Source of the DNA: Verrucomicrobiia bacterium
GTDB taxonomy: Bacteria; Verrucomicrobiota; Verrucomicrobiia; Verrucomicrobiales; Akkermansiaceae
DNA length: 64,000 bases
Reading direction: 5' to 3'
NCBI GenBank assembly: GCA_030430455.1
Contig: JAUIJB010000002.1
Location: 1 to 64,000, forward strand
In this document: piece by piece, positions 1 through 64,000 of the stretch
Layout: every line of letters begins with the position of its first letter
How positions within the stretch are numbered: position 1 is the stretch's first letter
Translations under genes and position numbers: made by a program
Notes under the pieces: model-generated
Database searches by the model: none
What the model was told of the DNA's origin: nothing
The model's input: only the letters and a program-made list of their open reading frames with translations

Positions 1-20
1 AGTCCGGGGGGCGCCCCGGA

Positions 21-1158
21 TCAGTCCTCGTCCTTGGCGCCCTTGACGCGGACCTTGCCACGCAGCTTGGCCTCGATGAAGGCGTCGATGTCGCCGTCCA
101 TGATCGACTGGATGTTGCCGCTCTCCTCGCCGGTGCGCAGGTCGAGCACCTTCTGGTAGGGCTGGAAGACGTACGAGCGGATCTGGTTGCCCCAGGCGAT
201 CTCGCCCTTCTCGCCGTAGGCCTGCTCGGCGGCGGCGGCCCGCTTGTCCTCCTCGATCTGCAGCAGCTTGGCCTTGAGGATCTGGAAGGCGAGTTCCTTG
301 TTGGCACCCTGGGTGCGCGCGGCGGTCGACTTGATCAGGATCCCGGTCGGCAGGTGGCGCAGCAGCACCGCGGTCTCCACCTTGTTGACGTTCTGGCCGC
401 CCTTGCCCCCGGAGCGCGCGGTGGTGATCTCGATGTCCTTGTCGGCGATCTCGATCTTGATCTCGTCGTTGAGCTCCGGGGTGGCGTCGACCGAGGCGAA
501 GGAGGTGTGGCGCTTGCCGGCCGAGTCGAAGGGGGAAATCCGCACCAGCCGGTGGACGCCGCGCTCGTTCTTGAGGAAGCCGTAGGCGTTCTCGCCGGTC
601 ACCTTGACGGTGGCCGAGCGCAGGCCGGCCTCGTCGCCGTCCTCCCAGTCGATCGTCTCGCAGCTGAGGCCCTTCTTCTCCGCCCAGCGGGTGTACATCC
701 GGTGCAGCATCTGGGCCCAGTCGCAGGCCTCGGTGCCGCCGGCGCCGGCCTGGATGACGAGGAAGCAGTTGGCCGGGTCGTTCGGCTGGTTGAGCAGGGT
801 GAGCAGCTCGAAGGAGGCGATGTCCTTGCCGAGCTGGCCGGCCTGGGTGACCGCCTCGCCGGCCGACTCGGGGTCGTCGAACTCCTTGGCCAGCTCGATC
901 GCCGCGAGCACGTCCTCATAGCGGCCCTGGAGCCCCTGGAAGGCCTCCAGCTTCTTCTTCATCGCCGCCGACTTCTCGCTGGTCACCCGGGCCTTGTCCG
1001 GGTTGTCCCAGAAGTCGGGCGCGCCCATGGCCTCGTCGAGCGAGGCGATCTCGCGTTCCAGGGTGGGGACGTCAAAGATACCTCCCGAGCTGGTCGAGGC
1101 GCTTGGCGAGCGCGTCGGTGTCCAGCGTCGTGAGGTCGGCGGTCTGGGGTTCGGACAT
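21..1158 (-). CDS. prfB: Peptide chain release factor 2 (programmed +1 frameshift)
   Basis: RF2 releases the peptide at UGA and UAA stop codons on the ribosome. The true start is the ATG at 1158 ([12 protein letters not shown]). Frame 1 runs 28 codons and meets a UGA at 1074-1072 in the context GGGAGG-TAT-CTT-TGA-C. That is the classic RF2 autoregulatory slippage site, with an internal Shine-Dalgarno-like GGGAGG. Skipping one U at 1074 gives L-D-V-P-T and opens the remaining 350 codons. The 378-aa product is close to the E. coli length (365). Using the joined numbering, the SPF stop-recognition tripeptide is at about 208-210 and the GGQ catalytic motif at 253-255. A plain ORF reading would wrongly extend the downstream frame upstream into non-coding DNA. 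Identity is certain; the frameshift is inferred from a very well-conserved site. Confidence 0.97.
1072..1085 (-). promoter_or_regulatory. RF2 programmed +1 frameshift site
   Basis: On the minus strand the sequence reads GGGAGG TAT CTT TGA C. The slippery CTT (1077-1075) precedes the in-frame UGA (1074-1072), and a purine-rich anti-Shine-Dalgarno-pairing stretch lies just upstream. This is the arrangement by which low RF2 levels cause ribosomes to pause at UGA and shift +1, giving negative feedback on prfB. Confidence 0.93.
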
Positions 1159-1272
1159 GGGTCTGGGGTCAGGCGGAGGTGGTGAAGCGGGCGATCCGCT
1201 GCGGGCGGGAGAAAAGGCCAGCGCGCGGGGGAGTGCAAGGAATCATCGCCCCGGGGCGCGGCATGCAGGGGG

Positions 1273-1307
1273 AAAAAAGACCGCCCCCGGCCGGGCCGGA
1301 GGCGGTC
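1273..1307 (-). terminator. Intrinsic terminator of the 1333-4578 gene
   Basis: On the minus strand a GC-rich hairpin (outer stem GACCGCC/GGCGGTC at 1307-1301 and 1285-1279, with further inner pairing) is followed directly by a run of six U (1278-1273). It lies 26 nt past the stop codon of the large secreted protein gene and upstream of prfB. Confidence 0.8.
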
Positions 1308-1332
1308 TGCGGATCGGGCGATCCGGGGGACC

Positions 1333-4300
1333 TCAGGGGGCGTCCTCGATGCGGTAGTAATAGCCCGCCGCGCCCGCCGGCAGGGTGACCGTGAGAGTCT
1401 GGGTGGTGCCGGAGGCGGTGAAGCTGGCACCGGGGGTCACCGCGGTCGTCACGGCGCCGAAGGGCGTGACCAGATCGGGCGACTCCCGCAGCACGTAGTC
1501 GGAACCGTCGCTCAGCTTGGCGACCTTGATCTCGAGCTGCGTGCCGCCGTTGACCAGGGCCACCGACTCGATCTCGAGATTCGCCGGGGCGACCACCCGG
1601 AAGAACTGCTCGCCGTCGAAGTTGTTGAAGTCGATGCCCGCGACATTGCCGTTGTCATTGCCGGCGCCGTCGCTGCCGAGGCTGCCTTGCGGCGCGGGCA
1701 GGCCGCCGAGCACCTGGTTCGACAGGTAGCCGTGGCTGCTGTTGTTGATCATGGCGGCGATCCGGATCTCGCCGCTCGGGTTGCCGAGGTCGGCGAGGTC
1801 GATGCACAGCTCGATGCCGGTGGTGACCGCGGCGGCGGCCGCCGCGTCGGCGGCCTGGTCGCCGCCGGCGATGCCGGCGGTGTTGCTGTTGTCGAAGCCG
1901 ACCCGGATCGGCGAGGCGTTGGCCGTGCCGGTTCCGGTGCTGCCGGAACCCTCCTCGGTTCCACCGAAGACGTCGATGTAGGAGTCCCCGCTGCCACCGA
2001 GTTCGACGAAGTCGAGGTCGAGCTTGCTGAGGCCACGGCGGACAAAGAGGTGGTAGTCGGCGCTGAAGCCCTCGTCGAAGGTCAGCCCGGCGAGCCTCGA
2101 GTAGGCGTCGTCGTCGATGTCGGGGTTGCTGCCGGCGTTGTTGACGCTGTTGTCGATCACGTTCTGGCCGCCGCCGACGGTGTCGAAGAAGACCTCCAGC
2201 TTGTTGAAGTCGTTGCTGAGGTTGCCGGTGAGCATCAGGTAGAGCTTGCCGTCCTGGATGACCGCGTAGGCGGCATCCAGCTCGTTGGCATTGTCGCCGA
2301 AGCCGGTCTCGACCGTCTGCACCTCGATGGCCGTGCCGTAGGCGGCGTCCAGGGTGCCGTCGGGGATGACCAGCCCGAGGATCGCCGAGCTGCTGCCGGC
2401 GTCGGTGGGGTCGGTGCCTTGCACCAGCTCGACCCCGTCGTCCTCGCCGTCGCCGTCGCTGTCCTGGGAATTCGGGTTGGTGACGTAGTTGTCGTCGCCG
2501 GCCTCGATCTCCTCGTTGTCGAGGATGCCGTCGTCGTCGCTGTCGTTGAAGCAGGGGTCGGTCGGGTCGCCCGGCGGGCTGCCGACGACGCCGGCGGTCC
2601 ACGGGTTGTCGCTGCCGTCGACCTCCTCCTTGTCACCGATCGAGTCGCCGTCGGAGTCGCCGAACAGCGGGTCGGTGCCGGCGTCCTGCTCGGCGCTGTT
2701 GATCAGGCCGTCGGCGGGGGTCTCGTTGTCGCCGTCGCCGGTCAGCAGGCCGAGGTCGCCGGGCGAGTAGACCTCCTCCCACGAGTCGCGCAGGCCGTCG
2801 GGCTCGCTGTCGGTGCCGACCGCGTCGTCGAGCGCCTCCCAGCTGGTTGCCACCACCAGATTGTCCCACTCGCAGCGGCCGGAGCCGCCGGAGGAGAGCC
2901 GGATGCCGGTGACGACGGCGGCGGTTCCGAGGGTGATCTCGGCGTCGCCGAAGAAGGGCTCGGAGCCCGGGCCGAAGGAGGCCGGGTCGACGAAGAGCTG
3001 GAGCAGGTCGAGCTCGGTGTCGAGCTTGGCGACCAGGGTGTGGACCACGCGGTCATCCGGCGCCGGAAGGCTGCTGGCGTTCGAGTTCGGGGTGTTGGGC
3101 TCCTCCGTTCCGAACAGCCCGCTGCCGTCGCCGAGGACCCCGGCGTAGCCGACCTCGGTGCCGCTGTTGAGGAAGGTGATGCCGGAGAAGGTGGCGTTCT
3201 TGCGGCGGGTCAGGTCGACCTTGGCGTAGATCACCTTGGCGCTGCTCGAGACGGTGTTCTCGATGCGGCCGTTGGCGCTGCCGCCGGTGGGGGCGCCGTT
3301 CAGGTTGCGGCTCGCGCTGCTGCCATTCACGGTGGTCAGCTCGCCGCAGAAGACCTCGGTGCCGAAGCTGGTCGACCAGGGAGCGCTCGCCGTGGTGTGG
3401 CCGACGAAGAGGTCCTGGGCGAGGCCGTTGACGACCGCGGTCGAGCTGGTGTTGTCGAAGTCGAACTGGTCCGGCTCGAAGCCGGCCTGGCCGTCGATGC
3501 CGCCGTTCGAATAGTCGAAGAAGTCGAAGCCGATGATGTCGGTGTTGCCCGCGGCGGGCTCGGAGGTGTCGTCGTCGGGGTCGGTCCCCGCGGCCACCTC
3601 GGTGGCGTCGTTGACGTTGTCGCCGTCGGTGTCGGGCTTGTTCGGGTCGGTCCCGTGGTTCTTGACCTCGTCGCCGTCGCCGAGCCCGTCGTCGTCGCTG
3701 TCGGCGTCGTTCGGGTCGGTGCCGGTCATGTTCTCGTCGACGAAGGTCCCGCCGTTGTCCTCGACGGTGTTGTCGAGGCCGTCGCCGTCGCTGTCGGGGT
3801 TGGTGACCGTCACCTCGACCGGGACCGTCTGGGTGGCGGTGTCGTCGGTTTGGAGGTTGTAGCCGACGATGCCGCCATCGATCGTGCCGGCGGTCTCCTG
3901 CGAGCCGAGCATCTGGTTGGAGGCGAAGTTCGAGTCGCCATTGATGAGCATGGCGAAGAGCTTGACCTCGTTGGTGCCGTCGGGGACGCCGAGGGCGTCG
4001 AGGTCGAGGGCGAGCTCGACCCCGTCGGGGTGGGTGGCGAGGTCGGTGTTGTCGGTCCAGATGGTCCGCGCGTCGGCGATGAAGGTGTTGCTGATGTTGG
4101 CGGGGAGGCAGTCGCCGGCGTATTCGCGGACTCCGGTCGTCAGGTTGTAGGTGTTGACGAAGGCCCCCGACGCATTGCCGAAGATCCGGACTGCGAAGTC
4201 AGCATCGAACCCGGTCTCGAAGGTGAAGCCGCTGAGGTTGTTGATCGTGAACTCCTCGCCGCCCGAGCTGATCTGGGAGCCGCTGATCGTGTTGAAGCCG

Positions 4301-4578
4301 CCGGGTGCGGAGTCGATGAACAGCAGGAGGGCGTTGTTGTCGGGCTTGCCGGCAAGCAGGACGTTCAGGTTGGTGCCGTCCTGCACCGTCCGGACGTTGC
4401 CGAGGAAATTCGAGTTTCCCCAGGCGGGTGCATGCGCCTGGGTGGCGGCGACGGAGTATCCCTCGGCGCCGTCGTCGGTGCCGTCGATCGCGGCGTGGGC
4501 GCTGGTGCTGAGGGCGAGGGTGCCGAGAAGGCCGAGGCCGGCGCGGGCCGGCTGGTGGAGGAATCCGCGGGTTTTCAT
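1333..4578 (-). CDS. Secreted thrombospondin type 3 repeat protein
   Basis: The start at 4578 is chosen because MKTRGFLHQ begins a clear signal peptide (cleavage after STSAHA); upstream in-frame codons only add a non-signal extension. The 1081-aa product is acidic and rich in Asp and Gly. Calcium-binding TSP3-like repeats of the form [33 protein letters not shown] and [12 protein letters not shown] occur in two blocks, near residues 260-340 and 590-730. Between and after them are beta-rich segments resembling carbohydrate- or surface-binding modules. No PEP-CTERM or LPXTG anchor is visible at the C terminus, which ends [12 protein letters not shown]. The gene follows the FecR and sigma genes in the same direction (162 nt after fecR), so it may be a target or member of that system. 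An adhesin or surface-layer role is an inference. Confidence 0.75.
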
Positions 4579-4739
4579 GGATGGTTGCGTGTGGATGGAA
4601 GCGGGTTGACGGGAACGAAGCGGGACGAGCCCCGGCATGGGGGCAAATGGTGGGGCGGCCGGGCGGGTTTATTCTTTTCGGGTTTCTGGGGGGTGGCTTG
4701 CCGGGCGGGACGGCTCGGGGACGCGGTGGGCGGGACGCT

Positions 4740-6200
4740 TCACGGTCGCGGTGGGCGCGCCGAGTCGGCGGTCGACAGCACGCGGACGCGGACCTCGCGC
4801 AGGGCGATGTCGCCGCGCTCTCGGGCACCCGGGTCGTCACCGGCGACGGCCGGATCGAGGCCGGCATCGATGGCGGCATCGACGCGCGAGCCGTTGGCGA
4901 TGCGGATCCGGTCGAAGGTCAGGCCGGGGTCGATCCACTCCGAGGCCAGCGACGGCCCGGTGGTGGTGTCGCCCTCGTAGAGCTCGGCGAGCCCGCTGCG
5001 GTAGTCGTAGCGCAGGGTGACCACGTTCTTGCCCTCCAGTAGCGGGCAGGCGTGGCGGGCCTCGGAGCCGACCGGGTGGAGCGCCCAGCCGCGGGCGGGG
5101 CCGTTGGGGTCGCCGACGAAGATGCGCTCCTGCTCGCCGGCGTAGAGGCTGACCCCGGCCCAGCCGTCGGAGTGGAAATTGGAGGTCTCCGGGTTGTCGG
5201 TCTCGATGGTCAGCAGGATGACGTGGTTCGAGTCGTCGAGCGGCGGCCCGGAAAGCGGCGCGAAGGCGGTGGTGCGCTCGCTGCCCGAGGTGTCGAGCAG
5301 GCCGTCCTCGATCGCCGGCTGGCCGCGCTCGACCCGCCACGGGCCGGCGCCGTGGTCCGGCGACTTGCCGGCCAGCGCGGTGCGCCCGGGGTCGTCGAAG
5401 CGCTCGGCAAAGACGGTGACCTGCTTGGGGAAGAAGCTGGCGAAGCTGGTCGGCGAGGGCACCGTGCTGAGCCGCGACTTCGACCAGATCGCGGCGTGGC
5501 CGGCCGCGAGGGTGTGGGTCGCCGCGTCGCCGTGGCGCAGCGTGAAGTCGATCCGGCCGCGGAGGACGTGGAGCTCGTGGCGGCGGCCGGGGCTGGCGAT
5601 GATGCCGAACTCCCCGCCGGCCCGGCCGGTGCTGACGACGCGGAAGGCCGCGCTGGTGCAGGCCAGCTGGTGGTCGTCACCGGCGGTTGCGATCCAGGTC
5701 CGCCCGCCGTCGAGGTGGATCCAGTGGCGGCTGCGGTACTCGAGGCTGCCGGGGCCCTCGATCAGCGCGCGAGTGCCGCCGGGCAGGGTGACGGCGGCCG
5801 AGCCGTGGTCGATGCGCACGATCGAGCCCTCGCTGAGAAAGCCGTCCTCGCCGCCGTTCGGCTGGATCACCTGGCCGCGCGACTCGGGGCCGAACTCGAC
5901 GCTGGCGCGGGTGTCCGGCCCGAGCTTGACGGTGGCCAGCGTGGCGGCGAGGGCGATCGCGGCGGCCGCGGCGAGCGGGACCAGCAGGCGCGGCCGGGCG
6001 GCCGCCCTGCGGGCCGGGCTGGCGGCGGGGGCGTGCTCGAATTTCTCGAGCAGGGTGTGGTCGAGGCGCGCGTAGCTGCGGTAGAGCCGGCGCAGCTCCG
6101 GCTCGCGGCGCAGGCGCTCCTCGAAGTCGAGGAAGGCGGCGCGCCGGATGGTGCCGTCGAGGACCGCCTGGATCGTCTCTTCGTCGTCGCGGTGGCTCAT
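4740..6200 (-). CDS. FecR-domain anti-sigma protein with C-terminal LamG-like domain
   Basis: A 486-aa membrane protein starting MSHRDDEETIQAVLDG. The N-terminal cytoplasmic part (about 1-68) should bind the sigma factor. One transmembrane helix lies at about 70-90 (LLVPLAAAAAIALAATLA). A FecR-type periplasmic domain follows (about 95-270, with LPGGTRALIEGPGSLEYRS), then a LamG/concanavalin-like domain (about 300-480). This architecture is a known companion of Rhodopirellula/Verrucomicrobium-family ECF sigma factors. It is encoded 49 nt downstream of that sigma gene, almost certainly as one operon. The C-terminal domain may sense carbohydrate or cell-surface material (inferred). Upstream in-frame extension past 6200 overlaps the sigma gene and was rejected. 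Confidence 0.85.
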   Translation of the reverse strand: MSHRDDEETIQAVLDGTIRRAAFLDFEERLRREPELRRLYRSYARLDHTLLEKFEHAPAASPARRAAARPRLLVPLAAAAAIALAATLATVKLGPDTRASVEFGPESRGQVIQPNGGEDGFLSEGSIVRIDHGSAAVTLPGGTRALIEGPGSLEYRSRHWIHLDGGRTWIATAGDDHQLACTSAAFRVVSTGRAGGEFGIIASPGRRHELHVLRGRIDFTLRHGDAATHTLAAGHAAIWSKSRLSTVPSPTSFASFFPKQVTVFAERFDDPGRTALAGKSPDHGAGPWRVERGQPAIEDGLLDTSGSERTTAFAPLSGPPLDDSNHVILLTIETDNPETSNFHSDGWAGVSLYAGEQERIFVGDPNGPARGWALHPVGSEARHACPLLEGKNVVTLRYDYRSGLAELYEGDTTTGPSLASEWIDPGLTFDRIRIANGSRVDAAIDAGLDPAVAGDDPGARERGDIALREVRVRVLSTADSARPPRP

Positions 6201-6249
6201 GAGGTGGATGGGAAGTGGATGGGATGGGGGGAACTCAATCGGGAGGAAA

Positions 6250-6834
6250 TCAATGTGAGGGACGCGGCACCTGGTCGGGCTCGAGCTGCTTGTCGAGGCA
6301 GCGGCGCAGGCCGGCGCGGATCTTGAACAGCCGCGCCTTGAGGGTGCCGGCACTGCGGTTGAGGGTGGCGGCGTACTCCTCCAGGGTGGTGCTCTCGCAG
6401 TAGCGCTTCTGGACCAGCTCGCGGTCGTGTTCGCGGAGCTTGCCGAGGCAGACCTCGAGCGCGCGGTAGGCGCGGTCCATCTCGCCGGGGTCATCCTCGG
6501 CGTCGGCGGCGAAGAGCTCGGCGATGTCCTCGCTGAAGACCAGCCAGCCGTTCCGCTTGAGCCGCTTGCGCTGGTCGAGCACGTGGTTACGGGCGATGGC
6601 GAATGCCCAGGCCTTGAAGTTGGTGCCGAGCTCGAACTTGTCCTTCTTTTTCCACAGCGTGATGTTGGTCAGCTGGAGGATGTCGCTGGCGCCGGTGAAG
6701 CCGGGCATCAGCGAGCGGACGTAGGCCAGGATCGGTCCCTGGTGGACGGTCAGGAGGCGCACGAACTCCTCATCTCCTTCACTGGCATTCATCGATGGCA
6801 GATGGCGCCGGGTGCGGTCGGGTTTAGCGTCCAT
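6250..6834 (-). CDS. ECF sigma-70 factor, Rhodopirellula/Verrucomicrobium family
   Basis: A 194-aa extracytoplasmic-function sigma factor. Region 2 spans about 45-95, with DILQLTNITLWKKKDKFE and the FKAWAFAIARNHVLDQRKR segment. Region 4 spans about 133-181, with the helix-turn-helix LEEYAATLNRSAGTLKARLFKIR. The C-terminal end lies 49 nt from the FecR-like gene, the usual sigma/anti-sigma pairing. The start is uncertain: MDAKPDRT at 6834 or MNASEGDEEF at 6792. Neither has a clear Shine-Dalgarno, and the shorter form matches where family members usually begin. Its targets are unknown; the secreted protein downstream of fecR is the obvious candidate. Confidence 0.9.
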   Translation of the reverse strand: MDAKPDRTRRHLPSMNASEGDEEFVRLLTVHQGPILAYVRSLMPGFTGASDILQLTNITLWKKKDKFELGTNFKAWAFAIARNHVLDQRKRLKRNGWLVFSEDIAELFAADAEDDPGEMDRAYRALEVCLGKLREHDRELVQKRYCESTTLEEYAATLNRSAGTLKARLFKIRAGLRRCLDKQLEPDQVPRPSH

Positions 6835-6972
6835 TTGACGAAGCTAGGCAATGGGCATGAAACTACAAAGTAAACCCGTGTCCGGCGAAGGCTATTTGAG
6901 GGATGCGGGATGGACCCGGCGGGGTCGGTTGCCCACCGCCCCGGGCCCATCGCGCCGGATTCTCCACAGCCA

Positions 6973-9900
6973 ATGGACAGGACCTCATCCCGACCCAAGC
7001 CGCGCACCGGCGGATTCTCGCTGGTGGTCTCGGTCGCCCTGTTGTCCCTGCTCGCGCTGCTGGCCGTCGGCCTGCTCGGCCTGTCCTCGGTGAGCCTGCG
7101 GACCTCCTCGCGGCAGGAGGCGAGGCGCAGCGCGGAGGCCAACGCCCGCGTCGCCCTGGTCCTGGCGATCGGCCAGCTCCAGCGCGAGTTGGGCCCGGAC
7201 ACGCGGGTCAGCGCCCCGGCGGCCATCCTCGACGGCAGTCCCGGGACCCCGGCGCTCGACGGCCTGCCGCGCTCCAGCGAAATGGTCGGCGTGTGGGACT
7301 CGTGGAGCCCGCGGATGCGCGACGCGACCGACATGTCGAATGCCGGACCCGACTACGCCGAGGCCAAGGACACGCGCTTCCGCCGCTGGCTGGCGTCGAG
7401 CCCCGACCCGGCGGCGACCGCGGAGGAGTCGTGGATCCACCAGGCGCCGGCCGATGCCTCGCTGGCGCTTTTCACGCCGGACCGTGCCGGCTTCGAAATG
7501 CGTGCGGAGTGGATTCCCAGCGGTGGCCATGGCGCGCTGGCCTGGGCCACGGTGCAGGAAAACACCAAGGCCCGCCTGCTCCCGGGGGGCTACCACGGCG
7601 GAAGCTGGGCGGGGAACGACGCGCTGATGGCACCGGGGCGGACCGGCTTCGAGCTCAGCGATGCGCTGGCCGCCGCCGACGGCGACGACGCCCCCGCGCT
7701 CTTCGCCAAGCTGGTCAGCGCCGGCGAGGTCGCGCTGTCCGAGCTCGCCGGGCCGGCCTATGAACCCGCCGTGGTCGAGCCCGACTTCTCGGTCCACGCC
7801 CGCGGCCTGCTGACCAACGTGGTCGACGGCGGTCTGCGGCACGACCTCACCAGCGCCTTCGAGATGCCCGAGTCGGCGTTCAACGCGCCGCGCCTGGGCG
7901 AGCGCGACAACCCCTTCGTCGACGCCGGCGACCCGCGCTTCGGCGGCGAGCGGGTCCTGTTCGAGCCCGGCAGCGGCTTCGCCCCGGAGGTCTTCGTCGA
8001 GGACCGCTACGGCACCGCCACGGTCCGGCACTATTTCAAGAACAGCCACCTGCCGACCTTCACCACGCTGCGCTCGCACTACCGCACCTGGCGCCACCTC
8101 TACCCGGGAACCCACGGCCTCACCGCGCGCGAGCGACGCCAGTCGGGGGCGGCCTGGCCGGATGCCGCGGAGTCGGTCCAGGGGGTGATGCCGGTGCTCG
8201 ACCGGGTGTTGTTCTTCCTCCAGGCGGCGGTGCGGGCGGACGGCACGATGCAGTTGCTGGTCACCCCGATCGTGACCCTGTGGAACCCCTACAACACCGC
8301 CATCGACTGCGAGGGCTTCACGGTCTACCCGTGGCTCGACTTCCCGGTCAACATCACCTGGAACGCCGAGGGCGGGACCGGCGAAACGCCGCGCAAGCAG
8401 GTCTGGCTGTCGAACTTCCTCAGCTCCGGCGACACCGGCGAGGGCCGCACGCGGGTGCCCTACTTCCTGCTCAAGCTGACCGCCGACGGCAGCGACTCAG
8501 CCTCCGGCCCGATCTCGTTCGCCCCGGGTGAGGTACGGGTTTTCTCGTTGGTCGACCCGAGCCCGCAGCCATTCCTGCGCACCGCGGGCGAGGACGACCG
8601 CAAGCTGCTGATGAAGCCGGTCGCAGGCCTCGCCGACCTCAACACCGAGGGCGGCCTGCTGGTGCCGATGGACGAGGCCGTGAGGGACGACGACGAGTAC
8701 GGCTACCGCCTGGGGGAGAACGCGCGGATCCGCGCCCGGCTGGAGTACACCCGCGACCAGCACAAGTACTACGTGGTCATGGAGGACCTCGGCCGCTGGC
8801 GGGGTCGCGAGCCCTTCGTGGTGGCGAACGTCCAGGTCGACAGCGGCGGCGGCGCCGAGCAGGCCCCGGAGAGCCCGTGGATCTACTACGAGGACCTGAT
8901 CGAGGAGCCGGTGCCGCTGGGCGTGCTCGAGACCTTCCACCGCACCGCGCGTGGCGAGGGCGGCGGCGAGCGCCGCTCCGACCTCGCCTTCACCAACAAC
9001 CCGCTGCAGCGCGACGCCACCTCGCTGCTGACCGGCACGCTGACCCGCTTCGAGTCCTCGCCGCATGTCGACGCCACCCTGCGCGGCATCACCGACATCA
9101 TCGGCTCCGGGCTCGAGATCACCCTCGACGGCCGGCGGTCGTACTACGGCGAGTCGAACTCCGCGGCGACCGGCCGCGAACGGCTCAGCTTCGTCGAGCT
9201 GCCGCGCGGCCCGCTGGTCTCGCTGGCTTCGCTCCAGCACGCCGACCTCTCGGCCTCGGTCTACGCGCCGATGAACCAGTTCGGCAACAGCTGGGCCTCG
9301 CCCTACGTGATGCTCGACCGGGTCCACATGCTGATGCGCACGGCGCGCCCGCTGGGGGCCGACTTCTACGACAGCTGCTACCTGGCCAACGAGGCGCTGT
9401 GGGACTCGTGCTTCTTCTCCGGGCTGGCGCCCGAGTTCAGCCGCTCCGGTGGCGGGGCCGGCGGCGGCGAGGGCGCCTGGGACCGCGACATGGTGACGAT
9501 CCGCCGCGAGGCGGCCGAGGTGGCGCGCGGGTTCATGCTCGACCCCGCGGACTCGCCGGGGCGGGTCGCCCGTTTCCGCCCCTGGCGCGGCGAGCGCACG
9601 GCCGCGGCGGTCGCCGACCGGGTCGCCGGCCCGGAGGCGCCGCTGCTGATGGCCGCGCACCTCATGGTCGACGGGGCCTTCAACGTCAATTCGACCCGCG
9701 TCGAGGCCTGGAAGGCGATGCTCGCCGCCAACCGCGGGCTCGAGTTCGAGGCCGGCGACGCCGACGGCGGCCTCCGCGGGGTGAGCTCCGGCGAGCGCAC
9801 CCCACTGCCGCGCATGCAGCACCCCGTCGGCGAGGAGGGCGACGCCTGGTTCGGCTTCCGCAGCCTCGATGACCGCCAGGTCACCGCGCTGGCCGAGGCG

Positions 9901-10398
9901 ATCGTCGAGGAGGTCAAGCGCCGCGGGCCGTTCCAGTCGCTGGGCGAGTTCGTCAACCGCCGCATCGAGAACTCCGACCTCGGCAGGACCGGCGCGGTGC
10001 AGGCGGCCATCGACCGCAGCGGAATCAATGATGCCTACCTGTTTGACAGCTTCGACACCCGGTCCTTTCGTCTTGGCACCAACCTCAGCTCCGACCGGAC
10101 CGGCGTCGGCATCCCCGGCTACCTGACCCAGGCGGACGTGCTGCAGCCGCTGGCGCCCGCCCTGAGCGTGCGCTCCGACTGCTTCGTCATCCGCGCGGCC
10201 GGCGAGGCGCGCGACGCCGACGGTGCCCTGCTGGCCCGCGCGGTCTGCGAGGCGGTGGTCCAGCGGGTCCCTGAACTCGTCGACTCCTCGCAGGACGCGG
10301 CGCTGCCGCCGGCCGAGTGGAACCCGGTCAACGAGCGCTTCGGCCGGCGGCTCCGGGTCGTCTCGATGCGTTGGCTCAGCCCCGAAGAATTCTCATGA
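6973..10398 (+). CDS. Verru_Chthon cassette protein A-like pseudopilin
   Basis: An 1141-aa protein whose N terminus, MDRTSSRPKPRTGGFSLVVS, is a prepilin-like leader (cleavage after GG) followed by a hydrophobic helix [19 protein letters not shown]. The usual Glu at position 5 of the mature pilin is replaced by Val, as is typical of the large Verru_Chthon cassette A proteins. The long remainder is globular, with no enzymatic motif I recognise. The ATG at 6973 is preferred over 6910 because it places the leader at the N terminus. The following gene overlaps by ATGA. The cassette is transcribed away from the ECF sigma operon across a 138-nt gap. A role in a type IV pilus or type II secretion-like export machine of Verrucomicrobia is assumed from the family; the substrate is unknown. 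Confidence 0.8.
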   Translation: MDRTSSRPKPRTGGFSLVVSVALLSLLALLAVGLLGLSSVSLRTSSRQEARRSAEANARVALVLAIGQLQRELGPDTRVSAPAAILDGSPGTPALDGLPRSSEMVGVWDSWSPRMRDATDMSNAGPDYAEAKDTRFRRWLASSPDPAATAEESWIHQAPADASLALFTPDRAGFEMRAEWIPSGGHGALAWATVQENTKARLLPGGYHGGSWAGNDALMAPGRTGFELSDALAAADGDDAPALFAKLVSAGEVALSELAGPAYEPAVVEPDFSVHARGLLTNVVDGGLRHDLTSAFEMPESAFNAPRLGERDNPFVDAGDPRFGGERVLFEPGSGFAPEVFVEDRYGTATVRHYFKNSHLPTFTTLRSHYRTWRHLYPGTHGLTARERRQSGAAWPDAAESVQGVMPVLDRVLFFLQAAVRADGTMQLLVTPIVTLWNPYNTAIDCEGFTVYPWLDFPVNITWNAEGGTGETPRKQVWLSNFLSSGDTGEGRTRVPYFLLKLTADGSDSASGPISFAPGEVRVFSLVDPSPQPFLRTAGEDDRKLLMKPVAGLADLNTEGGLLVPMDEAVRDDDEYGYRLGENARIRARLEYTRDQHKYYVVMEDLGRWRGREPFVVANVQVDSGGGAEQAPESPWIYYEDLIEEPVPLGVLETFHRTARGEGGGERRSDLAFTNNPLQRDATSLLTGTLTRFESSPHVDATLRGITDIIGSGLEITLDGRRSYYGESNSAATGRERLSFVELPRGPLVSLASLQHADLSASVYAPMNQFGNSWASPYVMLDRVHMLMRTARPLGADFYDSCYLANEALWDSCFFSGLAPEFSRSGGGAGGGEGAWDRDMVTIRREAAEVARGFMLDPADSPGRVARFRPWRGERTAAAVADRVAGPEAPLLMAAHLMVDGAFNVNSTRVEAWKAMLAANRGLEFEAGDADGGLRGVSSGERTPLPRMQHPVGEEGDAWFGFRSLDDRQVTALAEAIVEEVKRRGPFQSLGEFVNRRIENSDLGRTGAVQAAIDRSGINDAYLFDSFDTRSFRLGTNLSSDRTGVGIPGYLTQADVLQPLAPALSVRSDCFVIRAAGEARDADGALLARAVCEAVVQRVPELVDSSQDAALPPAEWNPVNERFGRRLRVVSMRWLSPEEFS

Positions 10399-11126
10399 AC
10401 TCCCCGATCCACATCCTGCTTGTCTCACTTCTCCTGGCCATGCCGCTCTCCGGGGCGGTGCGCTTCACCGTCATCGCCTGGGACCAGGTGGTGCTGAAGC
10501 GACTCGAGGAAAGGGGGCTGAGCTACGTGTCCGGCGGGCGCCTGCGGGTGGTCGACGACATCCACACGCTGAAGCGCTCGCCGCGCCATCGCTGGAGCGG
10601 CGAAGGCATCTGCCTGTTCTCGCTCAACGGCGAGGACCCCGGGACCCTCGAGGAACCGAAGGTCGTCGAGGGCGAGCGGGTCGCGGTGAGCTTTCCCGGG
10701 GGCGAGGCCGAGGTGCTGGTCATGCTGGTGCCCGACCCGCGCGAGGCCAGCGGGCTCGCCGCGAAGGTCTACGACGACAGCTCCAGCAAGTTCCCCTGGG
10801 GTGCCTACCGGGTGCACAACGGCACCGGTTCGCCGCTGCTGATGAAGGTCGGCCCGGCCGGGCCGCGGTTGTTGCTCGCCAAGCCGACCTTGTTCTCGCC
10901 GCGCGGCGAGCGCCGCAACATCCCGGTGGCGGTGGTCGCCGAGGCCGACCCCCAGCGGCTGCTCTTCTCCTCGGTGTGGAAGCACCGCCCGGACCAGCGC
11001 CGGCTCGTGTTCATCTCCCGCGCCGGCGACGCCCGCAAGGGGGTCCTCGAGCTCAAGGTCATCCCCGAGCGGCTCAGCGAGTACCAGCGCGCCGCGGAGC
11101 GCGCCACCGAGGACGCCGGCGGCTGA
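10395..11126 (+). CDS. Secreted hypothetical protein of the pseudopilin cassette
   Basis: A 243-aa product starting MNSPIHILLVSLLLAMPLSG, a clean signal peptide. The ATG overlaps the stop of the pseudopilin gene (ATGA at 10395-10398), so the two are translationally coupled. The mature part is predicted beta-rich. It contains a recognisable segment SSKFPWGAYRVHNGTGSPLL but no catalytic motif. I do not recognise a named family. Conserved small secreted partners accompany Verru_Chthon cassettes, and the coupling suggests this acts with the pseudopilin at the cell surface. An upstream start at 10317 would overlap the previous gene by 80 nt and lacks a signal peptide, so it was rejected. Confidence 0.7.
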   Translation: MNSPIHILLVSLLLAMPLSGAVRFTVIAWDQVVLKRLEERGLSYVSGGRLRVVDDIHTLKRSPRHRWSGEGICLFSLNGEDPGTLEEPKVVEGERVAVSFPGGEAEVLVMLVPDPREASGLAAKVYDDSSSKFPWGAYRVHNGTGSPLLMKVGPAGPRLLLAKPTLFSPRGERRNIPVAVVAEADPQRLLFSSVWKHRPDQRRLVFISRAGDARKGVLELKVIPERLSEYQRAAERATEDAGG

Positions 11127-11284
11127 TCCCGATGAGCGGAATCGGCTGGTCGGCTGGTGGGATGCCCGGACCTCTTTCCCGTCGCATTTCCTCCGCGATG
11201 AGACGGATCTTCCAATCCTTCCAAAATCACCATCCGACCCGGGGATTCCGGGAGCCGGGATGAGGGCCGACCCCAGGGGGGCGC

Positions 11285-11803
11285 CTACTCGGGCTGCTTG
11301 TCCGTGGACTCCGTCGGGTCCGGATCCTGCCGTTCCCCGGATTCCTCCCGCCCCGCCGTCACGGCCTGGGCGGACGCTGCCGGTCGCACGATCACCCGTC
11401 CCGGGACCGGGGTCTTCGGAGGGTCCTCGTCGCCGGGCGGGCGCGGCCCCTCGTCCAGCGACAGCCACAGGGCGCGTCGTTCGTCCTCGCCGAGCAGTCG
11501 CGTCAGGTGGAACTCGCCGTCCTTCTCGACCAACTCGTAGCCCTCGAGCACCAGCACCGCCTCGATCACCTTGATGGCGGTCTCGCGATCGAGCTCGCCG
11601 GGAATGTCGAGGGCGAGCTCCTTCTTGAGTACCCCGCGGTCGCGGACGATGACGTTCTTCTGGTTCAGCTCGGATTGCAGCCCGAGCAGCTCGCCCAAGG
11701 TCAGCCGCGGGTAGTTGAGCTCGATCGTCGCGGGAGCCTCCCCATGGAGCGGGGCGGCGAGCAGGGCCAAGAGGGCCAAGGCGAGCAGGGCGCGCGGGGT
11801 CAT
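11285..11803 (-). CDS. Secreted protein with secretin N-domain-like fold
   Basis: A 172-aa protein with signal peptide MTPRALLALALLALLAAPLHG (start 11803). Residues about 25-100 (IELNYPRLTLGELLGLQ, NVIVRD, ETAIKVIEAVLVLEGYELV) follow the pattern of the STN/N1 domains of GspD/PilQ secretins: a beta-strand, a layer ligand region, and a helix-strand hairpin. No secretin pore domain follows. Instead there is a Pro- and Glu-rich tail that ends about TESTDKQPE. It sits convergent to the pseudopilin cassette. It may be an accessory of that export machine, but the gene is alone on its strand and the link is only positional. Longer upstream starts run into an AT-rich repeat and were rejected. Confidence 0.65.
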   Translation of the reverse strand: MTPRALLALALLALLAAPLHGEAPATIELNYPRLTLGELLGLQSELNQKNVIVRDRGVLKKELALDIPGELDRETAIKVIEAVLVLEGYELVEKDGEFHLTRLLGEDERRALWLSLDEGPRPPGDEDPPKTPVPGRVIVRPAASAQAVTAGREESGERQDPDPTESTDKQPE

Positions 11804-11938
11804 GGCCGGAGGATAGCGGGCCGCCTGACCGGGCGCCAGCACGGCGGCCGGGCCGACAGCCACCCTCAAGAACGGGCTCAAAAGTCCGCCCTCTCCGTTC
11901 GGATCGGTCCCGGTGGTGGCAAAAAGAACTCTTGTATA

Positions 11939-12006
11939 AAATATAAAATACCAAATATAAAATGCCAAATATAAAATGCCAAATATAAAATGCCATATAA
12001 AATGCC
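11939..12006 (+). repeat. AT-rich 14-bp tandem repeat (ATAAAATGCC element, copy 1)
   Basis: Four consecutive 14-nt units AAATATAAAATGCC (the first ends ATACC) are followed by a 12-nt unit ATATAAAATGCC. The array is strongly AT-rich inside a roughly 70% GC region. It continues into AGGCAAACTATC and a hairpin at 12010-12041, then into a segment (about 12041-12090) resembling sequence at 16560-16610. The same core recurs at 16461-16695. It occupies most of the gene-free stretch 11804-12218, where I see nothing else apart from short GC-rich hairpins. Confidence 0.85.
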
Positions 12007-12009
12007 AGG

Positions 12010-12041
12010 CAAACTATCTTCAATGATGGATTGAAAGTTTG
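12010..12041. repeat. Inverted repeat adjacent to the AT-rich tandem array
   Basis: CAAACT-ATC-TTCAAT is followed by GATGG and then ATTGAA-AGTTTG. The arms CAAACT+TTCAAT pair with ATTGAA+AGTTTG, with a 3-nt bulge. It abuts the tandem array and looks like part of the same element. Confidence 0.7.
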
Positions 12042-12218
12042 ACAATAAGTGGGTTATGGCCGTCCGCGGAACCCGGTGACCGGGGCGGGTTCCGTCGGGA
12101 TTCCGTTCGCCTCGCTTGCTCCGTCCGCTGCCGTGCGGGCAATTTGGTGGGGCCCGCATGAATCGGGGCGGCCCCGAAGAATGAAGGTGGGGTGTCCGCA
12201 AACAGGCTTGGGGCCACT

Positions 12219-13202
12219 TCAAGTCACTACGGAGCCCACCGCGCGCTGTCTCGCCTCGCGGCGGACCTTCCCGGGAGTCGTGCCGGTGAAGGTCTTGAAG
12301 GCGCGGTTGAAGGCAGCCTCCGATTGGTAGTCGAGTCGCTCGGCGATCTCGGCAAGCGGCTGGTCGGTCTCGCGCAGCCAGGTCGTGGCCACCCGGAAGC
12401 GCCAATGGCGCAGGTAGCGCATTGGTGACTCGCCGACGAGCTCCATGAACCGGGCGGCGAAGGCGGAACGGGACAGGCCGACGCTTTCCGCCAGCTCGAG
12501 CACGCTCCAGGAGCGGGTGGGATGGCGATGCATCAGGGCGATCGCCCTGCCGATCCGCCGGTCGCGCAGGGCTCCCAGCCACCCGGTTCTCGCCACGGGA
12601 TCGTGCTCGAGCCAGTGGCGGATCGCCTGCACGACGAGGATGTCGGAGACGCGGGTGATCACGGTGTCGCCGCCCGCCCGCATCTCGCGAGCCTCGGCCA
12701 TCATCAGGCGGATCATGCCGACCAACCACTCGTTCTCCGGCGTGTCGGTACGCATCAGGATCATTTCCGGCAGCGCCTCGATCAGGCCGAGGGCGCTGGC
12801 CTCCTCGACGCAGACCGCCCCGCAGATCAAGCGGCATTCCCTTCCGCCCCCGCCGAAGCTCATCAGCTCGTAGCGGGGGCTGACCGGTTCCCGCGGCAGG
12901 TCGAAGAGGTCGACCACTTCGGACTCCGGTCCGCTCTTCAGATGATGGCCGCGACCGTGGGGGATGAGCGCGAAATCCCCGGCCTTGAGCTTGCGGCGAC
13001 CGATTTCGGGGCTTTCGACCCAGCACTCGCCATCGGTCACGACATGAAACATCAGGCAGCCGGCCATCGCGGGGAGATCCACGCCCCAGGGAGTGCTCAG
13101 TTCCGAGCGGCAGTAGAAGGTGCCGCTCATCCGCAGGGAGTGGAGAGCCTCTCCCAGGGGATCGACCGACTGCCAGGCGTCCTCGATGCGAAGATCACTC
13201 AT
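12219..13202 (-). CDS. AraC-family regulator with N-terminal cupin
   Basis: A 327-aa regulator starting MSDLRIEDAWQS. The N-terminal half (about 20-190) is a cupin_6-type sensor (FHVVTDGECWVE, FALIPHGRGHHLKSG). The C-terminal 100 residues are an AraC/XylS double helix-turn-helix (WSVLELAESVGLSRSAFAARF and LAEIAERLDYQSEAAFNRAFK). It is divergent from an NmrA-type oxidoreductase gene across 94 bp. This is the common regulator/target pairing of the AraC-cupin group, which often controls small oxidoreductases of this kind. The inducer is unknown. A start 7 codons earlier (13223) is possible but less likely. Confidence 0.93.
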   Translation of the reverse strand: MSDLRIEDAWQSVDPLGEALHSLRMSGTFYCRSELSTPWGVDLPAMAGCLMFHVVTDGECWVESPEIGRRKLKAGDFALIPHGRGHHLKSGPESEVVDLFDLPREPVSPRYELMSFGGGGRECRLICGAVCVEEASALGLIEALPEMILMRTDTPENEWLVGMIRLMMAEAREMRAGGDTVITRVSDILVVQAIRHWLEHDPVARTGWLGALRDRRIGRAIALMHRHPTRSWSVLELAESVGLSRSAFAARFMELVGESPMRYLRHWRFRVATTWLRETDQPLAEIAERLDYQSEAAFNRAFKTFTGTTPGKVRREARQRAVGSVVT

Positions 13203-13296
13203 CTTCCATCCAATGACCGACACTCTGGACGAAATGTCAATTCAACAAGATCAAGTGGGATGGAAAGTCCAGAAAAAGGCCGGCAAATTAGACGCG

Positions 13297-14154
13297 ATGC
13301 AAACGAACACAACGAAACAAGTCGAACCTGTCCTGAACGAAACCACGCTGGTCCTCGGCGCCAACGGCAAGACCGGGCAACGGATCATCCGTCAACTTGA
13401 GGCGGCGGGAAGGCCGGTCCGGATCGGCTCCCGCTCGGCCGACCCGGCATTCGAGTGGCACGATCCCTCCGGCTGGAGCCGGGTGATCGAGGGAGTCTCG
13501 GCGATCTACATCGCCTACCACCCCGACCTCGCCTCTCCCGGTGCCGCCGCTGCGATCAAGACTCTGACCGAAGTCGCCCGCGACCACGGCGTCCGCAGGC
13601 TCGTCCTGCTGTCCGGTCGCGGCGAGGAGGAGGCCCGGCGCTGCGAACGGCTGGTGCTGGACTCCGGCATTCCCTCCACCGTCGTGCGCTGCGCGTGGTT
13701 CAACCAGAACTTCAGCGAGAACTTCATGCGCGACATGGTGCTCGACGGAACCATCGCCCTGCCGGTGAACGGCGTCCGGGAGCCGTTCGTCGATGCCGAT
13801 GACATCGCGGACGTCGCCTTCGCCGCCCTCACCGAAGACGGCCATGACGGCGAGATCTATGAGCTGACCGGGCCCGAACTGGTGAGCTTCGACGAGGTCG
13901 CTGAGCAGCTTTCCGGGGCCACCGGCCGCGAGATTCGCTTCCGATCGATCTCGCACGCCGATTTCATGGCCGGGATGGCCGAAGCGAAGCTTCCCGGCGA
14001 ACTGACCCGACTCATCGACTACCTCTTCACCGAGGTGCTCGACGGCCGAAATGAGACTCTCGCCGATGGCGTGCAGCGGGCGCTCGGACGCGCCCCGCGG
14101 AGTTTCGCCGACTATGCGAGGAAGGCCGCCGCCGAAGGGTACTGGAACGCCTGA
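13297..14154 (+). CDS. NmrA-like NAD(P)-dependent oxidoreductase or regulator
   Basis: A 285-aa Rossmann-fold protein of the atypical SDR (NmrA/HSCARG, NAD(P)H azoreductase) group. The dinucleotide-binding motif LVLGANGKTGQRI (GxxGxxG) begins at about residue 17, preceded by a short MQTNTTKQ leader. No Tyr-x3-Lys pair typical of classical SDRs is visible, which fits the NmrA group. It is divergent from the AraC regulator and is followed 37 nt later by a DUF1772 gene. The three look like one regulated unit. Starts upstream of 13297 would run into the intergenic control region. The substrate cannot be inferred from sequence. Confidence 0.88.
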   Translation: MQTNTTKQVEPVLNETTLVLGANGKTGQRIIRQLEAAGRPVRIGSRSADPAFEWHDPSGWSRVIEGVSAIYIAYHPDLASPGAAAAIKTLTEVARDHGVRRLVLLSGRGEEEARRCERLVLDSGIPSTVVRCAWFNQNFSENFMRDMVLDGTIALPVNGVREPFVDADDIADVAFAALTEDGHDGEIYELTGPELVSFDEVAEQLSGATGREIRFRSISHADFMAGMAEAKLPGELTRLIDYLFTEVLDGRNETLADGVQRALGRAPRSFADYARKAAAEGYWNA

Positions 14155-14191
14155 AGCTCCCGCCGCCGCGAACCCCGACCGCTTCGAGACC

Positions 14192-14680
14192 ATGTCACTC
14201 GCCACACTCCTCATCGCCGGGCTCGCGCTTTCGAGCGCGATGCTCTCCGGCCTGTTCTTCGTCTTCTCGAACTTCGCCATGAAGGCCTTCTCCGGCCTCC
14301 CGGGGGAGTCCGGGGTTTCCGCGATGCAGTCGATCAACCGAGCCATCCTCAACCCGGGATTCCTCGGCTTGTTTGTCGGCACCGCGGCCGGCAGCCTGGC
14401 AGTCCTGGCTGTCGCCATCGGGCATTGGCAGCACCCGGCGAGTGCATGGATCGCTGCCGGGGCGCTGCTCTGCCTGGTCGGTTGCCATCTCGTCACCGCG
14501 GGCATCAACGTCCCGCTCAACCACCGGCTCGACGGCGTCGACGCCGCCGGCCCCGATGCCGCGCGGGCATGGGGGGACTATCTTGCCCGCTGGCAGCCAT
14601 GGAACCACGTGCGCACCCTCGTGACCCTGCTGGCAGCGGCCACCTACGCCATCGGCGCGCTGAAGATGGCCGGAGCGTGA
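14192..14680 (+). CDS. DUF1772 (anthrone oxygenase-like) membrane protein
   Basis: A 162-aa integral membrane protein with four hydrophobic segments: SLATLLIAGLALSSAMLSG, GFLGLFVGTAAGSLAVLAVA, AWIAAGALLCLVGCHL and VTLLAAATYAIGAL. The motif NVPLNHRLD followed by W...W.PWNHVRT is typical of DUF1772. Some family members are anthrone oxygenases; in bacteria the role is unknown. It lies 37 nt downstream of the NmrA-like gene and is probably cotranscribed, forming a small unit under the AraC regulator. The start at 14192 (MSLATLL) gives an immediate first membrane segment. Confidence 0.82.
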   Translation: MSLATLLIAGLALSSAMLSGLFFVFSNFAMKAFSGLPGESGVSAMQSINRAILNPGFLGLFVGTAAGSLAVLAVAIGHWQHPASAWIAAGALLCLVGCHLVTAGINVPLNHRLDGVDAAGPDAARAWGDYLARWQPWNHVRTLVTLLAAATYAIGALKMAGA

Positions 14681-15007
14681 CGAGCGGAAAGGGGACGGCC
14701 ATGTCGGAAGGAGCACCGGTCGACGCCGAGGTGGCGTCACGCACCGGAAAGCCGGGCAAACGCGGTCGCATTGTTCCCTCTGCCGCGTCCCACCTCGGCC
14801 CCGGCAGGCTGCGGGATTGACCGCGTCCGTCCGATCGGCTTTCCTGCGGGCACTCTCATGAAGCTGCACGTCCGCTCCATCCCGTCCGCCGACCTCGGCG
14901 GCTGCGGGGACGTGAGGTGACGGACCAGGAATCGAGACGCCGCCGACAGTCCCCGCCCGCTTGGTCCCGCCGAGCGGGCTTTCTGTTTCCCCTTCGATCG
15001 AACCTTC
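14681..15007 (+). other. Gene-free leader region upstream of the MATE gene
   Basis: 327 nt with no convincing ORF. It contains several hairpins. One has stem GACGCC/GGCGTC at about 14721-14737. A second is a perfect 8-bp long-range pair, GCGGGGAC (14904-14911) with GTCCCCGC (14949-14956). The third is a terminator-like hairpin with stem GCCCGCT/AGCGGGC at 14955-14979, followed by TTTCTGTTTCC. The last two overlap by two bases. This could be an attenuator or orphan riboswitch leader, or simply the terminator of the upstream operon. No known riboswitch consensus was found by eye. Confidence 0.35.
14955..14990 (+). terminator. Candidate intrinsic terminator before the MATE gene
   Basis: A perfect 7-bp stem GCCCGCT/AGCGGGC (14955-14961 with 14973-14979) and an 11-nt loop are followed by the U-rich TTTCTGTTT. 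It lies 275 nt after the DUF1772 stop and 18 nt before the MATE start codon, so it may act in attenuation rather than plain operon termination. Confidence 0.45.
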
Positions 15008-16390
15008 ATGAGTTCCCTCACCGTTTCCCGCCTGACCTGCGAAGGCCGGACGACCATCCGGCTCGCCGTCCCCCTGATCATCGGCCAGGTCGGCCAGATG
15101 CTGATCAGCCTCTCCGACACCCTGATGCTCGGCTGGCTCGGCGTCACCCCCTTGGCCGCCTGCTCGTTCGCCAACACCATCCTCTACCTGCCGATGATGT
15201 TCGGCATCGGGATGTCGATGGCGGTCTCGATTCGCGTCTCGCAGGCGCGCGGTGCCGGGGATCCCGCAGCCGCCCGAGCCGCGCTGCGCCACGGGCTGTT
15301 CATCACCTTCGCGCTCGGCCTGCTGACGCTCGCCGCGGCAGGAGGGCTGCTGCCCTTTCTCGGGTGGTTCCGTCAGGACCCGCGGGTGATCGAGGTGGTG
15401 CCCACCTACTTCCTCATCGTCGCCGCCTCGATGGTCCCGGCCATGGCGACGATGGCGGTGAAAAACCACGCCGACGCGATGAACCGGCCCTGGCCCGTTT
15501 TCTGGATCTCGATCGGAGGCGTGGCCTTGAACGTCGCACTCAACTGGATCCTGATCTTCGGCAAGGCCGGTGCGCCGGCGATGGGTCTCGAGGGTGCCGG
15601 AGTCGCCACCCTCGTCGCCCGCTGCGCGGCCCTTGTCGGCATGATCGGGTGGTGCCGGGCCGACCTGGCGATGCGCGAGTGGGTCCCGCGGCGCTGGGTC
15701 CGCGTGCCGGACTGGGACGCGCTGCGCAACCTCCTGCGGACCGGCTTTCCCGCGAGCATGCAGTTGCTTGCCGAGGTCAGCGCCTTCGTGGCGGCGACCT
15801 TCATCATCGGCACGATGGGCCAGGCGGCGCTGGCCTCGCACCAGGTCGCGATCCAGTGCGCCGCGACCATCTTCATGGTGCCGCTCGGCATCTCGATGGC
15901 ACTGACCGTGCGCATCGGCGAGTGCTTCGGGGCCGGGCGGTTCGCCGCGATGCGCCCGATCCTCGTCAGTGCTTGGGCGATGGGAATCCTCTTCACGATC
16001 TTCAGTGCCAGTTCCTTCGTGATCTTCAACCACACCATCGCCGGCTGGTTCATGGATGATCCGGCGGTGCTCGAGGTGGCGGCGGGACTGCTCGTCGTCG
16101 CCGCTGTGTTCCAGTTCTGCGACGCGCTCCAGATCATCGCCGGCGGCGCGCTGCGCGGCCTCGATGATGTCCGGGTGCCGGCGTGGATCGCCTTCGGGGC
16201 CTACTGGGTGGTGTCGATCCCGCTCGGCGCGTTGCTCGCCTATCCGCTGCGCCTCGGAGTCGACGGGATGTGGTGGGGCATCACCGTGGGGCTCTGCATC
16301 ACCGCAGTTTTGCTGGGACGCCGAATCTGGCGGAAGACCGCCAATCCAGAACTCGACCTGCCACCGGCGTGCCCACCCCGGACGGCGTGA
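15008..16390 (+). CDS. MATE family multidrug/toxin efflux transporter
   Basis: A 460-aa, 12-helix MATE (NorM/DinF-type) exporter that uses Na+ or H+ gradients to expel cationic compounds. The two MatE halves are visible. The first begins TIRLAVPLIIGQVGQMLISLSDTL and the second begins LLRTGFPASMQLLAEVSAF. The conserved Pro in the first helix of the first half is present. The start ATGAGTTCC at 15008 is preceded by a 327-nt leader with hairpins. The substrate is unknown. The gene stands alone, with an AT-rich repeat region downstream. Confidence 0.93.
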   Translation: MSSLTVSRLTCEGRTTIRLAVPLIIGQVGQMLISLSDTLMLGWLGVTPLAACSFANTILYLPMMFGIGMSMAVSIRVSQARGAGDPAAARAALRHGLFITFALGLLTLAAAGGLLPFLGWFRQDPRVIEVVPTYFLIVAASMVPAMATMAVKNHADAMNRPWPVFWISIGGVALNVALNWILIFGKAGAPAMGLEGAGVATLVARCAALVGMIGWCRADLAMREWVPRRWVRVPDWDALRNLLRTGFPASMQLLAEVSAFVAATFIIGTMGQAALASHQVAIQCAATIFMVPLGISMALTVRIGECFGAGRFAAMRPILVSAWAMGILFTIFSASSFVIFNHTIAGWFMDDPAVLEVAAGLLVVAAVFQFCDALQIIAGGALRGLDDVRVPAWIAFGAYWVVSIPLGALLAYPLRLGVDGMWWGITVGLCITAVLLGRRIWRKTANPELDLPPACPPRTA

Positions 16391-16460
16391 TCACTCGTCC
16401 GGGACGAGCATCCCCCCATTGACCCGTTGAAAGACCGGCAGATGAGGGCCTCAAGTATCC

Positions 16461-16695
16461 AATAAAATGCCAGTCAATCTATAACACGGCGGGCTGCATC
16501 CGTCGCCGATTCGAATAAAATGCCAGTCAATCTATAACATGAGATGGCGCCATTGCCTGATTGTAAGTGGTTTGTAGTTGTTTTCGGTGCCGGGCACCGG
16601 GGCGGATCCGGGCAGGGCGCGGTCCACCCGGCGGGCTGCATCCGTCGCCGATTCGGGCCCAAATAAAATGCCAAATAAAATGCCAGGCAAACAAT
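16461..16695 (+). repeat. AT-rich ATAAAATGCC element, copy 2 (interleaved direct repeats)
   Basis: A 26-nt unit (core AATAAAATGCCAGTCAATCT) occurs at 16461-16486 and again at 16514-16539. A 27-nt GC-rich unit (core CGGCGGGCTGCATCCGTCGC) occurs at 16487-16513 and 16629-16655. Two AAATAAAATGCC units follow at about 16660-16683, then AGGCAAACAATCC. The middle part (about 16557-16610) resembles 12041-12090 downstream of copy 1. The stretch 16391-16757 holds no gene. Apart from this element there is only a short CTCGTC/GACGAG hairpin near 16394. Confidence 0.8.
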
Positions 16696-16757
16696 CCATG
16701 AATGACCGGAAGCCGAAGGCCCGGGGCCTCCGATGGAATGCCAAGCAAAGGATGTGC

Positions 16758-17144
16758 TCAGCCGCGAAGCAGCGGCTCGGAGCGGCGGCAGAGCTGGAAG
16801 GCGATGCCCCAGGGGTCGCGCAGCATCAGCAGCAGCGAGCCGTCGCCGGGGCGGACCTCGGCGACGTGGCTGGCCCCGGCATTGACCAGCCGGGCCGCAT
16901 CGGCCGTGGGGTCCTCGCTGGCGAAGGCGAGGTGGAACTGCAGGGGGTCCATCGAGGCGTAGTCCGGGACCTGGTCCGGTGGATTGCAGTAGATCTCGAG
17001 CACGGTCGAGCCCTCGTCGGCGAGGAAGTGCGTCTGGTTCGGCTCCGGCAGGTGGCGGACGATGCGCAGCCCGAAGTGCCGCACGTACCAGTCCGCCACC
17101 GCCACCGGGTCGGCGACGTTGAAGGCGAGGTGCTCGATTCTCAT
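16758..17144 (-). CDS. VOC family (glyoxalase/dioxygenase fold) protein
   Basis: A 128-aa single-domain vicinal-oxygen-chelate protein starting MRIEHLAFNVADPVAVADWY, with beta-alpha-beta-beta-beta modules. Candidate metal ligands are His5 in the first strand, Glu in EIYCNPP, His in FHLAFA and Asp or Glu near the C-terminal DPWGIAFQL. It begins 14 nt after the leuS stop and is probably cotranscribed with it, which says little about function. Enzyme versus binding role cannot be decided. The upstream frame extension through leuS is a shadow. Confidence 0.85.
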   Translation of the reverse strand: MRIEHLAFNVADPVAVADWYVRHFGLRIVRHLPEPNQTHFLADEGSTVLEIYCNPPDQVPDYASMDPLQFHLAFASEDPTADAARLVNAGASHVAEVRPGDGSLLLMLRDPWGIAFQLCRRSEPLLRG

Positions 17145-17158
17145 GACCGTCGGTCTCC

Positions 17159-19705
17159 TCAGTTCGCCACGATGTTCACCAGGCGGCCGGGGACGACGAT
17201 GACCTTGCGGACGGTCTTGCCGTCGGTGTGCTCGCGGACCTTGGCGGATGCCCGGGCCGCGGCCTCGATGTCCTCCTTGGGGGCGTCCTTGGCCACCGTG
17301 ATGCGGTCGCGCAGCTTGCCGTTGACCTGGACCACCAGCTCGACCTCGCTCTCGACCAGCGCCGACTCGTCGTGGTCGGGCCACGGCTGGGTGGCGAGCT
17401 GGTCCTCGTTGCCGATCCGCCGGTTGAGCTCCTCGGAAAGGTGCGGGGCGAAGGGGTTGAGGACGCTGAGCAGGAGGGTGAACTCCCGGCGCGGCACCAC
17501 CTCGGCCTGGGTGAAGGCGTTGGTGCAGACCATCATCTGCGAGATCGCGGTGTTGAAGGACATCTTGGCGATGTCCTCGGTGACCTTCTTCACGGTCTCG
17601 TGGACGACCTTGAGCAGCGCCTTGTCGCCGCAGGGGACGTCGCGGACCTTGTCCGACATCCTCCACTCGCCGGCGTGGTCCTGTGCCATGGCGACCCGCC
17701 AGACGCGGGCGAGGAAGCGCGAGACACCCTCGACCCCCTTCATCTGCCACGGCTTGGTGTCGGTCAGCGGGCCCATGAACATCTCGTAGAGGCGCAGCGC
17801 GTCGGCGCCGTGCTCGCGGACGATGTCGTCCGGGTTGACCACGTTGCCGCGGGACTTGGACATCTTCTGGCCGTCCTCGCCGAGGATCAGGCCCTGGTTG
17901 ACGAGCTTCTGGAAGGGCTCGCCGGTCGAAAGGTGGCCGAGGTCGAAGAGGACCTTGTGCCAGAACCGCGCGTAGAGCAGGTGCAGCACGGCGTGCTCGG
18001 TGCCGCCGACGTAGAGGTCGACCATGCCGGTGGATCCGCCGCCCCAGTACTGCTCGGCCTCCCGGCCGATGAAGCGCTCCTTGTTACGGGGATCACAGTA
18101 GCGCAGGTAGTACCAGCACGAGCCGGCCCACTGGGGCATGGTGTTGGTCTCGCGCTCGAACTCGTCCGAGTAATGAATCCAGTCGGAGGCCTTGATCAGC
18201 GGTCCGCGCGGGTCGCCGGTCGGCTTGAAGTCCTCCATCTCCGGCTGCAGCAGGGGCAGCTCGCTCTCGGGAATCGCGGCGTGCTCGCCGGTCTCCCGGT
18301 TCCAGATCAGGGGAAAGGGCTCGCCCCAGTAGCGCTGGCGGCTGAACAGCCAGTCGCGGAGCTTGTAGTTGATCCGTCGGGTCCCCTTTCCGTTCTCCTC
18401 CAGCCATTCGATGATCTTCGCCTTGGCGTCGGCGGTCGGCAGGGAATCCAGGAAGCCGGAATTCACCGCGGTGCCGGGGTCGGTGTAACCCTGCCAGTCG
18501 GCGCCGTTGGCCGGCTCGACGACTTGGCGGATCGGCAGCTCGAACTTCGTGGCGAACTCGAAGTCGCGCTCGTCGTGGGCGGGCACGGCCATGATCGCGC
18601 CGGTGCCGTAGCCCATCATCACGTAGTCGGCGATCCATACCGGGATCTCCTCGCCGTTGACCGGGTTGACCGCGTGGGCGCCGGTGAAGACGCCGGACTT
18701 GTCCTTGTTCAGGTCGCCGCGCTCCATGTCGGACTTGCCGGCGCAGGCCTTGACGTAGGATTCGACGGTTTCCTTCCGGGCGGCGGTGGTGATTTCCGCG
18801 ACCAGCGGGTGCTCGGGGGCAAGCACCATGTAGGTTGCGCCGAACAGGGTGTCGGGTCGGGTCGTGAAGACGGTGACCGGATGCCCCTCGAGGTCGAATT
18901 CGACCTCGGCGCCCTCGGAACGGCCGATCCAGTTCTTCTGCAGCAGCTTGATGCCCTCCGGCCAGTCGAGCGGATCGAGGTCGTCGATCAGGCGCTGGGC
19001 ATACTTGGTGATCCGCAGCATCCACTGGCGCAGCGGCCGGCGCTCGACGGTCTCGCCCTTGGCGCGCCATTCCTCGACTTCCTCGTTGGCCAGCACCGTG
19101 CCCATTGATGGCGACCAGTTCACCGGCGCCTCGTGGATGTAGGCCAGGCGCACCTCGTCGATCTGCCCGGGGGTCCAGCCGTTCGCCTCCAGCTCGGACA
19201 CGGGTTTCGCAACTCCGGTTTCCCCGTCGAAGTACGAGTGGTACAGTTGCAGGAAGATCCACTGGGTCCAGCGGACGTACTCCGGGTCGGTGGTCGCGAC
19301 CTCCCGGTCCCAGTCGTAGCCGAAGCCGAGCGACTTCAGCTGGCGGCGGAAGTTGTCGATGTTCGCCTCGGTGGTGACCCGGGGGTGCTGGCCGGTCTTG
19401 ATCGCGTACTGCTCGGCGGGCAGGCCGAAGGAGTCCCAGCCCATCGGGTGCAGGACATTGAAGCCCTGGCGGCGCTTGGTGCGGCCGAGGATGTCGGTGG
19501 CGGTGTAGCCCTCGGGGTGGCCGACGTGCAGGCCGGCGCCGGAGGGGTACGGGAACATGTCGAGGACGTAGAACTTCGGCTTCGAGGCGTCGAAGTCGGG
19601 GTCGCCGGGGTTCGGCGTGCGGAAAGTCTTCTCATCGTCCCAGCGCTGCTGCCAGCGGGGCTCGAACTCGTCGAAGGGGAAGGGCTTGCGGCGTTCGTCG
19701 GACAT
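17159..19705 (-). CDS. leuS: Leucine--tRNA ligase
   Basis: An 848-aa class I aminoacyl-tRNA synthetase that charges tRNA-Leu. The HIGH-type motif is seen in [20 protein letters not shown], and the KMSKS loop in [16 protein letters not shown]. The CP1 editing domain (about 220-420) carries the [20 protein letters not shown] signature. The C-terminal anticodon and tRNA-binding domain ends VNGKLRDR...IVANVN-like at the stop. Length and domain order match bacterial LeuRS. The leader contains a duplicated 23-bp unit. A VOC gene follows 14 nt downstream. Confidence 0.98.
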
Positions 19706-19706
19706 G

Positions 19707-19775
19707 GGCGGGTGGGCGGTTCTCTCCTCGGCGGGTGGGCGGTTCTCTCCTCGGCGGGTGGGCGCCTGGCTCCCG
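19707..19775. repeat. 23-bp tandem duplication in the leuS leader
   Basis: The unit at 19707-19729 (starts GGCGGGTGGGCGGTTC) repeats exactly at 19730-19752 and partially at 19753-19775. On the leuS strand each unit contains GAGGAGAG, a Shine-Dalgarno-like purine run, placed 18 nt or more upstream of the leuS start. It is probably a replication-slippage duplication. Confidence 0.8.
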
Positions 19776-19842
19776 GCGGGTGGGATGGATGCCGCCCCGC
19801 TGCGGGGCGCGGAAATTGGCGGAAGCGCCTGATTTTGAAAAG

Positions 19843-19874
19843 AAAAACCCCGCCGCGGCCGGGCCGGGCGGGGT
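19843..19874 (-). terminator. Intrinsic terminator after the CGWC thioredoxin-like gene
   Basis: On the minus strand, ACCCCGCC pairs with GGCGGGGT around a GC-rich loop and is followed by UUUUUCUUUU. It lies about 40 nt past the stop of the gene at 19915-20373. Confidence 0.8.
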
Positions 19875-19914
19875 GCGAAGGGGTGCGGCTGGGCCGGTCC
19901 GTGGGCGGGGCCGC

Positions 19915-20373
19915 TCAGGCCTCGGCGTCGGCGTCGGCCTTGTCGAGCAGGTCCTCAAGCTTCTTGACCCAGGCCTCGGGGTCCTGGCCGAACTCGCCGA
20001 GGTCCTCGGACAGCTTGTTGCCCTCGGCATCGAGCAGCCAGACCGTCGGGTAGCCGCCGGCGAGGTACTGCTCCTTGAGGGCCTCGTTCTGCTTCTTGAT
20101 CGCGGCGTCCTGCTCCTTCTTGCGCGGGTAGTCCGCCTCCATCAGGACCAGCTTGTCCTTGGCGAACTCCGTGAAGGTGTCGCTGGAAAAGACGTTCTTC
20201 TCGAGCTTGATGCACCAGCCGCACCAGTCGGAGCCGGTGAGGCAGATCAGGATCGGCTTGCCGGATTCCTTCGACTCGGCCTTGGCGGCCTCCCAGTCGG
20301 TGCCCCAGTCGGCGCCGAAGGCGATGCCCGCGCTGGCGAGCAGGGTGAGGAGGATGTGTTTCATGATTGTCAT
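19915..20373 (-). CDS. Secreted thioredoxin-like protein (CGWC)
   Basis: A 152-aa periplasmic thioredoxin-fold protein. The signal peptide is [18 protein letters not shown], and the active-site dithiol is Cys51-Gly-Trp-Cys54 in [17 protein letters not shown]. The conserved cis-Pro is in the segment [10 protein letters not shown]. The SDWC(x)WC pattern is that of DUF255/thioredoxin_7-type proteins common in Planctomycetes and Verrucomicrobia. It should be a disulfide reductase or oxidase in the envelope. Start 20373 (MTIMK) or 20364 (MKHILL) are both possible. It is 45 nt downstream of a paralogous gene, and the two form a tandem pair. Confidence 0.88.
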
Positions 20374-20418
20374 TTGCTAGGGTGGGGTCGGTCCGCGTGT
20401 CGTCGGCCGGGTAGGGGA

Positions 20419-20886
20419 TCAGTCGAGGTCCTTGCGTTCGAGCTCCTTGTCGAGGCGGGCGAGGAAGCCGTCGACGTCCGGATGCTCGGAGGCGAAGAAG
20501 CGGCTGAACTCGTCGCCCTCGGAGTCGAACAGGATCACGGTCGGGAAGCCCTCGATCTTGTATTTCTTGGCGTAGGGGTCGTTCTTCTCCTTGAGCTCCT
20601 TGTCGCCGCGCGGGAAGTCGAGTTCGACGAGGATGAACTTGTCGGAGGCGGCATCGACGAACTCCTTCTTCGAGAAGACCTCCTTGCGCATGCGGATGCA
20701 GGGCGGGCACCAGTCGGAGCCGGTGAACTCGACGAGGACCGGCTTGTCCTTCTCCTTGGCATCCTTGAAGGCCTGCTCCAGGTCGGTGCTCCAGCCTTCG
20801 AGCGTGTTGGCGAAGGCAGTGCTGACCAGCGCCGATCCGGCAAGAGTCAGGGCGGCAAGGTGGGTAATCGCTTTCATCATGGTCAT
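20419..20886 (-). CDS. Secreted thioredoxin-like protein (CPPC)
   Basis: A 155-aa paralogue of the neighbouring CGWC protein. The signal peptide is MKAITHLAALTLAGSALVSTAFA. The redox motif Cys60-Pro-Pro-Cys63 lies in VEFTGSDWCPPCIRMRKEVF, and the cis-Pro in IEGFPTVILFD. CPPC differs from the partner's CGWC and predicts a different redox potential. The two may work on different substrates or as a relay (inferred). The start at 20886 gives MTMMKAI, matching the MT-x-MK start of the neighbour; 20880 and 20877 are alternatives. It is divergent from rdgB. Confidence 0.88.
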   Translation of the reverse strand: MTMMKAITHLAALTLAGSALVSTAFANTLEGWSTDLEQAFKDAKEKDKPVLVEFTGSDWCPPCIRMRKEVFSKKEFVDAASDKFILVELDFPRGDKELKEKNDPYAKKYKIEGFPTVILFDSEGDEFSRFFASEHPDVDGFLARLDKELERKDLD

Positions 20887-20903
20887 AGGCGTCGGGATTC
20901 GGA

Positions 20904-20921
20904 CGAATATTTCAAATATCT
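20904..20921. promoter_or_regulatory. AT-rich palindrome between divergent thioredoxin and rdgB genes
   Basis: GAATATTTCAAATATC is a near-perfect dyad (arms ATATTT/AAATAT) in the only AT-rich part of the 66-bp divergent spacer. It is probably promoter or operator DNA; no regulator is known. The sequence GGAGG at 20937-20941 is the likely ribosome-binding site for rdgB. Confidence 0.4.
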
Positions 20922-20952
20922 TGGCGGAAGCAAACCGGAGGATTAGTTTGGC

Positions 20953-21552
20953 TTGGTGAAGGAGTCGTCCGGCCGCCTCGTCATCGCCACCCGCAACGCC
21001 CACAAGACGCAGGAGATCCGCGAGATGGTGGGCGACCGTTTCGAGGTGGTCGACGCCACCGCCTTTGCCGAACTGGGGCCGGTCGAGGAGACCGGCCGGA
21101 CCTTTCTTGAAAACGCCCGCCTGAAGGCGCTGGCGGTCAGCTCTCGGGTCGGCGGGATCGTGCTGGCCGACGACTCGGGGCTCGAGGTCGACGCGCTGGG
21201 CGGCGAGCCCGGGGTGCACTCGAGCTCGTATGGAGGCGAGGAGGGCAACCACGCCCGCAACAATGCCCGCCTGATGGCGGAAATGGAGGGCCGGGCCGAG
21301 CGCTCGGCGCGCTTTCGCTGCGTCATGGTGCTGGCCGAGGGGGGTGCCGAGCTGGCGCACTTCGACGGCGCGGTGGAGGGCCGGATCCTCGTGGGCCCGC
21401 GCGGCGAGGGTGGCTTCGGCTACGACCCGCTGTTCGCGCCGGAGGGCCATGACGAGAGCTTCGCGGAGCTCGGCAGCGAGGTGAAGAACTCGCTGAGCCA
21501 CCGCGGGCGGGCGCTCGCCCGGGTGATCGTCTGGTTGGCGGAGAACCGCTGA
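20953..21552 (+). CDS. rdgB: XTP/dITP diphosphatase (HAM1 family)
   Basis: A 199-aa house-cleaning pyrophosphatase that hydrolyses non-canonical purine triphosphates (ITP, XTP) to monophosphates. Diagnostic segments are LVIATRNAHKTQEIREM, TFLENARLKA, VLADDSGLEVDALGGEPGVHS, GGFGYDPLF and the C-terminal SHRGRAL. The start is a TTG at 20953, 11 nt after GGAGG, or the GTG at 20956. It is divergent from the thioredoxin-like pair and followed 20 nt later by a DUF3592 protein gene. Confidence 0.96.
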   Translation: MVKESSGRLVIATRNAHKTQEIREMVGDRFEVVDATAFAELGPVEETGRTFLENARLKALAVSSRVGGIVLADDSGLEVDALGGEPGVHSSSYGGEEGNHARNNARLMAEMEGRAERSARFRCVMVLAEGGAELAHFDGAVEGRILVGPRGEGGFGYDPLFAPEGHDESFAELGSEVKNSLSHRGRALARVIVWLAENR

Positions 21553-21572
21553 AGCCTCAGCCGGGAAATCCA

Positions 21573-23360
21573 GTGCGCCGGATCGACACAGACAAGCCCG
21601 GCGGGTCCGGTGAGACCGGGACGTCGGGCGGGACCGGCCGGGCCGGCAAGCTGGGCCGGGGCGCCAACCGCGGCTGCGGGCTCCTCTTCGGCCTCGGCTG
21701 GACGGCCTTCAGCATGGTCTTCGTGGTGTTCGGTCTCGGCATGGCGCGCAAGGCCTGGAAGTCGAGCGCCTGGGACCGGGTGCCCTGCGAGGTCGAGCGC
21801 TTCGAGATCGTCGACGACCGCGATGCCGACCCGCCGTTCCGCGCCGCGGTCCGGTTCCACTACCGGGTCGAGGGCGTGCGCCACACCGGCGAACGGCTGT
21901 GGCCGGACAAGGAGGGCGACGATCGCTACCTCGTGCTGGCTCGCGAGGCCGAGCGGGTCTTCGATTCCGCCGGCGGGGATGTCGGCGGGGAAATCCTCTG
22001 CCGCGTCGACCCGGAAGACCCGGCCGAGGCGGCCCTGCGACCGCCCCCCAGGGAGTCTCTGGTGATGAGCCTGATCTTCGCCGCCTTTGGCTCCGGCTTC
22101 GTGCTGGTCGGGATCGGCGTGGTCATCGCCACCCTGCGCGGCAAGGGGGATGGCGGGGAGGAGGAGGACCTCACCAAGGCGGGCATCGGCGGCAAGATCC
22201 TCGCGCTCGGCTTCTTCGGCGTCTTTGCCGTGGCCGGGGTCGGGATCTTCGCCGGCATGGTCGTTCCGGGGGCCATGAAGTACCTCTCCTCGCGTGGCTG
22301 GGAACAGGTCCCGGCGGAGGTGATCTGGAGCGCCGTCCGGGCCGAGGACGGCGACGACGGCACCACCTACCGCGCCGACATCTTCTACCGCTACGAGTTC
22401 GACGGCCGGTCCTTCGCCTCCAACGATCACCGCCTGTTCGGCGGCAGTTCGAGCGGGAGGAAGAAGAAGCAGCAGCTCGTCGACGAGCATCCTCCGGGGC
22501 GCCGCTTCGAGTGTTGGGTCGACCCGGGCGACCCGCAGCGCGCGGTCATCGACCGCCGGCTCGGCTGGGGGGCCCTCTTCGCGCTCTTCCCGCTGCCCTT
22601 CATGGCGGTCGGGCTCGGCGGGCTGTGGGCGACCTTCCTCCGCCGCAAGCCGGACGCCGATCCGGCGGCGCCCTTGGCCGGAGGCAGGCCGGGCGGGACA
22701 CGGGCGGTGTGGCGGCCGTCCCGGATTCCCTCGCAGCCGATGGCCTCGATGCCGATCCGCCTCAAGAAGCTCGGTGCCCTCCTGTTTGGCACGGTCTTCT
22801 GGAACGGGATCGTCGGGGTCTTTCTGGGGGTGCTGTGGAAGGAGTGGCAGCGCGGCAAGGTCGAGTGGTTCCTGCTCCTCTTCCTGGTGCCCTTCGTGAT
22901 CATCGGGCTGGTCCTGGTCGGCAGCCTGCTGCATGGCCTGGTGGGCCTGCTCTCGCCCAGCTACGAGCTCACCCATCCTCCGCGACCGCTCCATCCGGGG
23001 CGGCGAGCCGGACTGCCGTGGCGCCGTCGCGGCGGCACGGGCGAGCCGCGACGGCTCACCATCTTCCTGGTCGCCCACGACCCGGCGCGGGAGCAGCGCC
23101 GGCACCCCAAGGCCCGGCTCAACCGGCCGGTCCACGAGGAGAAGGTGTTTGAAACGGAGGTCGCCCCACTGATGCACAGCGGCTCGGCCGAGGTCGAGAT
23201 TCCGCAGGAAATCCCGGGCCACGAGGCGAGCCCTGGGGAGCTCCAGTGGAAGCTGCGCATCGTCGCGGAAGTCCCCGGACTGCCCGATACCAAGGACGAG
23301 TTCCCCCTCGTGGTCGTCGGTGAATCGGGCCCTTGGCGGGACCTCGCAAAGAACTCCTGA
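21573..23360 (+). CDS. DUF3592-type membrane protein
   Basis: A 595-aa protein with a GTG start and several membrane segments (LFGLGWTAFSMVFVVFGLG, LIFAAFGSGFVLVGIGVVIATL, ILALGFFGVFAVAGVGIFAG, ALFPLPFMAVGLGGLWATF, LLLFLVPFVIIGLVLVGSLL). Two DUF3592 modules are recognisable. One has WDRVPCEVERFEIV...YRVEGVRHTGE, and the other WEQVPAEVIWSAV...YRYEFDGRSFAS. Both end in a ...CRVDPEDP or CWVDPGDP motif. A soluble C-terminal domain (about 470-595) follows. The biochemical role of DUF3592 is unknown. The N terminus has a Gly/Thr-rich stretch (KPGGSGETGTSGGTGRAG). It is probably cotranscribed with rdgB. Confidence 0.75.
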   Translation: MRRIDTDKPGGSGETGTSGGTGRAGKLGRGANRGCGLLFGLGWTAFSMVFVVFGLGMARKAWKSSAWDRVPCEVERFEIVDDRDADPPFRAAVRFHYRVEGVRHTGERLWPDKEGDDRYLVLAREAERVFDSAGGDVGGEILCRVDPEDPAEAALRPPPRESLVMSLIFAAFGSGFVLVGIGVVIATLRGKGDGGEEEDLTKAGIGGKILALGFFGVFAVAGVGIFAGMVVPGAMKYLSSRGWEQVPAEVIWSAVRAEDGDDGTTYRADIFYRYEFDGRSFASNDHRLFGGSSSGRKKKQQLVDEHPPGRRFECWVDPGDPQRAVIDRRLGWGALFALFPLPFMAVGLGGLWATFLRRKPDADPAAPLAGGRPGGTRAVWRPSRIPSQPMASMPIRLKKLGALLFGTVFWNGIVGVFLGVLWKEWQRGKVEWFLLLFLVPFVIIGLVLVGSLLHGLVGLLSPSYELTHPPRPLHPGRRAGLPWRRRGGTGEPRRLTIFLVAHDPAREQRRHPKARLNRPVHEEKVFETEVAPLMHSGSAEVEIPQEIPGHEASPGELQWKLRIVAEVPGLPDTKDEFPLVVVGESGPWRDLAKNS

Positions 23361-23375
23361 CCATACATTTAGTTT

Positions 23376-23400
23376 GAATATCCGGTTTATTCATGTTAAT
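23376..23400 (+). promoter_or_regulatory. Possible promoter of the NlpC/P60 gene
   Basis: A short AT-rich island, TTGAATATCCGGTTTATTCA followed by TGTTAAT, lies 12-36 nt upstream of the GTG at 23412. TTGAAT could be a -35 element and TTAATG a -10. The sequence is suggestive only. Confidence 0.3.
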
Positions 23401-23411
23401 GGCCGCATCCC

Positions 23412-23930
23412 GTGAATCGTCGCAGCCTGCTGTTGCTCACCCTTTCCGCCTGTGGTCTCCCGGTCTCCTGCGGCCGCCAGATCAAGACGCGGCACCCGGT
23501 TTCGTACTCCTTCGAGCACGGTGAAACGGCGCTCTTGAGGGGTGGACTTGCCTACGCTCCGCCCGGTGCTCCCGGGGTCGTCCGGCGCGCGATCCACGCC
23601 GGCAACCGCCTCCAGGACAAACCCTACAAGTGGGGCGGCGGGCACGCCCGCATCGACGACGACGGATACGATTGCTCGGGCGCGGTTTCTTATGTATTAC
23701 GCGAGGCCGGTCTGCTGTCCGGACAGATGCCCTCGAGCGGATTCTTCAACTACGGTGACCGCGGCCCCGGCCGGTGGATCACGATTTATGTCCGCAAGGG
23801 CCATGTCTTCATGACCGTAGCCGGTCTGCGCCTCGACACCGGCTGGGGGGCCGACCGCGACGGACCCCGCTGGATGACGCGGACCCGACCGGGAAAAGGA
23901 CACATCATGAGACATCCTCCCGGCTTCTAA
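23412..23930 (+). CDS. NlpC/P60 peptidoglycan hydrolase, probable lipoprotein
   Basis: A 172-aa envelope protein with a GTG start. The hydrophobic leader MNRRSLLLLTLSAC contains a lipobox (LSAC, Cys14). A second LPVSC, giving Cys20, is the alternative. The NlpC/P60 papain-like domain has catalytic Cys88 in DDDGYDCSGAVSYVLREAG and His131 in YVRKGHVFMTVAG, with the typical KPYKWGGGHA strand before it. It should cleave D-gamma-glutamyl-meso-DAP or similar stem-peptide bonds. It stands between the DUF3592 gene and a convergent HAD phosphatase gene. Confidence 0.88.
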   Translation: MNRRSLLLLTLSACGLPVSCGRQIKTRHPVSYSFEHGETALLRGGLAYAPPGAPGVVRRAIHAGNRLQDKPYKWGGGHARIDDDGYDCSGAVSYVLREAGLLSGQMPSSGFFNYGDRGPGRWITIYVRKGHVFMTVAGLRLDTGWGADRDGPRWMTRTRPGKGHIMRHPPGF

Positions 23931-24069
23931 ACGCTTTACCCCGGGGCTGGAAAGCATCCACCTTCCTGCCCTTCACCCAACACCCATGAACACCCAAGGC
24001 CAGAAGCGCGATGGCGTCACCCTTCGCGACGAACCCGAATCGTCCTTTGGGACCTGGAGCTTCCAGATC

Positions 24070-24735
24070 TCAGCGAAGGAGGTCCGCGGCGGCGTCGAGC
24101 GAGGGCAGCACCCGGTCGGCAAGGCTGAGGTCGAGGCAAGCCGTGGTCCGGTTCGGCACGGCCCATACCTGAAGACCGGCTGACTTCGCCGACTTCACGC
24201 CATTGAGGGAATCCTCGATGGCGAGGCAACGGCCGGGCTTCCGGTCGAGGCGATCGAGCGCCTCGAGCCAGAGATCGGGGGCGGGCTTGATCCGCGGTGC
24301 GTCGTCGCGGCAGGTCACGGTGTCGAAGTAGGCAGCCAGCTCGAGCCGCTCGAGCCAGCCGTCGACCCAGTGGTGCGACGAGCTCGACACCACCGCGGTG
24401 GCGGTGCCCCGCCGGCGCAGCTCCGTGAGCAAGGGCACGACCCCGGACATCGGCCCGGCCTGCTCGAGGTCGCGGCGGATCTCGACCTGGCGGTCGGCGT
24501 CGAGTTGGTGCCAGTCGAAGCTCTTGCCGGTAAGCTCCTCGAGGTGGGTCTTGGGCGACCAGGTGTCGAAGTCCGAGCCGATGCACTGGGTGTAGACCTC
24601 CAGCGGCAGCGGCCGGCCATGGGCCTGGAAGGTGCGGTGCCAGGCCTCGTAGATCGCCCACTCGGTGTCGACGAGGACGCCGTCGAAGTCGAACAGGATG
24701 GCATCGAATTCCACGCCGGGGGGATGACCTTGCAT
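24070..24735 (-). CDS. HAD-superfamily phosphatase, beta-phosphoglucomutase-like
   Basis: A 221-aa HAD-IA hydrolase. Motif I, FDFDGVLVDTE, carries nucleophile Asp16 and acid Asp18. Motif II is VVSSSSHHWVDGWL. Motif III is the Lys in APRIKPAPDLWLEAL, and motif IV is AIEDSLNGVKSAKSAGL. The cap after motif I is the helical C1 type, as in beta-phosphoglucomutase and sugar-phosphate phosphatases. The VDTE and SSSS signatures resemble this subgroup, but the substrate is not defined. The start at 24735 is chosen; upstream in-frame sequence is repeat DNA. Confidence 0.9.
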   Translation of the reverse strand: MQGHPPGVEFDAILFDFDGVLVDTEWAIYEAWHRTFQAHGRPLPLEVYTQCIGSDFDTWSPKTHLEELTGKSFDWHQLDADRQVEIRRDLEQAGPMSGVVPLLTELRRRGTATAVVSSSSHHWVDGWLERLELAAYFDTVTCRDDAPRIKPAPDLWLEALDRLDRKPGRCLAIEDSLNGVKSAKSAGLQVWAVPNRTTACLDLSLADRVLPSLDAAADLLR

Positions 24736-24785
24736 CGGCCGGGATGCAAGGGGGGATTCGAGTGGAGACGAAACCGGAGTTGGCC

Positions 24786-24893
24786 GGACCGCGCGACTCC
24801 AGTCGCGCGCGAGCCGCGAGCCGAGAGCCGAGAGTCCAGAGTCCAGAGCCGAGCTACGAGAGCCAGGCCGGGCGCGACTGGAGTCACGCGGTC
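24786..24893. repeat. Inverted pair of family-A palindromic repeats
   Basis: A 30-nt unit whose core is CGCGCGACTGGAGTCGCGCG lies in minus orientation at 24786-24815. A degenerate plus-orientation copy is at about 24865-24893. About 50 nt between them consist of slipped GAGAGCC/GAGTCCA units. Near-identical copies occur at 34622-34651 and 43541-43570. The arrangement resembles a REPIN (two inverted REPs with a short spacer). Confidence 0.75.
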
Positions 24894-24927
24894 CGCCGCC
24901 TTGCCCTTGGCGGGGTCGGATGCTACG

Positions 24928-25326
24928 ATGCCTTCCGTGCAAGGTCGTCTGGCGTCGCTGATCCTGCTCGCCTGCCTCGGGATGATGCTCCCGCTGGCCG
25001 GCGGTCCGCTGCGCCTTTGTGTGGCGGCCGGGTCGATCGTGGCCAGCTGCGAGCAGGAGCTCGTCGAGCCCTGTTGCTGTGGTGAGGTCGGCGACGTCGG
25101 GGTGCCACCTGCTCCCTGCTGCATCGAGGTGCCGGAACTGCCCGACGGGCTTCCCGTCGACGGCGCGCTGGTGATCCCGGCCGCGGCAGTGGCCGACCTG
25201 CCGGCGGCGGTGGTTTGCCGACTGGCTCCCGTCGAATTCCCGGCGGGTGTTTGTCTGGAGGGCGAAAGCATCCGCCCGCCGCCACCGCGCGAGTGTCAGC
25301 GCAGGTTCGGAGTCTGGAGGCTTTGA
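24928..25326 (+). CDS. Small secreted cysteine-rich protein
   Basis: A 132-aa protein starting MPSVQGRLASLILLACLG, with an N-terminal hydrophobic leader. The mature region has clustered cysteines: Cys31, Cys41, Cys49-50-51 in EPCCCGEVGD, Cys64-65 in PAPCCIEVPELPDG, and two later (VVCRLA and GVCLEG). The remainder is Pro- and Val-rich and ends QRRFGVWRL. I do not recognise a named family. Such CCC/CC patterns suggest metal binding or disulfides. It lies 82 nt upstream of the HlyD gene and in the same direction, so it is likely the first gene of the exporter cluster. A longer upstream reading starts inside repeat DNA and was rejected. Confidence 0.6.
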   Translation: MPSVQGRLASLILLACLGMMLPLAGGPLRLCVAAGSIVASCEQELVEPCCCGEVGDVGVPPAPCCIEVPELPDGLPVDGALVIPAAAVADLPAAVVCRLAPVEFPAGVCLEGESIRPPPPRECQRRFGVWRL

Positions 25327-25408
25327 GGTCGCATCGGTCTTGATCCGATGCCGCGCGCCCTAGCGGCGCGATTCCCCACTGCCTTCCGAATTCTGATTCC
25401 TAGCGAAC

Positions 25409-26833
25409 ATGTCCACTCTCGATGCCCTGTCGCGGGGCGAGTCCGCGACCTCCGCCCGCCGCTTGCCGCCATGGGTGATTCCCCTGGCGATCCTCGCCGG
25501 CTTCAGCCTGATCTTCCTGCTCCTGTTCCGTGACCGCCTGCTGCCGGCCGCCGCGGTCGAGGTCGAGCAGGTCGTCGCACTCTCGACCAGCACCACCAAC
25601 GTTGACGCGGACGCCACGGATGCCGCCCGCCCGAACCCAGCCCCGTCCGGCGGAGGATCGGTGTTGTTCCAAGCCAGCGGCTGGATCGAGCCCGACCCCT
25701 ACCTGACCAAGGCCACCGCCCTGATCGGTGGCGTGGTCGACGAGGTCCACGTCCTCGAGGGCGACCTCGTCGAGGAGGGCCAGCTGCTGGCGACCCTGGT
25801 CGACGACGATGCCGAGCTGGCGCTTCGCTCGGCGCGCGAGCGGCTCGAGCAGATGGAGGCCCAGCGCCAGGCCCACTGCGCCGGGATCCAGCGCACCATC
25901 AAGGAGATGGAAACCAAGCAGGCCGAGGAGAAGTCGGCCGAGAGCCTCCACGAGGAGGCCCGCGACCAGCTCGATCGCCTCGAGGGCCTGAGCCGCGGCG
26001 CGGTGTCCGAGCGCGACCGGGTCGAGGCGCGGCTCGCGGTGACGCGGCTCGAGGCGCTCGCCACGGCCGCCGGCGGGCGCGTCCAGGAGCTGGTCGCCGA
26101 GCTGAGCAAGGCGGCCTACGAGACCCTGGCGATGGAGAAGGGCATCGCCGGCCAGCAGGTGGCGGTGGAGGAGGCCGAGCTGGCCTACCAGCGCACGCGG
26201 ATCACCGCCCCGATCGCCGGCCGGGTGCTCGAGCTCTTCGTCGCGCCGGGCCAGAAGCGCATGCTCGACATGGACGACCCCGACAGCTCGACCATCGTCA
26301 CGCTTTACGACCCGGCGAAGCTCCAGGTGCGGGTCGACGTGCCGCTGGCCGATGCCGCCGCCCTGCGCGTCGGACAGGCGGCGCGGATCCGTTGCAACCT
26401 GCTGCCCGACCGGGTCTTTGACGGCCGCGTCACCCGCATCGCCGGCGAGGCCGACCTGCAGCGCAACACCCTGCAGGCGAAGGTCGCGCTCTTCGAGCCG
26501 ATCGATGCCCTGCGCCCGGAAATGCTCTGCCGGGTCGAGTTCCTCGACGGCGGCCGGGTGCTCGCACAGGATGGCGGGTCGGGCCCGACGGGCGGGCGGG
26601 GCGCCGGGTCCCTCGACGTGTGGATGCCCGAGGCCGCGGTCCACGACGGCGGCGCCTGGGTCGTCGACCCGGAGGCCCGCAAGGTCGACCGCCGCGAGCT
26701 CGAACTCGGCGGGGAAACCCGCGACGGCCGCGTGCGCGTCGGTGCCGGCGTGAGGCCGGGCGAGTGGGTGGTGATTTCCCCGCAGGGCCTGCGCGAGGGC
26801 CAGCGGGTCAAGGTGAAGGGAGGCCTGCCGTGA
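25409..26833 (+). CDS. HlyD/RND-type membrane fusion (adaptor) protein
   Basis: A 474-aa periplasmic adaptor for an ABC exporter. One N-terminal membrane anchor (WVIPLAILAGFSLIFLLLF, about 21-39) is followed by a lipoyl half (ASGWIEPDPYLTKATALIGG...VLEGDLVEEGQLLATL). A long coiled-coil hairpin (about 131-247) comes next, then the second lipoyl half (ELAYQRTRITAPIAGRVLEL) and beta-barrel and membrane-proximal domains (AALRVGQAARIRC, LRPEMLCRVEFLDG, GVRPGEWVVISPQGLREGQ). Its 3' end overlaps the ATPase gene by GTGA. It should connect the inner-membrane permeases to an outer-membrane channel or to the envelope, as in DevB and MacA systems. Confidence 0.92.
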   Translation: MSTLDALSRGESATSARRLPPWVIPLAILAGFSLIFLLLFRDRLLPAAAVEVEQVVALSTSTTNVDADATDAARPNPAPSGGGSVLFQASGWIEPDPYLTKATALIGGVVDEVHVLEGDLVEEGQLLATLVDDDAELALRSARERLEQMEAQRQAHCAGIQRTIKEMETKQAEEKSAESLHEEARDQLDRLEGLSRGAVSERDRVEARLAVTRLEALATAAGGRVQELVAELSKAAYETLAMEKGIAGQQVAVEEAELAYQRTRITAPIAGRVLELFVAPGQKRMLDMDDPDSSTIVTLYDPAKLQVRVDVPLADAAALRVGQAARIRCNLLPDRVFDGRVTRIAGEADLQRNTLQAKVALFEPIDALRPEMLCRVEFLDGGRVLAQDGGSGPTGGRGAGSLDVWMPEAAVHDGGAWVVDPEARKVDRRELELGGETRDGRVRVGAGVRPGEWVVISPQGLREGQRVKVKGGLP

Positions 26834-27525
26834 CCGAAACCAGGGACCCGATGATCCGCGCCGCCGGACTGACCAAGAGCTACCGCAAGGGCCAAACCCT
26901 GGTGACCCCGCTCGAGCACCTCGACCTCGAGGTCGCCGAGGGCGAGTTCCTCGCCCTGATGGGGCCCTCCGGGTCGGGCAAGACGACCCTGCTCAACCTG
27001 GTGTCCGGGATCGACCAGCCGAGTGCCGGGACCCTCGAGATCGGCGGCGTCGAGTTGTCCTCGCTGTCGCGCCGCGAGCTGACCCGCTGGCGCGCCAAGC
27101 ATGTCGGCTACATCTTCCAGCTCTATCACCTGGTGCCGGTGCTCAGTGCCTTCGAGAACGTCGAGCTGCCGCTGCTGCTCGACCCGATGGGGCGCCGCGA
27201 GCGCCACGAGCGGGTCGAGGCGGCGCTGTCGCTGGTCGGCCTGTCCGACCGCATGCACCACACGCCGAACGAGCTCTCCGGCGGGCAGGAGCAGCGGGTG
27301 GCGATCGCCCGCGCGCTGGTCGCCGACCCCGGACTGCTGGTGGCCGACGAGCCGACCGGCGACCTCGACCGCGAGGCCGCCCGGAAGATCCTCGGCCTGC
27401 TGCAGGAGCTGAAGTCCGCGCACGGCAAGACGATCGTGATGGTCACCCACGACCCCAAGGCCGCCGCCGCCGCCGACCGCACCCTCCACCTGGAGAAGGG
27501 CAAACTCCTCGAAGCCGCCGAATGA
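26830..27525 (+). CDS. ABC transporter ATP-binding protein (MacB/LolD type)
   Basis: A 231-aa ATPase. The Walker A is GPSGSGKTTLLNLVSG, the Q-loop is YIFQLYHLVPVLSAFENVELP, the signature is LSGGQEQRVAIARALV, the Walker B is LLVADEPTGDLD, and the H-loop is VMVTHDP. The sequence type is the MacB/LolD/FtsE group, which powers mechanotransmission through FtsX-type permeases. The signature motif has QEQRV where QQQRV is usual. GTG start at 26830 overlapping the adaptor stop (GTGA) gives MTETRDPMIRAAGL; an ATG at 26851 is the alternative. The next gene also overlaps by ATGA. Confidence 0.95.
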   Translation: MTETRDPMIRAAGLTKSYRKGQTLVTPLEHLDLEVAEGEFLALMGPSGSGKTTLLNLVSGIDQPSAGTLEIGGVELSSLSRRELTRWRAKHVGYIFQLYHLVPVLSAFENVELPLLLDPMGRRERHERVEAALSLVGLSDRMHHTPNELSGGQEQRVAIARALVADPGLLVADEPTGDLDREAARKILGLLQELKSAHGKTIVMVTHDPKAAAAADRTLHLEKGKLLEAAE

Positions 27526-28670
27526 GTGCCATCGTCAATCTCGTCCACCTCGCGTGGAAGCAGCTGTCGCGGCACCGCATCCGCACGCTGCTGACCGTGG
27601 CCGGCGTGGCCGCGGGGATGTTCCTGTTCACCGCGGTGGAGACCATGCAGCGCTCGCTGGCCCGGGCCACCGAGACCTCGGCGGCCGACACCACCCTGGT
27701 CGTCTTCCGCGAGAACCGCTTCTGCCCCTCGACCAGCCGGCTGCCGGAACACTACGCCGACGAGATCCGCCGCATCGACGGCGTGCGCGAGGTGATCCCG
27801 ATCCAGATCGTCGTCAACAACTGCGGAGCCTCGCTCGACGTGATCACCTTCCGCGGCGTTCCCGCCGGGTTGCTGCAGAAGTTCGCCCCGGAAATCGAGG
27901 TGATCGAGGGCAGCGAGGACGACTGGCAGCGGCGCGACGACGGCGCCCTGGTCGGCGCGGCCTTTGCCGCCCGGCGCGGGCTGTCCGCCGGCGACAAGTT
28001 CGACGCCGTCGGCATCACGGTGGAGGTCTCGGGCATCATCCGCTCGCCCTTTCCGCAGGACAACAACGTCGCCTACGTGAAGCTGCCCTTCCTGCAGCAG
28101 GCCTCGCGCGCCGGGCTCGGCGTGGTCACCCAGTTCAACGTCCGGGTCGAGCGCTCGGAGGACCTCGACCGCGTCGCGGATGCCATCGACGAGCGCTTCG
28201 GCAGCGACCAGCAGCCGACCAACACCCGTCCGGAGAAGGCCTTCTTCGCCGAGACCGCGAAGGAGCTGATCGAGCTGATCGGCTTCACCCGCTGGCTCGG
28301 ACTCGGCGCGGTGATCGCGGTGATGGCCCTGGTCGCCAACGCCGTGCTGCTGGTGGTGCGCGGGCGGGTCAAGGAGAACGCCGTGCTGCGCACGCTCGGC
28401 TATCCCGACGGCGCGATCGCCTGGCTGGTGCTCGCCGAGGGCGCGATCCTCGGCCTGCTCGGCGGCGCCGTGGGCGTGGTGCTGGCCGGCGGCTTCCTCG
28501 AGTGGCGCCACATCACCATCGGCAACGAGGGCCAGACCATGGCGGTCGAGCCGGACGCCCGGGTCGTTGCCAGCGGGGTCCTCCTCGCGCTGATCCTCGG
28601 CCTCGTTGCCTCGTTCTGGCCGGCCCTGCAGGCGCTGCGCCAACCCATCGTCAAGAGCCTGCGATCCTGA
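27522..28670 (+). CDS. ABC transporter permease, FtsX/MacB type (first)
   Basis: A 382-aa permease. The first membrane helix (about 19-40, HRIRTLLTVAGVAAGMFLFTAV) is followed by a large periplasmic MacB-PCD-like domain (about 45-255). Three C-terminal helices come next (LGLGAVIAVMALVANAVLLVV, LVLAEGAILGLLGGAVGVVL, VLLALILGLVASFWPALQAL). The cytoplasmic coupling segment is KENAVLRTLGYPDGAIAWLV. It overlaps the ATPase gene by ATGA and is 3 nt from the second permease gene, so the transporter is probably a heterodimer of the two permeases. Confidence 0.93.
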   Translation: MSAIVNLVHLAWKQLSRHRIRTLLTVAGVAAGMFLFTAVETMQRSLARATETSAADTTLVVFRENRFCPSTSRLPEHYADEIRRIDGVREVIPIQIVVNNCGASLDVITFRGVPAGLLQKFAPEIEVIEGSEDDWQRRDDGALVGAAFAARRGLSAGDKFDAVGITVEVSGIIRSPFPQDNNVAYVKLPFLQQASRAGLGVVTQFNVRVERSEDLDRVADAIDERFGSDQQPTNTRPEKAFFAETAKELIELIGFTRWLGLGAVIAVMALVANAVLLVVRGRVKENAVLRTLGYPDGAIAWLVLAEGAILGLLGGAVGVVLAGGFLEWRHITIGNEGQTMAVEPDARVVASGVLLALILGLVASFWPALQALRQPIVKSLRS

Positions 28671-28673
28671 GCC

Positions 28674-29870
28674 ATGCTGCCCCTTTCCTACGCCATCCGG
28701 AACCTTTTCCGCGACAAGACCCGCCTGCTGCAGACGGTCGGCGGCTCGGCGTTGGTCGTGCTGCTGGTGATGGCGGCGCTCGCCATCAACGGCGGCATGA
28801 AGCGCGTGCTGGCCGCCTCCGGCTCCGAGCGCAACGCCATCCTGATCGGCGCCGGATCCGAGGAGAGCGTGCAGCGCAGCGAGGTCCCCGAGAAGGCCGC
28901 CGGCATCGCCGCCGCGGCGGTCGCCGGGGTCCGCGAGGTGATGGGCACCCGCGCGGTGTCGACCGAGATCCACTTCATGAGCTTCGCCGGCCTCGGCGGC
29001 ACCGGCGGCGCACCCGGAACATCCGGCGGGCCGGGGGGCGGGAAAGGGAAGAAGGCGCAGGCCCTGTTCCGCGGCGTCACCCCGGAGGCCCTGCTGGTCC
29101 ATCCCGAGGTGCGGCTCGTCGAGGGCCGCTTCCCGGGATCGGGCGAGGTGATGGTCGGGCGGCTGGCGTGGCGCACGCTGGGCGTCGATGCCGCCGCGCT
29201 CGAGCCGGGCGGCACGATCCGCATCGAGGGCGCCGACCTGGTGATCTCCGGCGTCTTCGCCGCCCCGGGCACCGTCATGGAGTCGGAAATCTGGGCCACC
29301 CTCGGCGACCTGCGCGTGTTGGCGCAGCGCGAGAACGTCTCCTGCGTGGTCATCCGCCTCGACGATCCCGCGGATTTCTCCGAGGTCGACCTGTTCGCCA
29401 AGCAGCGCCTCGACCTCGAGCTCAGCGCGCTGCGCGAGTCCGACTACTATGGTCGCCTGACTTCCTTCTTCCGTCCGCTGCGGGTGATGACCTGGATCAC
29501 CGCCGGCCTGATCGCCGCCGGTGCCGTGTTCGGCGGGCTCAACACCCTCTACGCCGCCTTCGCCTCGCGGATCCGCGAGATGGCCACGCTGCAGGCGATC
29601 GGCTTCGGCCGCGGCGCGCTGCTGGCCAGCCTGATGCAGGAGAGCACCCTGGCCTGCCTGAGCGGCGCGCTGCTCGCCTCGGTGCTCGCGGTGTTCGCCT
29701 TCGACGGCCTCACCGTGCCCTTCTCGATCGGCGCCTTCACCCTCGAGGTCACCCCGGGCGTCGCCCTCGGCGGCGTGCTGACCGGGCTGCTGCTCGGCCT
29801 GGTCGGCGCGGTGCCGCCGGCGGTGCGCTGCCTCAAGCCCTCCCTGCCGGTCGCCCTGCGCTCCTCCTAG
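28674..29870 (+). CDS. ABC transporter permease, FtsX/MacB type (second)
   Basis: A 398-aa paralogue of the preceding permease, starting MLPLSYAIRNLFRDKTRLLQT. The topology is the same: helix 1 (ALVVLLVMAALAINGGM), a periplasmic domain with a Gly-rich insert near residues 105-120 (GGTGGAPGTSGGPGGGKG), then three helices (MTWITAGLIAAGAVFGGLN, LACLSGALLASVLAVFAF, GVALGGVLTGLLLGLVGAV). The coupling segment is RIREMATLQAIGFGRGALLA. Having two different permeases and a separate ATPase is unlike MacB, which fuses both. It resembles LolCDE or DevCA. Confidence 0.93.
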   Translation: MLPLSYAIRNLFRDKTRLLQTVGGSALVVLLVMAALAINGGMKRVLAASGSERNAILIGAGSEESVQRSEVPEKAAGIAAAAVAGVREVMGTRAVSTEIHFMSFAGLGGTGGAPGTSGGPGGGKGKKAQALFRGVTPEALLVHPEVRLVEGRFPGSGEVMVGRLAWRTLGVDAAALEPGGTIRIEGADLVISGVFAAPGTVMESEIWATLGDLRVLAQRENVSCVVIRLDDPADFSEVDLFAKQRLDLELSALRESDYYGRLTSFFRPLRVMTWITAGLIAAGAVFGGLNTLYAAFASRIREMATLQAIGFGRGALLASLMQESTLACLSGALLASVLAVFAFDGLTVPFSIGAFTLEVTPGVALGGVLTGLLLGLVGAVPPAVRCLKPSLPVALRSS

Positions 29871-29897
29871 AAGCTTCCCAACCATCTGAATCCCACC

Positions 29898-30452
29898 ATG
29901 ACCATGAACCAAACGCCCCGAGTCATCCTGACCATCCTCCCCCTCGCCCTCGCCGCCTGCACCGCGGAGAAGGACGAGGGTTCCGCCGCATCGACCGCGG
30001 CCGCCCCGGCGGCCGCCAGCGCCGCGCTCGACGCCGTCTTTCAAGCCAGCGTGGAGGGCGAGCCCGCCGCGATCCACCGGGCCCGCGTCGATGCCGGGGC
30101 GGGCGACGAGCTGGTTCTCAAGGGCCGCGTGATGGGCTCTTCCTCGCCCTTCGTCGAGGGCCGCGCCGCCTTCATCATCGGCGACGAGGAAAAGCTCACC
30201 GCCTGCAGCGACAACCCCGGCGACGAATGCGAGACGCCTTGGGACAACTGCTGCGACAGCAAGGAGCTCAAGCAGGAGGGCATCGCCAGCATCCAGGTGC
30301 TCGGGCCCGACGGCCGGGTCCTCCGGGAGGGCATCGAGGGCGTCGGCGGGCTGGAGAAACTCAGCCGCGTGGTGGTTTCCGGGACCGTGGCGGAGGGCTC
30401 CGGAGCCGACAACCTGGTGATCAACGCCAAGGCGATCCGGGTCACGGACTGA
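29898..30452 (+). CDS. Lipoprotein with TPWD-x-CC cysteine motif, exporter-linked
   Basis: A 184-aa lipoprotein with lipobox LALAAC (Cys21) and an Ala-rich linker. A compact domain runs from about 50 to 184 (DELVLKGRVMGSSSPFVEGRAAFIIGD). Cys103, Cys111, Cys118 and Cys119 form C-x7-C-x6-CC around ETPWDNCC. I recall similar TPWDYCC proteins encoded beside ABC exporters in Planctomycetes and Verrucomicrobia, but no function. Four cysteines in this spacing could bind a metal or form two disulfides. The C-terminal part (VVVSGTVAEGSGADNLVINAKAI) looks like an OB-type beta domain (inferred). It is the last gene of the cluster, 27 nt after the second permease. Confidence 0.7.
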   Translation: MTMNQTPRVILTILPLALAACTAEKDEGSAASTAAAPAAASAALDAVFQASVEGEPAAIHRARVDAGAGDELVLKGRVMGSSSPFVEGRAAFIIGDEEKLTACSDNPGDECETPWDNCCDSKELKQEGIASIQVLGPDGRVLREGIEGVGGLEKLSRVVVSGTVAEGSGADNLVINAKAIRVTD

Positions 30453-30480
30453 GGCAGGTCAGCGAGGGGAGCATCGGAGC

Positions 30481-30620
30481 GCCGACTTCAGTCGGCCAGG
30501 AGGTGCCAAAGAGGAGTTAAAGGGTGATTCGGGCAGGCTGAAGCCTGCGCTCCGCCTCCCGGCGGCGCAGCCGCCTCAAGTCTGTCGTCTGTTGTCTTGC
30601 TGTCTGTTGTCTCCGCCGCA
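30481..30620. repeat. REP-like palindrome cluster between the exporter operon and sppA
   Basis: Three hairpins occur in a row: GCCGACTTCAGTCGGC (30481-30496), GCAGGCTGAAGCCTGC (30533-30548) and GGCGGCGCAGCCGCC (30560-30574). They are followed by a slipped GTCTGTTGTCT run (about 30580-30615) and GCCGCAGGCGGC. The GGCGCAGCCGC-TCAAGTCT part is shared with 43583-43602. It could double as a convergent terminator, but no U-tract is evident. Confidence 0.7.
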
Positions 30621-30627
30621 GGCGGCC

Positions 30628-32376
30628 CTACCAACTCGGACCGATCAGCTGGACCGGGGAGGATTCGACCGACCGGAGCAGCTCGAGCGCCTCGCCCACG
30701 GCGCGGCGGACCGGTGCCGGCAGCTGGCCGGTGCCGGCCTCGAGCAGCAGCGCGCGGACCCCGCCGGCGGGGTCGCGAGGCAGGTTCATGCCGACGAACT
30801 CGCCCTCCGGGTTCTTCTCCGGCTTGGCGAAGAGACCCTCCATCGGGCTCTTCGGCTTCGGGCACAGGCGGGCCGCGGGATCGATCCCCGCCTGCTCCGC
30901 CACCCAGGCGACGGCCTCGGTGATGCCGCCGATCTCGTCGACCAGGCCGAGCCGGAGCGCCCGCTCCCCGGTGTAGACCCGGCCGCCGGCCAGAGTTTCG
31001 AGCTCGCCGTCGAGGCGCTCGCCGCGGCCGTCGGTGACGCGCTTCTTGAAGGTCTCGTAGACCTCGAGCATCGACCGGCGGATGACCTCCGCCTCGTCCT
31101 CGCTGAAGGGCCGCGACATCGACATCGCCCCGGCGTGCTCGCCGCGCTCGATGGCGAAGCTGGTGATGCCGAGCTTCTCCATCGCGCCCGAGGTCACGAG
31201 CTTCATGCCGACCACGCCGATCGACCCGGTGATCGTGGCGGCCTCGGCGAAGATCCTCTGGGAACCACTGGATACGTAGTAGCCACCGCTCGCGGCCACC
31301 CCGCCCATCGAGACCGCGAAGGGCCGGCCGCTGGCCTTCCACTCGTCGGTGGCCTCCCACAGCACCTCGCTCGCCAGCGCCGAGCCGCCGGGCGAGTCGA
31401 CGCGCAGCACCAGCGCCCGGGCCTTGTCATCGCCGAGGCGCTTGAGGATCTCGCGGCGGACCGGGGCGATCGACTCGTCGCTGATGGCGCCCTCGAGCAC
31501 GACCACGGCGACGTAGTCCTCGTCGTCGGAGTCGTCGCGGTTGGCCTCCAGCATCATCTTGAAGACGTCGAAGATGTTGTCCATGTCCGGGCCGTCGAGG
31601 TCGGGCAGGCCGTATTCCCGGTCGAAGTCGGCCTCGGGGTAGGTCTCGCGGAGGGTCGCGTTGAAGTCGGTGCGGTACTGCAGGGCGTCGACCAGGCCGG
31701 CCTCCCTGGCCTCCCGGGCCGAGAAGGTCCCGCGGTCGATCAGCTCCATGAGCTCCTCCCGGTCGATGCCGCGGCCCTCGACGAGCGGCGCGAGGAGCTG
31801 CTCGAACAGCCCGTCGACCAGTTCCTCCATCTGGCGGCGGGCCGGTTCGCTCGGCCCGGTGCGGTAGAACGGCTCGCCGAAGCTCTTGAAGTCGCCGATG
31901 TGGATCACGTCGGCCTCGACCCCCATCTTGTCGAGCATCCCCTTGAAGTAGAGCGACTCCGAGTAGAGCCCGTTGAACTGCACGCCGGCCTCGGGCATCA
32001 GCGTGAAGTGGTTGCAGGCCGAGCCGAGCAGGGCGGTCCCGTTGGTGAACTGGTCGCTGTAGAGCCAGACGTCCTTGCCGGCCTCGCGCGCGGCGCTCAG
32101 GTGGCGGTGGACCTCCTGGGCCTGGGCGAGGTTGAGGCCCGACTGGTCGAGGTCGAGCACCAGGGCGGTCACCTCGGGGTCCGCGGCGGCGAGCTGCAGG
32201 CTGCGGGCGAGGTCGAACTGGGTCAGCGGCCGGCTCGACTCGAGCTCGAGGGAAAACGGGTTGGCGGCGTGGTCGCCGTTCTCGCTGACCGGGCCGCTCA
32301 GATCGTAGACGGCGACGGTTTCGGCGCGGGCGAGCAGGGGCAGCAGCAGGGCGGCAAGGAGCGAGGTGGCTTTCAT
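30628..32376 (-). CDS. sppA: Signal peptide peptidase SppA, long (67K) type
   Basis: A 582-aa S49-family protease with N-terminal signal or anchor MKATSLLAALLLPLLARA. It carries tandem S49 halves. The general-base Lys164 lies in the N-terminal half (HIGDFKSFGEPFYR) and the nucleophile Ser363 in the C-terminal half (VSMGGVAASGGYYVSSGS). This is the same split active site as E. coli SppA. It digests cleaved signal peptides and other membrane peptides. Alternate start 32565 would overlap the divergent amylase gene and was rejected. The residues RVDSPGGSALASEVLWE form the conserved approach to the active site. Confidence 0.93.
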   Translation of the reverse strand: MKATSLLAALLLPLLARAETVAVYDLSGPVSENGDHAANPFSLELESSRPLTQFDLARSLQLAAADPEVTALVLDLDQSGLNLAQAQEVHRHLSAAREAGKDVWLYSDQFTNGTALLGSACNHFTLMPEAGVQFNGLYSESLYFKGMLDKMGVEADVIHIGDFKSFGEPFYRTGPSEPARRQMEELVDGLFEQLLAPLVEGRGIDREELMELIDRGTFSAREAREAGLVDALQYRTDFNATLRETYPEADFDREYGLPDLDGPDMDNIFDVFKMMLEANRDDSDDEDYVAVVVLEGAISDESIAPVRREILKRLGDDKARALVLRVDSPGGSALASEVLWEATDEWKASGRPFAVSMGGVAASGGYYVSSGSQRIFAEAATITGSIGVVGMKLVTSGAMEKLGITSFAIERGEHAGAMSMSRPFSEDEAEVIRRSMLEVYETFKKRVTDGRGERLDGELETLAGGRVYTGERALRLGLVDEIGGITEAVAWVAEQAGIDPAARLCPKPKSPMEGLFAKPEKNPEGEFVGMNLPRDPAGGVRALLLEAGTGQLPAPVRRAVGEALELLRSVESSPVQLIGPSW

Positions 32377-32473
32377 GGCGGAATCGGTGGCGGAACCTGG
32401 GAAGGCAAGGGGCGCCTGGCCCTCAGGGCTAGCATTTGAGCCGACCCGGGGCAACCATCCGGCCCGATCGACC

Positions 32474-34417
32474 ATGTGCAAGGTGATGTTCCGGATTCTT
32501 TCCCGCCCGCGGGGCGGACCCGCCCGTGCGGCCGCCGCGGCCGTGGCACTGGCAGTCGTGGCCACCCTGCCAGCGGCGGCCGCGACGGTCGGCGCCCGGC
32601 CTTGGAGCGAGGACGTGATCTATTTCGTCATGACCGACCGCTTCCGCGACGGCGACCCGGCGAACAACATCCCCGCCGACAGCGACCCGGGGCTCCACGA
32701 CCCCGCGCAGCGGAACCTCGCCAGCTACCACGGCGGCGATTTCCGCGGGCTCGAGAAGGCGCTGGCCTCCGGCTATTTCAACCGCCTCGGCATCACCGCG
32801 ATCTGGATCACCCCGCCGGTCCGCAACGTGTGGCGCTCCGGCTTCGACCTGGGCGGCTGGAAAAGCGGCTACCACGGCTACTGGACGCAGGACTTCCTCG
32901 ACATCGACCTGCACCTCACCAGCCGCCAGTCGCTGGCCGGCGAGCCGTACCCCGAGGGAGCCGAGGGCCGCATGCGCCACTACCGCGACCTCGTCGAGCT
33001 GGCGCACTCGAAGGGGATCAAGATCGTCCAGGACGTGGTGCTGAACCACGCCGGTCCGGTGTTCTACTACGACGCCAACGGCAACGGCCGGCTGGACCCG
33101 TCGGGGCGCGAGGAGTGGATCCAGCCCTTCCGCGACGACGGCTTTCATGGCAATGCCCGCTGGGGCGATGTCGCCGAGTGGAACATGCGGCGGACGATGC
33201 CCGACGGGCCGCGCGAGCTGCTCGGCTGCAGGATTCCGACCACCGGCGTGCTGGCATCGCTGGAAACCTACGGCCGCAAGGGGTTTTCCAGTGACAGCCT
33301 GGGCAAGGACGACGGCGAGGAGGTGGTCTGCGACTTCTTCTCGCTGCGCGACCTGTGGACCGACCCGGCGAGCGACCACTTCGACCGGCTGGTCGACGAG
33401 TTCGTCGAAATCTACGCCTTCTACCTGCTCGAGGTCGGCGTCGACGGCCTGCGCCTCGACACCGTGAAGCACGTCCACCACGGCTTCTGGGACGCCTTCA
33501 CCGAGCGCCTGCGGCGCCGTCTCGGCCCGGCGGCGAGGGAGAAGGTCCTCTTCGGCGAGATCTACGACACCCGCCCCGAGCGACTCGGCCAGTACACCTG
33601 GCGGACCGACGCGCCCGCCAACCCGGCACCCTGCCTCGACTCGGTCCTCGCCTTCGAGCTGTGCTTCGCGATGCGCGAGTACCTGCGCCACCCGGGCGGC
33701 GACTTCGGCAGCGGGCTCGCGGTCGAGGAGGCGATGAAGAGCTTCAGCCAGGGGCGCTTCGACGACGGGAGGTACTATTTCAACCGGACGCCGGGGCCCG
33801 ACGGGCTGAACTCGGTGGAGAAGTCGATCACCTTCATCGAGAACCACGACGGCCTGAACCGCTTCCGCGTGAGGGACGTCACCGAGCGGCGCCACGAGCT
33901 CGCGCAGGGACTGGTGATGTGCCTGCCGGGGATTCCCTGCCTCTACTACGGCGCCGAGGTCGCGCTGCTGGCGGACGACGGCCGCATCGGCGAGGACAGC
34001 GAGACCGGTCGGCTGACCCTGTGGCCGGGGGACGAGGACCCGGCGATCGACGAGGTCGCGGAGCGCGGGCCGTTCCGGACGATCGCCGCCCTGGCGGCGG
34101 CCCGCGGGCGCTGGCCGGTGCTGCGTCACGGAAGGTTCGTTCCCCTGTGGATCGACAGCCCGGAGGACGAGGGCGACGACGGCGTGCTGGCCTTTGCCCG
34201 GGTCGGCCAGGGGATGGACGAGAACGTGGTGGTCGTGCTCAACGCCTCGTCAAGCGCCGCCCAGACGGGTGCGCTGGACCTGCGCCGTGTGTTCGGGGTG
34301 GAGACCCCGCTGACCGGACATGTCCTGATCGGCGACGAGCCGGTCGTGGAGGCGGGTGACCGCCTGCCAGCTCCCGCCAACTCGCTGGTCCTGTTCAGCC
34401 CGGCTCCGGCGGAGTGA
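32474..34417 (+). CDS. Secreted GH13 alpha-amylase
   Basis: A 647-aa glycoside hydrolase family 13 enzyme acting on alpha-glucans. It has an Ala-rich signal peptide (ARAAAAAVALAVVATLPAAAA). The four GH13 regions are present. Region I is DVVLNHAGP (about 187). Region II is GVDGLRLDTVKHV, with nucleophile Asp at about 329. Region III is VLFGEIYD, with acid/base Glu at about 362. Region IV is FIENHDGLNRF, with Asp at about 459. A C-terminal beta domain follows. Start 32474 (MCKVMFRIL) or 32486 (MFRIL) are both plausible. It is divergent from sppA with 97 nt between starts. Confidence 0.94.
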   Translation: MCKVMFRILSRPRGGPARAAAAAVALAVVATLPAAAATVGARPWSEDVIYFVMTDRFRDGDPANNIPADSDPGLHDPAQRNLASYHGGDFRGLEKALASGYFNRLGITAIWITPPVRNVWRSGFDLGGWKSGYHGYWTQDFLDIDLHLTSRQSLAGEPYPEGAEGRMRHYRDLVELAHSKGIKIVQDVVLNHAGPVFYYDANGNGRLDPSGREEWIQPFRDDGFHGNARWGDVAEWNMRRTMPDGPRELLGCRIPTTGVLASLETYGRKGFSSDSLGKDDGEEVVCDFFSLRDLWTDPASDHFDRLVDEFVEIYAFYLLEVGVDGLRLDTVKHVHHGFWDAFTERLRRRLGPAAREKVLFGEIYDTRPERLGQYTWRTDAPANPAPCLDSVLAFELCFAMREYLRHPGGDFGSGLAVEEAMKSFSQGRFDDGRYYFNRTPGPDGLNSVEKSITFIENHDGLNRFRVRDVTERRHELAQGLVMCLPGIPCLYYGAEVALLADDGRIGEDSETGRLTLWPGDEDPAIDEVAERGPFRTIAALAAARGRWPVLRHGRFVPLWIDSPEDEGDDGVLAFARVGQGMDENVVVVLNASSSAAQTGALDLRRVFGVETPLTGHVLIGDEPVVEAGDRLPAPANSLVLFSPAPAE

Positions 34418-34523
34418 CCGGCGGCAGGCGGCGTGCGGCAGGCGGCGTGGCTGCGACCCCTGCCGGGGTCGGATGCGGGGGGCGTGGGAATCCGGGGGTG
34501 TCGTCGCCCGCATTCGCGGTCTC

Positions 34524-34724
34524 CTCAACCCCCGGCTAATGGCTGTGATCCCGCTGGGATCGAAGAGAGGGGCGGCGCGGGGTTCGTGGAGTCGGATCCC
34601 GGCGGGATCGAAGCGAGGTGTGGCTCGCGCGCGACTGGGGTCGCGCGGTCCGGTCGCTCCGCTGCGGCGCGACGTTCGCTGAATCGGATCCCGGCGGGAT
34701 CGCAGCCCTTGGCCGGGGGTCGAG
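34524..34724. repeat. 201-bp composite palindromic element with 38-nt inverted ends
   Basis: The left end (34524-34561) and right end (34687-34724) are inverted copies of a 38-nt sequence, 33 of 38 matching, and both contain a GATCCCGGCGGGATC-type palindrome. A third palindrome copy is at 34595-34613, and a degenerate one at about 34764. A family-A repeat (34622-34651) sits inside. It fills most of the gene-free 34418-34877; outside it I see only short GC-rich direct repeats. Confidence 0.8.
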
Positions 34725-34877
34725 CGAAGCGACACCCCCGGGATGAGGGTGGGCGAAAGTCTGCATCCTGGAGGGATGCCAGCCGGGATCGGGACCGTGC
34801 GCGCGGCGGTCGCATGCAGGGTGGTCGCGACCCCAGCCGGGCCCGGCACGATCGGGACTTCGGCGAAGCCCCGGCGC

Positions 34878-35771
34878 TCAGTGCGGTTCGGCCAGCCAGT
34901 CGAGGACCTCGCCGGAGTGGTGGATGGCGAGCGAGTAGTGGCCCTCGTTCTCGATCCAGTGACCATCGGCTCCGGGGACCTCGCCGGCCAGGCGCTTGGC
35001 GACGCTGCAGGGCAGGTTGGCATCGGCGAGTCCATGCCAGAATCCCACCGGCACGTGGATCGCCGCCGGGTCGAAGTCCCAGGGGTGGAGGTAGAGCTCG
35101 CCCTCGTCGAGCATGGCGGCGGGGCCGTTGCGCACCGCCTCGAGGTAGCTGCGGGTGACCATGCCCCAGCCGCCGCAGGAGTGGAGGGCATCGCGGTCGC
35201 GCGGCGGGATGCTCTTCATCATCCACGACATCGGCGCATGGTCGGCGCCGCGGTCGATCATCCAGCGGCTGAAGGGGATGAGCGCCGGCAGGGTGGCGCG
35301 GCGGAAGGTCTTGAAGGAGGCCAGGGTGCGGTAGGCCCAGTGCATGTGGTGGCGGTCCTCCTTCGAGCCGAGCGGCGGGGCGCCGCAGACGACGGCGGCG
35401 GCGCGGACGCGTTCGCCGAGCCGGGCGCAGGTGGCGAGCGTGTAGGGCCCGCCGCCGGAGATGCCGAAGATGGCGAAGCGGTCGATGCCGAGCGCATCGG
35501 CGAAGGCGGCGACGTCATCGGGCCAGTTCGAGAAGCCGCGTCCCGGCTGGCGGTCCGACAGCCCGACCCCCGGCCGGTCCGGCGCGAGGATCCGCAGGCC
35601 GCGCTTGCGCGCCTTGGGGTCGAGGTAGGCGGCCTGGTAGCGGCTGCTCGGCCAGCCGTGGAAGAAGACCACCGGGGCCCCGTCCGGGTCGCCGTACTCG
35701 GCGTAGCCCAACTGGCGTCCGTCGGGGAGCTGGAGCTGTTCGTCTTCCTTCATTGGCTTCATCGGCATCAT
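34878..35771 (-). CDS. Alpha/beta hydrolase
   Basis: A protein of about 297 aa with an alpha/beta hydrolase fold. The oxyanion-hole motif is FFHGWPSSRYQ. The nucleophile elbow is GISGGGPY (Ser about 105), and the catalytic His lies in IENEGHYSLAIHH. The acid is probably Asp in FWHGLADANLPCS. The GYAEYGDPDGAPVVFFHG opening and DRPGVGLSD are typical of the epoxide-hydrolase/haloperoxidase-like esterase group. The substrate is not inferable. Several Met codons (35771, 35768, 35762, 35753) could start it; MKEDEQLQL at 35753 is the minimal form. Confidence 0.88.
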   Translation of the reverse strand: MMPMKPMKEDEQLQLPDGRQLGYAEYGDPDGAPVVFFHGWPSSRYQAAYLDPKARKRGLRILAPDRPGVGLSDRQPGRGFSNWPDDVAAFADALGIDRFAIFGISGGGPYTLATCARLGERVRAAAVVCGAPPLGSKEDRHHMHWAYRTLASFKTFRRATLPALIPFSRWMIDRGADHAPMSWMMKSIPPRDRDALHSCGGWGMVTRSYLEAVRNGPAAMLDEGELYLHPWDFDPAAIHVPVGFWHGLADANLPCSVAKRLAGEVPGADGHWIENEGHYSLAIHHSGEVLDWLAEPH

Positions 35772-35829
35772 CGGCGGGCGCAGCCTAGCGGAAGCCCCGG
35801 CTGCGGGCACATCGATTTTGCCCGGGACA

Positions 35830-36300
35830 TCATCGCTGCGGCGAATCCGGCGGCGGCGGCGGCGCGAAGCCGGGCGTCGGGCAGGCGTCGCGGCACTCGC
35901 CGGCGTGCTGGCCGCACTGCCGCGCGATCTCGCGGTCGCTGTGCAGCCGCATCAGGCGCGACAGCGACAGGCGGTTCTCGCTGACCAGGCCGCACAGCGT
36001 GGCGGCCATGGGCAGCAGCACCGGCCTGGCCAGGCGGCGGGCCCACGGCCGTCCCTCGCGCAGGGCCCACAGGCACATCACCCAGGCCGGGGCACCCCGC
36101 CAGATCTCACCCTCCTCGTTCATCACCACGAGGTCCCGGTCCGGGTGCAGCGCGGGCAACTCGGGCAGCCGCTCGAGCGCGGCCGTCGAGTCGAAGGGCA
36201 GGAATTCGAGCCTCAGCAGGCTCTCCTGCCCGAGCATCCAGCGCCGGAAGCGCCCGCACAGGCCGCAGCCGGCGTCGTAGAAGATCGTCAGCGTGTGCAT
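35830..36300 (-). CDS. DCC-family (DUF393) thiol-disulfide protein
   Basis: A 156-aa protein with the DxxCxxC signature at its N terminus: FYDAGCGLCGRFRRW, Asp9, Cys12, Cys15. Downstream are the family's GEIWRGAPAWVMCLWALRE segment and a hydrophobic helix. DCC proteins have a thioredoxin-like fold and are presumed redox-active. The C terminus carries a Cys pair region (ARQCGQHAGECRDACPT), not usual for the family, and a Pro run. It is encoded 3 nt after a small membrane protein gene and is clearly cotranscribed with it. A second DCC domain in the window is fused to an HTTM protein at 60474-61700. Confidence 0.85.
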   Translation of the reverse strand: MHTLTIFYDAGCGLCGRFRRWMLGQESLLRLEFLPFDSTAALERLPELPALHPDRDLVVMNEEGEIWRGAPAWVMCLWALREGRPWARRLARPVLLPMAATLCGLVSENRLSLSRLMRLHSDREIARQCGQHAGECRDACPTPGFAPPPPPDSPQR

Positions 36301-36303
36301 CGC

Positions 36304-36729
36304 TCAGGCCTCCCCGGTTTGCGGCTGACCCGGCTCACCTGGCTGGCTCGGCTTGGCGTAGGTCGGCGGCAGCGGGGGCCGCGCGGCCTCGGGCCGGCGC
36401 CGGGCGCGGGTGAACAGGAAGATGTTGAAGAAGTGCATCGCACCGAGCACCAGCAGCACGACCCCGAGCTTGCCGCTCAGTGCTTCGAAGATCCCGCGCG
36501 CCGCGTGGACCTCCGCCCCGAGCTTCAGGAAGAGGGTCACGAAGCCGAGGTTGACCAGGTAGAAGCCGACCACGAGCAGGTGGTTGACGCTGTCGGCGAG
36601 GGTCTCGTTGCCGCGGAAGCAGTCGACCAGGAACACCCGGCCGTTGCGGTGCAAGGTGCGGGCGACCCAGATCGTCAGCGGGATCGCGATGAGCAGGTAG
36701 AGGGCGTAGGTGATGACGGTTTCGTTCAT
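36304..36729 (-). CDS. Small conserved-looking integral membrane protein
   Basis: A 141-aa protein with three strong membrane helices (VITYALYLLIAIPLTIWVA, HLLVVGFYLVNLGFVTLFL, LGVVLLVLGAMHFFNIFLFTR) and a Pro-rich cytoplasmic tail. The loop NGRVFLVDCFRGNETLADSVN contains one Cys. I do not recognise a named family. It is the first gene of a two-gene operon with the DCC protein. A 20-bp palindrome lies 28 nt upstream of its start, so it is probably regulated. Function unknown. Confidence 0.75.
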   Translation of the reverse strand: MNETVITYALYLLIAIPLTIWVARTLHRNGRVFLVDCFRGNETLADSVNHLLVVGFYLVNLGFVTLFLKLGAEVHAARGIFEALSGKLGVVLLVLGAMHFFNIFLFTRARRRPEAARPPLPPTYAKPSQPGEPGQPQTGEA

Positions 36730-36756
36730 GGCTGGAGTGGGGTTGGTTGTTTTGTG

Positions 36757-36776
36757 GTTTCAGGAAATTCTGAAAC
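36757..36776. promoter_or_regulatory. Palindromic operator-like site 1 (GTTTCAG...CTGAAAC)
   Basis: GTTTCAGGAAATTCTGAAAC is a dyad with 9-bp arms, one mismatch and a 2-bp centre. It lies 28 bp upstream of the membrane-protein start codon. Its twin lies 85 bp away. Confidence 0.7.
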
Positions 36777-36841
36777 TTGGGTTGAAAAAGAATGCCGAGT
36801 GGCGCGGGCGGAAAGGCAGGCGAGCTCGGCCTCCTTCATCG

Positions 36842-36861
36842 GTTTCAGTAAATACTGAAAC
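36842..36861. promoter_or_regulatory. Palindromic operator-like site 2 (GTTTCAG...CTGAAAC)
   Basis: GTTTCAGTAAATACTGAAAC has perfect 9-bp arms around AA. Its centre is 85 bp from site 1, close to eight helical turns. It lies in the 231-bp spacer between the divergent membrane-protein and M14-peptidase genes. Two matching sites with this spacing suggest a dimeric regulator that may loop DNA. Confidence 0.7.
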
Positions 36862-36960
36862 AGACGAATCAAGCAAGCGAAATCGTCGGGCCTGCGGCGG
36901 TGGCGGTTTCCGGCCTCGGCCGGCGGATCGCGCCTCCCGGCTGGCGGCGGGGTTGAGTCC

Positions 36961-37728
36961 TTGCCGGTGAGGTGGTGGAATCCCGCCGTGATCGGCTTGG
37001 AGGAATACTGGCGACGCTTCCGCGAGGCGGCGCGTGACCAGGGATTTGCCGAGGAGTGCCTGGTGGCGACCGATGCCGGCCCGGTGTGGGCCTTTGCGCG
37101 GGTTCCGTCCCTGGGCGAGCGGCCGGTCTACCTTTCCTCCGGCATCCACGGCGACGAACCGGCGGGGCCCCTGGCGCTGCTGGAGCTGCTGGAGTCCGGC
37201 GCCCTTGCCGGCTTGCCCTCCTGCCTGCTGTGTCCCCTGCTGAACCCGACCGGAATCCTCGCGGCGACCCGCGAGACCGCCCGCGGGGTCGACCTCAACC
37301 GCGATTACCTGCAGCGGTCGACCCCCGAGGTGCGGGCCCACGTCGCCTGGCTCGAGCGTCACCCCTGGCCGGAGATGCTCATCTCGCTCCACGAGGATTG
37401 GGAGTCGGCCGGCTTCTATTTCTACGAGATCAACCTCGGACGTGAGGAGCCGGTGCGGGTCGAGCGGATCTTCGAGGCGGTGGCGCCGTGGCTGGAGCGC
37501 GAGCGGGCGGAGCGCATCGACGACCACGAGGTGCGCGAGCCGGGGTGGATCTTCCACCGCGCCGAGGCCGACCTGCCGGACAGCTGGCCCGAGGCGATCT
37601 TTCTGGCCAAGTCCGGTTGCCCTCTCTCGTTCACCTTCGAGACGCCGAGCTCGGTGGCGCTGGAGCGACGCGTCGCCGCCCATGTCGCCGCCGCACGGAC
37701 GGTTCTCGGCGGCTGGATCGGCGCTTGA
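36961..37728 (+). CDS. M14-family zinc carboxypeptidase/deacylase
   Basis: A 255-aa enzyme of the M14 superfamily (succinylglutamate desuccinylase/carboxypeptidase type). Zinc ligands are His63 and Glu66 in SSGIHGDEPAGP and His144 in ISLHEDWESAGF. The substrate-binding Arg114 is in RGVDLNRDYLQRS, and the catalytic Glu227 in SFTFETPSS. No signal peptide is seen, so it is cytoplasmic. Peptide or N-acyl amino acid cleavage is the family activity; the substrate is unknown. The start is TTG at 36961 (MPVRWWNP) or GTG at 36967. It is followed 32 nt later by the transglutaminase-esterase gene. Confidence 0.88.
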   Translation: MPVRWWNPAVIGLEEYWRRFREAARDQGFAEECLVATDAGPVWAFARVPSLGERPVYLSSGIHGDEPAGPLALLELLESGALAGLPSCLLCPLLNPTGILAATRETARGVDLNRDYLQRSTPEVRAHVAWLERHPWPEMLISLHEDWESAGFYFYEINLGREEPVRVERIFEAVAPWLERERAERIDDHEVREPGWIFHRAEADLPDSWPEAIFLAKSGCPLSFTFETPSSVALERRVAAHVAAARTVLGGWIGA

Positions 37729-37760
37729 TCGGCGGGTCGCCGGCGGCATGGTTCGCGTCG

Positions 37761-39950
37761 ATGATCCGCCTTGCTCCCACGCTGCTCGCGGTGCTCGCCG
37801 TCGCCGTTTCCGCCCCACTCCGGGCGGCGCCGGACGACTTCGTCGGGGCCGCCGCGGCGCGCCACGGGGCCCTCGGTGAGCGCGCCGCGCGCTTTCTCGT
37901 GCGGCACATGCCGGCGGCCGACCGCGAGTCCCTGTCGACCGGGTTCCTGCTCGAAAACCTCGCCCTCGCGCTGGCGGCCCGCGAGGAATTCCCCTGGGCC
38001 CGGGAGGTGCCCGAGGCCTTGTTCCTCAACGACGTGCTTCCCTACGCGGTGTTCGACGAGCCGCGCGATGCCTGGCGCGGGGATTTCCTGCGCTGGGCGC
38101 GGCCGATCGTCGACGGCGCGGCCTCGGCCGCTGAGGCGGCGCAACGCCTGAACCGCGACTTCTTCAACGCGATCGGGGTGCACTACGACACCGGCCGCAA
38201 GCGCCCGAACCAGAGCCCGCGGGAATCCATCGGGCAGGGCCGCGCGACCTGCACCGGGCTGTCGATCATCTTGGTCGACGCCTGCCGCGCCGTCGGCATC
38301 CCGGCGCGGGCGGTGGGCACCGCGATGTGGACGAGCGGTCGCGGCAACCACACCTGGGTGGAAGTCTGGGACGGGCGCTGGCACTTCACCGGTGCCGACG
38401 AGCACGATCCCGCGGGCCTCGACCGTGGCTGGTTCGTGGCCGATGCCGCGCGGGCCCGGGCGGACGACCCGCGCCATGCGATCTTCGCGACCTCCTGGAA
38501 GGGGCCCGGGGTCTTCCAGCTGCCGTGGTCGCGCAACGGGGTGGCCGCGGTGAACGTGACGAGCCGCTACGCGAAGTCCGGGCCTCCCCGGCGGGAAACC
38601 GGCGTGCGCCTGTGGGACGGCGAGGAGCGGGTGGCGAGCGCCGGTCGCCTGATTGCCGAGTCCGGTGATGCGGTCATCGACTTCGCGACGCGGGCCGGCC
38701 GCACCGACCTCAACGACATGCCGCGCCTCTCGCTGACTCCCGGGATGTGCTACCAGCTGCAGTTTCGTCGCGGTAATGACTGGTGGTCGACGGAGCCCTT
38801 CGTCGCGCGCGAGGAGCTGGCGACGATCGACGTGAAGCTCGCCGACCTGCGGCCGCCCGGCGCCGGGGAGGGGAGCGGACTCACCCGCGAGCAGGCCGAG
38901 GCCTGCGTCGACGCGATCTACCAGGAACTCGTCGAGCAGCAAGGCGCCGAGCGCGAGGCCGAGCTCGAGGCCGGGGAGATTCGCCTGGGCGGGCGGGTCA
39001 TGAAGTGGCAGGCAAGGGTCTTCGGCGACGAACCCGACGACGGCAGGAGCCTCTACCTCTCGATGCACGGCGGCGGGGGGGCGCCGGGGGAAGTCAACGA
39101 CCAGCAGTGGCGCAACCAGCTCGGGCTGTATCAGCCGGAGGAGGGGATCTACCTCGCGCCGCGCGCGCCGACCGACACCTGGAACCTGTGGCACGAGGCC
39201 CACATCGACCCGATGTTCCAGCGCCTGATCGAGAACCATGTCGCGCTGCGCGGGGTGAATCCGGACAAGGTCTACCTGATGGGCTACTCGGCCGGCGGTG
39301 ACGGCGTGTGGCAGCTCGCGCCGCGGATGGCGGATCGTTTCGCCGCCGCGGCGATGATGGCGGGCCACCCGAACGAGGCCCGGCTCGACGGCCTGCGCAA
39401 CCTGCCCTTCGCCCTCTTCATGGGGGCCGAGGATGCCGCCTACGATCGCAACCGGGTCGCCCGCGAGCGGGCGGCCCGACTCGGCACCCTGAGGCGCGAG
39501 GACCCGGAGGGCTACGAACACCTGGCGCGGATCTACCCGGGCCTCGGTCACTGGATGGATCGCAGGGACGCCGAGGCCTTGCCGTGGATGGCGAAGTTCC
39601 GGCGCCAGCCGTGGCCGTCCAGGATCGTCTGGCTGCAGGACGACGTCACCCACCGGCGCTTCTACTGGCTCGAGCTTGCCGCGGACGCGATGGCCTCGGT
39701 GAAGGCGGGTGACCGGATCACCGCCGAGGTCGACGGCCAGCGGATCCGTGTGGCCGGGAAGGTCCCGCCGGGGACCCGCCTGTTGCTGCGCGACGCCTTG
39801 ATCGACCTCGACCAGCCGGTCGTCGTCGAACTCAACGGCGAGCTGCGGCCGGCCACCCGTCCCGTGCGCAGTGAGGAGGTGATCCGCCGTGCCCTCGAGG
39901 ACCGCCTCGACCCGGCCGCCACGCCGACCGCGGTCATCGTGCTGGACTGA
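37761..39950 (+). CDS. Secreted transglutaminase-like/serine esterase fusion protein
   Basis: A 729-aa two-domain protein with signal peptide MIRLAPTLLAVLAVAVSAPL. Residues about 25-330 are a transglutaminase-like cysteine domain. Cys164 lies in GRATCTGLSIILVDACRAVGIP, His197 in GNHTWVEVWDG, and Asp213 in FTGADEHDP. Residues about 400-640 are an alpha/beta hydrolase of the feruloyl/PHB-esterase group. The oxyanion motif is LYLSMHGGGGAPG, Ser510 lies in LMGYSAGGDGVWQ, and His597 in PGLGHWMDR. A C-terminal beta domain follows. The combination suggests action on modified peptide or ester-linked surface polymers (inferred). It is in an operon-like position after the M14 gene. Confidence 0.85.
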   Translation: MIRLAPTLLAVLAVAVSAPLRAAPDDFVGAAAARHGALGERAARFLVRHMPAADRESLSTGFLLENLALALAAREEFPWAREVPEALFLNDVLPYAVFDEPRDAWRGDFLRWARPIVDGAASAAEAAQRLNRDFFNAIGVHYDTGRKRPNQSPRESIGQGRATCTGLSIILVDACRAVGIPARAVGTAMWTSGRGNHTWVEVWDGRWHFTGADEHDPAGLDRGWFVADAARARADDPRHAIFATSWKGPGVFQLPWSRNGVAAVNVTSRYAKSGPPRRETGVRLWDGEERVASAGRLIAESGDAVIDFATRAGRTDLNDMPRLSLTPGMCYQLQFRRGNDWWSTEPFVAREELATIDVKLADLRPPGAGEGSGLTREQAEACVDAIYQELVEQQGAEREAELEAGEIRLGGRVMKWQARVFGDEPDDGRSLYLSMHGGGGAPGEVNDQQWRNQLGLYQPEEGIYLAPRAPTDTWNLWHEAHIDPMFQRLIENHVALRGVNPDKVYLMGYSAGGDGVWQLAPRMADRFAAAAMMAGHPNEARLDGLRNLPFALFMGAEDAAYDRNRVARERAARLGTLRREDPEGYEHLARIYPGLGHWMDRRDAEALPWMAKFRRQPWPSRIVWLQDDVTHRRFYWLELAADAMASVKAGDRITAEVDGQRIRVAGKVPPGTRLLLRDALIDLDQPVVVELNGELRPATRPVRSEEVIRRALEDRLDPAATPTAVIVLD

Positions 39951-40001
39951 TACGAGTTCAGAGAATCCATCCGACCTGGTGAGGTTCCACGGAAGGGAGG
40001 C

Positions 40002-40054
40002 CGCGGATTGCGCAGATGGACGCAGATTTCAGAATCCATCTGCGCGAATCCGCG
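40002..40054. repeat. Near-perfect 19/20-bp inverted repeat
   Basis: The left arm (40002-40020, CGCGGATTGCGCAGATGGA) is inverted at 40035-40054 with a single 1-nt indel, around a 14-nt loop. The core resembles a GCAGATGGACGCAGATT-type repeat that I recall in many Planctomycetes/Verrucomicrobia genomes. It lies 52 nt after the fusion-esterase stop and has no U-tract on either side. Confidence 0.8.
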
Positions 40055-40170
40055 ACCTGCGGCCATCCCACCCGAACGGGAAAGTCAGGTTGTTTCACTG
40101 ACACGGTATGACCAGCAGCTGGCGGCCCGCCCGGATCCGGGGGCAGCTTGGGAGGAGGGTCACGGACACG

Positions 40171-40204
40171 AAAAAACCCGATGGCCCGCTCGGGACCATC
40201 GGGT
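40171..40204 (-). terminator. Intrinsic terminator of glnB
   Basis: On the minus strand, ACCCGATGG pairs with CCATCGGGT around CCCGAGCGGGC-type loop bases. It is followed by UUUUU (40175-40171), 21 nt past the glnB stop. This is the clearest terminator in the window. Confidence 0.9.
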
Positions 40205-40225
40205 CGTGATGAAACGGAAAGGGGG

Positions 40226-40678
<453 letters not shown>

Positions 40679-40835
40679 CTAAGAAATCAGGTCGGGCATG
40701 GGGAGGAAAAGCTTTTTCGGCCAAGGACGCCGCTGGAATTGCTTGGCTTCGCTGGACGGCAAGCTGCCTCCCGGTGGACCGGGCCGGCGATCCTTCCGGG
40801 GCCCGCGCAAGCAGCCTTGATGCCGAAGCGTGGGC

Positions 40836-42455
40836 TTACAGGTTGCGCAGCGAGCGGGCGGCGTCGCTGCGCGCCGCGAAGAAGGCCGGAATGAGGGCGG
40901 CGCCGGCACAGAGCAGGAAGGCGAGGCCGGCGATCACGGCGATCTCGAGGGGGTTGATGTGGGCGGGCAGGATTTGAAAGCCGTGGAAGGAGGCGGGAAA
41001 GGGATCGAAGCCCGCCTTGCGCATGACCGCCTGGAGGCTGCCGCGGAAGTGGATCACGACCAGCCCGAGGCCGGCGCCGAGGATGGCGCCGAAGAAGCCG
41101 AGGATCATCCCCTGGTGGACGAAGACCCGCACGATCTGCCCCTGCGCCGCGCCGAGCGCCTTCATCACGCCGATCTCGCGGCGCTTCTGGATCGTCATGG
41201 TGAACATCACCGCGGTCATCGAGAAGGCCGACACCAGGATGATGAAGGACAGCGCGAAGTACATCATCACCCGCTGCTGGTTGAGCAGGCGCGAGAAGTC
41301 GCTGATCTCGCTGATCCAGGTGATGCTGCGCCAGCCCTCGGGCAGCTCCTGCTCGATCTGCTGCGCGATGAGCGCCGCCTGATAGGGGTCGTCGAGCTTC
41401 ACCGAGATCGCCTGCACGCCGCCCTCGAGACCGGCGAGGTCCTGGGCCAGGTGGAGCGGCATGAAGACGCCCGGGGTCAGCGCCATCTCGGACGACTGGT
41501 AGACGCCGACGATCTCGGCCTCCTTCGGCAGCACCACCTCGCGGAGGTTCTTGAGCAGCTCGCCGTCGATCTTGTCGGGGTCGATGTCGTCGAGCTGGGC
41601 GAGGATCCCGTCGACCTCTTCGGGGGTCTCCGCGGGGACCACGATCGCCCCGCCGGGCTCGGCCTCGCGGCCGCGGTCGAGGGCGATGAGCGCCTGCTCG
41701 ACGATCTGGCGCTCGGGCTCGCGGATGTTCTCGCCGTAGATCGTCCACAGCCGGTTGTAGGCGGCGGCGAAGGTGTCGGCGGGATAGGAACGCTCGTCGC
41801 CCGCGACCGTCCCGCCGGTCGCGAGGAGCCGGCGGGCCTCCTCCAGCCCGGCGGCGAACTCGTCGCGCACCGGCGGCCGGTTGGTGGCGTCGAAGACCCG
41901 CTTGACCTCGTCGAAGTTGCGCCAGGAGTAGAGCCGGATGGTGTCGCCGATCCCGGCGCCGAAGGAGCGCGCGATCTTGGACGAGATGACCACGCGGTCG
42001 TCGAGCCCCATGTCGGCGCTGCCCCCCGGGAAGTCGGTGGTGTCAAGCATCGCCTCGATGCCGGCGACGTCGGCCGGGTTGGCGGTGTCGATGCCGCGGA
42101 AGATGCCGGCGCTCTGCCACGAGCCGATGTCGATGCCGACGTTGTCCTGGACGAAGGGGGCGGTCGACTGGATGCCGTCGACCGCGGCGACCCGCTCGGC
42201 GAGGTCCTGCCAGTCGGCGACCGACTCGCGCTGGCCGCCGAAGGGCGAGTACTCGAGCTTGATGTGGGGGATGAAGCCGAGCAGGCGGCCCTTCACCTCG
42301 CGCTCGAGGCCGGAGTAGACCGACATCACCACCACCAGCACGAGCACCCCGAGCAGGACGCCGGTGACCGAGATGATCGCCACCGCCGAGAAGTGCGCGC
42401 GGCGGGGGTTGAGGTAGCGCCGGGCGAGGAGCCAGCTGAACGAGCGTCGGGCCAT
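40836..42455 (-). CDS. LolC/LolE-type lipoprotein-releasing permease with large insertion
   Basis: A 539-aa FtsX-type permease. The N-terminal cytoplasmic and first helix (SFSWLLARRYLNPRRAHFSAVAIISVTGVLLGVLVLVVVMSV in pieces) match LolC/E, which extract lipoproteins from the inner membrane with the ATPase LolD. Three C-terminal helices and the coupling motif RREIGVMKALGAAQGQI are present. Family members are usually about 400-415 aa. Here the periplasmic domain has about 120 extra residues (roughly 190-320, ATNRPPVRDEF...IDGELLKNLREV). No lolD lies nearby. The start at 42455 agrees with the family. Confidence 0.9.
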   Translation of the reverse strand: MARRSFSWLLARRYLNPRRAHFSAVAIISVTGVLLGVLVLVVVMSVYSGLEREVKGRLLGFIPHIKLEYSPFGGQRESVADWQDLAERVAAVDGIQSTAPFVQDNVGIDIGSWQSAGIFRGIDTANPADVAGIEAMLDTTDFPGGSADMGLDDRVVISSKIARSFGAGIGDTIRLYSWRNFDEVKRVFDATNRPPVRDEFAAGLEEARRLLATGGTVAGDERSYPADTFAAAYNRLWTIYGENIREPERQIVEQALIALDRGREAEPGGAIVVPAETPEEVDGILAQLDDIDPDKIDGELLKNLREVVLPKEAEIVGVYQSSEMALTPGVFMPLHLAQDLAGLEGGVQAISVKLDDPYQAALIAQQIEQELPEGWRSITWISEISDFSRLLNQQRVMMYFALSFIILVSAFSMTAVMFTMTIQKRREIGVMKALGAAQGQIVRVFVHQGMILGFFGAILGAGLGLVVIHFRGSLQAVMRKAGFDPFPASFHGFQILPAHINPLEIAVIAGLAFLLCAGAALIPAFFAARSDAARSLRNL

Positions 42456-42540
42456 GGCGATGACTTAGCGGCCCGCCGCCCCGCCGGCAAGGGGCGGGGT
42501 GGCACGACCCGTCATCGCGGCGATGCCCGGGGCGGCGGCT

Positions 42541-42969
42541 TCACTCGTCCGGCACCGGCACGACCATCACGGGGAGCAGGGCCTTGCGGACCATGCCCTC
42601 GGCGACCGAGCCGAGCAGCAGCGAGGCGACCTTGCCGTGGCCGTGGGCGCCGAGGATGACGAGCTCGGCGCCGACGTCCTTGGCGTAGTCGAGGATGCCG
42701 TGGAGCGGGGTGCCCTCGATGAGCTTGGCGGTGTCGTTGCCGACCAGCTCGTCGAGCCGGGCCGAGGCGCGCTTGCGGGCCTCCTCCTGGAAGACGTGCA
42801 TGGCGGGGAACTCGTCGGGCGTGAAGCCGTAGGCGGTGTAGGCCGGCTCGGGCTCGAGGACGTGGACGACGTGCAGGCTGGCCCCGAAGGCCTCGGCCTG
42901 GGCCCGGGCCATCTTCATCACGCCCGGGGTGGAATCGGAAAAGTCGACTGCGGCGAGGATGGTTTTCAT
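42541..42969 (-). CDS. Universal stress protein UspA family
   Basis: A 142-aa single USP domain starting MKTILAAVDFSDSTPGVMKMA. The ATP-binding motif G-x2-G-x9-G-S is present as GAHGHGKVASLLLGSVAEG, so this is an ATP-binding type. The C-terminal strand VMVVPVPDE is typical. It is probably monocistronic, upstream of the LolC/E-type gene on the same strand (85 nt). Its target or stress signal cannot be read from sequence. Confidence 0.93.
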   Translation of the reverse strand: MKTILAAVDFSDSTPGVMKMARAQAEAFGASLHVVHVLEPEPAYTAYGFTPDEFPAMHVFQEEARKRASARLDELVGNDTAKLIEGTPLHGILDYAKDVGAELVILGAHGHGKVASLLLGSVAEGMVRKALLPVMVVPVPDE

Positions 42970-43094
42970 GGCATCCCCTCCCTAACATGGGATCGAGGCC
43001 TTGGCTACCTCGGAGCGGATCCTGGCGAGGTTTTGGTGCTTGCTGCGGATTCGCCGATGACAGCTGCCGGCTCCGCGTCCAAGCTCCCGCCGTC

Positions 43095-43472
43095 ATGATC
43101 AAGTTTCTGCACACCCGCATCCGCGTGAAGGACATGGACGCCTCGATCGCCTTCTACGAGAAGCTCGGCTATCAGGAAAGAGAAAGGAAGGACTCGCCCC
43201 AAGGCAACCAGCTTACCTTCCTTGAACTTCCGGAAAACGAGGTCTTCCTCGAGTTGTGCCATTCGCCGGACTACGAGGAGAGCTGCCCCGAGGACCTCAT
43301 GCACACCGCCCTCGGCGTCCCCGACATCATCGAGTACTGCGACCGGGTCGAGAAGGCCGGCATCGAGATCTGGCCCGACAACTGGCGCGAGAAGTTCTCC
43401 TCCGGCGGCCGCAAGATGGCCTTCGTCACCGACCCCGACAACTACGAGGTCGAGATCCTCGAGCGGGGCTAG
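43095..43472 (+). CDS. Lactoylglutathione lyase-like VOC protein
   Basis: A 125-aa glyoxalase-fold protein, MIKFLHTRIRVKDMDASIAFYEKLG. It has candidate metal ligands His6, Glu in VFLELCHSPDY, His in DLMHTALGV and Glu in NYEVEILERG, the layout of glyoxalase I-type enzymes. The start at 43095 removes a 36-residue upstream extension without VOC similarity. It is divergent from uspA. True glyoxalase I activity is plausible but not proven. Confidence 0.88.
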   Translation: MIKFLHTRIRVKDMDASIAFYEKLGYQERERKDSPQGNQLTFLELPENEVFLELCHSPDYEESCPEDLMHTALGVPDIIEYCDRVEKAGIEIWPDNWREKFSSGGRKMAFVTDPDNYEVEILERG

Positions 43473-43540
43473 GGTTTTCGATTGCCGATTGCCGATTGGA
43501 GCAGGTGCCCCAGGGGGCAGGGTGGCGCGGGCGGCGGGGT

Positions 43541-43605
43541 GGCTCGCGCGCGACTGGGGTCGCGCGATCCGGTCGTTCCGCCGCGGCGCAGCCGCTTGAA
43601 GTCTT
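43541..43605. repeat. Family-A palindromic repeat plus GGCGCAGCCGC tail
   Basis: A 30-nt unit at 43541-43570 (core CGCGCGACTGGGGTCGCGCG) matches 34622-34651 at 29 of 30 positions, and the inverted copy at 24786-24815. It is followed by CCGCGGCGCAGCCGCTTGAA and slipped GTCTTCC units resembling 30560-30600. It lies between the VOC gene and the convergent carB stop. Confidence 0.8.
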
Positions 43606-43632
43606 CCGTCTTCGGTCTTCCCGTCTTGCGTC

Positions 43633-46941
<3,309 letters not shown>

Positions 46942-47129
46942 GACGGGACGGGCTCTGAGCGAGCAGGAAGGACGCCGACGAGGGCGTGAAATTCGTGGGA
47001 TTTGGCAGGCAGTCGCCCGCCTTGTAAAGGGCAAGCGCGAAAAGCCGGCCGGGCGGGGGGTGGGGGGATCCGGTTTGGCCGGAGGCGGGATCCGCTGCGG
47101 CCGGGGGGGGATTCGGGGCAGCCGGGTGG

Positions 47130-47807
47130 TCAGCGCGGCTGCATGCCGGGGGGCGGGCTGCCGGGTTCCGCCGGGCGCGGCGTCGCCTGCTGCGGCGGAC
47201 CCTGGCCGGTGGGCGGCGCCGGGCTTCCGGCGGGCGGACTCTGGCCGGGGGCCGGCTTGGCGGGCTGGATGGTGAGGACGTCCTGGCCGGTGTCGCGCTG
47301 CATGCCCTGGACGTCGGGCAGCCACTCGGGGCCGAAGCGTTTCACCAGGCCGGAAAGGTAGCGGTCGATGGTCTTCTCGACCACTTCGGGATCGGTCTCG
47401 CCCTCGAGGGTGCCGAGGCGCAGGCCGGCGGCGTAGAAGTTCAGCTTGCCCTCGAAGTTCTCGGGGTCGACGCCCTGTTGCCTCGCCAGCGCCTCGTTCT
47501 CGCTGACCTTCATCTCGGTGAAGGCGACCTCGTCGCCGTACTTCTCCTGGTCGAGATTGCTGAGGATCTCCTGCAACTTCGCGGAGTCCGGGTTGCCGTC
47601 GAGCATCATGTTCATGACGGTCAGCTGGTTGTCGCGGTTGACGATCTCGGCGAAGTTCTCCTCGGTGACCTGCTCGACCTCGGGTTCCTCCCCCTTGTCC
47701 TTGGGGAGTCCCGGAAACTTGAAGAAGAACCCGCCGAGCAGTCCCCCGCCGAGGACGAGGACCACGAAGAGGGTTCGGATCAGCGTCGCCTTCTTTTCGG
47801 GGGTCAC
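47130..47807 (-). CDS. Membrane-anchored protein, thioredoxin-like fold without CxxC, Pro-rich tail
   Basis: A 225-aa protein with one N-terminal membrane helix ([22 protein letters not shown]). A charged domain of about 110 residues ([34 protein letters not shown]...[20 protein letters not shown]) has the strand-helix-strand pattern of thioredoxin but no cysteines. The C-terminal 55 residues are Pro/Gly/Gln-rich and probably cross or sit in the periplasm. I do not recognise a family. It is transcribed toward carB with a 188-nt gap, so linkage to carB is uncertain. Confidence 0.6.
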
Positions 47808-47960
47808 GGCCGCAGGATACCGCCACCGCGCAGGTGGGGAAGGAATCTTTGCCGGCGCCGCGGGTTCGCCGCGGCGGGGAAGACACGGGCCCCGCTCAAG
47901 GCGCGATCGGGCCGGGCCCGGGCCGGGCTCAGGAAACGTCGACCACCCCCGGGGCTCCGC

Positions 47961-48167
47961 TCAGACGTCGTCCGAGGTCGCCTTGATGTCGGTCAGTGCC
48001 GCGATGAAATCACCGAGGATCTCTGCCGGAACCATGATGGTGTCGCGGTTGCCGCCGACGTCTTCGGTGATCTTCACCACCTTGCCTCGGGCATTCTCCT
48101 TGAGGTCGAGGAAGAAGGTCTTCCGGTCCGCGAGGATCTTCTCGGTGTGCAGGAGGTTGTTATCCAC
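47961..48167 (-). CDS. PurA-like (PUR-alpha/DUF3276-type) nucleic acid-binding protein
   Basis: A 68-aa protein, MDNNLLHTEKILADRKTFFL. It has a single PUR repeat: RKTFFLDLKENARGKVVKI, a beta-rich half, then MVPAEILGDFIAALTDI, the C-terminal helix. PUR repeats bind single-stranded DNA or RNA as dimers. Bacterial single-repeat PurA proteins occur in spirochaetes, Bacteroidetes and Verrucomicrobia. A good Shine-Dalgarno (AAGGAAAGG) and a TTGACA lie upstream. A start in another frame at 48298 was rejected. Confidence 0.8.
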   Translation of the reverse strand: MDNNLLHTEKILADRKTFFLDLKENARGKVVKITEDVGGNRDTIMVPAEILGDFIAALTDIKATSDDV

Positions 48168-48193
48168 AAATGCCTTTCCTTGAAACTGCCGCC

Positions 48194-48222
48194 GAGCATC
48201 CTCGACACATCTTGATTGTCAA
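48194..48222 (-). promoter_or_regulatory. Possible promoter of the PurA-like gene
   Basis: On the minus strand TTGACA (48222-48217) is followed 17 nt later by ATGCTC, a weak -10, 27 nt upstream of the start codon. The -35 overlaps the dyad CTTGATTGTCAAG (48211-48223). Confidence 0.35.
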
Positions 48223-48273
48223 GGCAAAGCGGTCGGCTTGCAGCCACCGCGGCGGCGGTCCAGTCTCCGGGCC

Positions 48274-48876
48274 ATGGAACTCGACCTGATGGGAGCACAC
48301 GCGGAGCGTGCCTACGCGGTCCTGGCGGGGCTGGTGACGCCGCGGCCGATCGCCTGGGTGACGACGCTGCATGAGGATGGATCGGTCAATGCGGCGCCCT
48401 TCTCGTTCTTCAATGTCTTCGGGTCGCGGCCGCCCTTGGTGGTCTTCGCGCCGGGCGACCGGCCCGACGGCTCCCCCAAGGACTCGGCGCGCAATGCCCG
48501 GCGCAGTGGCGAGTTCGTGGTCAACCTGGTCAGCGAGGCGCTGGCCGAGGTGATGGTGCGGACCTCGGTGAGCCTGCCGCCAGGGGCCAGCGAGACCGAG
48601 CGCGAGGGCCTCGCGACCCGGCCCTCCTCGCTGGTCGCGCCGCCGCGGATCGCAGCCGCACCGGCGGCGCTCGAGTGCCGCGTCCACTCGGTCCAGGAGA
48701 TCGGCCACAACCGGCTGGTGCTTGGGATTGTCCACCGCGTGCACGTCGACGACGCGATCATCGACCCGCAGACCCTGCGGATCCGCCAGGAGGCGCACCA
48801 ACCGGTCGGCCGTATGGCGGTGCCCGACTGGTACTGCCGCAGCGGCGACCTGTTCGAGTTGCCGCGGCCGCAATGA
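48274..48876 (+). CDS. Flavin reductase-like FMN-binding protein
   Basis: A 200-aa member of the flavin reductase/FMN-binding split barrel family. Typical segments are VTPRPIAWVTTLHEDGSVNA, APFSFFNVFGSRPPLVVFAPG, KDSARNARRSGEFVVNL and the C-terminal YCRSGDLFELPRP. It may reduce free FMN/FAD or act as a DIM6-type oxidoreductase; the partner is unknown. Its stop overlaps the ATG of the dihydrouridine synthase gene (ATGA), so the two are coupled. It is divergent from the PurA-like gene. Confidence 0.9.
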   Translation: MELDLMGAHAERAYAVLAGLVTPRPIAWVTTLHEDGSVNAAPFSFFNVFGSRPPLVVFAPGDRPDGSPKDSARNARRSGEFVVNLVSEALAEVMVRTSVSLPPGASETEREGLATRPSSLVAPPRIAAAPAALECRVHSVQEIGHNRLVLGIVHRVHVDDAIIDPQTLRIRQEAHQPVGRMAVPDWYCRSGDLFELPRPQ

Positions 48877-49910
48877 GGGACCTGCTTCCAGCCGACCGGC
48901 CGGGGCTGCTGCTGGCGCCGATGCAGGCGGTCACCGACCTGCCCTTCCTGCGGGTGATGGCCCGCCGCGGCGGGGCCGACCTCTACGTCACCGAGTACTT
49001 CCGCGTCCACGGCGACTCGCGGCTCGACCGCTGGATCCTGCGCTCGATCGACGAGAACCCGACCGGTCGACCGATCTTCGCCCAGCTCATCGGCCAGGAT
49101 GTCGCCGCGCTGGTGCGCACGGCGCGCGAACTCGAGCAGCACGCCGTGGCGGGCATCGACCTCAACCTCGGCTGCCCGGCCCCGGTGGTGTGCCGCAAGG
49201 AGGCCGGCGGCGGCCTGCTGCGGAACCTGCCGAAGATCGACCGCATCCTCGGCGAGCTGCGCGCCGCGGTGGCGGGACGCTTCACGGTCAAGACGCGGGT
49301 CGGCTACCACTCGCCCGACGAGTTTCCGGCGCTGCTCGAGGTCTTCGCGCGGCACGCCATCGATGCCCTGACCATCCACGGCCGCACCGTGAAGGAGCGC
49401 TATGCCACGCCGGTGCACCCGCAGCGGGTGCGCGCGGCGGTGGAGGGCCTCGCCTGTCCGGTGATCGCCAACGGCAACGTCGTCGACACCGCCACCGGCG
49501 CTGCCTACCTCGCGGCCACCGGGGCGGCGGGACTGATGATCGGGCGCGGGGCGATCCGCAACCCGTGGCTGTTCGACCAACTGCGCGCGGCCTGGCGCGG
49601 CGCGCCGCTGCCGCGGCCGTCCTGCCGCGAGCTGCTGGCGCACGTGCGCGAGCTCTACGACGAGATCGCCCGCGAGGCGGCCGACTTCGATCCACCCCGG
49701 CACGTCCAGCGGATGAAGAAGACGATGGTCTTCGTGACCCAGGGCTTCGACCCGGCTTTCGAGCACGAGCTGCGCCGCGCCGCCATCCCCGACGAGTTCC
49801 ACGCCATCTGCACCCGCCACCTCGACCACGACGAGCCGATGCCGGCCCTCCCGGGTGCGGACTCCAAGCTGTTCTGCGGCTTCGCGGAGCTCCGGAGTGG
49901 CGTTCTTTGA
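48873..49910 (+). CDS. dus: tRNA-dihydrouridine synthase
   Basis: A 345-aa TIM-barrel flavoenzyme that reduces uridine to dihydrouridine in tRNA. FMN and active-site segments are LLAPMQAVTDLPFLRVMARRG, AQLIGQD and the catalytic loop DLNLGCPAPVVCRKEAGGGL (catalytic Cys in VVCRK). TVKTRVGY, TIHGRTVKERY, VIANGNV and GLMIGRGAIRNPWLF follow. Subfamily (DusA/B/C) is not resolved. The last codons and the TGA stop lie inside a REP copy (49894-49945), so the original C terminus was probably altered by that repeat. Confidence 0.94.
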   Translation: MRDLLPADRPGLLLAPMQAVTDLPFLRVMARRGGADLYVTEYFRVHGDSRLDRWILRSIDENPTGRPIFAQLIGQDVAALVRTARELEQHAVAGIDLNLGCPAPVVCRKEAGGGLLRNLPKIDRILGELRAAVAGRFTVKTRVGYHSPDEFPALLEVFARHAIDALTIHGRTVKERYATPVHPQRVRAAVEGLACPVIANGNVVDTATGAAYLAATGAAGLMIGRGAIRNPWLFDQLRAAWRGAPLPRPSCRELLAHVRELYDEIAREAADFDPPRHVQRMKKTMVFVTQGFDPAFEHELRRAAIPDEFHAICTRHLDHDEPMPALPGADSKLFCGFAELRSGVL

Positions 49911-49945
49911 GCGCCATGGCACGGACCGGCGGCTTGCAGCCGCCG
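49894..49945 (+). repeat. 52-bp REP copy 1 flanking the RAYT
   Basis: This copy begins GGAGTGGCGTTC and ends in the palindrome GGCGGCTTGCAGCCGCC (49929-49944). It is identical over all 52 nt to 50653-50704. It overlaps the 3' end of dus. Confidence 0.95.
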
Positions 49946-49962
49946 CCAGGCCACCATCGACC

Positions 49963-50601
49963 TCACCGGAACCGCCGCGCCTGGTCGCTTTCGCCAAGCA
50001 GGCAGGCTCCCTCCCCGAGCCCCGCCTTCCCCGGGTTCGCCCGAATGTATCTCACGCAGCGGGCAAAGTGATCCCAATCGCGGATCATGCGATCGAAGTA
50101 GCTCTTCTGCCAGAGACTTCCCTGCCGCCCCATTCGTTCGTTGATCCGCTTGGCGGAGTAGGACTTCCAGGTCATCACCAACTTCCCCAACTCGGCGCCG
50201 GGAAGGACATCGACAAGGGCATGGACATGATTCGGCATGATCACCCAGGCATGCAGCGCGGACCTCTGGCCCTCGAAGAACCCGAGGCACTCCGAGACGA
50301 TCGCCGCGTTGGCGGGATCCTTGAGAAGACACCCGCCACTCCCGAGATCGAGCCAGTGTTCCAGCTTGCCGAGGAAACGTCGGAAATACTCCCGCTCGAC
50401 CTCCGCCGGCCACGGCCGGGCTCCCTGCTGGTCGACCCAGGCTTTCCGCTCCTGACAGTGACGACGGAGTTTGTCGGCGGGAATCGAGTCGCCCAAGCGG
50501 AAGGTGATGAAGTAGCTGGTGTTGGCTTGGGACCAGTGGGGAAGACGGTTGTTTGAGAGCTCGATGGGGGCGTCGGGATTGAAGAAGCGGGGAGGGGACA
50601 T
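49963..50601 (-). CDS. REP-associated tyrosine transposase (RAYT, Y1_Tnp domain)
   Basis: A 212-aa single-domain Y1 transposase of the IS200/IS605-related RAYT group, which nicks single-stranded REP hairpins. The HUH motif is His125-Val-His127 in AWVIMPNHVHALVDVLPG. Candidate catalytic tyrosines are Tyr168 in SLWQKSYFDRMIRD and Tyr185 in VRYIRANPGKAGL, both within conserved RAYT blocks. SNNRLPHWSQANTSYFITFRL is the usual N terminus. The start at 50601 is preceded by a perfect Verrucomicrobia-type LexA box and a TTGACA. Identical 52-bp REPs lie on both sides. The gene appears intact. Confidence 0.92.
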   Translation of the reverse strand: MSPPRFFNPDAPIELSNNRLPHWSQANTSYFITFRLGDSIPADKLRRHCQERKAWVDQQGARPWPAEVEREYFRRFLGKLEHWLDLGSGGCLLKDPANAAIVSECLGFFEGQRSALHAWVIMPNHVHALVDVLPGAELGKLVMTWKSYSAKRINERMGRQGSLWQKSYFDRMIRDWDHFARCVRYIRANPGKAGLGEGACLLGESDQARRFR

Positions 50602-50614
50602 GATTCCGGAACAG

Positions 50615-50628
50615 TGTTCATACGAACA
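50615..50628. promoter_or_regulatory. LexA (SOS) box upstream of the RAYT
   Basis: TGTTC-ATAC-GAACA matches exactly the dyad TGTTC-N4-GAACA described for Verrucomicrobia LexA. It lies 13 bp upstream of the RAYT start and between a TTGACA (50639-50634) and the start, where bound LexA would block transcription. Confidence 0.7.
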
Positions 50629-50633
50629 TTGCT

Positions 50634-50639
50634 TGTCAA
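50634..50639 (-). promoter_or_regulatory. Candidate -35 element of the RAYT promoter
   Basis: TTGACA on the minus strand. Seventeen nt downstream the -10 position reads CACTGT, a poor match, and overlaps the LexA box. Confidence 0.35.
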
Positions 50640-50652
50640 GGAGACTTCTCTT

Positions 50653-50704
50653 GGAGTGGCGTTCTTTGAGCGCCATGGCACGGACCGGCGGCTTGCAGCC
50701 GCCG
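50653..50704 (+). repeat. 52-bp REP copy 2 flanking the RAYT
   Basis: Identical to 49894-49945, in the same orientation. It starts 14 bp past the RAYT -35 element. Together the two copies bracket 707 bp that contain only the RAYT and its control region. Confidence 0.95.
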
Positions 50705-50724
50705 GGGCGAATGGAAACCCGCGT

Positions 50725-50775
50725 GGCGCCTGCAAGGCGCCTGTCCGTGCCATGGCGCCTGCAAGGCGCCACTCC
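50725..50775 (-). repeat. Inverted, diverged REP copy (REPIN partner)
   Basis: The reverse complement begins GGAGTGGCGCC and contains CGCCATGGCACGGAC, the same 15-nt core as copies 1 and 2. Its two palindromes read GGCGCCTTGCAGGCGCC instead. With copy 2 it forms an inverted REP pair separated by about 20 nt. Confidence 0.9.
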
Positions 50776-50820
50776 GGCGCCACTCCGGCGCCACTCCGGC
50801 GCCACTCCGGTGCCACTCGG
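50765..50820 (+). repeat. 11-bp tandem repeat GGCGCCACTCC
   Basis: Five consecutive units of GGCGCCACTCC (the last two degenerate: GGTGCC, ACTCGG) extend from the end of the inverted REP toward mlaF. It looks like slippage of the REP tail. Confidence 0.92.
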
Positions 50821-50855
50821 CTTGAAAGCGCCGCCGTCTCCGCCATGCTGCGTGG

Positions 50856-51617
50856 ATGGCGACCACTCCCTTCATTTGCATCCGCGACCTGGTGCAGCGC
50901 TTCGGCGAGCGCGAGGTGCTGCGGGGGGTCGACCTCGACATCCACCGCGGCGAGACCATCGCCCTGCTCGGCGGCTCCGGCGCCGGCAAGTCGGTGCTGC
51001 TCAAGCACCTCCCCGGCCTGCTCCACCCGGCCGCCGGGCGCGTCGAGGTCGACGGCGTCGACATCTCGGCGATGAGCGAGCGCGAGCTCGGGCCGGTGCG
51101 CAACAAGGTCGGCATGATGTTCCAGAACGGCGCCCTGTTCGACTCGCTGAGCGTCGGCGAGAACGTCGCCTTTCCGCTCCGCGAACGGGGCCTCACCGAC
51201 GAGAAGGAACTGCGCGAGCGGGTCGGCCGGGCGCTCGACATCGTCCGGCTCGGTGGCGAGGAGGACAAGATGCCCGCTGACCTGTCCGGCGGGATGCGCA
51301 AGCGCGTCGCGCTCGCCCGCGCCGTGGTCGACCGACCGGCCTGCGTCCTCTTCGACGAGCCCCACGCCGGTCTCGACCCGGTGACGGCGGACACCATCGA
51401 CCACATGATCAAGTGCCTGCAGGTCGAGCACGGCATGACCAACGTGGTGGTCACCCACGAGATGCGCAGCGTGTTCCGCATCGCCGACCGGGTGGTCTTC
51501 CTCGCCGGGGGGCGGATCCGCTGGGAAGGACCGGTGGAGGACTTCCGCCGGACCACGGAGCCGGACCTGCGCGCCTTCATCGACGGCGACTCCGGCGAGC
51601 CCTGGGGCCGGTGCTGA
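50856..51617 (+). CDS. mlaF: ABC transporter ATPase, phospholipid/MCE type
   Basis: A 253-aa ATPase of the MlaF/Ttg2A group, which powers phospholipid movement between the membranes together with MlaE (permease) and MlaD (MCE). The Walker A is GGSGAGKSVLLKH, the Q-loop is GMMFQNGALFDSLSV, the signature is LSGGMRKRVALARAVV, and the Walker B is CVLFDEPHAGLDPVT. The signature's GMRKRV and the DEPHAGLDP are MlaF-specific. It is 70 nt upstream of mlaD. mlaE is not upstream; a RAYT/REP block and dus are there instead. Confidence 0.92.
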   Translation: MATTPFICIRDLVQRFGEREVLRGVDLDIHRGETIALLGGSGAGKSVLLKHLPGLLHPAAGRVEVDGVDISAMSERELGPVRNKVGMMFQNGALFDSLSVGENVAFPLRERGLTDEKELRERVGRALDIVRLGGEEDKMPADLSGGMRKRVALARAVVDRPACVLFDEPHAGLDPVTADTIDHMIKCLQVEHGMTNVVVTHEMRSVFRIADRVVFLAGGRIRWEGPVEDFRRTTEPDLRAFIDGDSGEPWGRC

Positions 51618-51687
51618 GCGAAACCGGCGGTGTTGCCTGGGCGAGCTGTCGCTTGCACCGGCGACGCGGAGCGGCCATGCTGGATCC

Positions 51688-52710
51688 ATGGCGGCGGGCA
51701 GTCCAATGAAGGTCGAGACCCGGGTCGGCTTGTTCATCTTCGTCGGCCTGGTCTTCCTCGGTGGCCTGATCGTCCAGTTCGGCCGCTTCGGCGACCGCCT
51801 GCGCGGGCACTACGAGCTCACCGTGGTCTTCGACGACGCCGCCGGGGTGATCAAGGGCTCCGAGGTGCGCATGGGCGGCGCCAAGATCGGCCGGGTCGCC
51901 GAGGTCCCCGAGCTCACCGAGGAGGTCAAGGTCGAGGTCCCGCTCGAAATCAACGAGCGGGTTCGCATTCCCGCCGGAGCGAGCTTCCAGGTCAGCTCGG
52001 CGACCCTGCTCGGCGACAAGCTGATCGTGGTCACCCCGCCGATGGAGCCGGAGATGGGCTTCATCGAGCCGGGCAGCCGGCTGGAGGGCGGCGGGGCGGC
52101 GGGCTTTGATGCCATCCAGAACAACGCCATCGCCTTCAGCAACGACGCCCGGCGACTGATGGTGAAGGCCGAGGACACGCTCGAGGGGGTCAACGACGCG
52201 GTCGAGGACATCCGGGTGGTCGCCCAGCGCCTCGCGGTGACCCTCGAGAAGGTCAACGACTCGCTCCTCGACGAGGAGAACCTCGGCAAGCTCGACGGCA
52301 TGATCGCCAACCTCGAGGTCACCTCGCGCGAGTGGGCCGAGGCCAGCGGCGAGCTCAAGCCGATGATCGCCGACGTGCGCGAGGCGGTCGACACGGTGGG
52401 CCGCGCCGCCGGGGGCGCCGAGCAGACCTTCGCCAAGGCCAACGAGAAGATCGACGAGCTCGGGCCCGCCTTCGAGGAGGTGCCCCGGGCGGTGGAGTCG
52501 ATCTCGCGTGCCGCCGACCAGGCCGCCAACACCTTCGAGCGGGTCGAGCAGGGCGACGGCTTGCTGGGCACGCTGGCCTACGACGACGAGGTCTCCGACG
52601 ACGCGAAGACCTTCATCCGCAACCTCAAGCAGTACGGCATCCTACGCTACCGCGACAAGGAGACCCCGCCGGAGGACCCGCGCAACCGCTTCCGCGGACG
52701 CCGGCGCTGA
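51688..52710 (+). CDS. mlaD: MCE-domain protein, MlaD-like
   Basis: A 340-aa protein with one N-terminal membrane helix (VGLFIFVGLVFLGGLIVQF, about 14-32). An MCE domain (about 40-125: YELTVVFDDAAGVIKGSEVRMGGAKIGRV...IPAGASFQVSSATLLGDKLIVV) follows. A long helical region (about 140-310) with many coiled-coil heptads comes after it, as in longer MCE proteins. It binds lipid in the periplasm as a hexamer with MlaFE. Start 51688 (MAAGSPMKVE) or 51706 (MKVETRVG). It is preceded by mlaF and followed by a convergent CDGSH gene. Confidence 0.9.
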   Translation: MAAGSPMKVETRVGLFIFVGLVFLGGLIVQFGRFGDRLRGHYELTVVFDDAAGVIKGSEVRMGGAKIGRVAEVPELTEEVKVEVPLEINERVRIPAGASFQVSSATLLGDKLIVVTPPMEPEMGFIEPGSRLEGGGAAGFDAIQNNAIAFSNDARRLMVKAEDTLEGVNDAVEDIRVVAQRLAVTLEKVNDSLLDEENLGKLDGMIANLEVTSREWAEASGELKPMIADVREAVDTVGRAAGGAEQTFAKANEKIDELGPAFEEVPRAVESISRAADQAANTFERVEQGDGLLGTLAYDDEVSDDAKTFIRNLKQYGILRYRDKETPPEDPRNRFRGRRR

Positions 52711-52761
52711 GGGCGTGGCGGGGTGGTGGCGCCGAGGTTCACCCGCCGACGATCACCCCAC

Positions 52762-53004
52762 TCACCCCAATTGCTTGTGCGACCCGTCGCAGAGGGGCGG
52801 GTTGCCGCTGTGCTTGCACTGGCACCACCACAGGGTGGTCTTTTCCTGCACCTCGTGGCGGACCGGCTGGAGGCCTGTCCCCTTGTGGCTGCCGTCGCAG
52901 AACGGCTGGCTCGATGAGCGCCCGCAGGAACACCAGAAGTGCGTCCCGGCTTCGACCTCGAGCTTGAGTGGCTTGGTGTCGCAGACAATCGGTTCCTCCG
53001 CCAT
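52762..53004 (-). CDS. Double CDGSH iron-sulfur domain protein
   Basis: An 80-aa protein with two CDGSH zinc-finger-type motifs that each bind a 2Fe-2S cluster through three Cys and one His. They are FWCSCGRSSSQPFCDGSH and WWCQCKHSGNPPLCDGSH. Such tandem bacterial mitoNEET-like proteins are thought to act in Fe-S or redox handling. It is convergent with mlaD, 51 nt apart, and starts MAEEPIVCDTKPLKLEVE. The function is known only at family level. Confidence 0.92.
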   Translation of the reverse strand: MAEEPIVCDTKPLKLEVEAGTHFWCSCGRSSSQPFCDGSHKGTGLQPVRHEVQEKTTLWWCQCKHSGNPPLCDGSHKQLG

Positions 53005-53079
53005 GGAGGCGAGGCTACCCCGGAATCGGCGCGCTGGCCAGTCGCGAGCGCGCCGCCCGTCGACCGCACCCCTCGGGGC

Positions 53080-53301
53080 CTACTCCTCGATCGTGGCCAC
53101 CGCACCGGCCTCGGGCTCCTCGGCGAGGCGGACCAGGGGCTTGGCCGGTTCGCCCGGCGCGGCATCGCGCTTGGCGGAGATGGGCAGCGAGCTGCGGCCA
53201 AGCCGCGGATACTCGTCGTTCGGAACCACGTGGAGGTAGGTCAGTCCCAACCAAGCCGCCAGTGCGAGGGCCGAGCACGTTACGAAGATCGATACTTTCA
53301 T
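53080..53301 (-). CDS. Small single-pass membrane protein, unknown
   Basis: A 73-aa protein with an N-terminal helix (MKVSIFVTCSALALAAWLGLTYL) and an acidic, Pro-containing tail (DEYPRLGRSSLPISAKRDAAPGEPAKPLVRLAEEPEAG). No family is recognised. It could be a small envelope or secreted protein. Its start at 53301 gives a hydrophobic N terminus; a longer form to 53394 does not. It is encoded between the CDGSH gene and the glycosidase gene, all on the minus strand. Confidence 0.5.
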   Translation of the reverse strand: MKVSIFVTCSALALAAWLGLTYLHVVPNDEYPRLGRSSLPISAKRDAAPGEPAKPLVRLAEEPEAGAVATIEE

Positions 53302-53426
53302 CAGCAGGGAGGCAGTTGGCGGAGCAGCAAAAGCAGCCGGCGCGCCAAGCGCCCTTTGCGGGACGGGCAGGTTATCGGTCAAGTCCTTTACCAAAGTAAA
53401 GCGTTTTCAGGGACTTGCAGCGGAAT

Positions 53427-54845
53427 CTAACGGGCAAGCACCAGCGGGGCACTGAGGTTGCCGTAGCGGTCGACCGCGCTCAGCGAGATCGCCTCGGGTG
53501 GCGTGCGGGTCGCCAGCGTCACGCCGCCCGCCGTCGCCGGGGCGACCTCGAGCATCCGCCAGCGGCGCCCGTTGCGGCCCATCACGGCGACTTGCTTGGC
53601 CCCTTGGACACTCCACTTCACCGCCAGCCCGCGGTCGGTCACCTCGGCGCTCGCCCGCGGTTGTGGCGGGGCCTGGCGCGACAGCCACGGCATCGGCGGG
53701 ACCAGTGCTGGCTCGGCGTAGGCGCCCTTCTCGAGCAGGGGCACGATGTTGCCGCGGTTCTGCATCAGGCCCTTGGCGCTCCAGTGGATGTGGCCGACCC
53801 AGTTGCGGCCGATGGTGCGGCTCAGGCCGATCTGGTGGACGATCTCGCTGGCCGGGCGGCCCGGGTCCTCCGAACTCTGGATGCGGGCCGTGGCGATCCC
53901 CGGCCACACCGGCCGCTCGCCCTGCTTGCGCCACCAGTCGAGCAGCGCCGAGAAGCTCTGCTTGCGCGGCTGGTCGCGCCAGTAGAGCTGCGGTGCCAGG
54001 TAGTCGACCCAGCCCTCGCTCAGCCACTTGCGCGAGTCGGCGCCGAGTTGCTCGTAGGCGTCGAGGCCGGCCTCGATTCCGCCGGGCACCCCGGGGCGCC
54101 AGATGCCGAAGGGCGAGATGCCGACCCGCACCCAGCGCTTGCGCGCCTTGACCTGCTGGTAGAGGTCGCGGACGAAGCCGTCGACGATGCGCCGCCGCTC
54201 GGCCGGGCTGCGGCCGTCGGGGAAGGCCTTGCCGCCCTGCGGATAGGGATAGAAGTAGTCGTCGAGGTGGACGCCGTCGACGTCGTAGCGGCCGACCACG
54301 TCGAGGATCACGTCGAGCGCCCGCTGACGGGTCTCGGCGTGCCCCGGGTCGCACCACACCAGGCTGCCGTAGCGCTTGGTGATGTGGGGCGCGGCGCGGC
54401 AGACGTGCCCGCGGCTGGTGGCGTGCGAGACGTTGGACAGCGCGCGGAAGGGATTGAACCAGGCGTGCACCTCGATGCCGCGGCGGTGGGCCTGCTCGAT
54501 GCAGTACTCGAGCGGGTCGTAACCCGGCGACCTGCCCATGGTCCCGGTCAGCCACGGGCTCCACGGCTCCTTGCGCGAGGCGTAGACCGCATCGCAGTGC
54601 GGCCGCACCTGGAACATCACCGCGTTCATGTTGAGCGCGGCCATGCGGTCGAGCATCGCGCTCAGCTCGGCCTTCTGGGCCGCGGGCGAGAGGCCCTTGG
54701 CGCTCGGCCAGTCGATGTTGTGGACCACCGCCACCCAGGCGCCGCGGAATTCACGCGGTGGCTTCGGTGGCTTCTCCGAAGACGGGCGGAAACTTCGCGC
54801 GGCGAGCGGCGCGGTGAGCACGAGCAGGCAGAGGAGCCATCGCAT
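53427..54845 (-). CDS. Secreted glycosyl hydrolase-like GHL10 (DUF187) protein
   Basis: A 472-aa secreted protein with signal peptide MRWLLCLLVLTAPLAARS. A TIM-barrel GHL10/DUF187 domain follows (about 30-350). Signature segments are EFRGAWVAVVHNIDWPS, NAVMFQVRPHCDAVYAS, GIEVHAWFNPFRALSN, YDVDGVHLDDYFYPYP and VDYLAPQLYWRDQP. The last 90 residues (VTDRGLAVKWSVQGAKQVAVMGRNG) look like a fibronectin/Ig-type beta domain. The family is presumed to cleave peptidoglycan or glycan, with activity not established. The start at 54845 gives the signal peptide. Confidence 0.88.
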   Translation of the reverse strand: MRWLLCLLVLTAPLAARSFRPSSEKPPKPPREFRGAWVAVVHNIDWPSAKGLSPAAQKAELSAMLDRMAALNMNAVMFQVRPHCDAVYASRKEPWSPWLTGTMGRSPGYDPLEYCIEQAHRRGIEVHAWFNPFRALSNVSHATSRGHVCRAAPHITKRYGSLVWCDPGHAETRQRALDVILDVVGRYDVDGVHLDDYFYPYPQGGKAFPDGRSPAERRRIVDGFVRDLYQQVKARKRWVRVGISPFGIWRPGVPGGIEAGLDAYEQLGADSRKWLSEGWVDYLAPQLYWRDQPRKQSFSALLDWWRKQGERPVWPGIATARIQSSEDPGRPASEIVHQIGLSRTIGRNWVGHIHWSAKGLMQNRGNIVPLLEKGAYAEPALVPPMPWLSRQAPPQPRASAEVTDRGLAVKWSVQGAKQVAVMGRNGRRWRMLEVAPATAGGVTLATRTPPEAISLSAVDRYGNLSAPLVLAR

Positions 54846-54942
54846 GACCCTCCCATGCCCGCGAAATGCCGCGCCTGCAAGGAGCATCGGAGCATCGGCG
54901 GCCGGAAGCGCCGGCCGGCCGTTCGGCACGGCAATCCGCCAC

Positions 54943-55395
54943 TCAGTGGGTCACGCGGGTGCGGCCGCCGCCGTCGAGCGCGCGGACGCGGTCGCCCTCG
55001 GCGAAGGACTCGCGCGGGTTGACCTCCTGGACGACCGAGATGCTGCCGCCGCCGTCGAGGCGGATCTGCATCTCGATGCCCTGGCGCGACTGGACCTCCT
55101 GGCCGATGTGGGAGCCCGCCACGGCGCCGGCGCCGGCGCCGGCCACGGTGGCGACGTCGCGGCCGCGGCCACTGCCGATCTGGTTGCCGAGCACACCGCC
55201 GATCACGCCGCCGGCGATGGTGCCGCCGGTGGTGCCGCCCTCGATCTTGACGTAGCGGATCGAGGTGATGGTGCCGGTGCGCACGTTCTGGGTGCGGCCG
55301 GCATCGGAACGCGAGTAGGTGTCGCCGGTCAGGGATTCCTGGGCGCAGGAGCCGAGCAGGACGGGAAGGAGAAGCAGCGGAAGGAGTCGTTTCAC
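54943..55395 (-). CDS. Glycine-zipper 2TM (17-kDa/SlyB-like) lipoprotein
   Basis: A 150-aa outer-membrane lipoprotein with lipobox LLGSC (Cys17). A glycine-zipper membrane segment occupies about 50-95 (GGTTGGTIAGGVIGGVLGNQ and VATVAGAGAGAVAGSHIGQE). It is the Rick_17kDa_Anti/SlyB type, important for envelope stability in Proteobacteria. The N-terminal region and C-terminal beta segment (IEMQIRLDGGGSISVVQEV) flank the zipper. It is monocistronic or upstream of the GHL10 gene on the same strand. Confidence 0.88.
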   Translation of the reverse strand: MKRLLPLLLLPVLLGSCAQESLTGDTYSRSDAGRTQNVRTGTITSIRYVKIEGGTTGGTIAGGVIGGVLGNQIGSGRGRDVATVAGAGAGAVAGSHIGQEVQSRQGIEMQIRLDGGGSISVVQEVNPRESFAEGDRVRALDGGGRTRVTH

Positions 55396-55503
55396 GGCGG
55401 CATTTTCCCACGTCCCGCGGCGCGGGAAAGCAGAATGTGCGGCCGATGCGGCGGTGTTCGCGGCGGGTGCGGCCCACGGCCTCCCCCCACGCCATCGCGC
55501 GCC

Positions 55504-56313
55504 TCAGTAGCCGCGCATGAAGGACTCCTCCGGAGGCGCCTCGGTGGCCTCGGTCCGGCTGACCTCGAGCAGCGGCACCGGTCCTTCGCCCTCGTCGGGA
55601 TAGGTAATCGTGCCGGACAGGGTGACCCAGGCGTTCTCCTCGATCGCCGGGACCTCGCCGTCCCAGCGTGCCTGGATCGGCACGGGCCGGCTGTCGGCGG
55701 CGCAGCAGGTGATGAACAGGCGGTAGAGCCGCCGGCGGTCCGGCGGTCCGTCGGGGATCGAGACGAGGCGGCCCTCGGTGGTCACCTTCATGCCGTCGAT
55801 CAGTCCGCGCATCTCGGAGTCCGCGCTGCTGAAGAACAGCTCGATGAGCGAGAAGGGGTGGTGGCCGGTGGCGTCGGGCGGGTGCTGCTGCTCGATGATC
55901 TCGCGCGTCAGCGGCGGCAGGATCGAGTCGAGGAAGCCCGCGGTCTGCTGCGGCGAGTCGTGCAGCCCCTTGGCGCCGAGCGCCTGCAGCGAGTAGCTGT
56001 CCTTGGTCCAGCTCACCGCGGCGAAGAGGGGCGCCAGCAGGATGGCGAGGGCGACCAGCGGGTGCATGTCGAGGCTCTCGTGGTCGTGGTGGCCGCCCGG
56101 GCCGTGGTCGTGCCCGCAGTCGGCCTCCTGGCGCGCGGTGAGCAGGATGAACAGGCCGACCACCACCAGCCCGAGCCCGCCGGCCAGCGCGATGACCCGG
56201 AAGTCGGGGGCGAGGTACTTCACGATCCGCCCGCTGACATGGAAGTACAGGATCACCACCCCCCAGCAGACCAGGGCGAGCGAGAACAGGCTGCGCTGGA
56301 GGACGAGGTTCAT
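55504..56313 (-). CDS. TIGR03943-family membrane protein, permease partner
   Basis: A 269-aa protein with about four N-terminal membrane helices (MNLVLQRSLFSLALVCWGVVILY, VIALAGGLGLVVVGLFILLT, LVALAILLAPLFAAVSW). A His-rich loop (ADCGHDHGPGGHHDHES, about 64-80) follows, then a soluble C-terminal domain with FITCCAADSRPVPIQ. TIGR03943 proteins pair with DUF318 permeases and are linked to divalent metal homeostasis. Its ATG overlaps the stop of the permease gene (ATGA, 56310-56313), so they are coupled. Confidence 0.9.
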   Translation of the reverse strand: MNLVLQRSLFSLALVCWGVVILYFHVSGRIVKYLAPDFRVIALAGGLGLVVVGLFILLTARQEADCGHDHGPGGHHDHESLDMHPLVALAILLAPLFAAVSWTKDSYSLQALGAKGLHDSPQQTAGFLDSILPPLTREIIEQQHPPDATGHHPFSLIELFFSSADSEMRGLIDGMKVTTEGRLVSIPDGPPDRRRLYRLFITCCAADSRPVPIQARWDGEVPAIEENAWVTLSGTITYPDEGEGPVPLLEVSRTEATEAPPEESFMRGY

Positions 56314-57350
56314 GGGGCGGCGTGGGCGATGAGGTTCTGCCAGCCGATGCACAGCGCGCCGATGACCACGAACAGGCCGAGCGCGAGGCCGATGATGAAG
56401 CGGCGACGCATCACCGTCTGGTAGAGGAAGATCAGCTTCACGTCCATCATCGGGCCGAACACCAGGAAGGCCAGCTTGGCGCCCCAGGTGAAGCGGTCCA
56501 GGGTGGCGGCAATGAAGGCGTCCGAGGTGCTGCACAGGCTCAGTACGAAGGCCAGCGCCATCAGCGCGGCCGGCGCGGCGATCGGGTCGTCGGCCAGGGT
56601 CGCCAGCCAGCGTGCTCCGGGGGCGATGCCGGTGTTGAACAGCGCGGTGATGGCCACGCCGACCGTGAAGTAAACGGCGACGTCGATCAGGTCGCGCAGC
56701 GCCGAGCGGAACGCGGCGACCACCCGGTTGCGCGGCGGGTGGTCCTCATGCGCGTGGTGCGGATGCGCGTGATCGTGCGCGTGGTCATGGCCGCAGCCGC
56801 AGGTCTCGCCTTCCTCATGGTGGTGGTCGTGGTCGGGCTCCGGGTCGTTGCCCACGCTCTCGACCAGGCGCGGGCGCAGCACGCGGTGCAGCGGCAGGCG
56901 GGCGACCACCAGGCCGACGAGGACCGCGACGAGGAAGCCGATGCCGAGCCGCGAAACGGTCATCACCGTGCTGGCGGACAGGGTCAGGTCCTCGCCGAGC
57001 GCGACGGCCGGCCCCTTGAAGGCCTTCCAGGTGCTCAGCGCGGTGATCGGGTTCACGATCGGCGCGGCCAGCATGTAGGTCAGCGCGCATGACACCGGCA
57101 GCCCCTTGCGGACCAGTCGGCGGATCACCGGCACCACGGCACACTCGCAGACCGGCAGGATCGCGCCAAGCAGGCCGGCGACGAGCACCGCCGGCAGGGT
57201 GCGCCGCGGCAGCAGGCGGTCCATCGTCCCCTTCGGCAGGTAGATGTCGATGAAGCCGCTGATCAGCGTGCCGAGCAGGATGAACGGTGCGCCCTCGAAG
57301 AGGATGCTCAGGAAGGCAAAGGCGAAATCCTGCCGGGCTTCGGGCGACAC
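56310..57350 (-). CDS. DUF318 (YraQ-like) permease with His-rich loop
   Basis: A 346-aa polytopic membrane protein. The DUF318 signature PVCECAVVPVIRRLVRKGLP lies at 66-85, and NPITALSTWKAFKGP follows. A cytoplasmic or periplasmic loop (173-204) is extremely His/Asp/Cys-rich (HDHHHEEGETCGCGHDHAHD), suggesting metal binding. The C-terminal half repeats the topology (DVAVYFTVGVAITALFNTG, FLVFGPMMDVKLIFL). With its coupled partner this is a predicted metal exporter or importer. The substrate (Zn, Co or Ni) is undecided. Confidence 0.9.
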   Translation of the reverse strand: MSPEARQDFAFAFLSILFEGAPFILLGTLISGFIDIYLPKGTMDRLLPRRTLPAVLVAGLLGAILPVCECAVVPVIRRLVRKGLPVSCALTYMLAAPIVNPITALSTWKAFKGPAVALGEDLTLSASTVMTVSRLGIGFLVAVLVGLVVARLPLHRVLRPRLVESVGNDPEPDHDHHHEEGETCGCGHDHAHDHAHPHHAHEDHPPRNRVVAAFRSALRDLIDVAVYFTVGVAITALFNTGIAPGARWLATLADDPIAAPAALMALAFVLSLCSTSDAFIAATLDRFTWGAKLAFLVFGPMMDVKLIFLYQTVMRRRFIIGLALGLFVVIGALCIGWQNLIAHAAP

Positions 57351-57384
57351 GCCGGCAGGCTCGGCTTCCCGGGCCGGGAGGGCA

Positions 57385-57404
57385 AGGTGAACCGTTCGTC
57401 ACCT
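57385..57404. promoter_or_regulatory. Dyad upstream of the His-rich permease operon
   Basis: AGGTGA-ACCGTTCG-TCACCT lies 35 bp upstream of the permease start and has perfect 6-bp arms. It may be an operator; it does not resemble the AT-rich Zur box. Confidence 0.4.
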
Positions 57405-57528
57405 GCTCCGGGAAGATCGGGCGGGCTGCGCCGGGTTTTGCCCGGCTTTGTCAGGCATTGTCAGGAAGACGGCACCCGACCTGCTCGACGGTCGATCCCC
57501 GGGGGGCTCCCCGGCCTTCGCTCGCCCG

Positions 57529-59490
57529 ATGATCACCAGCACCCGTTCCCAGATCGCCGACCGGATCCTGGCCGACCTGCGCCAATTTCCACCCTACTCG
57601 ATGATCCCGGTGGAGGAGCTGGCCGAGCTGGTCCGGCACTCGGCGGTCAAGGCCTTCGCCAAGGGGGACCACATCTGGCTCCAGGGAGGGGAGTGCCCGG
57701 GCCACGCTCATTTCCTCGCCCGGGGCCGGGTCGAGTACCACCTCGATTCGGCGCGGGGCGACGAACTGATCGACCTCCGTGAACAGGGTGACACCCTCGG
57801 CCTCGCCGCGCTGATCGACGAGGTGCCGTTCCGGGTTGCTGCGGTGGCGGTGGAGGACTCGCTCTGCTACCTGCTCCAGTGGCGCGAGCTGCACCGGCTG
57901 CTCGAGGCCCACTCCGCCGCCCGCGAGCACGTCTACCGCCACCTGCTGTGGTCGGTCCGGCTCGGCGGCGGCAGGCACGGCCGGCCGTCGCTCGGCGACC
58001 GCATCCGCATCATCGGCGAGAGTTCCGTGGTGCAGACCCTCTGGACCGGCTCGCGGCAGGTCCGCACCAATGGCCGGACGCCCTGCTGCCATCCGCGCGA
58101 GACGGTCCGCGAGGCGGCCGCCCGGCTGTGCCGCAACCATGACCCCGCGATCGCCGTGGTCGACGAGCAGGGCCATCCGGTCGGAATCCTCACCTCGAAC
58201 CGCATCATCCGCCACGTGGTGGTCGAGCAGGGCAGCCCCGAGCTGCTGGTCGGCGAGCTCATGAGCTCCCCGGTGTTCGCCGTCGAGCGCGACTCGAGCG
58301 CAACGGCGGCGATGCTGCTGATGCTGCGCAAGCGGGTCGGCCAGGTCTGTGTCACCGAGGACGGCGGGATCGACAGCCCCTTCGTCGGCCTGTGCACCCA
58401 CAAGGACCTGCTGACCATCGAGCGCAACCATCCCGTCAACCTGCTCAACCAGATCCACGACCTGCGCGACTCCGACGCCATCCGACGCTGGTGCCTGCAT
58501 GTCGAGGAAATGGTCGCCGAGAACCTCGAGATGGAGACGCCCGGGGTGTTCATCGGCCAGATCTGCAGCGAGTTGTTCGACGAGCTCGTCCGCCACCTCA
58601 TCGAGCTCGGCACCCGCGAGCTGGAGAACCTCGGGGTCGCCATGCCGAAAGTCGCCTGGACCTGGGTGGCGGTCGGCAGCGAGGGCCGCCGCGAGCTGGT
58701 CCAGCGCACCGACATCGACAACGCCATCCTCTTCGAGTCGTCGGGCGACCCGGACACCGACGAGGGCAACCGGCGGGTCCTCGTCCGCCTCGCCGCGCGC
58801 GTCGTCGAGCACCTCGTCGCCTGCGGCTTCACCCGCTGCCAGGGCGGCATCATGGCGTCGAACCCGCGCTGGTGCCGGACCGACCGCGAGTGGGAACACG
58901 AGATCGCGCGGGTCAACGCCTTCAGCCCCTCCGCGGACCTGCTCCGTGCGCTGGTCATCTACGACATGCGCTTCGTCGCCGGCGACGCTTCGCTGTGCCG
59001 TCGCCTGCGCGGTTTCCTCTACGAGGACATCCGCCAGAAGCGCTCGCTGCTGATCCGCATGGCGGGCCTCGTTCTCAAGGCCCGGCCGCCGCTCAACATC
59101 CTCGGCAAGTCGGTCGTCCAGCGGCGCGGGATGCATGCCGGATCGCTGGACCTCAAGGCGCTCGCGATCGCCCCGCTGCGCGACGCCGCCCGGATCTACT
59201 GCCTCCACCACGACATCAAGGACCGCCAGTCGACCGGCGGACGCTGGGAGGGCATCCGCCAGCAGGTCCCGGAACTCGCCGAGGTGGCCGGCCTCTCGAT
59301 CGAGGCGATGAGCCTGCTGTTGCGCCTGCGCTGGCGCACCGCCCTGAAGGAGGGCAGCCGCGGAACCCGCATCGACCCGGGCAACCTGACCCGCCTCGAG
59401 TGCGCCCAGCTGGTCAACATCTTCGATGTCGTGCGGATGGTCCAGGACGCGCTGCGACAGAGTTTTCCGGGAATCATGGTGGGCCGATGA
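57529..59490 (+). CDS. cNMP-binding/CBS/DUF294 nucleotidyltransferase-like protein
   Basis: A 653-aa cytoplasmic protein. A cyclic-nucleotide-binding domain (about 20-125, AFAKGDHIWLQGGECPGHAHFL) is followed by a CBS pair (about 165-305: AAARLCRNHDPAIAVVDEQG and LMSSPVFAVERDSSATAAML). A DUF294 domain with the nucleotidyltransferase motif WVAVGSEGRRELVQRTDIDN (about 380) comes next, then DUF294_C. This architecture is related to GlnD-like uridylyltransferase fusions. It is usually cotranscribed with a DnaQ-type exonuclease, as here (ATGA overlap). The start at 57529 is used; the extension to 57448 is unlikely. Confidence 0.9.
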   Translation: MITSTRSQIADRILADLRQFPPYSMIPVEELAELVRHSAVKAFAKGDHIWLQGGECPGHAHFLARGRVEYHLDSARGDELIDLREQGDTLGLAALIDEVPFRVAAVAVEDSLCYLLQWRELHRLLEAHSAAREHVYRHLLWSVRLGGGRHGRPSLGDRIRIIGESSVVQTLWTGSRQVRTNGRTPCCHPRETVREAAARLCRNHDPAIAVVDEQGHPVGILTSNRIIRHVVVEQGSPELLVGELMSSPVFAVERDSSATAAMLLMLRKRVGQVCVTEDGGIDSPFVGLCTHKDLLTIERNHPVNLLNQIHDLRDSDAIRRWCLHVEEMVAENLEMETPGVFIGQICSELFDELVRHLIELGTRELENLGVAMPKVAWTWVAVGSEGRRELVQRTDIDNAILFESSGDPDTDEGNRRVLVRLAARVVEHLVACGFTRCQGGIMASNPRWCRTDREWEHEIARVNAFSPSADLLRALVIYDMRFVAGDASLCRRLRGFLYEDIRQKRSLLIRMAGLVLKARPPLNILGKSVVQRRGMHAGSLDLKALAIAPLRDAARIYCLHHDIKDRQSTGGRWEGIRQQVPELAEVAGLSIEAMSLLLRLRWRTALKEGSRGTRIDPGNLTRLECAQLVNIFDVVRMVQDALRQSFPGIMVGR

Positions 59491-60185
59491 GGAACTGGAG
59501 GTGGAACCGCAGGCGCCCCCGCGCGGCCTGCGCGGAGGAGTACCGGCTGGCGGCGTCGGGGCGCGTGCCTGCGGCGGATACCCCGGTGAACTCGATCGAC
59601 TGGATGGTGGTAGACAGCGAGACCGAAGGCTTCCAGGTCGGCCGCGACCGGATCCTCTCGTTCAGCGTGGTGCCCGTGAGCGGGCTGCGGATCCGGCTCG
59701 ACGACATCCGCTCGTGGGTGATCCACCAGCCGGGCACCGGAATCGGCAAGTCGACCGAGATTCACGGCCTGCTGCCCTGCGACATTCGCGAGGGGGTCGA
59801 GGAGTCGCGCTGGCTCGCCGAACTCCTGCCGGTAATCGGCAACCGGCTGGTCGTCGGCCACCACGTCGGCTTCGACCTGATGATGCTCGGCGAGTGCCTC
59901 AAGCGGCACCACGCCCTGCGCCTCCGCAACCCGCACCTCGACACCGGGGTGCTGGCCCGTGCCGAGCTCGAGTCCTTCGGCCGGAGCGGTTATCCGAACC
60001 AGCCGATGCCGACCCTCGACGAGTTGTGCAGCGACCTCGACCTGGCCCCGGTGGCGCGCCACACCGCCGAGGGTGACGCCTTCACCACCGCCCAGCTGTT
60101 CCTGCTGATCCTCGCCCGGATGAGGCGCCGGCTCGGACGCGAGGTGGTGGTCGGCGACCTGCCGCTGCGGCGCACCCGGGCTTAG
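59487..60185 (+). CDS. DnaQ/DEDDh-type 3'-5' exonuclease
   Basis: A 232-aa exonuclease of the epsilon/DEDDh family. ExoI is VVDSETEGF (Asp43, Glu45), ExoII is VVGHHVGFDLMML (Asp130), and ExoIII is VARHTAEGDAFTT (His192, Asp197). The residue after the first acid is Ser in place of the more usual Leu/Thr. It is overlapped by ATGA with the cNMP/CBS/DUF294 gene, a pairing frequent in bacteria. Its TAG stop is the last three bases of the TTAG target duplication of a MITE-like element. Confidence 0.92.
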   Translation: MRNWRWNRRRPRAACAEEYRLAASGRVPAADTPVNSIDWMVVDSETEGFQVGRDRILSFSVVPVSGLRIRLDDIRSWVIHQPGTGIGKSTEIHGLLPCDIREGVEESRWLAELLPVIGNRLVVGHHVGFDLMMLGECLKRHHALRLRNPHLDTGVLARAELESFGRSGYPNQPMPTLDELCSDLDLAPVARHTAEGDAFTTAQLFLLILARMRRRLGREVVVGDLPLRRTRA

Positions 60186-60405
60186 CAGCCTGTTGAAATA
60201 CGCCATGATGCCCCGCGGGGCTCCTTGGGAAGGCTGGGAAGGCGCGACGAAGGAGTGGATCGGGATCCTCGACCGAGGAGCAACGCACCCAGCGTTCCCA
60301 AGGAGTTCCGCCCGCGAGGGCCGCCGCCCGTCTCCACCGCGCAGCGCACTTTGTCCCAATACAATTCTACGGCGGCGGGGCGTTGCGGGGTATTTCAACA
60401 GGCTG
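60186..60405. mobile_element. 220-bp MITE-like element with TTAG target duplication
   Basis: Terminal inverted repeats start CAGCCTGTTGAAATAC at both ends: 16 perfect bases, then 10 of the next 15 matching. TTAG directly flanks both sides (60182-60185 and 60406-60409) as a 4-bp target-site duplication. A second internal inverted repeat, CTCCTTGGGAAGGCTGG (60221-60237), pairs with 60289-60305 with one mismatch. It encodes no transposase, so it is probably moved by an unlinked IS. It directly follows the exonuclease stop codon. Confidence 0.9.
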
Positions 60406-60473
60406 TTAGCAGCCGGGGGGCGGGCAGGGGAGTGCCGGCCGGGCGGGCGGGGAGGGCCGGGCGGGAAGCCGCC

Positions 60474-61700
60474 TCACTTCAGCAGCCGCTCCTCCAGCTC
60501 CGGGCTCGGCAGGGCGCAGGCGTCGCCGTTGCCAAGCCGGCCGAACCAGCTGCGGTGGCGGGCGATAAAGCCGTAGAGCGCGTCGCGCACGGGGCGGGGG
60601 ACCAGCCAGCCGAGCCAGGCCAGCACGCGCCAGTGGCCGCCAAGTGCCTCGAGGATCGCGATCACCCCGGTCGAGCGCTCGCAGACGCCTTGCTCGGTGG
60701 AGACGAGCATCGACTCGAGCTGGTCCGGGTCGGCCCCGGCCTGCTCGCTGATGGTGCGGCCGTAGTCGCCCTGCAGCGGCGTGAAGCGCAGGTGGCGGGC
60801 GCGATCCTCCCGGGCGAGGAAGCGGATCGTCCGGCTGCACATCAGGCAGTCGCCGTCGAAGGCGACGACCCGCGGCCGGCTGGCACTGCCCTTCGGCTTC
60901 AGCCAGGCCGGGTCGAAGGTGAAGAGGTGGATCATCAGCATGCCCAGGCTGAGGTCGGCGAAGTCGACCACGGTCAGGACCCCGAGGTGCATCAGCACCA
61001 TCGCCAGCCAGATCCACGGCCGGCTGCGCGACCACCAGGCCAGCGGCACGAACAGCAGCTCGGCGGCGAGGGTGGTCCAGGTCATCGCCCGCAGCAGGCC
61101 GTCGGGCAGGGCCAGCATCAGCTCGCGGACCCAGCCGGGCCGCGCGAGCGGGTTGTCGAGCAGGCGTTGCAGCGCGGATCCGTCGATCCAGCTTGCCGAG
61201 CCGAGCTTGGTGAAGCCGCTGAAGCTGTAGCCCGCCGCCATCAGGATCCACGCGCCGCGGAACACCCACCGCGGCATCCCCCACGGCTCGCGGCGTCGCG
61301 CACTGCTCCACGGCTCGCCGCCCGGGACCAGCACGCTGAGCACCAGCAGCAGGCCGACGTAGGCCAGCGAGGGGTTGGCGATCAGGTTGTTGCGGTGGAA
61401 CAGGGCGGTCCAGCCGAACCACAGCAGGATCGCCGCGAGGTGGCGCTGGATGCCGGCGGCGAAGAGCAGTGCGAGCAGCGCCATCAGCGCGATGAAGCCG
61501 GTCACCAGCGCCGGCGGCAGCGCCAGGTCGAGCGGGTTGGGAAACAGGCCGTGGCTCGGATTGAGCGCGGGGTCGGCCAGCAGGCCGGTCGCCCCGAACA
61601 GCTCGCCCGCATGGGGCAGCAGCTGGATGAAGTGCACCAGCAGGTAGCCGCCGAACACGATCCGGAAGATCGTGAATTGCCAGGGTGACATCGCTTTCAT
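60474..61700 (-). CDS. HTTM-DCC fusion membrane protein
   Basis: A 408-aa protein. The N-terminal about 270 residues form the HTTM (horizontally transferred transmembrane) domain related to vitamin K-dependent gamma-carboxylase (MSPWQFTIFRIVFGGYLLVHF, LMAAGYSFSGFTKLGSASWID). The C-terminal about 130 residues are a DCC/DUF393 domain with Cys285 and Cys288 in VVAFDGDCLMCSRTIRF. The fusion is known in bacteria and suggests a membrane thiol-redox function. It is coupled by ATGA overlap to the small gene upstream (61697-62203). Confidence 0.9.
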   Translation of the reverse strand: MKAMSPWQFTIFRIVFGGYLLVHFIQLLPHAGELFGATGLLADPALNPSHGLFPNPLDLALPPALVTGFIALMALLALLFAAGIQRHLAAILLWFGWTALFHRNNLIANPSLAYVGLLLVLSVLVPGGEPWSSARRREPWGMPRWVFRGAWILMAAGYSFSGFTKLGSASWIDGSALQRLLDNPLARPGWVRELMLALPDGLLRAMTWTTLAAELLFVPLAWWSRSRPWIWLAMVLMHLGVLTVVDFADLSLGMLMIHLFTFDPAWLKPKGSASRPRVVAFDGDCLMCSRTIRFLAREDRARHLRFTPLQGDYGRTISEQAGADPDQLESMLVSTEQGVCERSTGVIAILEALGGHWRVLAWLGWLVPRPVRDALYGFIARHRSWFGRLGNGDACALPSPELEERLLK

Positions 61701-62203
61701 GGCGTCTTCGGGATTCGGCCCGTGGCTACCACGGGCCCCGGCGAACGGGGATAGTGCCAGGGGCCTTCCGCCTCACCCTCGCGCGGGATGATCACCACGC
61801 GCAAGTCCCGGAGTTCGGGGGGAATGCCCAGCTCGCGCCGCAGCGGCGAGTCGTCGGCCAGCGCCGCGCCGATCAGCGAGTCGCGCAGTGCGTCGGGCAG
61901 CCGCGGCGCGAAGGCGAGCGCGGCGCCGTAGACATTGCGGCGGTTGTAGGGGCCGGCCAGGCGGGAGTAGCGCTCCGGGTCGAGCGCGATGCCCTGCCGC
62001 CGGCCGTCCGCGTCGATGCCCTCGATCCGGAACCGCGCCGCGAAGGCCTCGTAGCCGTCGGCCTCGCAGAAGACCTTGGTGTAGGGCGCGATCCCGCTGG
62101 CCAGGCCGATGCCGCGCAGCGGCCGGTTGTCGAGGAGCGCCCCGAGGATCTGGCTGAGCCCGACCAGAGTCAGGAGGATGGCGATGAGGTTGCGGTGTTT
62201 CAT
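61697..62203 (-). CDS. Hypothetical membrane-anchored protein, HTTM partner
   Basis: A 168-aa protein with an N-terminal signal or anchor (LIAILLTLVGLSQILGAL). A soluble domain follows, rich in Arg and Pro with no recognised motif (KVFCEADGYEAFAARFRIEGID and LRDLRVVIIPREGEAE). It overlaps the HTTM-DCC gene by ATGA and is surely its partner. The single Cys in FCEADG might be a redox substrate of the DCC domain. That is speculation. Confidence 0.65.
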   Translation of the reverse strand: MKHRNLIAILLTLVGLSQILGALLDNRPLRGIGLASGIAPYTKVFCEADGYEAFAARFRIEGIDADGRRQGIALDPERYSRLAGPYNRRNVYGAALAFAPRLPDALRDSLIGAALADDSPLRRELGIPPELRDLRVVIIPREGEAEGPWHYPRSPGPVVATGRIPKTP

Positions 62204-62210
62204 TGGGGTA

Positions 62211-62332
62211 GTGAGCCAGTGAGCCAGTGAGCTAGTGACGAGTGAGCAGTGAGCAGTGAGCAGTGAGCAGTGAGCGGTGAGCGGTGAGCGGTGAGCGGTG
62301 AGCGGTCAGCGGTCAGCGGTCAGCGGTCAGTG
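62211..62332. repeat. 7-bp tandem repeat array (GTGAGCN)
   Basis: About 17 units run from 8-mers (GTGAGCCA) into GTGAGCA, GTGAGCG and GTCAGCG variants. Together these fill the whole space between the hypothetical gene and the desaturase. The array supplies the stop codon of the convergently ending desaturase gene, so its length can change that C terminus. Confidence 0.93.
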
Positions 62333-63139
62333 GCCCGACCTCCGACCTCTGGTCTCTGGTCTCTTCCCCATCCAGCAGGCCCAGCGCTTGCGGCAGCCGA
62401 GGCAGGTCGGTGGCAGGAGCTCGCTGCGGTGCACGTCGCGGAAGGCGAGCATCTCGCCGAAGCGCTGCTCCCGGTCCGGGTCGAAGCCGCAGCGCCGCGG
62501 CGAGGTCCTGGCGTTGTCGAGCGTTCCAAACAGCCAGTCCCACAGCGGCAGGTCGGCGTAGTTCTGGCTGTGGTGCTGGTGGCGGTGGTGGATGCGGTGC
62601 GACTCCGGCCGCTGGATGATCCAGCCGACCCAGCGTGGAGTACGAAGGTTCCAGTGGTAGAAATACTCGGCCACCGCGGTCAGGCCGGTGTAGATCGCCG
62701 CCGCCGTCACCGAGCAGCCGAGCAGGGTGTAGACGACCAGCGCGCTGAGGACCGAGTTGATGAGGATCTCCAACGGGTGCTTGTAGAAGCTCGCCAGCAC
62801 CTCGATGCGGCGCGGCGAGTGGTGCAGCTGGTGGCACAGGCGCCAGAACAGGCCCGACTCGTGGCGCAGGCGGTGCCAGAAGTAGTAGACGAAGGTCGAG
62901 ACCAGGTAGGCGATGGCGGCCGCCGGCCAGTCGCCCAGCCGATCGGACAGCCGCAACAGCGAGGCCGAGGACAACCAGCGGTCCCAGCTGAGGCCGGCGA
63001 GGATCACGATGCCGAGCTGGGCGAGGTTGACGAAGGCGATGCGCAGCCACCACAGGCGGACCGTCGGCAGCCGCTGGCCGGGCCAGAGGCGCTCGATCAC
63101 GACCATCAGGCCGGCGACGAGGACGAGGATCCAGAGCAT
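62327..63139 (-). CDS. Sterol desaturase/fatty acid hydroxylase family protein
   Basis: A 270-aa integral membrane di-iron oxygenase. The three His boxes are YYFWHRLRHESG, LCHQLHHSPRR and HRIHHRHQHHSQNY, characteristic of the FA_hydroxylase/ERG3 family. The N-terminal helices (MLWILVLVAGLMVVIERLW, FVNLAQLGIVILAGLSW) fit. The last residues (MGKRPETRGRRSGH) read into the 7-bp repeat array, so the natural end may be shorter. It is divergent from a LysR gene and may be its target. The start at 63139 is preferred over upstream ones. Confidence 0.88.
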   Translation of the reverse strand: MLWILVLVAGLMVVIERLWPGQRLPTVRLWWLRIAFVNLAQLGIVILAGLSWDRWLSSASLLRLSDRLGDWPAAAIAYLVSTFVYYFWHRLRHESGLFWRLCHQLHHSPRRIEVLASFYKHPLEILINSVLSALVVYTLLGCSVTAAAIYTGLTAVAEYFYHWNLRTPRWVGWIIQRPESHRIHHRHQHHSQNYADLPLWDWLFGTLDNARTSPRRCGFDPDREQRFGEMLAFRDVHRSELLPPTCLGCRKRWACWMGKRPETRGRRSGH

Positions 63140-63179
63140 GCGGTCAGCCTCGCACGGAGGGGCCACGGGGCGTGAGTCG

Positions 63180-63211
63180 ATTGATTTTGCAAAAACATCA
63201 GGAAAATCGAT
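63180..63211. promoter_or_regulatory. Inverted repeat between the desaturase and lysR genes
   Basis: ATTGATTTTGC and GGAAAATCGAT are an 11-bp dyad with two mismatches, with TTTTGCAAAA within it. It is a plausible LysR operator in the 85-bp divergent spacer. Confidence 0.4.
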
Positions 63212-63224
63212 ACTCGAAGCCGCC

Positions 63225-64000
63225 ATGGCCCAGCCCCTTCCCAACCTCCATCACCTCGAGCTGTTCTACCACGTCGCCCGTGCCGGGGGGATCACCGCGG
63301 CGGCGCGGACGATGCCCTACGGCATCCAGCAACCCGCCATCAGCGGCCAGATCGCGCAGCTCGAGGGCGACCTCGGCCTGCGCCTGTTCCAGCGTCGTCC
63401 CTTCCAGTTGACCCCGGCCGGGGAGGAGCTGCAGGCCTTCGTGGCTCCGTTCTTCGGGGCACTGCCGGAGGTGGTCGAGCGGATCGCCGGGCGCGCCGCG
63501 CGGCACCTGCGGGTGGCGGCGCCCTCGATGGTCGTGCGCGAGCACCTGCCCCAGGTGCTCGCCGGCCTGCGCCGGCGCCACCCGGAGCTCGAGCTGACCC
63601 TGGTCGAGAGCGACCAGCGCCGCTCGCTGCGCCTGCTGGAGTCGGAGGAGGTCAACCTGGCGATCGCCGAGCTCGAGGGACGGCCGCCGACCGGGATGAA
63701 GTCGCAGGTCCTCATCCGCATGCCGCTGGTGCTGCTCCTCCCGCCCGGCATGAAGCCGCCGCGGCAGGGGCTGCGGGCGCTTGCCGGCGAGGTGCCGCTG
63801 GTCCGCCCGAGCGCGGACACCACCATGGCCCGCCTGTTCCGCAAGGGGCTCGTGCGCAAGGGAATCGACTGGCCGGCGCGGATCGAGGTGAACGAGCTGG
63901 AGACCGTCCACGAGTACGTCGCGCGCGGCTTCGGCGCCGGCCTGAGCGTGCGGGCGCCCGGCCTGCGCTTCCCGAAGAAGGTCGCCGTGGTGCCGCTCGG
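63225..64000 (+). CDS. LysR-family transcriptional regulator (3' truncated by window end)
   Basis: The first 258 codons are present and open to the window end. The N-terminal winged HTH (MAQPLPNLHHLELFYHVARA, GITAAARTMPYGIQQPAISG) is the LysR type, followed by the start of the substrate-binding domain (HLRVAAPSMVVREHLPQVLA). It is divergent from the sterol-desaturase-like gene and probably regulates it or itself. The effector is unknown. Start ATG 63225 is unambiguous. Confidence 0.92.
   Translation, partial: MAQPLPNLHHLELFYHVARAGGITAAARTMPYGIQQPAISGQIAQLEGDLGLRLFQRRPFQLTPAGEELQAFVAPFFGALPEVVERIAGRAARHLRVAAPSMVVREHLPQVLAGLRRRHPELELTLVESDQRRSLRLLESEEVNLAIAELEGRPPTGMKSQVLIRMPLVLLLPPGMKPPRQGLRALAGEVPLVRPSADTTMARLFRKGLVRKGIDWPARIEVNELETVHEYVARGFGAGLSVRAPGLRFPKKVAVVPL

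Follow-up and report, generated by a model that had tools for sequence, protein, structure and literature searches.

Introduction

The closest described case of a single-strand HUH transposase controlled by the SOS response is that of the ISCR elements, which are related to IS91. According to the available text of Lallement et al. 2026 (PMC13393415), LexA binds three ISCR transposase promoters in Escherichia coli, ISCR1 and ISCR8 being tightly LexA-regulated, and single-stranded DNA (ssDNA) is argued for ISCR to serve at once as SOS signal and as HUH substrate; the same text names integron integrases among LexA-controlled mobile elements. ISDra2 TnpA of Deinococcus radiodurans is triggered by ssDNA, and the available text offers no evidence for irradiation-induced expression of the transposase (PMC2806898). 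RAYTs (REP-associated tyrosine transposases) are not part of this picture in the literature that we searched: no paper joining a RAYT with LexA or SOS was found in a limited collection, searched partly by title and beginning of the abstract, and neither SOS nor LexA appears in the main texts of the RAYT/REP papers checked for these terms. Each of the three components, namely RAYTs, LexA boxes, and LexA-controlled transposases, has been described before; the literature searched contained no RAYT assigned to the SOS regulon.

The LexA regulon of Verrucomicrobia was reportedly described by Erill et al. in 2016, with the TGTTC-N4-GAACA box as the LexA motif, and to our knowledge includes no RAYT. 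That study is cited by PMC7739468 and PMC8565304, the latter of which, in its available text, counts a repair system linked to uracil-DNA glycosylase among the members of the regulon.

Here we describe a RAYT gene with this box in its promoter, located in a 64,000-nucleotide stretch of DNA (hereafter the window) from a Verrucomicrobiia bacterium of the Akkermansiaceae. As in ISCR, as far as the text of PMC13393415 describes it, an HUH single-strand transposase gene has a host LexA box in its promoter; the two differ in that the RAYT is a Y1 and ISCR a Y2 enzyme, and in phylum and LexA motif, and binding and induction have been shown for ISCR, whereas the RAYT operator is predicted from sequence. 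The RAYT resembles ISDra2 in being a Y1 transposase predicted to act after DNA damage, as ISDra2 does, and differs in that ISDra2, in the account of PMC2806898, responds to ssDNA without evidence of transposase induction. The box of the RAYT is also found at two integron integrase genes of this genome, a likeness to SOS-controlled integrases in general; the integrases are, however, tyrosine recombinases, whereas the box-bearing gene described here is a RAYT. Finally, E. coli rayT (TnpAREP, PDB 4ER8) belongs to the same protein family and is likewise flanked by REPs.

Results

The RAYT gene and its REP-like repeats

49963..50601, minus strand: RAYT gene, 212 amino acids, recognized by Y1_Tnp, NF047646, PDB 4ER8, and the HVH and YIRANP motifs
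49894..49945, plus strand: 52-nt REP-like repeat past the RAYT 3' end, 100% identical to 50653-50704
50653..50704, plus strand: 52-nt REP-like repeat upstream of the RAYT promoter, 100% identical to 49894-49945
50725..50775, minus strand: inverted copy of the 52-nt repeat (inverted repeat I2), 80% matching

The gene is read on the minus strand from an ATG at 50601-50599 to a stop codon at 49965-49963. In profile searches, its product matched Pfam Y1_Tnp (PF01797; E 7.5e-11, 42.6 bits, cut-off 23) and exceeded the cut-off of the NCBIfam family NF047646 (87.1 bits, cut-off 80), while the score with the IS200/IS605 TnpA profile NF033573 (34.3 bits) lay below that family's cut-off of 55. It also matched TnpAREP (PDB 4ER8; E 3.8e-4), to which both the HUH motif PNHVH and the catalytic tyrosine motif YIRANP are aligned. 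Both motifs are present in all 12 box-bearing rows (11 at no more than one mismatch from the box, the remaining one at two), and among 79 RAYT rows the HUH motif is found in 79 and the tyrosine motif in 74. The box-bearing homologs L046 (69.3 bits) and L267 (52.6 bits) score under the NF047646 cut-off of 80. A single-sequence structure model was set aside for its mean pLDDT of 47.

The core of the flanking repeat (49923-49945) is found at 15 genomic sites when up to 3 mismatches are allowed, against none for the reversed control, and the gene is thus flanked by multi-copy REP elements, as is characteristic of RAYTs. GGAC, a known alternative REP tag, heads the hairpins at this RAYT, where the GTAG/GTGG tag was not found before the REP hairpin. 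The latter is the tag of the described REPs, which are mostly proteobacterial in the available account (PMC6006769). Tandem 11-base units (GGCGCCACTCC) adjoin the REP-like repeats at 50754-50818 of the window.

Layout of the RAYT promoter

50615..50628, minus strand: LexA-type box, predicted operator; exact match to the box common to all 18 lexA genes in the genus
50634..50639, minus strand: TTGACA, -35-like hexamer recognized by sequence, without a consensus -10
50609..50613, minus strand: third half-site TGTTC recognized by sequence; lexA promoters are arranged alike

The palindromic box TGTTCATACGAACA in the window sequence is an exact TGTTC-N4-GAACA dyad. It lies between the TTGACA hexamer (minus strand, 50639-50634), from which it begins 5 bases downstream, and the RAYT start codon, to which the gap is 13 bases. 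The position of the dyad, its distance of 13 bp from the start, and the TTGACA upstream had all been claimed in an earlier note on this DNA and agree with the coordinates; so does its statement that the window holds no other copy, since the site is the sole exact one and none of 100 dinucleotide shuffles gave any. That note had missed an extra half-site TGTTC (minus strand, 50613-50609), one base past the box. The promoter hence reads TGTTC-N4-GAACA-C-TGTTC, which is the arrangement of 17 of the 18 lexA promoters of the genus. A scan for consensus promoters found no full sigma-70 promoter at the RAYT and no consensus -10 at 16-18 nt from TTGACA.

The box as the LexA motif of the genus

The genome encodes both LexA and RecA (TIGR00498 and TIGR02012, over cut-off) and contains nine exact boxes, of which the other eight precede the following genes, each with the exact box upstream:

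lexA: TIGR00498, over cut-off
recA: TIGR02012, over cut-off
radC: PF04002
radical-SAM repair gene: TIGR03916
ssb: recognized by sequence, without a profile
imuA-like gene: weak match, E 4.8e-4, far under cut-off
integron integrase, L001:119-1492, minus strand: TIGR02249
integron integrase, L006:1122-2606, plus strand: TIGR02249

The TIGR03916 gene fits the uracil-DNA-glycosylase-linked repair member of the Verrucomicrobia LexA regulon, as that member is described in the available text of PMC8565304. Every one of the 18 lexA genes in the genus has the exact box, with its first base 27-30 bases upstream of the predicted start; one spacer base (C in 17, G in the 18th) and then TGTTC follow it. 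The assignment of the motif to Verrucomicrobia LexA rests on the reported description by Erill et al. together with these lexA promoters, read in the present analysis; the earlier identification of the dyad with the LexA motif of the host lineage is borne out by them and by the organism's own recA. Because the box is identical to those before lexA and recA of the genome, and lies between TTGACA and the start codon, it is predicted to be a LexA operator.

How far such a site could arise by chance was judged from several counts. Under a first-order Markov model of the window, the expectation is about 1.05 exact sites per 4.22 Mb, or roughly one per genome, which speaks for a functionless chance match to the LexA motif at this gene; the genome, however, holds nine, against none for the reversed control. 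In the window, matches at up to two mismatches are fewer than expected (5 versus 12.0), and the exact site alone stands out. Over 18 genomes of the genus, there are 3-12 exact boxes per genome (137 in total), and 0-3 for the reversed controls (15 in total); a lone exact site elsewhere in the genus can therefore be chance.

Conservation at the nearest RAYTs

The four nearest RAYTs all belong to the same genus (G017, 59% identity; G013, 57%; G005, 53%; G007, 52%; G and L numbers are our labels for genomes and loci), and each has the dyad beside its start codon, three with one mismatch and one with two:

G017 RAYT: TGTTT-N4-GCACA, 2 mismatches
G013 RAYT: AGTTC-N4-GAACA, 1 mismatch
G005 and G007 RAYTs: CGTTC-N4-GAACA in both, 1 mismatch

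The G013 gene has a predicted TTG start, and its second box arm with the following half-site reads GAACA-C-TGTTT. When the five promoters were registered on the dyad, pairwise identity was 84% in the arms, 52.5% in the loop, and 25-43% in the flanks; random sets of 10 flank columns averaged 30% and reached at most 47% in 2,000 draws. The best-conserved flank stretch contains TTGAC/TTGTC. That the dyad is kept above the conservation of its flanks argues against a chance match.

The dyad could also be read by something other than LexA; for example, folded into a hairpin in the mRNA or in ssDNA, it could hold back translation of the RAYT or serve as a binding site for the enzyme. In favor of this, hairpins are what RAYTs act on, the dyad is placed just upstream of the start codon, and some similar boxes of IS91-type genes lie within a longer dyad. 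Yet identical arms with free loops precede lexA, recA, ssb, and radC, and one-sided changes such as CGTTC-N4-GAACA, which weaken a hairpin, are tolerated at the RAYTs; we consider this explanation very unlikely.

The Dus, ABC, and Mce genes of the window were not found beside the nearest RAYTs in the flanking sequence available, 1.5-3 kb at most and less where a contig ended, and a common neighborhood was accordingly rejected as the cause of box conservation; the G005 and G007 RAYTs have, by eye, one neighbor in common. The same comparison bears on the possibility that the LexA site serves the ABC-transporter gene on the opposite strand, whose plus-strand start (50856) is 227 bases from the box. 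REP-like repeats intervene, however, and at other box-bearing RAYTs the box again stands at the RAYT start with no ABC or Mce gene found in flanks of the same extent, which makes this the least credible of the explanations, at the very edge of plausibility.

With a host LexA box in the promoter, and the box at all four nearest RAYTs (1-2 mismatches), the gene has the sequence features expected of a LexA-regulon member. The earlier note had proposed that the RAYT is apparently under LexA control, and this is upheld in the form of a predicted operator by the four conserved dyads and by the same motif at lexA and recA. It had also held that absence of the box from orthologous RAYTs would refute the proposal: the nearest four keep the dyad, whereas most other RAYTs scanned are without it, as described below.

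Distribution of the box among RAYTs

Among 84 same-genus matches, 54 RAYTs were scanned (excluded were one starting at residue 59 and 29 with E >= 4e-10), and the box was found within one mismatch in 8, at -40 to +20 of the predicted start; the other 46 are without it. Three windows further upstream of the same 54 starts contained no box within one mismatch. TGTTC ranks first among the 1,024 palindromic dyads at RAYT starts (8 occurrences; mean 0.10, next 3), and when spacings of 0-8 were tried, matches appeared with spacing 4 only. RAYTs first sampled from other genera were all without the box at the start (13 of 13 and 23 of 23, 36 in all). Its absence from most other RAYTs scanned marks the box as a trait of some RAYTs and not of RAYTs in general, and this absence is what a chance match would also predict; the conservation at the nearest RAYTs, the top rank of the dyad at RAYT starts, its absence further upstream, and the nine genomic boxes against a control of none and an expectation of about 1.05 leave a chance origin very improbable.

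Two wider searches gave further cases. Among 80 homolog loci from named genome contigs, 62 were scanned (short and C-terminal matches were excluded, partial rows of the L071 type retained), and the box, with at most one mismatch, was present in 3. Two of these, L031 and L032, are the G013 and G005 genes already described (contigs G013:C94 and G005:C330); the third, L046, is new. A pattern search over 386 genomes of the order gave 8 matches against 4 for the reversed control; 6 of the 8 are RAYT starts (G000, G001, G013, G315, G039, and G131) and 2 are not. L046 lies within G116, whose 11 box places are identical to those of G315, so that the two count as one genome. Exact boxes compared with the reversed control number 11 versus 3 in G315, 14 versus 2 in G131, and 3 versus 2 in G039, where the RAYT box has one mismatch; the few exact boxes make the G039 case weaker.

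A quickly built tree of 79 RAYTs, from which L119 was excluded for an internal stop, needs 8 changes to account for the box, or at least 6 by the starred branches; this count of separate origins is inflated by the rows L046, G039, and G131, which were added for carrying the box. The box is kept in the clade of the window RAYT and scattered elsewhere, with loose clustering (4 of 500 label shuffles were as low). The predicted LexA control is thus old within that clade, and there have been repeated gains, or losses, of it.

IS91-type transposases with the same box

In G116/G315, 3 of the 11 exact boxes precede IS91-type transposases, one of which was profiled (Y2_Tnp, Zn_Tnp_IS91). Of 30 IS91 loci from relatives in the order, 15 were scanned, the other 15 starting at residue 31 or later.

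IS91-type loci noted: L270-L280 and L283 (upstream of the transposase); L229, L230, and L231

The exact box lies exactly 20 bases upstream in 12 of the 15; one more has a one-mismatch box at -20, and two have no box within one mismatch. IS91-type transposases are thus, by their predicted boxes, a second HUH family with the same motif. Several of these boxes are embedded in a longer dyad, and part of their conservation may belong to the end of the element.

Discussion

Taken as a whole, the dyad at 50615-50628 is probably a LexA operator, predicted to keep the RAYT silent until DNA damage. In the proposed mechanism, LexA would sit on the box and block RNA polymerase; upon damage, RecA on ssDNA would induce self-cleavage of LexA, and the RAYT would be produced. 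The enzyme, by homology a single-strand HUH/Y1 nuclease, would then meet the hairpin-forming REPs exposed as ssDNA during repair, and the cutting and movement of REPs would thereby be restricted to damaged cells.

A conserved LexA operator would tell under which condition RAYT action is to be looked for, with damage, recA, and lexA as handles on REP movement, and would suggest how an ssDNA nuclease stays quiet in growing cells. RAYTs are described in the available text of PMC8049555 as acting at very low rates and as domesticated, and domestication is also stated in that of PMC8266576, in agreement with the view of them as quiet, domesticated genes taken in the earlier note; both sources give their exact function as unknown. 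If the present reading is true, the LexA finding for ISCR, made with one HUH family in E. coli, would hold for a further HUH family in another phylum as well. We put forward more tentatively that in Verrucomicrobiota SOS may be a general switch for ssDNA transposases, the RAYTs (Y1, repeatedly) and IS91 (Y2) having been brought under LexA control such that enzyme and ssDNA substrate appear together; for the window RAYT this would point to a function in damaged cells and give a first hint, from regulation, of what domesticated RAYTs do.

E. coli rayT was considered as a second SOS-controlled case and rejected, as no LexA box was found within 250 bases of it: the best site has 3 mismatches, whereas the dinB box was picked up in the same scan with 1 mismatch. 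About 2.8 kb and two pseudogenes separate E. coli rayT from the SOS gene dinB (L300, K-12 MG1655 246000-254500).

RAYTs are pictured as single-copy genes in the available text of PMC8049555, against which run the 9-11 RAYT-like matches per genome, of several kinds, in G001, G005, G013, and G017. The genome of the window also has a second, shorter RAYT (L016:1210-1812, G000:C17); TGTTC-N4-GAGCA stands one base ahead of its ATG, and the gene is flanked by REP-like palindromes at either end.
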